A stretch of DNA of 32,017 bases from Candidatus Fermentibacteraceae bacterium (lineage in GTDB: Bacteria; Fermentibacterota; Fermentibacteria; Fermentibacterales; JCC-6), in NCBI GenBank assembly GCA_016744855.1, contig JADGDO010000002.1:306160-338176 (forward strand), written 5' to 3'. The position numbers and the translations under genes were made by a program. A model generated the notes under the pieces. It was not told the DNA's origin. It saw only the letters and a program-made list of their open reading frames with translations, and did no database searches. Within the stretch, counting starts at the first letter, position 1. Every line of letters begins with the position of its first letter. Positions 1 to 32,017 of the stretch are shown here, in pieces.

Positions 1-1
1 C

Positions 2-1552
2 TACAGCACCGGACATGTAGACGAGCTTCCATCGAGAGCTTTTCTCGGTCCAAGGAACCCATCCTTTACCGCACAAATCACCGCACTCGCAAGGGGTGCA
101 GAGGATTCCTCCATCAAAGGACTCCTGATAGATTTTTCTGACTATTCCCTCAGTGGTGCACAGGCAGAAGAACTCAGAGAGGTAATGGTTGATTACAGAT
201 CGAATGGTAAACCTGTCTTCGCCTACATGGAGTATGCTGGAAACGGCTCCTATTACGCTGCGTCAGCAGCCAGAGAAATATGCATGCACAAGGCAGGACA
301 AATCTCGATTAACGGATTCGCCGGTTACACATTTTTTGTTAGAGGCTTTTTAGACAAAATCGGCGTAGTTCCTGACCTCATGCATATCGGTGCCTTCAAA
401 AGCGCGAGTGATATGCTGACAGAATATGAAATTTCAGATGCTCAAATAGAAGCGACAACCGCTCTTCTTGAAAACTACAAATCGGAACTTGTTCGCGGTA
501 TCAGTGAGGGTAGAGGACTGGAACCCGCTCAAATGAGTATTCTTTTCAGCAATTCCCCCTTTGCCGGTGAGTCCATGGTTCGCATGGGCCTCGTGGACAC
601 TCTACTCTACAGGGATCAGTTTGAAGAATTCGTAGGAGAGCAGGTCGGGCACGCAGTAAACACAATGGGCACCGGTTTTTACTCTTCTATCCCGGAGGAA
701 TCTTCAAACTGGGGTACAAATTCTTCTGTTGCTGTTGTCGTTGCAGATGGAAACATCACAGGCGGACACAGCGGTAGCTCTCTGCTTGGCAGAACAATGG
801 GTAGTGATACCGTAATTGAGATGCTTAATGAAGCAGCAAGCACTCCGGGTGTGGAAGCAATCGTTCTAAGAATAAACTCCGGTGGCGGGGAAGCAATGGC
901 CAGCGATGACATGCACCACGCTGTGGAAAATATCCGCAGGGATATGCCTGTTGTGGTAAGCATGGGCAGCGTTGCAGCAAGTGGCGGTTACTACATGGCC
1001 TGCGGAGCTGATGCTATTTTTGCTGACAGATTGACTGTAACAGGTTCAATCGGAATCATCAGCGGAAAATTTGTTTTCGGTGATCTTCTTGAGATGGTCG
1101 GCATAAATGTCGACAAAGTGAGTATCGAACCGGCAGGCAATGCAGGCAATCCGTTTGAACCCTACACAGAAGAACAGCACGAGAGTCACTTTGAGGCCAT
1201 GCGTGAGGGATACAATTTGTTTGTGAATACTGTTGCAAAGGGCAGAGACATGACTTTTGAAGAAATTGATGCCATCGGGCAGGGCAGAGTATGGTCAGGC
1301 ATCGATGCGCTGGAACTGGGTCTTGTCGACTACAATGGTGGTGTTGTTGATGCCATTACACATGCAGCAATGCTGGCAGGTATAGACAACGGAAACTCCG
1401 GGATAGTCATATTTCCCGACCTGACTGGTCTCGGTTCAATTAATCTTATGCCGGGTCTCTCTGTTTTCAGTGCTGCCAATGAAATTACCGAGCACCCTCT
1501 TCTTAACAGCGAAGGTCCTCTGTATCTGGCTCCAACAGTTGTTATTGAATAG
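2..1552 (+). CDS. sppA: Signal peptide peptidase SppA, 67K type (5' end outside window)
   Basis: The frame is open to the left edge, so about 516 residues of the C-terminal part are visible. The E. coli 67K-type enzyme is about 618 residues, so roughly the first 100 residues lie outside the window. This is a membrane-bound serine protease of the ClpP/crotonase-like fold that degrades cleaved signal peptides. Two tandem domains can be seen. The N-terminal domain carries the GAFKSASD motif, whose Lys codon (398-400) matches the general-base lysine. The C-terminal domain carries VAASGGYY, whose Ser codon (980-982) matches the nucleophile, followed by the TGSIGI segment typical of the family. Lys and Ser sitting in different repeats is the hallmark of the long SppA form. 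An ATG at 185 is internal: homologous sequence (KGLLIDFSD) precedes it. The stop is TAG, and the next gene starts 11 nt later, so the two are probably cotranscribed. Confidence 0.93.
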   Translation, partial: YSTGHVDELPSRAFLGPRNPSFTAQITALARGAEDSSIKGLLIDFSDYSLSGAQAEELREVMVDYRSNGKPVFAYMEYAGNGSYYAASAAREICMHKAGQISINGFAGYTFFVRGFLDKIGVVPDLMHIGAFKSASDMLTEYEISDAQIEATTALLENYKSELVRGISEGRGLEPAQMSILFSNSPFAGESMVRMGLVDTLLYRDQFEEFVGEQVGHAVNTMGTGFYSSIPEESSNWGTNSSVAVVVADGNITGGHSGSSLLGRTMGSDTVIEMLNEAASTPGVEAIVLRINSGGGEAMASDDMHHAVENIRRDMPVVVSMGSVAASGGYYMACGADAIFADRLTVTGSIGIISGKFVFGDLLEMVGINVDKVSIEPAGNAGNPFEPYTEEQHESHFEAMREGYNLFVNTVAKGRDMTFEEIDAIGQGRVWSGIDALELGLVDYNGGVVDAITHAAMLAGIDNGNSGIVIFPDLTGLGSINLMPGLSVFSAANEITEHPLLNSEGPLYLAPTVVIE

Positions 1553-1563
1553 GAACTGCTCTG

Positions 1564-2340
1564 ATGGAAACAAAGCAGTTTAGAAATACTGCAAAAAATA
1601 GAATCATGAATCTCTTTGAATCACGACTCTGGATGTTGGGAATCTGGGAGGGTGGTTCAGCAGCCACAGGCTTTCTCGATGACTATTCTGATCTTGATCT
1701 TGGCTTTGTGGTGAAAGATGATCATGTCGAAGAAACATTCCAGCTCTTCGAGAATCTTCTTGAAGAAAATTATCGAATAAAAAGCAAGCTGCGTATACCT
1801 GAACCCACGTGGCACGGTCACAGTCAGTGTTACTATTTCGTAGAAAACTGTCCTCCCCTCTTCTATGTTGATATCGTTGTGGAAAAGGAATCGGCAACAG
1901 ACCGGTTGATGGAGCCTGATCGTCATGGGAAATCTCAGATCTGGCTAAACAGGAATGATATTCTGAAACCTCTTCCAACTCCTCAGAAAGAAATGCGGGA
2001 GAAGAATAAGCTTTTCTTTCGGAAACAGCTGGAGAGTTACCCCATATTTGTGACTGAGGTGAAAAAGCAAATACTTCGTGGTAACCGGATAGATGCGATG
2101 CTTGAATACCAGAGCTTCATTATGAGAAAACTTGCTCCCCTTCTGAACCTCACGTACAGACCGGCAAAATTCGACTTCGGGATCCGATACGGAGAGAGGG
2201 AGTATCCGCCGGAAATCGCAGCTAGAGTGGCAAATCTGTTCTATGTGGGTGCTTTCGAAGAGCTGGACGAGAAATTCAAAGAGGCTTCAATTTGGGCAGA
2301 AGAACTAGCAAAGGAATTAGAGGTAAAACTCGAAATCTGA
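1564..2340 (+). CDS. Nucleotidyltransferase-domain protein
   Basis: The protein has 258 residues. Near residue 30 it has GGSAATGFLDDYSDLDLGF, which fits the pol-beta-type nucleotidyltransferase signature (GG/GS, a turn, then DxD-like SDLDL with two metal-binding Asp). The rest resembles the helical substrate-binding part of aminoglycoside adenylyltransferase-like or uncharacterised NTase proteins. The substrate cannot be told from sequence, and resistance should not be assumed. The ATG lies 11 nt after the sppA stop with only a weak upstream GGAA, consistent with translation from the same message. The stop is TGA in a TGAT context. No membrane segment or signal peptide is seen. Confidence 0.75.
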   Translation: METKQFRNTAKNRIMNLFESRLWMLGIWEGGSAATGFLDDYSDLDLGFVVKDDHVEETFQLFENLLEENYRIKSKLRIPEPTWHGHSQCYYFVENCPPLFYVDIVVEKESATDRLMEPDRHGKSQIWLNRNDILKPLPTPQKEMREKNKLFFRKQLESYPIFVTEVKKQILRGNRIDAMLEYQSFIMRKLAPLLNLTYRPAKFDFGIRYGEREYPPEIAARVANLFYVGAFEELDEKFKEASIWAEELAKELEVKLEI

Positions 2341-2423
2341 TTACTGGCAGAAAGAACTGTTTGGTGTATGTTTCCTTCTTCAAAGTTCAAGGAAATCAGC
2401 ATCTGTTTAGAAAGGGGATCATC

Positions 2424-3932
2424 TTGATCGGGAAGAAGGGTTTTGACAATGAGAAATATCTGGAGGAGCAGTCCGCAGAGATACTGAAACGGGTTGAAAA
2501 CTCAAAGGATAGACTTTATCTTGAGTTCGGTGGCAAGCTTATGAATGACCACCACGCAGCAAGAGTACTTCCTGGTTACGATCCCAATGTAAAAATCAGA
2601 TTGCTTGAGAAACTGAAAGACCGCGCAGAAATCATTCTCTGCATCTTTGCCGGAGACATAGAGAAACGAAGAATTCGCGGAGATTTCGGCATCACCTACG
2701 ACGCTGATGCACTCATGCTAATTGACGGTTTTCGCTCCTGCGGAATAAATCTGCGAGGAGTAGTAATTACAAGATTTGAAGAGCAGCCTTCCGCGATTTC
2801 ATTTGAGAATGGTCTTAAAAGACGTGGAATTGAGGTTTTCAGACACTACTATACCAAGGGCTACCCGACAGATGTTGATCTCATTGTAAGTGACAAAGGT
2901 TACGGCAAGAATGACTATATCAAACCCACCAAGCCTCTTGTTGTTATAACCGGACCGGGTCCTGGCAGTGGTAAGCTGGCAACTTGTCTTTCACAGCTCT
3001 ACCACGACCAGCAGCGGGGCATGAAAGCCGGTTATGCAAAGTTTGAAACCTTTCCTGTGTGGAATCTTCCCCTTAAGCATCCGGTTAACGATGCCTATGA
3101 AGCAGCGACAGCTGACCTGCAGGATGTAAACCTGGTCGATCCTTTCCATCTTGATGCCTACGGGGAAATTGCTATCAACTACAACCGTGATGTTGAGGCC
3201 TTCCCTGTGGTGAAACGAATTCTCGAAAAAATCACAGGTAGCGAATGTCCATACGCTTCTCCCACCGACATGGGTGTTAACAGGGTTGGTTTCGGTATTG
3301 TCAACGATGAAGTCGTAAGGTACGCTGCCAAGCAGGAAATCGTTCGCAGGTATTTCAGGTACCGATGTGAGTACGCAATGGGGCTCACGGAGAAGCAAAC
3401 TGTACAAAAGATAGAGCTTATTATGAGCAACCTCAACCTCACCAGATACGACAGAGCGGTTGTTGATGCGGCTGAGAAAAGAAAAGCGTTAGAAGAGCAA
3501 AACCCTGATCTGCACGATGTAAAAGCATCCGCGCTTCAGCTTCCAGACGGATCAATAGTAACCGGCAAAAGCACGGAACTTATGCATACCTCTTCTGCCA
3601 TGGTTCTTAATGCAATCAAAAGGCTTGCAGACATAAAAGATCAGGTTCATCTTCTTTCCCCGGCCATTATTCAGTCAATACGCAAGCTGAAGAGTGCAAC
3701 AAACTCCCTGCCATTAAGACTGGATCTGGAAGAAGTATTGATTGCCCTCAGTGTAAGTGCGGCGAACTCAGAGCACGCAGCTCGCGGAATGGAAAAACTG
3801 ACTGACCTCAGAAACTGTGAAGCACATCTTACCCACATGCCTTCCTCTTCTGATGCCAGCGGCCTCCGAAGCCTGGGACTCAATGTAACCAGTGATCCGA
3901 AATTCAGCAGCTCCCGCCTCTATAACGGCTGA
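2424..3932 (+). CDS. DUF1846 family protein
   Basis: The protein has 502 residues and belongs to the DUF1846 (UPF0371) family, conserved cytosolic proteins of uncertain function. Family-typical blocks are GFDNEKYLEEQS near the N-terminus, LYLEFGGKL, HHAARVLPGYDP, RGDFGITYDAD and the glycine-rich VITGPGPGSGK. I chose the TTG at 2424 as start. It is preceded by AAAGGGGA with 5-6 nt spacing and gives MIGKKGFDNEKYL, the N-terminus expected for the family. A longer reading from 2292 would overlap the previous gene and adds residues with no family resemblance. The gene starts 83 nt after the nucleotidyltransferase. The glycine-rich loop suggests nucleotide or phosphate binding, which is inference. 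The stop is TGA (TGAT context). Confidence 0.9.
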   Translation: MIGKKGFDNEKYLEEQSAEILKRVENSKDRLYLEFGGKLMNDHHAARVLPGYDPNVKIRLLEKLKDRAEIILCIFAGDIEKRRIRGDFGITYDADALMLIDGFRSCGINLRGVVITRFEEQPSAISFENGLKRRGIEVFRHYYTKGYPTDVDLIVSDKGYGKNDYIKPTKPLVVITGPGPGSGKLATCLSQLYHDQQRGMKAGYAKFETFPVWNLPLKHPVNDAYEAATADLQDVNLVDPFHLDAYGEIAINYNRDVEAFPVVKRILEKITGSECPYASPTDMGVNRVGFGIVNDEVVRYAAKQEIVRRYFRYRCEYAMGLTEKQTVQKIELIMSNLNLTRYDRAVVDAAEKRKALEEQNPDLHDVKASALQLPDGSIVTGKSTELMHTSSAMVLNAIKRLADIKDQVHLLSPAIIQSIRKLKSATNSLPLRLDLEEVLIALSVSAANSEHAARGMEKLTDLRNCEAHLTHMPSSSDASGLRSLGLNVTSDPKFSSSRLYNG

Positions 3933-3947
3933 TAAAACACTTCTTAG

Positions 3948-3973
3948 GGGAGCAGAGGTCATCTCTGCTTCCC
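3948..3973. terminator. Hairpin between convergent genes
   Basis: GGGAGCAGAG and CTCTGCTTCCC form a stem of about 10 bp with one bulged base and a 5-nt loop. It lies between the stop of the DUF1846 gene and the stop of the convergent lipoprotein gene. There is no clear T-run on either side, so it could stabilise 3' ends or act as a weak bidirectional terminator. Confidence 0.45.
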
Positions 3974-3984
3974 ACCAATACTCT

Positions 3985-5604
3985 TCAGATTGTGATTCGG
4001 TATTCTCTTGCTCCGCCACCGTAATCAGAAGAAAAAAACCATAAAAACTCACCCTCGGGCGAGGCAAGATAAAATTGAAAAAGGTCAGTGTAGAAGCCAT
4101 CTGACAGCACACGCCCAATTCGATTACCGTTCATAGTGTCATAAACATCAATCTGTACTTCATTATTGGAATCTGTGTACGTCATGTACAGCATACGATA
4201 ATCCGGTGGGAGCAAACTTGAACTTTCCACTGGAAAGGGATAAGCAAATTCATCAATCAGGTTGAATGAATATGGGTCATATCTGACCGCACCCTGATCA
4301 TTCAGGCAATGGAGATATCCGTCAGAACCAAAATCAGCCGATTCAAAGAAACCCGAGATCTCTCCAAGGTAGTCGAAGTTGCTGGTTTGCAGACATATCA
4401 ATCGTCCGTTATTGCGAAGAAAAATTCTACTTCCATCAGGAGATACAGCCACATCCCTAAAAGTATAGGAAAGAGAATCAAGCGGAGCAAAAGTAACTGG
4501 ATCCAGCACCCAGGAATAATACCCCTGTGACGCAAGAATTCCAGGGGAACCTGGTATATCGGCAATTGCATCAAACTCCTCGGGGAATGCGAATGACTGA
4601 AGAAGTGTACTGAGATTATGTGTGTACTCTTCAATAGAACAACTACCGTTTGTGCCGTATGAAACAAGAATAGTGCCTGTAGGTCGTTCAGTTGCTGTCA
4701 AAAAACCATCAAACACCTTTGACCCCTTACGGCCATAATCATAAGTACTACGGGCAATTAGCCACATCTCACCATATACCTGATTAAGAACATACAAAAC
4801 CCCTCCATCGGCTGAAACAAATCCTTCATGATCATAAGTTGCGGAGTTAAAAGACCTGTCAACTCTCCATGGTATAGTGGCCCCGGGAGTGAATTCTACC
4901 TCATTGCTGTAAGAAGATAGACCGTCCTCATCCACGGTAACCAACACATAGTATCTGGTTTCATAATCCGGAATCGTGAAATCTGTAAAGCTTAACTCAT
5001 TTACATCATCAGTCACAACAAGCGTATCTTTATTGTAGGTAATGTGCTCAATATCCGGGAATGTGCTTCTAATCAGTAGATACGAAGCGAATGAATCCTC
5101 CGTGTATTTACTCCAGGACAAATTACACACAACAAAATCCAGTTGGCTGCAGGAGAGCTGGCTTGCTTCAGGAAATGGAGAAACCGGTGTTTTTACATAT
5201 ACTTCGTTGCTCCACCAGCAATTTTCATCCATATCAACTGCGCAAATCGCATAGTAGTATCCCCTGTTCCATTCCAGACCTGTGGAATCCGAAAAGATCG
5301 TCTCTAATTGAACTTGCAGTTCTACTGCCTCCCCGGGGTCCAGCTGAATATCGGGAATCTCTGATCTGAATACAGTGAATGTCTGCCGCTGGTCTATAAC
5401 CGGCTTTTCCCAGGTAAGAGTCATCTCTAGACGAGGATTGCTCTTTCCTGATAAAGCCCGGTTCAAAGAAGTACCTGTAGAGTCACCTGTAAAAACCACA
5501 CTTATCAGATTGAATGTAAGAGCCGAAGGGCCTGAGGGAGTCGTTGAATCACAGGATAAGAAGAGGATCACAAGTCCTACAGCTAACGAATATCTCCAAA
5601 ACAT
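3985..5604 (-). CDS. Lipoprotein with Fn3-like and beta-propeller-like regions
   Basis: The protein has 539 residues. An N-terminal signal sequence ends in a lipobox (LFLSC, Cys18), so it is probably anchored to a membrane facing the periplasm or surface. Residues about 25-240 look like two fibronectin type III-like beta-sandwiches: a strand pattern with paired YYYAI and YYVLV segments and mentions of EVYVKTP and NEVEFTP at domain ends. Residues about 245-539 are repeats of short beta-strands with SADGGVLYVL and SPDGSRIFL motifs, as in WD40/YVTN-type propellers. ATG at 5604 has a good GGAGG 6 nt upstream. It stands alone on the minus strand, with about 165 nt before the toxin-antitoxin genes. 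I do not recognise a specific function; a binding or scaffolding role is inference. Confidence 0.75.
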   Translation of the reverse strand: MFWRYSLAVGLVILFLSCDSTTPSGPSALTFNLISVVFTGDSTGTSLNRALSGKSNPRLEMTLTWEKPVIDQRQTFTVFRSEIPDIQLDPGEAVELQVQLETIFSDSTGLEWNRGYYYAICAVDMDENCWWSNEVYVKTPVSPFPEASQLSCSQLDFVVCNLSWSKYTEDSFASYLLIRSTFPDIEHITYNKDTLVVTDDVNELSFTDFTIPDYETRYYVLVTVDEDGLSSYSNEVEFTPGATIPWRVDRSFNSATYDHEGFVSADGGVLYVLNQVYGEMWLIARSTYDYGRKGSKVFDGFLTATERPTGTILVSYGTNGSCSIEEYTHNLSTLLQSFAFPEEFDAIADIPGSPGILASQGYYSWVLDPVTFAPLDSLSYTFRDVAVSPDGSRIFLRNNGRLICLQTSNFDYLGEISGFFESADFGSDGYLHCLNDQGAVRYDPYSFNLIDEFAYPFPVESSSLLPPDYRMLYMTYTDSNNEVQIDVYDTMNGNRIGRVLSDGFYTDLFQFYLASPEGEFLWFFSSDYGGGAREYRITI

Positions 5605-5769
5605 TGCTATCCTCCGGTCTGCAGAAATAAATATGGTAATGAATATTAGCTGTAGACGAAAATGAATCTTAAGTTCCCGTAATAGCCATTCTATTAACCA
5701 TCCATCACAAACCTGCAGTAGCAGTCATACATTAAACAAAGTCAGAATAACATGTATAAGAGCCTAAGT

Positions 5770-6090
5770 TTAAACTATTTGACCTTGCTGCTCGTTCATT
5801 CGGTTGCTCTGTCTAGGTTTCTCTTCGAATCTTCCTGAAACATATCGGTGAAGAATGCTGCTGATAAGAGTCTGATATGGAAGTCCATCCTCAACTGCAA
5901 TCAACTGTAGGGCTTCCAAGTCCTTCGATGATATTCTGATGTTAATTCTCTTGTCTTTCTTCAAGGTATTAATGGCGTACAGTTGATGCTTCCTGATTTC
6001 TGCTTCTACATCGGGGACAGTTACCCATTCTCCTTTTTCGAATGAATCCAGGATTTCCTTTTCATCTGGTGCAAGTTTAAATTTTTTCAT
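5770..6090 (-). CDS. Antitoxin, CopG/ribbon-helix-helix type, paired with a BrnT-like toxin
   Basis: The protein has 106 residues. The central DKRINIRISSKDLEALQLIA followed by GLPYQTLISSILHRYVSG is a typical ribbon-helix-helix DNA-binding and dimerisation module. The N-terminal half (EKEILDSFEKGEWVTV) matches the toxin-contacting part of antitoxins that go with BrnT-like toxins. Its ATG lies inside the end of the toxin gene (14-nt overlap), with GGGGGAG as ribosome binding site within the toxin's last codons. Translation is therefore coupled and the toxin is encoded first. RHH antitoxins usually repress their own operon; the TGTATACA palindrome upstream of the promoter is a possible site. The C-terminal tail is rich in Gln/Arg/Asn and is probably flexible. 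Confidence 0.82.
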   Translation of the reverse strand: MKKFKLAPDEKEILDSFEKGEWVTVPDVEAEIRKHQLYAINTLKKDKRINIRISSKDLEALQLIAVEDGLPYQTLISSILHRYVSGRFEEKPRQSNRMNEQQGQIV

Positions 6091-6364
6091 TCTGCTCCCC
6101 CATATATATTTTAGTCGCTTTACGACTAGGAATAATCGTTTTCAAGAACTTACCACCTTTATTCTCAACATAAGGAACGAGATAGCAGTAGCGGTTGATC
6201 TCAACGACAAGAATGCTCTGGTTCGGGTACCTCTCTTTGTTCGGATGCTCGAACACTGCCTTGATGTCTCCGTTAGCAATTTGTAACACAACCTGTTCAA
6301 AGCCAATACCGCGCTCAGCCTTGAGTTTTTCATTCTTCTCGTTATTCCAGTTGTAGTGTTCCAT
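6077..6364 (-). CDS. BrnT-like toxin
   Basis: The protein has 95 residues. The start, YNWNNEKNEKLKAERGIGFE, has the family's pattern of a short strand, an Asn/Lys-rich segment and then GxxFE. The later VVEINRYCYLVPYV and the C-terminal FLKTIIPSRKATKIYM match the RNase-fold BrnT/RelE-like toxins that are paired with RHH antitoxins. It presumably cleaves RNA in the cytoplasm. The ATG at 6364 has no ribosome binding site and coincides with the predicted transcription start, so the mRNA may be leaderless. It overlaps the antitoxin gene by 14 nt. Family assignment is by sequence pattern; enzymatic activity is inference. Confidence 0.8.
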   Translation of the reverse strand: MEHYNWNNEKNEKLKAERGIGFEQVVLQIANGDIKAVFEHPNKERYPNQSILVVEINRYCYLVPYVENKGGKFLKTIIPSRKATKIYMGEQNEKI

Positions 6365-6399
6365 AGCAAAATACTATTGCATCGTGTGCCTTATGTCAA
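6364..6399 (-). promoter_or_regulatory. Promoter of the toxin-antitoxin operon, leaderless
   Basis: On the minus strand a perfect -35 TTGACA (6399-6394) is followed, after exactly 17 nt, by TAGTAT (6376-6371) as -10. Transcription would begin about 7 nt further on, at or beside the A of the toxin ATG. Just upstream lies an 8-bp palindrome, TGTATACA (6405-6412), a possible operator for the antitoxin. Confidence 0.65.
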
Positions 6400-6477
6400 C
6401 ACATTGTATACAGATTTCGGCTAATGGTGCCCTGCATAAGTGCGTAGTAGGGGAGTCAAGAATTACCTTCCGCTATA

Positions 6478-6513
6478 ACGGGGAGGCCGGTAAAAGCCTC
6501 CCCGTATATTTTT
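6478..6513. terminator. Strong GC-rich hairpin with T-rich tail on the plus side
   Basis: ACGGGGAGGC (6478-6487) pairs perfectly with GCCTCCCCGT (6496-6505) around an 8-nt loop. On the plus strand it is followed by ATATTTTTCTT. The gene that ends next to it (6531) is on the minus strand, where the tail is TATAGCGG. It therefore probably protects or ends the minus transcript, and on the plus side would block read-through into antisense of the transglutaminase genes. Confidence 0.7.
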
Positions 6514-6530
6514 CTTATCTGAAGTGTTTT

Positions 6531-7475
6531 CTACAGTGCAAGATCTCCGCTGAAGTCGACTACGACTTCTTCGCCGGTTGTGACCTTGACAAATCTGTTC
6601 CAGACTTCGACTGCACCATTGGGTAGTCTCTTCGTAAGCGAAACCAGAACCTCTCCCGTTCCCAGGGTCAACGTATCGGGAGTCTCGGTGTCGGGCATCA
6701 GCCAGTCGAGAGGCATGAACCTTCCTTCCACCGGAAGATTGAGTGATATCATGAACTCAGCCTCTGTCCAGTCTGGAGGAAGAACAATCAGTGTACCTGT
6801 TTCTGCGTAATTCTCCGTGAGAAACGCACCGTGGCTTTCCTCGACGACAAGCATAAGGTTTTCATCGTCCGGCTTAAGCACCGGAGCCCATACTCCATCT
6901 TCCCATATTTCTACCCAGGTCTGCTTTTCTCCCTCTATCCCTCCAGACCAGCCGCTAACAACTCTGGCTGGAAATCCAACTGTTCTCATAGAAGAAACTT
7001 CTAAAACCTGCAACTCGGAAGGAGTCCCTGCGCGGCTGGAAACAAGGCTTTCCGGGGTCTGCATTTCACCTAGAAATCTTCTCTCTGAGACACTCATACT
7101 GTCTTTGATCCATCCAGATATTTCTATAGGACTCGAAAGATTACGAATTTCCCAGAAGGAGCGTAAAAGATTTCTGTAAACAGAAACCGGTTCCGTTGAA
7201 ACTCTGTACCAGAGAAGGTACTCGGCAAAAATGCTGTCCGGAATAGATTCAGAGAAAGCAAGAGAGGAATAGATATGATCACGTAGAACGTCTTCAGTCA
7301 TTTCGAGTCGATCAAGCCTGGGAATATTCTCAAGAAGGTAGAGGCAACTCTCCAGAGTATCTCCTGAAGCTGATTCAATGTAGTTAAACCAGACTGTTTC
7401 ATTCCCAGGAGTTTCCTGAAGAAGGCTGTCTATATCGGTGGGACTCAATACGCAGAGAATACAAAGGAATAACAT
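6531..7475 (-). CDS. Transglutaminase-like paralogue with lost catalytic residues
   Basis: The protein has 314 residues, beginning with a short hydrophobic export-like segment (MLFLCILCVL). It is a paralogue of the upstream gene: both share SIPDS(I/V)F followed by a RVS.EP block, and then a transglutaminase-core region. Aligned by eye to the neighbour, the nucleophile Cys is Pro152, the His is Gln185 (in KQTWVEIW) and the Asp is Val199. The fold signature (VGFPARVVSGW, then WVEIWEDG) is kept. It is therefore probably a non-catalytic binding protein derived by duplication. A C-terminal beta-rich region of about 100 residues follows. Its ATG overlaps the neighbour's stop by one base (TAATG), so translation is coupled. 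The stop is TAG, before the hairpin at 6478-6505. Confidence 0.72.
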   Translation of the reverse strand: MLFLCILCVLSPTDIDSLLQETPGNETVWFNYIESASGDTLESCLYLLENIPRLDRLEMTEDVLRDHIYSSLAFSESIPDSIFAEYLLWYRVSTEPVSVYRNLLRSFWEIRNLSSPIEISGWIKDSMSVSERRFLGEMQTPESLVSSRAGTPSELQVLEVSSMRTVGFPARVVSGWSGGIEGEKQTWVEIWEDGVWAPVLKPDDENLMLVVEESHGAFLTENYAETGTLIVLPPDWTEAEFMISLNLPVEGRFMPLDWLMPDTETPDTLTLGTGEVLVSLTKRLPNGAVEVWNRFVKVTTGEEVVVDFSGDLAL

Positions 7476-8455
7476 TACTCCACCTCCATCAGGTTCATGA
7501 TGTGATGAGCGGGTAGATCATTTTCGGCAAGGCTGAATGAGGTAGAATCTCCCGGAACAATGGAAACTTCCCGACAACTGACAGGCCAACCCCATGTGAG
7601 GAGATAAACTCCGCCGCCAAGCGCAATATCCGTGTGGAGAGAATCAAGCACCGCAAAGGGTCTGTAACTGCCCCAGTTAACTACTGAAACAGTAACAGGA
7701 TGACTGAGGAATTCCCGGCAGTAAAGAAGGCCGGTAGGGGCATAATCTCCAGTCACATTCAAAGAAGAAACATCTCCATAGTACTTGAGGGCCGTGCCAA
7801 CGGAATCTGCTGCAATAGCTACAACCAGAGCCGTGTATTGCGCTCTTTCCGTAAACCAGGTTGAATTCGGAGTTTCCACTTCAGAAGAGATATCTGCAAA
7901 GTGCCAGCCATCTGTGGTCCAAACTTCAGGCCAGGCATGATTGCTGTCAACGGTTGACCACCAGGGAGTATAAACCTGACGGCATGGGATGCCGACGCTC
8001 CTGAGTGCATCTAGAAAAAACACTGTCATCTCTTCACATCTGCCGATACCGGAGCTCCATGTTACCAGGGGAGACTGATCACGAAACTGAGTTGGCTGAT
8101 AATCCAGAATGCTGTCACACCAGTTTGAAATCAGAATTGTTGCTTCCTCTATGCTGGAAGCATCTTGTATAACTGGCAAAAGAGCATCACGGAATTTTCT
8201 TCTCCAGTTTACAAGAGGCTCCTGGCTGACCCTTGCAGGCAGTACATATCTGAGGAAAACAGAATCTGGAATGGAAGATCCCCATGTCATCGAGTCTCTC
8301 GACCACAGGGCGAGTGATATGTTCTCATCAACTATAGACAGATTACCTTCGGCGATAAAATCTACAGACGGTGAGTGTGCTTCCAGATGCTCTCTGCAGT
8401 CTTCGACCGAGAGCAGCGAGATAAGAGCAGCAACCGTTAAAACAACAGGGTTCAT
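7475..8455 (-). CDS. Secreted transglutaminase-like protein with intact triad
   Basis: The protein has 326 residues with an N-terminal signal-like segment (MNPVVLTVAALISLL). The transglutaminase/protease-like core shows Cys140 in GIGRCEEMT, His173 in NHAWPEVW and Asp188 in GWHFADIS, the expected Cys-His-Asp order and spacing, plus SVGIPCRQVY typical of the family. Such bacterial proteins are usually extracytoplasmic cysteine peptidases or amidases; the substrate is unknown here. The region before the core (about 60-130) is helical, and the C-terminal 100 residues are beta-rich. ATG has GAGAGGT 4 nt upstream. It is translated first in a two-gene unit with its degenerate paralogue downstream. 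Confidence 0.78.
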   Translation of the reverse strand: MNPVVLTVAALISLLSVEDCREHLEAHSPSVDFIAEGNLSIVDENISLALWSRDSMTWGSSIPDSVFLRYVLPARVSQEPLVNWRRKFRDALLPVIQDASSIEEATILISNWCDSILDYQPTQFRDQSPLVTWSSGIGRCEEMTVFFLDALRSVGIPCRQVYTPWWSTVDSNHAWPEVWTTDGWHFADISSEVETPNSTWFTERAQYTALVVAIAADSVGTALKYYGDVSSLNVTGDYAPTGLLYCREFLSHPVTVSVVNWGSYRPFAVLDSLHTDIALGGGVYLLTWGWPVSCREVSIVPGDSTSFSLAENDLPAHHIMNLMEVE

Positions 8456-8479
8456 TCTGACCTCTCAATTCCTGAAGAG

Positions 8480-8513
8480 AAGCGGAGCAAAACTGCTTGA
8501 GTCTGCCCCGCTT
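8480..8513 (-). terminator. Probable terminator after sat
   Basis: On the minus strand AAGCGGGGCA pairs with TGCTCCGCTT (10 bp including one G-U pair) around a 14-nt loop. The tail CTCTTC is only moderately T-rich. It separates sat from the transglutaminase pair. Confidence 0.4.
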
Positions 8514-8538
8514 ACTATTTCTAAAAAACCCGGTGAGT

Positions 8539-9663
8539 TTATTTCTTTGCTGCATCCATGAGCAGTTGTGCAATCTCAGGTCTGGTAAACTCAGGTGGAG
8601 GCATAATTCCTTCGATAAGCATTGCTCTTACCTTTTTACCGGAAAGGAACACCCGATCAGAAGCAGTGTGCGGGCAGGTTCTGTCCGAAGCCATCCCGTT
8701 ACAGGCATTGCAATAGAAAGCATGCTCAAACTTCAATGGAGTAATTCCTATCTCATCAGCAGTGAAGTTATCAAAAATAATCTGGGCATCGTATGTACCA
8801 TAATAGTCGCCCACACCAGCGTGATCTCTTCCAACGATGAAGTGAGTGCATCCGTAGTTCTTACGAAGAAGAGCGTGGAATACAGCCTCTCTGGGACCGG
8901 CATAACGCATGGCTGCAGGAAATACACTGAGGGCAGTGCGGTCAGAAGGGTAGTACTTCTCAAGTATTGTCTCGTAGCACTTCATTCTTACATCAGCTGG
9001 AATGTCATCGGCTTTGGTAGCTCCTACCAGAGGGTGTATCAGAAGGCCGTCAATCATTTCAAGTGAAACCTTCTGCAGGTATTCGTGGGCTCTGTGGATA
9101 GGGTTTCTTGTCTGGAATGCAACAATGGTCTTCCAGCCCTTTTCCTGAAATAGAGCTCTGGTTTCCTCAGGAATAAGTCTGTGCTCTCTGAAAGGCTCTG
9201 AGTCACGAAGATCGAGAGCGCTTATTTTTCCACCGATATATTTACCGGAGAGTGTTTTAAGATACTGAACACCCGGATGAGCATCGTCATCAGTGAGGAG
9301 AGTTTCTTTTGCTTCATGCATAAGATCTGCACTGAAAACATCTCCAACTTCCATTGTACCACGAATCTTATCACCGTACTGAAGCAAAACTACATCGCCT
9401 GATGCAACCACTGGATCATTTTCCTTAAGAGAAAATACCACTGGTAGACTCCATACAATGCCGTTTGCAAGGCGCATTTTATCAACAACTGAATTGTAAT
9501 CAATAGCTGTCATAAAGCCCTCAAGAGGACTCATAGCACCACAGCTGATCATCTCAAGGTCATTTTTTTCACGTTCGTTGAGAGTAAGAACCGGAGCATT
9601 CTTAGGCAACTGACTCTCTTCAATAACTCTATCAATAAGTTTTCCACCGTGTGGCTGAATCAT
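8539..9663 (-). CDS. sat: Sulfate adenylyltransferase (ATP sulfurylase)
   Basis: The protein has 374 residues. It catalyses ATP + sulfate to adenylylsulfate (APS) + pyrophosphate in the cytoplasm, or the reverse. The nucleotide-binding motif QTRNPIHRAHE is complete, followed by HPLVGATKADDIP and GRDHAGVGDYYGTY, as in the homo-oligomeric Sat/MET3 family rather than CysD/CysN. Four Cys near CNACNGMASDRTCPH may form a zinc site, as in many prokaryotic Sat enzymes. I place the start at 9663: AGGAGG lies 5 nt upstream and the product begins MIQPHGGKL, the usual N-terminus. An ATG 36 nt further upstream has no ribosome binding site. No aprAB, dsr or cysC is present in the window, so the direction and pathway cannot be told. 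It follows the thioredoxin-fold gene by 42 nt. Confidence 0.93.
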   Translation of the reverse strand: MIQPHGGKLIDRVIEESQLPKNAPVLTLNEREKNDLEMISCGAMSPLEGFMTAIDYNSVVDKMRLANGIVWSLPVVFSLKENDPVVASGDVVLLQYGDKIRGTMEVGDVFSADLMHEAKETLLTDDDAHPGVQYLKTLSGKYIGGKISALDLRDSEPFREHRLIPEETRALFQEKGWKTIVAFQTRNPIHRAHEYLQKVSLEMIDGLLIHPLVGATKADDIPADVRMKCYETILEKYYPSDRTALSVFPAAMRYAGPREAVFHALLRKNYGCTHFIVGRDHAGVGDYYGTYDAQIIFDNFTADEIGITPLKFEHAFYCNACNGMASDRTCPHTASDRVFLSGKKVRAMLIEGIMPPPEFTRPEIAQLLMDAAKK

Positions 9664-9668
9664 TCCAT

Positions 9669-9674
9669 CCTCCT
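9669..9674 (-). promoter_or_regulatory. Ribosome binding site that fixes the sat start
   Basis: AGGAGG on the minus strand, 5 nt before the ATG at 9663. It lies inside the longer reading from 9699, which argues that the longer reading is not used. Confidence 0.75.
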
Positions 9675-9705
9675 GTTTTGTTTTTCTTGTGTTTTCCATT
9701 TTTAT

Positions 9706-10323
9706 TTAAGGTATGTATTTTTCGTTAGCCAGTGAGCGTGTCGCTTTACCCTGGTCAAGCAGATCACGGATCACCGCTTCAAGAGAAATGTTCTGCCAGT
9801 CTTCATAGTAACGCGCAGCTACCGTTCCAGTTGTATTGATAAGAAGAACACCCGGTAGAGCACGGATTCCGAAAGAATGCATCGCCAGACTGTCGGGGTC
9901 TGCAAGCACAGGAAAATTGATCTGCCACTGAGCGACAAGAGAATCTGTAGCAGAAACTTCTCTTCCAGCCGAAACGACAAGACAAAGCACAGACTCTTCA
10001 GAGAACGTTTCGTTCAACTCACAGAAGCCGATGATATCCTCGAGATCGGAAAGAGTATTGAAATCATTGAAAAGAACAACAACTACATGCCCCTTAAGCT
10101 GGTTGTAAAGACTGAGTGGCTCAGAAGTGTTAAACCAGATACCAGCAGGAAAATCGCTTGCAATATCTGAGCGACCTGTTGGGTGAGCGGATGGGCTCTG
10201 TCTGAATAGAAAACCGGCAACGAGAGTAAACAGAACTACGCCGACTGCGAAGAAAAGCAGGCTTTTAACCTGATGCTTCTTGTGCTCTGAATCCCTTAGG
10301 TCTCTCTTGAATTGCTTAAGCAA
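9706..10323 (-). CDS. Membrane-anchored thioredoxin-fold (TlpA/AhpC-like) protein lacking CXXC
   Basis: The protein has 205 residues. One transmembrane helix (about residues 20-40, SLLFFAVGVVLFTLVAGFLF) follows a basic N-terminus, so the domain should face the periplasm. The rest follows the TlpA/redoxin pattern: GHVVVVLFND, then PVLADPDSLAMHSFGIRALPGVLLI, with the expected cis-Pro segment (ALPG) and a closing DWQNISLEAV helix. The place of the active-site WCxxC holds DFNTLSD, so it cannot act as a classical disulfide oxidoreductase. The start is TTG at 10323 with AGGAG about 9 nt upstream. It lies 33 nt after the preceding lipoprotein gene and 42 nt before sat, in an apparent operon. Its function is unknown. 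Confidence 0.7.
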   Translation of the reverse strand: MLKQFKRDLRDSEHKKHQVKSLLFFAVGVVLFTLVAGFLFRQSPSAHPTGRSDIASDFPAGIWFNTSEPLSLYNQLKGHVVVVLFNDFNTLSDLEDIIGFCELNETFSEESVLCLVVSAGREVSATDSLVAQWQINFPVLADPDSLAMHSFGIRALPGVLLINTTGTVAARYYEDWQNISLEAVIRDLLDQGKATRSLANEKYIP

Positions 10324-10356
10324 AAGCCGGAACTCCTGTCATTGTTTTCATACTCG

Positions 10357-10851
10357 TTACTCCTCGGGGGCAATCGGTGGTGGTGTAAGAGTTGTGAGAT
10401 CCAGAAGCCATCTCTCATTAACCAGCCTTACCGGGATGATCTGCTCGCCTTCTGAAGTGGCAACTGTTACAAGAGCAGTTAGAGAATCGGCAAGCTCCAC
10501 ACCGCGAACAGAACTTGAGAGCTCTGTAGATCCGGGAGAACTCTGAAGCATTCTGGTAAAAAGCATTTCACCATCAAGCAAAACAAATTCCTCTTCAGAA
10601 ATCGGTACAGATAAGGTGGAAAGAAAATCTGCACTTTCAGTATACCCGAATTGACTGAAAACAACTGCCGTGGAGTCCCATGTTGCCTGGGTCTCCGGTG
10701 TCAGCATCTGCCATGCTTCAGCCCATGAGGAATCAGAAAGGGCAAGCGTAAAAGCCTTCACGGAATCGGATGCCGGGTGATTCCAGCATCCGGTTCCTGC
10801 AAGAAAAAGAGCAGTGACCGCCAGGGTCAGAGAGCGAATTCTAGAGAACAT
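10357..10851 (-). CDS. Small lipoprotein
   Basis: The protein has 164 residues. A signal sequence ends in the lipobox LAGTGC (Cys22). The mature part (VKAFTLALSDSSWAEAWQML, then a strand-rich half ending in RWLLDLTTL) resembles NTF2-like/DUF4878-type small lipoproteins, in which a helical layer packs on a curved sheet. This resemblance is by pattern only. Its ATG overlaps the end of the DUF1015 gene by 11 nt, so it is cotranscribed and probably coupled. No catalytic residues can be named. Confidence 0.68.
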   Translation of the reverse strand: MFSRIRSLTLAVTALFLAGTGCWNHPASDSVKAFTLALSDSSWAEAWQMLTPETQATWDSTAVVFSQFGYTESADFLSTLSVPISEEEFVLLDGEMLFTRMLQSSPGSTELSSSVRGVELADSLTALVTVATSEGEQIIPVRLVNERWLLDLTTLTPPPIAPEE

Positions 10852-12079
10852 GAACTACAAGCCCGCTTCTAAGCTTCGGCTCAAACCATGTTGATTTAGG
10901 AGGCATTACATTACCGCTGTCCGCCACTGCAATCAGCTGATCAACAGATGTGGGGAACATTGAAAATGCAACAGTGAACTCTCCGGAGTTAACAAGCTTC
11001 TCCAACTCTGCTGTTCCACGAATACCACCGACAAACTTTATGTGAGAAGCGGTCCTTGGATTATCAACACCAAGAATGGGATTAAGAAGATTCTCCTGCA
11101 AGATGCTTGCATCAAGACTCTTTACAGGGTCAGAATCGGGGAATGTTCCGGAAAGAGGTTTAATTGTATACCAATCCCCGGCCGTGTACATGCTGAATTC
11201 CTGATTATTCGAAGGATCTTTTAACCCGGTCTTCTCTACAGAGAATTTCTTAGCTACTTCTGTAATCAACTGCTCGGTTGTTCTGCCCTTCAGATCCTGT
11301 ACGGCTCTGTTGTATGGCAGGATCATCATCTGGCTCTTGGGAAAAATCACAGCGAGAAAATAGTTGTATTCCTCTGAGCCGGTATGGCTGGAATTCAAGT
11401 CTTTTCTTCTTTTCGCAATAATGGCTCCGGAAGCACTTCTGTGGTGACCGTCTGCCACGTAAAGATGCGGAACGCGGCTTGTGAAAAGCTCACTTATTTT
11501 ACTGCTGGTATCTAATTCAGAAACAACCCAAAAGGTGTGTCTGATTCCATCATCGGCCGTAAAGTCATATTCCGGTTCTCCTGCGCAAACAGAAGTCTGG
11601 ATTGAATCAAGATCGGCAAGATCCGGATATGTGAGAAAAACAGGACCGCACTGGGCATTCTGAGTCTCAATGTGACGGATGCGATCTTCTTCTTTTTCTT
11701 TCCTCGTGAACTCGTGCTTCTTGATGATATCATTGTCGTAATCTTCAGCCGAGACCGATGCAACGAGGCCTGTCTGAGAGTGGCCGTTCATTATCTGACG
11801 GTAAAAGTAGAAACTTGGTTTGGAATCCTGTACCATCAATCCGTTTTCCATGAGTCTGCGAAGATTGCGTGCTCCCTGCACGTAGACTTCTTCACTGTAA
11901 AGATCAACCTCAGGGGAAAGATCAACTTCAGGCTTCACGACTCTAAGGAAACTCAAAGGATTATCTTTAACCAGATCTCTGGCTTCCCGAGAATCAAGAA
12001 CATCATATGGTGGAGAAGCAATCTTCTCTGCGAAATCTCTGCTGGGCCTCAAGCCCCTGAAAGGTCTGACTACTGACAT
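10841..12079 (-). CDS. DUF1015 family protein
   Basis: The protein has 412 residues, the usual length for DUF1015, a widespread cytosolic family related in part to ParB/Srx-like folds. The diagnostic segments are FRGLRPSRDFAEKIASPPYDV at the N-terminus, NPLSFLRVVKPE, and LYVADGHHRSASGA in the middle, where the DGHHR motif is the family's most conserved feature. ATG has GGAGG 5 nt upstream. The gene follows gmd by 14 nt and overlaps the downstream lipoprotein gene, so it sits in the middle of the minus-strand operon. No pathway link with the neighbours is evident, and its function is not established. Confidence 0.9.
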   Translation of the reverse strand: MSVVRPFRGLRPSRDFAEKIASPPYDVLDSREARDLVKDNPLSFLRVVKPEVDLSPEVDLYSEEVYVQGARNLRRLMENGLMVQDSKPSFYFYRQIMNGHSQTGLVASVSAEDYDNDIIKKHEFTRKEKEEDRIRHIETQNAQCGPVFLTYPDLADLDSIQTSVCAGEPEYDFTADDGIRHTFWVVSELDTSSKISELFTSRVPHLYVADGHHRSASGAIIAKRRKDLNSSHTGSEEYNYFLAVIFPKSQMMILPYNRAVQDLKGRTTEQLITEVAKKFSVEKTGLKDPSNNQEFSMYTAGDWYTIKPLSGTFPDSDPVKSLDASILQENLLNPILGVDNPRTASHIKFVGGIRGTAELEKLVNSGEFTVAFSMFPTSVDQLIAVADSGNVMPPKSTWFEPKLRSGLVVHVL

Positions 12080-12093
12080 TTTTTCCTCCGGTA

Positions 12094-13074
12094 TCAGTTC
12101 AACCGAGTAATCTCGGCATCAACCATTTCCCTTACGAGGGAAGTAAAGTTTATTTCAGGCTTCCACCCCAGAACTTCTCTGGCCTTTGAAGCGTCTCCAC
12201 AAAGAGCGTCAACTTCTGTAGGCCTCATGTAACGGGGATCGGTTACTACAAAATCATGCCAATCAAGCTGAAGGTAGGTGAAAACCTCCTCCAAAAAATC
12301 TTTTACCGAATACATTTCACCGGTAGCGATAACATAATCATCAGGTTTTTGCTGCTGAAGCATAAGGTGCATAGCCCTTACATAGTCTTTGGCGTGACCC
12401 CAATCGCGTTTTGCATCCAGGTTTCCAAGACTGAGTTTTGTGCTGAGTCCTTTTTTAATTCTTGCAGCTTCCATGACTATCTTTCTGCTAACAAAGTTTT
12501 CTCCTCTTCGGGGAGACTCATGATTGAAAAGAATTCCGCTTGAGGCATGCATATTGTATCCCTCGCGGTAGTTAACAACCATCCAGTGCGCACAGAGCTT
12601 TGCCGCTGCATAGGGGCTTCTCGGCCTGAAAGGTGTATCAAGACCCTGTGGTGGGGGACTGGATCCGAATAGCTCACTCGTGGATGCCTGGTAAAATCTC
12701 GATTTTCCGGCCATCCCAGTCTCACGCAGGGCGTCAAGTAACCTTACGACACCGATCGCATCCACATCACAGGTATACTCCGGGACTTGGAAAGAAATGC
12801 CTACATGACTCTGTGCTGCAAGATTGTACACTTCATCCGGTTCAGTCTTTTCAATTATCCGGTTCAGAGCACTGGAATCCGATAGATCCCCGTAATGAAG
12901 AAAAAGTTTTTCTCCGTAAATCTCCTTGTTCTGGATAAGATGTTCTATTCTACTGCGGTTGAAGCTGCTGGATCGACGAACTATACCGTGAACGATGTAA
13001 CCTTTTTCAAGCAACAGTTCGGAAAGGTATGACCCATCCTGACCGGTAATACCGGTTATCAAAGCATTCTTCAA
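12094..13074 (-). CDS. gmd: GDP-mannose 4,6-dehydratase
   Basis: The protein has 326 residues and is an extended short-chain dehydrogenase. It converts GDP-mannose to GDP-4-keto-6-deoxymannose, the precursor of GDP-fucose, GDP-rhamnose and related sugars. The NAD(P)-binding GITGQDG sits at residues 8-14. The catalytic region has STSELFG and SPYAAAK (Tyr-x3-Lys). [20 protein letters not shown] and [16 protein letters not shown] are family signatures of GMD. The start is TTG at 13074 with AAAGGACGG some 8-12 nt upstream; the product [14 protein letters not shown] has the expected N-terminus. No partner epimerase/reductase is in the window. It lies 59 nt after the unknown gene upstream and 14 nt before DUF1015. 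Confidence 0.95.
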
Positions 13075-13133
13075 AAAGAGGTCCGTCCTTTCAAATATTT
13101 ACGGGGAAAACTTCCCATAAGATAACAGGATAC

Positions 13134-13868
13134 CTAGTAGTGAACCAAACCCCGGCTGAGTAACCTCTTCAGGTCCCTTCTCTCAATAAAGTAACGGGGG
13201 TCAAGTACTGAATTACCAACCTGTTTTAAGTATTTTTTCCAGGGTTTCACGGGCATGTCTGCTTCCATCGCAGCTGCTGCACCTTCAAAAAGGATACGCC
13301 AGCGCCATTCAGCCTCGCCACAGGTCCAATTAGCCAGTAGGGAAGGAAGAACATGTGGATTTCCACCGAGAATAACTTTTTCCAGAAGTGCAATTTCACG
13401 CCATGGGGACTCCCGCGGAACGGACGGAACATCAGTTTTTTCCCCTGCAAGCCTGAGTGCCCGAAAGCGAAGGGTTTCCATTGGAGCAATCTCAGAACAT
13501 CGTTCAAAATCTCCGCGGGCCTCAGCGAGAAGAAACAGAGGGCCAGCGGCAAGAGAAAAGGCTTTCTCCACTTTGCCCGATGCAATACAAAGACGATGCG
13601 CCTCTGAGAACTCGTATTCAGCAGCAGTCCAGTGAAAAGTGCGGGCCAGGATATCGGCATAGAAAGCCCGGTCACTGTTCGCTTCAGGATTCTGCTTCAC
13701 GAGTGAAGCCGCCACATCCACAGCTGCTTCTTTCTGTTCAAGTTCCAGAAGAAGACCGGCCTCGCGGCGCTTCAGAGTCGCAATTCTTGACGGATTTTTC
13801 TCGGTCCTCAACCTGTTCCTTGTTATCAGCAGTTGACGGCCGGCGTTTCTTGTCGTATTAGGAGCCAT
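13134..13868 (-). CDS. Hypothetical protein, helical repeat-like
   Basis: The protein has 244 residues and I do not recognise the family. It has a very basic first 40 residues (many Arg/Lys, no signal peptide). A run of about 80 residues follows with alternating Ala-rich helices (AAVDVAASLVKQNPEA, then FHWTAAEYEFSEAHRL) that looks like two or three tetratricopeptide-type hairpins. The C-terminal half is Trp- and Arg-rich and predicted helical. ATG at 13868 has no ribosome binding site, and an in-frame stop lies 24-26 nt upstream, so no longer start is possible. The divergent gene starts only 26 nt away. It may be translated from a leaderless or very short-leader message. It is the first gene of the operon leading to gmd and sat. 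Confidence 0.6.
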   Translation of the reverse strand: MAPNTTRNAGRQLLITRNRLRTEKNPSRIATLKRREAGLLLELEQKEAAVDVAASLVKQNPEANSDRAFYADILARTFHWTAAEYEFSEAHRLCIASGKVEKAFSLAAGPLFLLAEARGDFERCSEIAPMETLRFRALRLAGEKTDVPSVPRESPWREIALLEKVILGGNPHVLPSLLANWTCGEAEWRWRILFEGAAAAMEADMPVKPWKKYLKQVGNSVLDPRYFIERRDLKRLLSRGLVHY

Positions 13869-13894
13869 AATTGGAGAAAGGAGTCTCGTTTCTT

Positions 13895-14668
13895 ATGAGT
13901 AATCTGATTGAAGAAATTACAAGTGATCAAACATCCGGCGCGTCTGGAATATACATAAAAGTACTGAACCATATAGTCCTTGGCTATCTTAAAGGTGATG
14001 AGTTGCCTGAACTTATCCGGCAGAAGGCCGGAGACATGGTATCTCTAAACTATCTTGCCAACAAACTTGATGGTGTTCCTCTCTTTAAACAGAAGGAAAT
14101 TGCTAAAGAGTTACAGAAACAGGTCAGATCTGATTCTTCCGCATCTGGAATACAACTCTACAAGGGTTTGGCCAACTCGAAAAACATTATTCTCTGCCAC
14201 TCAAACAGTGGTAGTGTTATCCGGGCTCTGGAGCATCGCAAAAATCGCATTGAGCTGATTTATCAGACGCATTCAAAACCGGGAGAAGAGGGGCGCGAGA
14301 GTGCAAAACTTCTTAAAAATAACGGTTTCAAGGTTAAGCTGATTGCCGATTCCAGAGTGCCAACAGCAATCAAAGAGGGCGCAATACCCGTGCTGGGGGC
14401 AGACAGTGTAACCCAGGGATTCTTCGTAAACAAGATCGGTTCTGCTGACATTGTTAACAAGGCTCTAGAAGCTGGAATCACCCCTATTGTGGTAGTTGGT
14501 TCAGAGAAGGCATGTACTGAAGTTTCATACGGCGACCGACCCCAGAGCGAAATCTTTGAAAGAATTTCTCTGGAGAAAATCAGGCTGATTGTCGGAAGTT
14601 CCACATACAGAATGCCGAGAGATCGGAAGCGGTTGTGGAAGATGCTGGAAGAGACGGTAAAAAGCTAA
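13895..14668 (+). CDS. eIF2B alpha/beta/delta-like protein
   Basis: The protein has 257 residues and belongs to the eIF2B/ribose-1,5-bisphosphate isomerase/MtnA superfamily. The phosphate- and substrate-binding segments are ILCHSNSGSVIRAL, IPVLGADSVTQG with FFVNKIGSADI, and PIVVVGSEKAC. In bacteria such proteins are sugar-phosphate isomerases or of unknown role; the substrate is not clear here. I prefer ATG 13895 (MSNLIEEI), with AAAGGAG 11 nt upstream; a TTG at 13871 would be upstream of that ribosome binding site. Its TAA stop is directly followed by the TTG start of the AddB-like gene, so the three plus-strand genes form one operon. A functional link to recombination is not obvious. Confidence 0.82.
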   Translation: MSNLIEEITSDQTSGASGIYIKVLNHIVLGYLKGDELPELIRQKAGDMVSLNYLANKLDGVPLFKQKEIAKELQKQVRSDSSASGIQLYKGLANSKNIILCHSNSGSVIRALEHRKNRIELIYQTHSKPGEEGRESAKLLKNNGFKVKLIADSRVPTAIKEGAIPVLGADSVTQGFFVNKIGSADIVNKALEAGITPIVVVGSEKACTEVSYGDRPQSEIFERISLEKIRLIVGSSTYRMPRDRKRLWKMLEETVKS

Positions 14669-17263
14669 TTGCCTGTTAAAGCTGTCTTTCAGGGGCACTG
14701 GCGTGCACTTGAGGTTAGTTTTCTCAAAGAGCTTAACCACATAAAAAACAAAAACACAATTGCTGTTATTACTGCTGGTCAATCACTTGCAAAGCATATA
14801 ATGGAATTGATTCCGGGAGAAATTGCAGGGCTTAGATTTCTCCCGGGATTTCCCGCCCTGTCTAAAATTCTGGCATCATCACCCACAGGACCTTCTGTAC
14901 CTGAAGCACAGCAGATAGCCCTTGCATGTCTGGCGGGGTACATACCCGAAAGCGGAAGAACCGCAGCCACATTTTTTGAAAAACTGATCGAGATGGGAGT
15001 TTCGGCAGATGCTTTCAGTGTGATAGCTAATTCCACCAGAGGTCTTAACCGGGAAGTTCTCCGTACCGCAGAGAGGTACAGCGTCTACTTTGCTGAAAGA
15101 AACAAGCTGCATCCCTTGTCTCCCGGTTGTGTATATGCTGCGGGGCCCTCGGAAACCAACAGATTCCAGACTTATCTATTCTACGGTTTCTACGATCTTA
15201 ACCCGGCGCAAAGAATGTATGTAAAGAAGCTCTCCCGGAAAGCAGAAATAATCTGGTTTTCTCCGGTGCATCCTTCACATCACTGGAGGGAGACCGGAAA
15301 AAGAACCTCGACTTTCTTAACAGAGCTGGGAACGCATGAAATCCACCGGGTAGACAGTCGGTTGCCCCTTTCCCCCAGCGCACAATTCGGGGAGAATCTT
15401 CTAACCGGAAAAGCAATTACTGACACCGAAGATCTGGAACTCCTTCTCTGCGGTTCCGGAACAGGCTTCGCCAGGGCCATAACAGACAAGGTCGCAAAAT
15501 ATCGAAAACTATATGATGATAACGAAATAGCGGTGATTGCCACGGGTGATGATGCAACCAGGCTCGCTGACGAGATGTACCTCTCATCTATCCCCTCATC
15601 TCTAACCCCTAGCGTCAGAGCATCTGCCCTTCCCACAGGCAATCTGCTATTGAAACTGCTTCACTTGGGCGATAATCGCTTTCATCACAAGGATATAGAA
15701 AAGCTGCTTCTAACAGGAACAGTTACAATGGCTGAGACCCCCGATGCTTCAGCCTATGCAAGTCTGGCTGCTGAGAGGGGGCTCAGATTTGATCTTCATT
15801 CACTTCGGGCAACAGGATTTCCTTTTGCTTCTCTGCTTGCGGATTTTTTTGAAAACCTTCCCCTGAATGCCAAGCCGGGTGACTTTCTAAAGAAAACCAC
15901 AACTCTGCTTGCTGCACTTACGGACAACAATTTCCCCAACGTGTTTACTGAATCTCTTCTTACCGAAAGTGCATTCAGATTTGAACAGCCAGTTTCCTTC
16001 TCTGTTTTCAGAGTAATGGTGGTAGCCGCACTCGATACACCGGTAAAACTCGAAGAGACACCCTCCGGGGGGGTAGCTATCATTTCTCCGGAAAAAGCCA
16101 GAGGCATACAGAAAAAAGCTCTTGTTGTAACAGGGCTTGAGGAGGGGTCATTCCCGAGACCGGCCATTGCCGACCCCAGACTGCCTCTGGAAGTTAGAAA
16201 GCAGCTTCAACTTCCATCCCCGGACACCAGGGAGGTCGAAGAGGCTTTTCTTCTCCGCCAGCTCTTCGAAGCCGCAGAGGAGAGTATTTGTATCGTCTGC
16301 AGAAATACCGATGCTTCAGGCAGACCTGTAGCAGTCTCCCCCTTCATCAGCCCTCTTGTTCAGGAGAACTCACCGGTTACGGGGCAACAGCTCTCCGATT
16401 CACCGGGTGTGATATTGAGAATTCCGCCTAACGCTCCTTTCTTCTCCTCATCTGTAGAATGCCAGAGGGAGAGACTCTCTTTCGATCCAGAGAATCCAGC
16501 TCCAAAAGCAGTCCACAGTGGGATGATAGGAGAAGGTCTTTATTCTCCCGGAACCATCAGTGCAACAAATCTGGAGAATTACGCCAGAGATCCGTTCTCA
16601 TTTCTTCTCCAACGAGTATGGAAAGTAGCCGGTTCTGATGAGTTTCCGGTACGTTCAGAGCCTGATCCCCGTAAAAGAGGCACTTTGGTTCACCGCTGTG
16701 TTGAAAAGGTTTTAAAAGAAGGAGGCCCCCCGGCAGATGTAATCAATAGTATCTGTGCAGAGGAAAAGCTTTCTTCTCATCTGGGTTCTGAAACTCTGGC
16801 TGAAATCTGGATCAGCCATCTTGTAAACGGAGTAACCGCTCTCACTAAAGAGCTTTCTGACAGGGGCTGGGTCCTTTTTGCCAGCGAAATTCATCTTACC
16901 GGTACCATTGCAGGTCTTCCTGCTGGTGGAAGAATTGACTTTATCTTCAAAAATCAAGCAGGTGAATTCATACTTGCAGACCTGAAAACTGGCAAAGCCA
17001 AACAGATTACTGCACGCAATCTGATCAAAAAAAATCTATTCCAGCTCCCTTTCTATCGCAACCTTGCCATTCAGAACAAATACACCCCTTTTGCTGAAGC
17101 AGCTTACATATACATGGAGGGCAACGGACTGATAACATTTAAAACTCTCACAAATTCCGAACTTGAAGAAATAAATGATCAGTTCGAAGAGAGGGTTATT
17201 GAGATAGCAGAGTCTATCACCCTGGGACACTTCCCCGAACAACAGGTGGAGAGTCATTCATGA
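14669..17263 (+). CDS. AddB-like subunit: inactivated helicase with PD-(D/E)XK nuclease
   Basis: The protein has 864 residues. It resembles the AddB side of AddAB-type double-strand-break resection enzymes. The N-terminal part follows a superfamily I helicase layout, but the Walker A site is degenerate (GHWRALEV in place of GxxGxGKT). Residues about 440-540 contain EKARGIQKKALVVTGLEEGSFP, the equivalent of helicase motif V. The C-terminal RecB-type nuclease shows GTLVHR, RIDFIF (Asp757) and ADLKTGK (Asp771, Lys773), then LFQLPFY, a full PD-(D/E)XK set. The Cys residues that hold the iron-sulfur cluster in Firmicute AddB are absent: the equivalent segment reads LENYARDPFSFLL. The TTG start directly follows the previous stop. 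It overlaps the AddA-like gene by 4 nt (ATGA). Confidence 0.85.
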   Translation: MPVKAVFQGHWRALEVSFLKELNHIKNKNTIAVITAGQSLAKHIMELIPGEIAGLRFLPGFPALSKILASSPTGPSVPEAQQIALACLAGYIPESGRTAATFFEKLIEMGVSADAFSVIANSTRGLNREVLRTAERYSVYFAERNKLHPLSPGCVYAAGPSETNRFQTYLFYGFYDLNPAQRMYVKKLSRKAEIIWFSPVHPSHHWRETGKRTSTFLTELGTHEIHRVDSRLPLSPSAQFGENLLTGKAITDTEDLELLLCGSGTGFARAITDKVAKYRKLYDDNEIAVIATGDDATRLADEMYLSSIPSSLTPSVRASALPTGNLLLKLLHLGDNRFHHKDIEKLLLTGTVTMAETPDASAYASLAAERGLRFDLHSLRATGFPFASLLADFFENLPLNAKPGDFLKKTTTLLAALTDNNFPNVFTESLLTESAFRFEQPVSFSVFRVMVVAALDTPVKLEETPSGGVAIISPEKARGIQKKALVVTGLEEGSFPRPAIADPRLPLEVRKQLQLPSPDTREVEEAFLLRQLFEAAEESICIVCRNTDASGRPVAVSPFISPLVQENSPVTGQQLSDSPGVILRIPPNAPFFSSSVECQRERLSFDPENPAPKAVHSGMIGEGLYSPGTISATNLENYARDPFSFLLQRVWKVAGSDEFPVRSEPDPRKRGTLVHRCVEKVLKEGGPPADVINSICAEEKLSSHLGSETLAEIWISHLVNGVTALTKELSDRGWVLFASEIHLTGTIAGLPAGGRIDFIFKNQAGEFILADLKTGKAKQITARNLIKKNLFQLPFYRNLAIQNKYTPFAEAAYIYMEGNGLITFKTLTNSELEEINDQFEERVIEIAESITLGHFPEQQVESHS

Positions 17264-20088
17264 TATCAGACATGGCTATTCGCGAAGCAATCAGAAACGA
17301 AAACAGCAGAAGCGTTGTAGTTGAAGCGAGTGCCGGAACAGGTAAAACCACCCTTCTAACCGACAGAGTGAAAGTGCTGGTTGAAAACGGCATTCCGCTG
17401 GAAAAGCTTGCTATTGTCACCTTCACCGAGGCCGCCGCCAGTGAGCTAAGAGCCAGAATAAGAGAGAAGCTTTCGACGAAGCAAAAACGAAACATGGATC
17501 AGACCTGGATTACAACCATCCATGGATTCGCTTCGAGAATCCTCCGGGAATACTTCCATCTTTGCGACGGGGCTCCGGAGTTTTCAATGGAGGCGGAACA
17601 CTTCAGCAAGTCAGAGATGGAAATCCATTGGGATCTTTTTCTTACGGATGCCGCTTCCGACATTCTAACAGACTCCGCTGAATCACTGAAAAAGCCCGGT
17701 AGTGCAAAGCTCCTGGGAATCGCCGGGGAAATCGAGAACTTCAGATGGTTTACCGATTCCTCTCCTCTGGGAGATACTGCAGCTGAACTGGAGGAAACTC
17801 TCAGCTTCTGGCGGCAGAAAATAGAATCTCTTATTCCCCTCTGTTCAAACAAGGCAGACAAATTGCTGGTAAAGATAGAGAAGGCAAAAGATTCTTTCGA
17901 CACAGGTATTCCTTCCAAGATAAACCGCCAGGGTGGTACAGCAGCTAACTGGGGTGGCAAGGAAAGTCTTTCCGAGGTGAAAGAGATTCTCGAGGAGTAC
18001 AACAAGGCCGGAGTAAATCTTTTTAAGGGTTATACAGCAATGCTCCCACTGCTTCCAGCTCTCAACAAGCTTGTTATTCCATTTGTTAACAGAATGCGAT
18101 CTATCTGGGACAGCGACCCGACAAGGCTCTCATTCGATGATCTTCTTTATCGGGCATACTCGGCAGTCTCCCGCTCTCCCGAGCTCAGACACGAGTTGAA
18201 TGAGAGGTTCAGCCATATCTTCATAGATGAGTTCCAGGATACCAGTCTGGTACAGGTAAAGCTGTTTACCAATCTACTGGAAGAGTCAGGAATCAAGAAC
18301 AAACTAACTGTGGTTGGAGACCCCAAGCAGTCTATTTTCGGCTGGCGCTCTGCCGACATAGAAACCTACAAAGACACACTTGATAAACTGGAGAAGGGCC
18401 ATGCTCTCTCTGAAACAATAGTAGTAAATTTTCGAAGTGAAGCCTCTGTAGTTAATTTTGTCAATTCCTTCGGACAAGCTCTTTTCAGCGGAATCCCCCC
18501 CGAGGAAGCTCCTTTTTCCTGTAGCTACAGCCCGATTGAAACAAGGCCTGACGCCGTAGAGGGAGACGGAGTAACAGTCCACAGACTCCCGAAAGTTGGG
18601 GCAGATCGGATGGCAGAAATAGAGGCGGCAAGGATCGCTGACCTTATCGAAGATCCTGAGTCGACAGCCATTCTGTTCAGAACAGGAACCCATCTCGACG
18701 CTCTTGTTCAGGAGCTGGACAAGAAGGGAATTCCCTACAGAGTTATAGCCAGACGCGATTTCCACAAGAGGAAGGAAGTAGAAGACACTGCAAATCTCCT
18801 GCGAGCTATCCTGGCCCCTTCAGACAAGTTTGCTCTTACGGCAACCTACAGGTCCATTTACTTCGGAATTAATGACAGAGACATCACCCTATGGCGCTCT
18901 GCATCGAAGCCGGAATCTATTAGGAAAGCGGATGACCTTCTGGAACAGCTGAGGAAGGTAAGCCGGACTCTTCCACCGGGACATTTCATGGAAACGGTTT
19001 TCAGGAATACCTGCCTGCTTGCTGCAATCCGGGAAAGTGGTTTCCAGGTGACAAGAAGACTGGGTAACCTCAGGTTCATTCTGGAAACAGCACACAAGTC
19101 AACCTGTTATGCTCTTCTTCTTGAAACCCTTACCGGTTCCGCTCCTTTAAGTGCAGAAGAGCCTTCAGCTCCCCCGGAAAGTAATTCAGGAGTTGTTACA
19201 CTCACAACCATTCACCGGGCAAAAGGGCTGGCATGGAAACATGTGATACTGACCAATCCGGGCAGTTCATTCAGGAACACAAACCCCTCTGTACTGGCTA
19301 ACTCCCGCGATCTGACAGCAGGAATTAAAATAGCAGACGGATTCTCTGCATACTACCAGCATCTCTCAGAGAGAGAAAAAGCAAGAAGCCGTGCCGAATA
19401 CAGAAGACTGCTCTACGTTGCCGTAACCAGACCCCGTACAAAGTTGGATATTTTTCTTCCTGAGACGGTTAAAGACGGTTCACCTGCCGGTATAATGAGC
19501 AGTGCTCTCGAAGCAGCTGCAGGACTTTATAAAAACGAGATTGTACCCGAATCGGAACCCACTTCCAGCCCAGCATTCGAGAGCCGTAAGCCTCTTCCCA
19601 AAGGTGAACCTGACAAATTCAGCCAGCTCTATCCTGAGGCATTACCGGTCATTGAAAAGCAACGGGAAAAACAAATGCTTCTGGGTACAGAAGTTCATTC
19701 CATACTGGAATTCATCGATTTCGAAAATCCTGAACTCTGGCTTAAGAACAACAAAATTGAGCTGCACAATTCACTCGAGTTTCCGGAGGAAGCAGCCAGT
19801 CTAGCCATGAATTTCTTCCAGATATATAACCTTGAAGGAGCAGAGATACTGGGCAGAGAATATCCCATTCTGGTGAACGGAAGCCAGTACTACATAGATC
19901 TGTTGCTTAAAAGAAATGGAATTCTCGAGGTGATCGACTACAAAACAGACAGGGATGACCCTGATAAAAAAACTGAAGACTATCGGGACAAACAGCTTCT
20001 CTATAAAGACTCTCTCAGAAAGCTCACGGGCAGGGAAGTATCAGCAAAACTGGTATTTCTTCACCACGGTGTGGTAAGGGAGATATAG
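17260..20088 (+). CDS. AddA-like UvrD-family helicase-nuclease
   Basis: The protein has 942 residues. All superfamily I helicase motifs are present: Walker A EASAGTGKTT (about 22-31), DEFQDT (Asp323), GDPKQSIFGWRSAD, VVNFRS, TLTTIHRAKGLAWKHV and RRLLYVAVTRPRTKL. A C-terminal RecB-type nuclease follows, with LGTEVHSILE, YIDLLL, VIDYKTD (Asp893, Lys895) and QLLYKDSL. It should be the ATP-driven motor plus one nuclease of an AddAB-type complex that unwinds and degrades broken ends for RecA loading; the neighbour supplies the second nuclease. At 942 residues it is shorter than B. subtilis AddA (about 1230). Its ATG overlaps the preceding TGA, giving coupled translation and balanced subunits. A strong terminator begins 2 nt after the TAG stop. 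Confidence 0.92.
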   Translation: MISDMAIREAIRNENSRSVVVEASAGTGKTTLLTDRVKVLVENGIPLEKLAIVTFTEAAASELRARIREKLSTKQKRNMDQTWITTIHGFASRILREYFHLCDGAPEFSMEAEHFSKSEMEIHWDLFLTDAASDILTDSAESLKKPGSAKLLGIAGEIENFRWFTDSSPLGDTAAELEETLSFWRQKIESLIPLCSNKADKLLVKIEKAKDSFDTGIPSKINRQGGTAANWGGKESLSEVKEILEEYNKAGVNLFKGYTAMLPLLPALNKLVIPFVNRMRSIWDSDPTRLSFDDLLYRAYSAVSRSPELRHELNERFSHIFIDEFQDTSLVQVKLFTNLLEESGIKNKLTVVGDPKQSIFGWRSADIETYKDTLDKLEKGHALSETIVVNFRSEASVVNFVNSFGQALFSGIPPEEAPFSCSYSPIETRPDAVEGDGVTVHRLPKVGADRMAEIEAARIADLIEDPESTAILFRTGTHLDALVQELDKKGIPYRVIARRDFHKRKEVEDTANLLRAILAPSDKFALTATYRSIYFGINDRDITLWRSASKPESIRKADDLLEQLRKVSRTLPPGHFMETVFRNTCLLAAIRESGFQVTRRLGNLRFILETAHKSTCYALLLETLTGSAPLSAEEPSAPPESNSGVVTLTTIHRAKGLAWKHVILTNPGSSFRNTNPSVLANSRDLTAGIKIADGFSAYYQHLSEREKARSRAEYRRLLYVAVTRPRTKLDIFLPETVKDGSPAGIMSSALEAAAGLYKNEIVPESEPTSSPAFESRKPLPKGEPDKFSQLYPEALPVIEKQREKQMLLGTEVHSILEFIDFENPELWLKNNKIELHNSLEFPEEAASLAMNFFQIYNLEGAEILGREYPILVNGSQYYIDLLLKRNGILEVIDYKTDRDDPDKKTEDYRDKQLLYKDSLRKLTGREVSAKLVFLHHGVVREI

Positions 20089-20090
20089 AA

Positions 20091-20126
20091 GAGGCCCGGA
20101 GACAAGCTCCGGGCCTCTTTTAATTT
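20091..20126. terminator. Intrinsic terminator of the helicase-nuclease operon
   Basis: GAGGCCCGGAG (20091-20101) pairs perfectly with CTCCGGGCCTC (20107-20117) around a 5-nt loop and is followed by TTTTAATTT. It serves the plus-strand operon and lies between two convergent genes, so it may also act on the minus strand. Confidence 0.9.
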
Positions 20127-20132
20127 CGCTAA

Positions 20133-21683
20133 CTACAGATCAATAGGCGCTGTGTCGTCTCTGTTGCTCGCCTGAACCGGTCTTGCAACAAAATAAACCT
20201 CATCACTTATGTCACCACCGGAATAGGCTTCCAGATCAATATCCCATTCTCCGGAGTTTGCTCTGGTGCATTCTATTTCCAGGTATGGGTTGAAATCCCC
20301 ACCATCATCATCACTGAAGTATTCTTCACCGTTTCTGTCAACTACTGTCAGCGTCAGATCGATATCACTTTCAGCGAATATCTCGTAGGTATTTCCGGAC
20401 TCAAACATTACGCTCATGTAGACGTTGGAATGCATCATGAAGGTGTCTTCCACTGGTGCAGCCCAGGTCTCACGAACGATGGGAGCATCCATTAGGTAAC
20501 GGAAGTCTACATAACCGGTACTACTGTCACTGTATGGAACTACAATAGCACTGTAAGAGCCGGGGGCAAGCGTAAGAATAAGCTGAGGATCAAGACCCTC
20601 AGGACCGTCATCATTGTATTCAATTAACACGAAATCCTCGTCGATAATGGCAAGTTTAGTGTCATCAATACAGCTTACATCAAAGATGTATTCTCCATCT
20701 TCCTCTATCTCAAATTCGAAAACAAGAGCCTGCTCTTCTGGGTAAATACCGTAGTAATCTCCGGCATCATGCCAGTAATTCATAACCAGAGCACCCTCGC
20801 GGAATTCTCCACCAAACCATGTGTTCATCTCATCGACTTCAATAATTTCAATGGACATGTCATCGGGATCAAGTTCGGTTACTGTGATCAGTAATTCGGC
20901 ATCATCAGATCCGCTGTATGTGTCAACAACAACAAGGTAATCTCCTGAATCAATCATTCCTGAGAATACAGGGTTGATACCGTCGGTGTCATCGTCGTAA
21001 TCGATATACTCGAGGTCATCTCCATCTACCATGAGGACAGCCATAACACAATCAAGATCTGACTCAACTGCGATTTTTATCCAGGTTTCTCCTCTGACAG
21101 AAAGAGGGAAAACACGGCATGTTTCCCAACTATCGCGGTAGAGATCATTGATATCACCGAGTAAATCATCCCATTGCTCGTTCTCTTTGTCATCAAGGAT
21201 GAAAGATTCATTTTCTTCGTCAATCTCAAGTGCCCAGGCATAGTCATCTGCTTCATCGAGTTCAAGAACAAACTCGCCATCTTCACCTGAAATATCGAAG
21301 ACAATAACCTTCGCGCCTTCAGGTACAGCATCGAGTGAGACAAAAGCATCAAGCTCTTCGTCCCAGTCATCACCAACGGCAACAACATTACCCTCGGCAT
21401 CAACAACAACCATAACCGGGTCAATATCATCTGCCTCAACAAACAGTGAAACACCGTCTCCTGATTTAAGGGCAAATTCCAGTGCAGGCCAGTCATCTTC
21501 AACGGCTATACCGGTTACCAGCAATACTTCTTCAGCGTTGGGAAGAAGATCTTCTAAATCTACTCCGGTTTCAAGATCAGCTTCGACGACATCTCCGGCT
21601 CCAAGACCGCCTCCACCAAGGAGTGCGCATCCTGCAGTGCCTATAAGCAATGCTGCCAAAATTAGGATTATCTTTTTTTCCAC
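20133..21683 (-). CDS. Acidic lipoprotein with four PPC-like domains
   Basis: The protein has 516 residues. The start is GTG at 21683, with AAAGGGG 5 nt upstream, giving MEKKIILILAALLIGTAGC; a TTG 24 nt upstream would put the ribosome binding site inside the gene. The lipobox is IGTAGC. The mature protein consists of about four repeats of roughly 110 residues resembling bacterial pre-peptidase C-terminal (PPC) beta-sandwiches. Each has a strand with a D-rich turn (IDYDDDTDGINP, IEYNDDGPEGLDP, FSDDDGGDFNP) followed by a glycine-rich strand such as SGDYLVVVDTYSG. Asp and Glu are extremely frequent, so it is highly acidic and likely binds calcium or other cations at these turns (inference). No catalytic domain is seen. 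The gene is between a convergent helicase and a peptidase in the same direction. Confidence 0.8.
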   Translation of the reverse strand: MEKKIILILAALLIGTAGCALLGGGGLGAGDVVEADLETGVDLEDLLPNAEEVLLVTGIAVEDDWPALEFALKSGDGVSLFVEADDIDPVMVVVDAEGNVVAVGDDWDEELDAFVSLDAVPEGAKVIVFDISGEDGEFVLELDEADDYAWALEIDEENESFILDDKENEQWDDLLGDINDLYRDSWETCRVFPLSVRGETWIKIAVESDLDCVMAVLMVDGDDLEYIDYDDDTDGINPVFSGMIDSGDYLVVVDTYSGSDDAELLITVTELDPDDMSIEIIEVDEMNTWFGGEFREGALVMNYWHDAGDYYGIYPEEQALVFEFEIEEDGEYIFDVSCIDDTKLAIIDEDFVLIEYNDDGPEGLDPQLILTLAPGSYSAIVVPYSDSSTGYVDFRYLMDAPIVRETWAAPVEDTFMMHSNVYMSVMFESGNTYEIFAESDIDLTLTVVDRNGEEYFSDDDGGDFNPYLEIECTRANSGEWDIDLEAYSGGDISDEVYFVARPVQASNRDDTAPIDL

Positions 21684-21915
21684 TTTTTCCCCTTTCGTAC
21701 AAAACAAGTTTTCATGCCAACAAGAAACATATACCTATGGGATACATATTACATTCCATTACGAAGTACACCGCCTCTAATATAAGAAAAACAGGGTCTG
21801 CAAAAACTGGATACTTCCTACTGTTCTAGAGTCTTTTCTATCGGGCAACCGCAGGAGAGCAGGAAGAGAAGCAGGTTCCCTGAAATGATATGCTGATGTG
21901 CCTTGCTACTACAAC

Positions 21916-21952
21916 AAAAAAGGGGCAAAACCGGATTATCCGGTTTTGCCCC
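21916..21952 (-). terminator. Intrinsic terminator of the C25 peptidase gene
   Basis: On the minus strand GGGGCAAAACCGGAT and ATCCGGTTTTGCCCC form a near-perfect 15-bp inverted repeat with a very short loop, followed by TTTTTTG. It lies 18 nt beyond the peptidase stop codon. Confidence 0.9.
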
Positions 21953-21969
21953 CAGTATAAAACTAACCT

Positions 21970-23910
21970 TTACTTTATTACACTAACTCTGGAAGTAGCA
22001 ATGTTACTTCCCTGAGTAAGACGCATGAAGTAAACACCAGTTGACATGGAGCTTGTGTCCCATGTGAACATGGCTGAACCACTGAGGTTTTCCTGGAAAG
22101 GTGTATCGATAACACGACCGAAGACATCAAAGATCTCAAGAGTCGCAGGACCGCTAACACCTGTAAGTGTTACTGGAATGCTGCCATAAGCAGGATTCAC
22201 TGTAGCAACAGAGATAAGGGAATTAACTACGTCGGAATTCTGTGTTTCAATACCTGTCATAGGCCAGGTCTTCATATAAACACTAGGATCACCGAAGAGT
22301 GTGTAGGCTTCGTAGTAATACTGTGTTCTTCCGCCACCACTGTAGGCAGCGTAAACAGCCATAAGACCCTGATTCAGGAATCCCTTTGGCCAGTAAACAT
22401 CATTACCGATGAATGCTTCGTACTCGCCTCTTTCCTGGTAATCATCTTCATCCCAGTAGGAGCTGGGTACGGAACCCCAGAACCAGAGACCACCCTTATT
22501 AGCTGTTCTGGTCCATGTTTCACCCCAGCAGGTTGCTGTTCCGAAATCACCAGTGTTGCATGCGTGGCTCAAAACACCCGGGAACATTCCATCATTGGTA
22601 AGCTGGTTGAAACTGCTTGAGCCAAAACTCATGTCTGCCCAGCTGGTTGCGGAACCATGACCGCTGAAGGTAAGCATGGAAAGGCCACCATTAATTGCAG
22701 TTACCGCATTTGAAGCAGTGCCGCCCTGTGAAGGGTAAACCTTTATACTGTTGTATCCCAGTGGATCGAGATAGGTTTCGATACAGTAGTTGTGTGTACC
22801 TTCAGAAATATTGGAGTTGTCACTGGAAGCTATGAAAAGTGCATTCTGCACCCAGTCCTGAACACCAACACTGTTTTCATAGTCTATAACTCTCTGGGCC
22901 ATAAGCATGGCTTCACCAGTAGTTGTAACACTGAAACGGCCGAGGAATGCGTCTGGAATCCATCCGCCATCATCGAGACATGCGTAGTATAGATCAGTTA
23001 CACCACTGTAGGTTGTAGCTGTTCCACCGGGAAGGAATCCTGTGTCACCAACGAGAAGAACGTATACTGTTCCCGCGGTGATAGCATCCTGGATGTATGC
23101 CTTAATCTCGGCTTCTGTTGAACCGGAAACGGAAAGGTCAACCATAGTTACATCATTGCCAAGAGCCTCTTTGTGAGTAACAAAGGCATCCATTCCGGTA
23201 GTGACAAAGTCACTGTGCCCGATGATGAGGTACTTGCCTGGACCTGTATCCATACCAACCTCGAAAGTACCGTAGTTCTCAACGGTGCTGCTGAGGATAG
23301 ACTCATATTCCGCACAAGCAAGCCTTGAAGCCTGATCGTAAGAAGCAGCAAGGTCGCCACCCTGGAATTCAAGTGTGATTTCAGCATCTGCAAGATGAGA
23401 GAAGTTTGCCTGAGCTGAGTTCCAGCGGACAGGTGTTACTTCAACGAGTGCGAGGTTACGTCCGCGCATACCACCGACATAAACAATGTTTACCCAGCTC
23501 TGCGGATATGCAGTTCCGGCACTGTAAACGTCTGAATCAAAAGAAAGTACATATGAGTCTCTTGCCTCATTTTTGGAAACACTTTCAATTGCAGGAACAA
23601 CGGCAGGACCGTTGTAAGCAATTGATTCAATGCTTTCATTGGAAACAGTAGCTATTACTTCTGCTCCAATTGGAATTTCTATCCAGGTTCTGAAAACTGG
23701 AAGAGCTGGGAATCCTGCTTCAGCAAGGTTCTCTGCGCCATCGATGCTAACTTTGGTAAATTCTGTTCCCTGAAGAACAACTGACCCGAACTCAGGCGCA
23801 GGAGCGCTGAGATCAAGGGTAAGACCTGCTTCAGAAGACTGCACCATAGTGAGCCCGGCAGCGAAGGAAACACAAGCGAAAACACTAATCAAAAGAAATG
23901 CTGTTTTCAT
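21970..23910 (-). CDS. Secreted C25 (gingipain-family) cysteine peptidase with T9SS-type tail
   Basis: The protein has 646 residues: signal peptide (about 1-19, MKTAFLLISVFACVSFAAG), a propeptide-like beta region (about 20-215), then a gingipain-type caspase-fold catalytic domain. The catalytic pair is visible: His418 in FSGHGSATSW and Cys451 in SHACNTGDF. The 33-residue spacing equals that of RgpB (His211/Cys244). LYYACLDDGGWIPDAFLGRF and LFGDPSVYM are also family blocks. The last 80 residues (SVATVNPAYGS, LEIFDVFGRVI, FTWDTSSMSTGVYFMRL, ending VSVIK) form a type A T9SS C-terminal sorting domain, so surface attachment or release is expected. ATG has AGGAGG 4 nt upstream. The divergent neighbour is a small cupin; the two share a 110-nt AT-rich region. 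P1 specificity cannot be told. Confidence 0.92.
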   Translation of the reverse strand: MKTAFLLISVFACVSFAAGLTMVQSSEAGLTLDLSAPAPEFGSVVLQGTEFTKVSIDGAENLAEAGFPALPVFRTWIEIPIGAEVIATVSNESIESIAYNGPAVVPAIESVSKNEARDSYVLSFDSDVYSAGTAYPQSWVNIVYVGGMRGRNLALVEVTPVRWNSAQANFSHLADAEITLEFQGGDLAASYDQASRLACAEYESILSSTVENYGTFEVGMDTGPGKYLIIGHSDFVTTGMDAFVTHKEALGNDVTMVDLSVSGSTEAEIKAYIQDAITAGTVYVLLVGDTGFLPGGTATTYSGVTDLYYACLDDGGWIPDAFLGRFSVTTTGEAMLMAQRVIDYENSVGVQDWVQNALFIASSDNSNISEGTHNYCIETYLDPLGYNSIKVYPSQGGTASNAVTAINGGLSMLTFSGHGSATSWADMSFGSSSFNQLTNDGMFPGVLSHACNTGDFGTATCWGETWTRTANKGGLWFWGSVPSSYWDEDDYQERGEYEAFIGNDVYWPKGFLNQGLMAVYAAYSGGGRTQYYYEAYTLFGDPSVYMKTWPMTGIETQNSDVVNSLISVATVNPAYGSIPVTLTGVSGPATLEIFDVFGRVIDTPFQENLSGSAMFTWDTSSMSTGVYFMRLTQGSNIATSRVSVIK

Positions 23911-24020
23911 CTTTCCTCCTGTTGGGTTTCTATTTACACCATACGACTCGTTGCTTATCTATATATATATACCAGTGGGGTAAGATAGTTTTTTGTAACT
24001 CCGGAGTAAAGGAGACCAAT
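23911..24020. promoter_or_regulatory. Divergent intergenic region, likely promoters
   Basis: 110 nt between the start codons of the C25 peptidase and the cupin. It includes a (TA)n tract around 23959-23972 and ribosome binding sites at both ends. Promoters for both genes should be here, but no pair of hexamers with correct spacing is convincing. Confidence 0.4.
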
Positions 24021-24356
24021 TTGGCAGTTATTACCAGAACTCCAAGGGAGAAGCGTATAAAGGAGAGCGGAGCCCGCGGTATAAAGGAAGCTTTACTTAC
24101 CGGACCTGCTTCAGGCAGTAACAGATTTACAGTGAAGAAAATTGTGCTGGACCCTGACGGGTGTACCGCGCGAACCAGTTTCGATCGAACAGTCTTTTAT
24201 TTCATCCATAATGGAAGAATATCAATAAGCCACGACAACGGAGAGCTTGACCTTCTCTCACCCGGCGATACAGCAACCGTACACGCTGATGAAATACACC
24301 ATCTGCACAATGTCGACAAACTCAAGGCCGTTGTTATCATAGTAGCGCCTCAGTAA
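24021..24356 (+). CDS. Small cupin-domain protein
   Basis: The protein has 111 residues. The start is TTG at 24021, with AAAGGAG 6 nt upstream, giving MAVITRTPREKR. The upstream reading (from 23898) would run through the divergent promoter region and has no ribosome binding site. Residues about 55-110 form a single cupin barrel: VFYFIHNGRISISHDNGEL, LLSPGDTATVHADEIHHLHN and VVIIVAPQ. The second cupin motif with its His is recognisable; the first lacks the usual HxH, so metal binding is uncertain. The basic first 30 residues are unlike a signal peptide. It lies 71 nt before the patatin-Omp85 gene. The function is unknown; it may be a ligand-binding or isomerase-like protein. Confidence 0.72.
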   Translation: MAVITRTPREKRIKESGARGIKEALLTGPASGSNRFTVKKIVLDPDGCTARTSFDRTVFYFIHNGRISISHDNGELDLLSPGDTATVHADEIHHLHNVDKLKAVVIIVAPQ

Positions 24357-24427
24357 TCTATTTGTAATAATAGAACCTATACTAACTCTGCTCATTATTC
24401 TCAAAGAAGAAAGCCTGAGGTATCTGA

Positions 24428-26560
24428 ATGAAAACGGGTCTTCTGATGATTTTGCTGATTTGTTTCTTCGTTTCTTCAGCCGCAGCTAAAAGCCCACCTT
24501 CCACTTCACCTTCCGGTGTCGCACTTGTTCTCGCAGGTGGAGGAGCAAGAGGTCTTGCACACATTGGCTTCCTCAAAGCAATGGAAGAAAACAACATAGA
24601 GATTTCATCCATAGCGGGTACAAGCATGGGAGCACTGATGGCGGGTCTCTATGCCTGCGGATACTCTCCCGATCAGCTGGACAGTCTAACAAGCGGAATG
24701 GACTGGAACCACCTCTTCAGCTCGACACCCGAACCCCGACTGAGCCTTCTGCCCGATCGCATAAGAGGAAGGCAGGACCTGATCAACCTAAACCTCCGCG
24801 GGCTTACTCCATCTCTACCGACCAGTGCCGTTTCAAATATGAGGGTCGGTTTCCTTCTCTCCGGTATGACTGGCCCCGCACAGGTAGTGAAGGGGCTGAG
24901 TTTTGATTCTCTCAGTATTCCGCTGAGGGTAGTAGCATCTGACCTCATAACACGCGACAGAGTCGTTTTCAGCCATGGCGAGCTCTACCGGTTTCAGCTT
25001 GCAAGTATGGCAATCCCGGGCATCTTCCCGCCCATGGTTCAAGACTCTCTTCTGCTTGTCGATGGGGGTGTTTTCGATAACATGCCTGTTGATGCTGCCG
25101 AAAAAGCGTGGCCGGATCTACCGGTGCTTGCCGTCAATGTCGGAAGCGCAAGCCCGACTGAATTCCCGAATTCACCTTCTCTTCTTACCGTTTTCAGCCT
25201 CACGTTCAATGCCCTTTCAACCCGTGTTAACAACTACTATCACAGGGATCCCGAATGGCTTTTCACACCTGACCTTCACGAAGCAGCTGTCTGGAGCTTC
25301 GAGCTGACAGATTCACTCATTTCATGGGGCTACAATCAAGGGTTGGCATGGATCGAAGAGAATCCGGATTTACCACGCGGCGGCCAATACTCCACCGGCT
25401 TCCATCCCTCTGCCTTTACAGTACGGAACATCCACTTCTCCGGGAATGAGAATGTTTCGATGAGAGCTGTAGACAGGTGGTTTACTCTTTCAAGAGGAGA
25501 TTCGCTTGATACCTGGATAGCAATGGATGTTGCCGAGAATCTTTACGCATCCGGTCTTTTCGATATGATAAGAATGTCCATGCTTCCAACCGGAGACCCT
25601 GAGCAGTGTGACATAGTATTTGATGTGACAGAAAGTGATCCGGGGACCCTGGGGTTTGGTCTCTCGTACAACAATGATTTCGGCCTCGATGCGAGGATCA
25701 CCCTGGAACACAAGAACACCTTCAACCGTGGCATCAAGTCAATCATAAACACCGGTGGAGGTGACAGATACGCCTTCCTGGAAGTAAGTTCTTTCACGAA
25801 TACCAGCCAGACAAACAGATACCTCAGCCTCTCGGGAAGCATATATCAGATTAAGGGATACGAACCCGACGGCATTTCAGCCAACCCGATGAGAACCTGG
25901 ACTAACCACTCGCTTGCATTAACATTCGGAAGACCCTTTTCCTGGTACGGAATAGTGGAAACTGCTCTGGAATGGAAGGGGCGCTCTTACACAAACGGCA
26001 CTTCAACAGAGGCGTTCCCTCTACTTTCTGCCTCATATCTCACGGATACCCGAGAGAATCCGACTACTGATTCTCCAGGCACGAGAATACTGATAAAAGC
26101 CGGCTGGTGCCCTCAGAAAGACAATACCCATTATTCACTCCACTGGGACGTCACCAGCATCTTCAGTCTTCCCGGATCTTTTCTCTCAGGAGCATCCACC
26201 TGGGGTTCGTTTCTCTGGGGTGATAGTTATGAATGGCAGAGATCACGACTGACTGCAGCAAGAGGAATACCCGGATACAGATGGAACTCACTGCCCACAA
26301 GAGAGAGAATTGCCGGAGATATCTTCCTGTCAAGAAAAGTTCTCGGCCCAATGTTTCTGGAAGCAAACGGAGCAGCTACCTACGATTTCCCTTCACTCGA
26401 TGAATATGATAATGGAGATCTTCACTGGGGTATAGGGCTCTCAGCCGGAGTGAATATACCCGGAGGAGCAGCAAGACTAGGACCGGGAATAGATGAAAAC
26501 GGTAACACCCGCTGGACATTCTCCTACGGAAGTGATTACTCCTTCGGTCCTGGTAGATAG
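24428..26560 (+). CDS. Patatin-like phospholipase fused to POTRA and Omp85-type barrel
   Basis: The protein has 710 residues: signal peptide (about 1-20), then a patatin domain with oxyanion loop GGGARGLAHIG (37-47), nucleophile elbow GTSMG (Ser66) and the dyad Asp212 in VDGGVFDNMP, all intact. From about residue 335 a POTRA-like module (FTVRNIHFSGNENVSMRAVD, then LYASGLFDMI and IVFDVTES) leads into about 300 residues of alternating strands typical of a BamA/TamA-type outer-membrane barrel. This order (lipase, POTRA, barrel) is that of PlpD, the type Vd autotransporters, so it probably displays or releases its own lipase at the surface. ATG has GAGG about 7 nt upstream. It is followed by a strong bidirectional terminator. 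Confidence 0.9.
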   Translation: MKTGLLMILLICFFVSSAAAKSPPSTSPSGVALVLAGGGARGLAHIGFLKAMEENNIEISSIAGTSMGALMAGLYACGYSPDQLDSLTSGMDWNHLFSSTPEPRLSLLPDRIRGRQDLINLNLRGLTPSLPTSAVSNMRVGFLLSGMTGPAQVVKGLSFDSLSIPLRVVASDLITRDRVVFSHGELYRFQLASMAIPGIFPPMVQDSLLLVDGGVFDNMPVDAAEKAWPDLPVLAVNVGSASPTEFPNSPSLLTVFSLTFNALSTRVNNYYHRDPEWLFTPDLHEAAVWSFELTDSLISWGYNQGLAWIEENPDLPRGGQYSTGFHPSAFTVRNIHFSGNENVSMRAVDRWFTLSRGDSLDTWIAMDVAENLYASGLFDMIRMSMLPTGDPEQCDIVFDVTESDPGTLGFGLSYNNDFGLDARITLEHKNTFNRGIKSIINTGGGDRYAFLEVSSFTNTSQTNRYLSLSGSIYQIKGYEPDGISANPMRTWTNHSLALTFGRPFSWYGIVETALEWKGRSYTNGTSTEAFPLLSASYLTDTRENPTTDSPGTRILIKAGWCPQKDNTHYSLHWDVTSIFSLPGSFLSGASTWGSFLWGDSYEWQRSRLTAARGIPGYRWNSLPTRERIAGDIFLSRKVLGPMFLEANGAATYDFPSLDEYDNGDLHWGIGLSAGVNIPGGAARLGPGIDENGNTRWTFSYGSDYSFGPGR

Positions 26561-26573
26561 AACACAGTAAAAA

Positions 26574-26611
26574 AAGAAGAGCGCATCCAAACGGATGCGC
26601 TCTTCTTTTAT
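26574..26611. terminator. Bidirectional intrinsic terminator
   Basis: AAGAAGAGCGCATCC (26574-26588) pairs with GGATGCGCTCTTCTT (26593-26607) around a 4-nt AAAC loop. Downstream are T-rich bases on the plus strand and, because of the A-run before it, also on the minus strand. It separates the convergent patatin and secreted-protein genes. Confidence 0.88.
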
Positions 26612-26626
26612 ATCTATCTGTACTCT

Positions 26627-27619
26627 TTACTTCAGAAGAACTGCTCTCCGGCTTACCTGTTCATTTCCGATGGTTCCGGAAATAAGATAAGTTCCTGAGG
26701 ACAATCCGTCAGCTGAAACTGTAAGATTATGGATTCCGGAAGCAAGGGAACCCGAACAGAATGTTCCGACCATTCTTCCGCTTACATCATAAAGACCCAG
26801 TTCACAAGGAGCAGGACCTGCGAGTTCAACTGTAGCGCTGAAAGAACCGGAAGCGGGGTTCACGACAGAAATAGAGCCAACAGAAAGGCCCATACCGCTC
26901 TCACCCGAAATGCCGGTGGTGGTTGTGAAGAAATCCATGTACGCAGTCATGAGTTCCTCGCGTGTTGTTCCCGTTTCTTCAAAAACACTGAAGAATATTG
27001 AAGAAGTAATTGTTTTGTAACCGGACGAAGGATCAAGATAGCAACCGATTCTGCCTTTGCCGTCCTGGCTTGTGAAGATCATTTCTCCAGTATTTACAGA
27101 AAAATCATCTACATACCCGTCTGCTTCACTTTTCCACGGGTAATCAAAATTAATACCGGAGCAGAAACCTGCACCAGTAATGTTCTGAACATTTCCTGTG
27201 GTAGCTACTGCACCGTCACCCACATAATTCAGTCCGGTGTATGGCCAGATATTTGAATCTTTGTTGTTGTAACCGATGTCATTTCCCTCGAAGTACACCG
27301 CGCCGCCTGCATCGAGGTAGGTGATAAGCTTTGTTCGCTCCGCCGGAGCGATTGTGTTGTTATCTCCTCAACAGGTGTACATACCCATCATCATGAAAAC
27401 GGCATCATAGGAACTCAGATCTGCTGGAAGGGTGGTTCCAGAGTCAACAGTATCGCCAAGGGAAAGCAGCGTCTGCTCTACCCAGTAACCGGTATCGATA
27501 GAATCTCCAAGCGCAGCATCATAAATCAGATCCACCTGGTCGTAGTTAAAGATCAGCACGTTGTTACCGGCCAAGCAAATAGCGGATGCTAGAAGCATCA
27601 TCGGGATCAGTATTCTCAT
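26627..27619 (-). CDS. Secreted T9SS-type protein, candidate selenoprotein with in-frame TGA
   Basis: The frame has 330 codons before the stop, with one internal TGA at codon 84 (27370-27368). The start is ATG 27619 with a strong GGAGGAGGAGAG just upstream, giving the signal peptide MRILIPMMLLASAICLAG. Before the TGA: NNVLIFNYDQVDLIYD, then YDAVFMMMGMYTC. After it, in the same frame: GDNNTIAPAERTKLITYLDA, then GGAVYFEGND, a pattern resembling the glutamine-amidotransferase/flavodoxin-like domain of secreted proteins, in which a sheet strand and turn precede a helix and YLDAGG. The C-terminus (about 250-330: VVNPASGSFSATVEL, LGLYDVSGRMVG, LSSGTYLISG, ending RAVLLK) is a T9SS sorting domain. 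Reading TGA as selenocysteine gives a Cys83-Sec84 pair. A SECIS-like hairpin follows. Other explanations are a nonsense mutation (TGG to TGA) or an error. Confidence 0.75.
27335..27351 (-). promoter_or_regulatory. SECIS-like hairpin following in-frame TGA (first gene)
   Basis: On the minus strand TCGCTCC and GGAGCGA form a perfect 7-bp stem closed by the loop GGC. The loop begins 23 nt after the TGA, and its first two bases are G. From memory, bacterial SECIS elements sit about 16-37 nt after the UGA and have a G at the start of the apical loop. The hairpin is in coding sequence. Confidence 0.55.
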
Positions 27620-27704
27620 TTCTCTCCTCCTCCAATGTTGTACAGGGAAGTCCAACTGCTTGAGATATAGCAACATTAGCATCACCAGTCAATGTTTCAG
27701 GAAA

Positions 27705-27735
27705 CGAAAAGGGGTAAGATTGAACTCACCCCTTT
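27705..27735 (-). terminator. Intrinsic terminator of the propeller gene
   Basis: On the minus strand AAAGGGGTGAG pairs with CTTACCCCTTT (11 bp, one G-U) around the loop TTCAAT, with TTTT in the tail. It lies just beyond the stop of the gene at 27753, so the two T9SS-type genes are separate transcription units. Confidence 0.8.
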
Positions 27736-27752
27736 ATCTCCCATATGAAAAA

Positions 27753-29960
27753 CTATCTGGAAACTACAAATCGTGAAGACATGTTAACATCCGCACTTTG
27801 AACCGTGGTAAAATAAACACCGGGTGCGAAGGAGGAAGTATCAACAACCAGCTGATTTGACCCGGCCGTCATGTTTTCAGAAGAAACAGTCTGAACTGCT
27901 CTTCCAGACAAATCGTAGATTGTTACGGTGGTAAAGCCGGAGAGTGGAAGATTAAATTCAACCGACGCGCTTCCATTGCACACAGGGTTTGGTGATACAC
28001 GGATTCCGTTCCCGGGTAAAGCAAACTCTGCTTCCTCTTCAATGGCAGTACCACAGTAAGAACGCCACGCTGCAGCACCTGAAGTACCGGCAAAGAAGTA
28101 CTGCTCCTGAGTTTCAAGAACACATTTTATATTTGCAACTGCAGGGTCTTCACCGTAGTGTACAGGTGAACCCGTCCAGTCTTCCCAGATCCACACACCA
28201 CTGGTCGTTGCAGCCACCAGTCCGCCAAAGTCATCCGAGTGGTGAAGTTCGTTTACTGTAGTAAAACTACTGGTCACCTTAGCCCAGTTCTCTCCGCCAT
28301 CAGTACTAGCGTAAAGACCGGAAGATGATGCAATAGCCATTCGGTCAGAATCTGTCGGGTTAACAGCCATATCATAGGGTGTGCCGGTATAGCCCACGGG
28401 GGTAATTTCCGACCAGTCGGTTCCACCGTTTGTGGTTTTGTAGAGTACATAGCTTGAATTTGCATAACCGATAGCAAACAAATTGTCGGAATTGGAAGGG
28501 TCAACTGCCAGTGCTCTCACATAACCGTACTGTGTTCCGGCGTAAAGCTCATGCCTTGTCCAGTTCTGTCCACCGTCCGATGAACTCGAAACCACGCCTG
28601 AATAATTGGGAGAGGTGTATTTGTAACCGCAACTCCAGAAAGTATTGTTTCCTGCATAAACCAATCCATAACCGTCGCCATAGTAACTGTCTGCCTGCGT
28701 CCAGACGGAACCTCCGTCTGTGCTCCTGTAGAGCTCTGAGTTTCCTCAACCAGAACCCTCTAGAGCCAGAATTGTACCTGATCCATCCGCACTGATGTCA
28801 CAAAAATCACCACAGGCAAGGGGAGTCGTCACCTCCTCCCAGGAGACAGTACCGGAAGCAGGAGACTTATACATTCCCATGTCTTCCAGATTCATGAATA
28901 TCCAACCCTGTGATTCCTCCATCGCGAGAACCTTGCCTGCGACAAGCCCGTTGTTAGACGAGGTCCAGGTAGTTCCACCATTTGTAGAGCGGAAGAAACC
29001 GTCAGAACTGGATGTAAAGATGTCTGAGCTGTTATCCCAGCTGGGAACTATCCACTGGATATCGCTGCCGGTAAGTCCAGAAGTCATGTTTGACCAGGTT
29101 AATCCACCGTTTGCTGAACTGTAACCTCTTGATGACCCACCAGCATAAACCAAGTCGTTGTCTGCCATGCTGTAAGTCATATGGTAGCTGTAATTCTGGG
29201 TCTGTACCTCTGACCAGCTGGCTCCAGCATCTATGGAACGATAGACCTTGTAGAGACTCGCCGACAGCATAATGTCAGGGTTTGCAGGATGGATTGCAGC
29301 ACCGTAGAAATAGTATCCCGATGAAGCTGCTGCAGGGGTTACATTGGTAAATGAAGCCCCGCCATCGATGGAACGGAACAGTGCTGGTTCATAAGTACTG
29401 GCATCGGTTGTATAACCGTAACCGCCCACCAGTAGTATTGAAGGGTCAGACTGTGAAATGTCGATACATCTTCCGTAGGTCTGAGTGCCCGTGATAGGAA
29501 GATAAGTAACATCAAAAGTCGCACCATTGTCTACTGAATGCAAAACAGCAAATTTCCATGAGCTATCGTACTTGTAACCCGCTGCATACAGTTCTCCAGG
29601 TGCGGTGGGGTGGGAAACAGCATCCTGGAAGTAGGTGTTGCTTTGATAATGGCCAGTCCAGGAAAGACCGGCATCAGTTGAAGACCATGTTCGGCTGCTT
29701 CCGACTGCAACAAGGTTGTTATCTGCGGTAACAATCAAATCGTAGGGAGTGCCACTGGTAAAGGAAGACTGCACCTCCCAGCTCAAACCCGCGTCGGTAG
29801 AGTGCACAACCTGAGTCGGGCTTGCTCCGGAAAGAGCCCAGAGCTCTGAAGCATTTGTTCGTGATTGAACCGGGGCATTAACGTCCCCACCTTCGGGGCC
29901 GGTACTTTCCCATGGTCCCCATCCCAATAATGAAACCAAAATACAGAGCGAAAACAGCAT
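27753..29960 (-). CDS. Secreted BNR/Asp-box propeller protein with T9SS tail, candidate selenoprotein
   Basis: The frame has 735 codons before the stop, interrupted by one TGA at codon 405 (28748-28746). ATG has GGGAGG 5 nt upstream; the first 15 residues (MLFSLCILVSLLGWG) are signal-like. About eleven Asp-box motifs (S-x-D-x-G-x-x-W, such as STDAGLSW, SIDGGASF, STNGGTTW, SSDGGQNW, STDGGENW) lie on both sides of the TGA, as in BNR/sortilin-type beta-propellers. The end (NGIRVSPNPV, TVTIYDLSGRAV, VDTSSFAPGVYF, FVVSR) is a T9SS sorting domain. The frame is continuous: ILALEGSG, TGA, GNSELYRSTDGGSVW. An apparent second gene starting at TTG 28664 is therefore only the 3' half: it has no signal peptide or ribosome binding site. 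With Sec at 405 and Cys at about 383 and 387 (LACGDFCDI), a redox or metal site is possible. Confidence 0.78.
28702..28720 (-). promoter_or_regulatory. SECIS-like hairpin following in-frame TGA (second gene)
   Basis: On the minus strand CAGACGGA and TCCGTCTG form a perfect 8-bp stem with the loop GGT, starting 33 nt after the TGA at 28748-28746. GGT matches the GGU-type apical loop of known bacterial SECIS elements. The hairpin overlaps the codons for the Asp-box STDGGSVW. Confidence 0.55.
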
Positions 29961-30316
29961 CCCTACCTCCCTGATTATGTAAATACAACCAGTGAAACAA
30001 TATCTTAACCATCCCTCTGTGTAAACCCTGAACTGTCTTCAGGAAAGCCCCTTGACCGAAGTCCCGATATTTAATCCAGTGGAAGGGGATAGTTAAAAGT
30101 GGGTTAGCGCCGTTGGGACGACCGAGAACGCTGCTGCTTCCTATTATCGGAGACATCCTAACAAAGGGAAAGGGCAAGTTTCTTCCAGCACTGGGGACAG
30201 TGGGTTTCCCCTACAACCCTGGTCAATTCTACTGGATCGATTTGAATGTGATGGTGACCAGCTCCGGGTAAAAGCATGGCAGAGATAAAAATAGCACTTC
30301 GCCGAACAGCGGAAAG
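29961..30316. other. 356-nt intergenic region without a recognised gene
   Basis: The region probably contains the promoter of the propeller gene near its left end and the 3' end of the lipoprotein gene at its right end. A plus-strand open frame of about 70 codons (about 30057-30271, containing GRPRTLLLPIIGD and FPYNPGQFYWIDL) begins after a TGA and has no clear start or ribosome binding site. I see no RNA gene, repeat or transposon end. Confidence 0.5.
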
Positions 30317-30317
30317 T
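30289..30317 (-). terminator. Weak terminator after small lipoprotein
   Basis: On the minus strand ACTT(TC)CGC pairs with GCGAAGT (7 bp with a 2-nt bulge) around TGTTCG and is followed by GCTATTTTTAT. Confidence 0.4.
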
Positions 30318-30745
30318 TAGGGCTTTATAGAAATTGTAATGGAATACTGACCCACACCGTCTTCGGTCGCATAAATACGTGCTTCATAGATTCCGGGGGC
30401 GGCAATTATATGATTAAGAGCTTTATCCGGAGAGTACTCAGCTTCCCATTCAGCAAGCACCGCGCCGGTTTCTACTTCAATCAGTTTCAGCATGGGTATG
30501 AAATCCCCGGTTCTTACTTCTATATGCACCCGCTCTAATCTCTCGGCTTCAAATTCGAATTCGTCATACATAAGATTGCTGTGATTCGGGTCTGTGGTGT
30601 CACCGATCTCAATAGTTCCTGCTTCTGTAATCACCCTGGACAGATCAACTGCCTCAACCTCCTCGGCACCACACCCACCAAAGAGAGCAGCAATAAGAAC
30701 AGCAGCTGCAAAACCTGTGCAATGGTAAAACTGCCTGGATTTCAT
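30317..30745 (-). CDS. Small lipoprotein with one PPC-like domain
   Basis: The protein has 142 residues. The signal sequence ends in the lipobox ALFGGC (Cys25). The mature part is a single beta-sandwich resembling the PPC-like repeats of the acidic lipoprotein at 20133-21683: MLKLIEVETGAVLAEWE, then ALNHIIAAPGIYEARIYATE and QYSITISI. It is acidic. ATG is preceded by AAGGGGATAAA. No enzyme motif is seen. It may bind a surface partner or polysaccharide; this is a guess. The gene stands between a radical SAM gene (same strand, upstream) and the intergenic region. The stop is TAA, overlapping the weak terminator stem. Confidence 0.7.
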   Translation of the reverse strand: MKSRQFYHCTGFAAAVLIAALFGGCGAEEVEAVDLSRVITEAGTIEIGDTTDPNHSNLMYDEFEFEAERLERVHIEVRTGDFIPMLKLIEVETGAVLAEWEAEYSPDKALNHIIAAPGIYEARIYATEDGVGQYSITISIKP

Positions 30746-30843
30746 TTTATCCCCTTCGTCTTCCTGTTCAGATGTATATCTTCACTCTAAATCCCCCACC
30801 AATCACCAAATATAGAACGTACCTTCTATAAAAGCGAGTTGAA

Positions 30844-32016
30844 TCAGGAATCATTCAATTTGAGCGATCGGTAATTAAAGAGGGCACCTTCAACTACGGC
30901 TAGAAGAAATTCTGCTAGTTTTCTGTTATCAATAATCTTTGCCAGTTCGCCCGAGGTTGCAACTCCCCTGATTTCTTCGTCAAGTGCGGAATAATTCAGA
31001 TTGCGGCGTCTTGCATAAAATGTTCTTCGGGGTGCCAGCCACTCTGAATATCTTTTTGAAGCCTTCTTCAGCCGGATAACACTGATGCCCCGTCTACGGT
31101 AGAGGTTTGTCATATCCCTGAGAAGGATAGATAGCTCATCGTAAAGGCTGAACTGCCCCTGATAAACAGAATGAGGGATAAAATCATTCATTCCTGATTC
31201 TTTCCAGAGAGAATCAGCGGCAGTGTGAAATGTATGCGAGTAGCCTGATGGAGGGCCTCCATAAAAATCTTCATTTGAGTAGAGCTTGACCATTTTCCCG
31301 CTCAAATCAGGGTAATCTTTTTCCAGGCAGTTCAGAAAATAATCCTTCTGCTTTCCCTTCTTCAGAGTCAGCAGCCCGGGCATGGCAAACTGAACACCAG
31401 CCGACACCAGAGCCTTAAGAAATTCTCTAACCTGTTGGTGTGAATCTGTCAGAAATGGGATGAAGGGCATGGCAAGAACTCCTGCATTCATTCCTCTATT
31501 TCTGAATTCCTTAATGGTGTCGAGCCTTTCTGTGACTGAAGAAGCTCCCGGTTCGATTCTGCTTCGAATTGCATCATCTGCCATTGTAAGAGAGATCATC
31601 AGAGTAAAGGCGGATTTCCTGTGAACCTCTTCCCAGTAATCAATATCCCGTAAAATCAATGATGACTTTGTATGAATGATTACCGGATGGGTGGAGCGAG
31701 AGAGAATTTGCGCGCACTCTCTTGTAATACCCAGCTTCTCTTCGACAGGTTGATATGGGTCACTTATACCGGATGAGAGGCAGATCGGACCCGGTTCTCT
31801 GAGCTTAATCAGTTCTTTTTCCAGCAGCGCTGGTGCATTCTCCCTCACCGTTATATCACTATCGAAGTCTCCTTCCACATGGTATTTCTCATACCTGCCG
31901 TCGCAGTAGGTGCAGGAGTGACCGCAGGCCATGTATGGAGAAAACCTGTACTTCCCGCCGAAAGGCATGGCGGGGTTCTCTTTCCGTATGAGCTTTTTTA
32001 CCTGAATACGGTTCAG
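30844..32016 (-). CDS. Radical SAM protein, spore photoproduct lyase-like family (5' end outside window)
   Basis: About 390 residues are visible and the frame is open to the right edge. An ATG at 31968 gives MPFGGKYRFS, but homologous-looking sequence (QVKKLIRKENPA) precedes it, so the true start is probably outside. The cluster-binding motif CGHSCTYC (CxxxCxxC) is at the front of the radical SAM barrel, followed by LSSGISDPYQPVEEK and VIIHTKSSLILRDIDYW, which match the SPL-like Rv2578c/SplB-related group. Such proteins use a 4Fe-4S cluster and S-adenosylmethionine; the substrate of this subgroup is mostly unknown. The C-terminal region is Arg- and Tyr-rich (RRTFYARRRNLNYS), suggesting nucleic-acid binding (inference). 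The stop is TGA (TGAT context). Confidence 0.86.
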   Translation of the reverse strand: MNRIQVKKLIRKENPAMPFGGKYRFSPYMACGHSCTYCDGRYEKYHVEGDFDSDITVRENAPALLEKELIKLREPGPICLSSGISDPYQPVEEKLGITRECAQILSRSTHPVIIHTKSSLILRDIDYWEEVHRKSAFTLMISLTMADDAIRSRIEPGASSVTERLDTIKEFRNRGMNAGVLAMPFIPFLTDSHQQVREFLKALVSAGVQFAMPGLLTLKKGKQKDYFLNCLEKDYPDLSGKMVKLYSNEDFYGGPPSGYSHTFHTAADSLWKESGMNDFIPHSVYQGQFSLYDELSILLRDMTNLYRRRGISVIRLKKASKRYSEWLAPRRTFYARRRNLNYSALDEEIRGVATSGELAKIIDNRKLAEFLLAVVEGALFNYRSLKLNDS

Positions 32017-32017
32017 G

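Follow-up and report, generated by a model that had tools for sequence, protein, structure and literature searches.

The window, by which we mean the whole analyzed stretch of 32,017 nucleotides, contains a gene for a predicted secreted beta-propeller protein that is interrupted by an in-frame TGA, and a neighboring gene with an in-frame TGA of its own (Table 1). An earlier note, made from sequence alone, described a propeller frame of 735 codons with one TGA at codon 405, Asp-boxes in the same frame on either side of it and a sorting domain in the second half only. All three points held: there is exactly one in-frame TGA, it is flanked by Asp-boxes, and the sorting domain occupies residues 656–733.

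Table 1. Features of the propeller gene and of the neighboring gene (positions in the window)
Feature	Position	Strand	Remarks
Propeller gene, predicted secreted GH74-like tandem beta-propeller	27753..29960	(-)	735 aa with UGA read as Sec; stop TAG
Probable signal peptide MLFSLCILVSLLGWGP	29913..29960	(-)	Hydrophobic N-terminus; model helix 2-12, low confidence there; inferred from sequence
Codon of Cys383, invariant partner of Sec405	28812..28814	(-)	Comparison of relatives
In-frame TGA, codon 405, inferred Sec	28746..28748	(-)	Conserved alignment column
Smaller 5-bp hairpin GCUCU-ACA-GGAGC, between the TGA and the main hairpin	28722..28734	(-)	94.9% of cells paired, one compensatory change
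Asp-box STDGGSVW, residues 413-420	28701..28724	(-)	Codons double as hairpin
Main bSECIS hairpin, 8 bp, loop GGT (28712-28710)	28702..28720	(-)	Fold, covariation, codon conservation
Type IX secretion C-terminal sorting domain, residues 656-733	27762..27995	(-)	3' of the TGA; PF18962 3.2e-9, TIGR04183 3.6e-10
Neighboring selenoprotein gene (inferred), 330 aa, vicinal Cys83-Sec84, weak sorting tail	26627..27619	(-)	
Neighbor in-frame TGA, codon 84	27368..27370	(-)	TGA in 17/18 relatives aligned over the site
Neighbor bSECIS hairpin, 7 bp, loop GGC	27335..27351	(-)	4/7 pairs with compensatory double changes

In Pfam the propeller protein matches a Sortilin-Vps10-like BNR stretch and the type IX sorting tail. 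The structure model (pLDDT 86.3, pTM 0.68) predicts two seven-bladed propellers in tandem, and the best full-length matches in the fold search are GH74 xyloglucanases (PDB 6p2m, 5fkr, 4lgn and 6p2k; Z ~28, rmsd 4.5–5.3, 578–594 aligned residues). These enzymes have the same tandem seven-bladed propellers with Asp-boxes, but the identity is low (15–18%), the likeness is one of predicted fold only, and the catalytic aspartates were not compared. GH74 proteins are not known to contain selenocysteine (Sec). PorZ (PDB 5m11), which ranks lower in the fold search, is also a surface beta-propeller of an organism with type IX secretion; it differs in being part of the secretion machinery itself and is no selenoprotein. 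The requirements for a type IX cargo are met, as the C-terminal sorting domain is present and the genome encodes the translocon SprA (416.7 bits joined). Because the sorting tail lies 3' of the TGA, we infer that type IX secretion is not open to the short product and that only a read-through form would reach the surface.

The main hairpin, CAGACGGA-GGT-TCCGTCTG, has a folding energy of -11 kcal/mol by itself, and the 49 nt from the TGA on fold with -22 kcal/mol (z = -3.9). The claim of an 8-bp hairpin with a GGT loop that starts 25 nt past the TGA and has its loop at +33 held in every detail; the smaller hairpin, likewise conserved, had been overlooked. The published limits for a bacterial Sec insertion element, or bSECIS, are a loop of 3–9 nt with G in the first two loop positions, a stem of 4–16 bp, a distance of 16–37 nt from the UGA and MFE <= -7.5 (PMC13188914). 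All of them are fulfilled here (loop GGU, 8 bp, 33 nt, -11 kcal/mol). By chance, an equally strong hairpin at the same distance follows 0.9% of all TGA triplets (40,785) in the DNA retrieved for the analysis, and therefore a lone hairpin is weak evidence. It is its conservation that makes the evidence strong. In the alignment of 29 sequences 95.6% of the cells are paired, versus 35–48% when the partner is slid, and compensatory changes occur at three pairs; in the main stem, for instance, A-U replaces G-C and C-G replaces A-U. The hairpin is embedded within the codons of the Asp-box STDGGSVW. At 10 hairpin codons the top codon is common to 98% of the sequences, versus 52% at 130 other conserved codons (Mann-Whitney p = 1.4e-7). 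A conserved and covarying hairpin is thus shown. The conservation of the smaller hairpin might partly reflect the coding constraint of ELYRS. This smaller hairpin is also kept in the class B paralogues described below; a SECIS of two hairpins would be unusual.

The propeller gene was found in 24 of 42 genomes in searches of the family and the phylum, in most cases with a single TGA. Among named genomes, the organism itself is closest to Candidatus Sabulitectum and to metagenome-assembled genomes of Fermentibacteraceae. Altogether 34 propeller genes bear a TGA: 23 of class A and four of class B in Fermentibacterota, and seven elsewhere. The carriers belong to Fermentibacterota, WOR-3 and, in one case, Zixibacteria. 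The TGA stands at one alignment column, displaced by one codon in four genes, in the context G-x-G-U-G-x-x-E-L-Y-R-S-T-D-G-G-S-V-W. Class A orthologues share the column at 35–68% identity and the WOR-3 relatives at 28–34%, so the conservation of the TGA itself is shown. The homologues outside the phylum are L102, L104 (two tandem genes), L105 and L106 in WOR-3, L108 in Zixibacteria, and L103. In the class B paralogues (L079, L036, L037 and L087) Sec is one codon off with respect to the Asp-box; their stem is GACGGC-GGN-GCCGTC. In the alignment protein identity runs on past the TGA, which fulfills the criterion of two-sided conservation for bacterial selenoproteins.

Several single loci deserve mention. 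L104 has two Sec propellers in tandem (L104:745-804 and L104:3175-3234); the stem of the second copy has diverged (CCAACGGC/GCCG(A)TTGG) and still pairs with one bulge. The contig of L103 (LSSI01000083) is binned as Thermoplasmatales archaeon SM1-50; its Sec propeller groups with a WOR-3 row, and the contig is probably misbinned and WOR-3-like. A BNR protein of Coatesbacteria (L130:4409-4468) has an in-frame TGA (FSEGGGUGPTCEGEVFRSTDGG) with a weak hairpin, in a genome with tRNA-Sec, and could be an independent or distant case. A broken-looking propeller copy (L035 and L086, on G016:C144), in which the TGA is off the Sec column, is likely a decayed gene. In viral contigs the matches were merely generic BNR ones, and none had the TGA. 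A fifth genome match to the hairpin motif (L192, G000:C96:41946) has no supporting reading frame. A scan of the fetched loci revealed no further convincing family besides the propeller and its neighbor, though the full selenoproteome was not counted.

Two simple explanations of the TGA can be considered at this point. The first is that the TGA arose by an error in sequencing, by faulty binning, or by a nonsense mutation that left a pseudogene. In its favor, the DNA comes from a metagenome-assembled genome, and L021, one of the relatives, carries an additional TAA. Against it, the same TGA is present in independent assemblies of eight genera of Fermentibacterota and of other phyla, the frame is kept on either side of the TGA, and the codons are frozen at the hairpin. 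Given the conservation across independent assemblies, we rejected this explanation as practically excluded. The second is that the TGA is the ordinary stop of a 404-residue protein, while the hairpin is kept for another RNA reason or results from Asp-box codon bias. The Asp-box codons GAC GGN GGN are indeed prone to pairing. However, other conserved codons do not show such uniformity, and compensatory changes are found in the hairpins of both the propeller and the neighbor. The protein conservation downstream of the TGA rules this explanation out almost completely.

The machinery for Sec insertion is shown to be present. The draft genome (3.24 Mb, 94.85% complete) encodes SelA, SelB (626 aa, 316 bits, above the curated cut-off), tRNA-Sec (68 bits with the Rfam model; also ARAGORN tRNA-SeC(tca)) and two SelD, and thus fulfills the machinery criterion. 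The selA gene is directly upstream of selB on the same strand. Each of the two SelD genes (L210 and L211; G000:C85:30587-31507 and C10:33589-34512) has one in-frame TGA; one adjoins selAB, and one has a GGU-loop hairpin of the same style as that of the propeller. Sec-type SelD is a known selenoprotein and serves as an internal positive control. Among the 36 family genomes tRNA-Sec was found in 30 and SelB also in 30, the latter in all 20 genomes with >= 90% completeness and <= 5% contamination. Two WOR-3 carriers and the Zixibacteria carrier have tRNA-Sec above the cut-off, and none was detected in the draft genomes of the TGA carriers G010, L102 and L103, which counts against the Sec reading. 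Rfam at the gathering threshold gave no match within the window.

A few relatives lack the TGA. L029 has Ala at the Sec column and a 7-bp relic stem with the loop GGGAT, and consequently a hairpin alone is no proof of decoding. L033 and L083 have Tyr and no stem; the distant relative L084 is gapped and poorly aligned at the column, with a Cys nearby. The genome that carries L029 (G017) has SelB and no tRNA-Sec match in a draft that is 85% complete. In a tree built by a quick method these rows nest inside TGA-bearing clades; Sec therefore appears to be the ancestral state of the sampled family, with about three losses. Cys homologues exist for almost all selenoprotein families (PMC12013277). 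Having Ala or Tyr in close relatives, and Cys only in the poorly aligned L084, is unusual for a selenoprotein and counts against the Sec reading.

The presence of Sec co-varies with that of a cysteine, Cys383. It is found in every class A TGA carrier checked, those of WOR-3 and Zixibacteria included, and is replaced by Phe, Ala, Ala and Thr in L029, L033, L083 and L084, respectively. This co-variation is shown for class A; class B lacks Cys383 and has instead a common Cys shortly after the Asp-box, ahead of the next blade. In the model both residues belong to one blade of the second propeller: Sec405 is in the loop that joins the second strand (397–401) to the third (409–413), and Cys383 is in the loop preceding the first strand (386–391). 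In a four-stranded propeller meander such loops share one face, opposite the Asp-box turn. Since Cys383 is lost together with Sec405 and the two loops would lie on one face, we propose a Cys383–Sec405 selenenylsulfide. That it is reversible and redox-active or redox-sensing outside the cell is inferred, the distance between the residues has not been measured, and we consider this proposal as likely to fail as to hold. Alternatively, the inserted Sec405 could serve as a structural crosslink or bind a metal, without being a redox center. The joint loss of Cys383 and residue 405, as expected for a bond, the extracellular location of the protein and the tolerance of Ala or Tyr in relatives without Sec agree with this alternative. 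On the other hand, Sec is costly where a disulfide would do, and close relatives do not show the simple change to Cys. We lean against this alternative.

The neighboring gene is an independent second case on an unrelated secreted scaffold, new-looking and with covariation stronger than that of the propeller; of the two it provides the cleaner evidence. In its hairpin 97.5% of the cells are paired, versus at most 56% when slid. The stems of relatives include TCGCTCC-GGC-GGAGCGA, TTGCTCA-GGC-TGAGCAA, TTCCTCA-GGA-TGAGGAA and TTGGTCA-GGC-TGACCAA. The Cys-Sec pair has the context TCUGDN; in one relative (L060) it is replaced by Gly-Arg, and there is no stem. No Pfam domain was found in the protein beyond the weak sorting tail, and the structure model (pLDDT 37.6) gave no usable prediction. 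The claim of two adjacent genes with the same interruption thus held in part: both genes have the TGA and the hairpin, but the pairing is not fixed. In relatives other genes lie between the two, or the two are on different contigs.

One more alternative is ordinary read-through, in which a suppressor or near-cognate tRNA reads the UGA as Trp, Gly or Arg, the hairpin stimulates read-through and the long form adds the tail. Read-through of a stop can be stimulated by a hairpin a few nucleotides 3' of it, and the tail is present in the long form alone. However, no TGG or Gly codon occurs at the Sec column in the aligned relatives. The spacing of the hairpins is that of a SECIS, their loops are GGN, and the Sec machinery occurs together with them. 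Also, the TGA co-occurs with a Cys partner, the neighbor has a Cys-Sec pair, and the genome has a Sec-type SelD. TGA still serves as a stop here, as the propeller genes L019, L022 and L024 end in TGA. Recoding to Trp or Gly was rejected on the grounds that relatives have no such codon and TGA remains a stop, and we regard ordinary read-through as highly improbable.

We conclude that the propeller gene very probably (about 0.95) encodes a Sec-containing surface protein. This estimate applies to the selenoprotein reading only and not to a redox role; any activity is a matter of inference, and the biochemical function is unassigned. Sec insertion itself is inferred, as neither selenium nor the full-length protein has been observed directly. 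With high confidence we infer that SelB with Sec-tRNA-Sec would bind the GGU-loop hairpin in the mRNA and UGA405 would be decoded as Sec. The full-length product would then be exported via the signal peptide, cross the outer membrane by type IX secretion and be retained by its C-terminal tail; this export is also inferred. The 404-residue product made without Sec has no tail, and thus Sec supply would gate surface delivery. The Sec interpretation of the earlier note is supported, as none of the outcomes that it named as refuting came true. Homologues keep the TGA at the column instead of lacking Cys or TGA there, a misread TGG is excluded because genomes from different genera and phyla, assembled independently, have the same TGA, and SelB is encoded together with SelA, SelD and tRNA-Sec. 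Its expectation of a conserved Cys or Sec column held partly: the Sec column is conserved, its replacements are Ala and Tyr, and Cys383 is a co-varying partner.

Known selenoproteins with a bSECIS, such as formate dehydrogenase, SelD and thioredoxin-like proteins, are similar to the propeller in having the UGA with an immediate hairpin within published limits, SelA, SelB, SelD and tRNA-Sec in the genome, and Cys-Sec pairing. The propeller differs in that its close relatives have Ala or Tyr rather than Cys and that its SECIS and an Asp-box repeat overlap. Selenium-binding protein 1 (methanethiol oxidase) is also a propeller tied to selenium and sulfur chemistry; it binds selenium post-translationally, and its selenium is not UGA-encoded. 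A 2026 catalogue of 119 prokaryotic selenoprotein families and subfamilies includes no propeller, BNR protein or type IX cargo (PMC13188914), none of the nine new families of deep-Sep (2025) corresponds to this protein, and none of the NCBIfam selenoprotein models matches the propeller. Nothing on Sabulitectum, on Fermentibacteria with selenocysteine or on type IX selenoproteins was found in open-licence PMC papers; subscription papers and preprints were outside the search.

A bolder reading, for and against which we see similar odds, is that Fermentibacterota and WOR-3 have a whole class of type IX-exported surface selenoproteins. In these, Sec would be paired with Cys on a propeller or on a second, unrelated scaffold, delivery would depend on Sec, and the SECIS would have arisen inside the Asp-box repeat code. 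If true, such an origin would explain how Sec entered a propeller family without a Cys precursor. The present case adds a scaffold, the beta-propeller, and a place, the outer surface reached via type IX secretion, that are absent from the above catalogue, and it comes from uncultured phyla. The Cys383–Sec405 pair is directly testable. As the close relatives use Ala or Tyr, methods that rely on Cys homologues would tend to miss this family, and other such families may hide where a gene is annotated as two fragments. A SECIS embedded in an Asp-box offers a concrete route for Sec to arise in repeat proteins.
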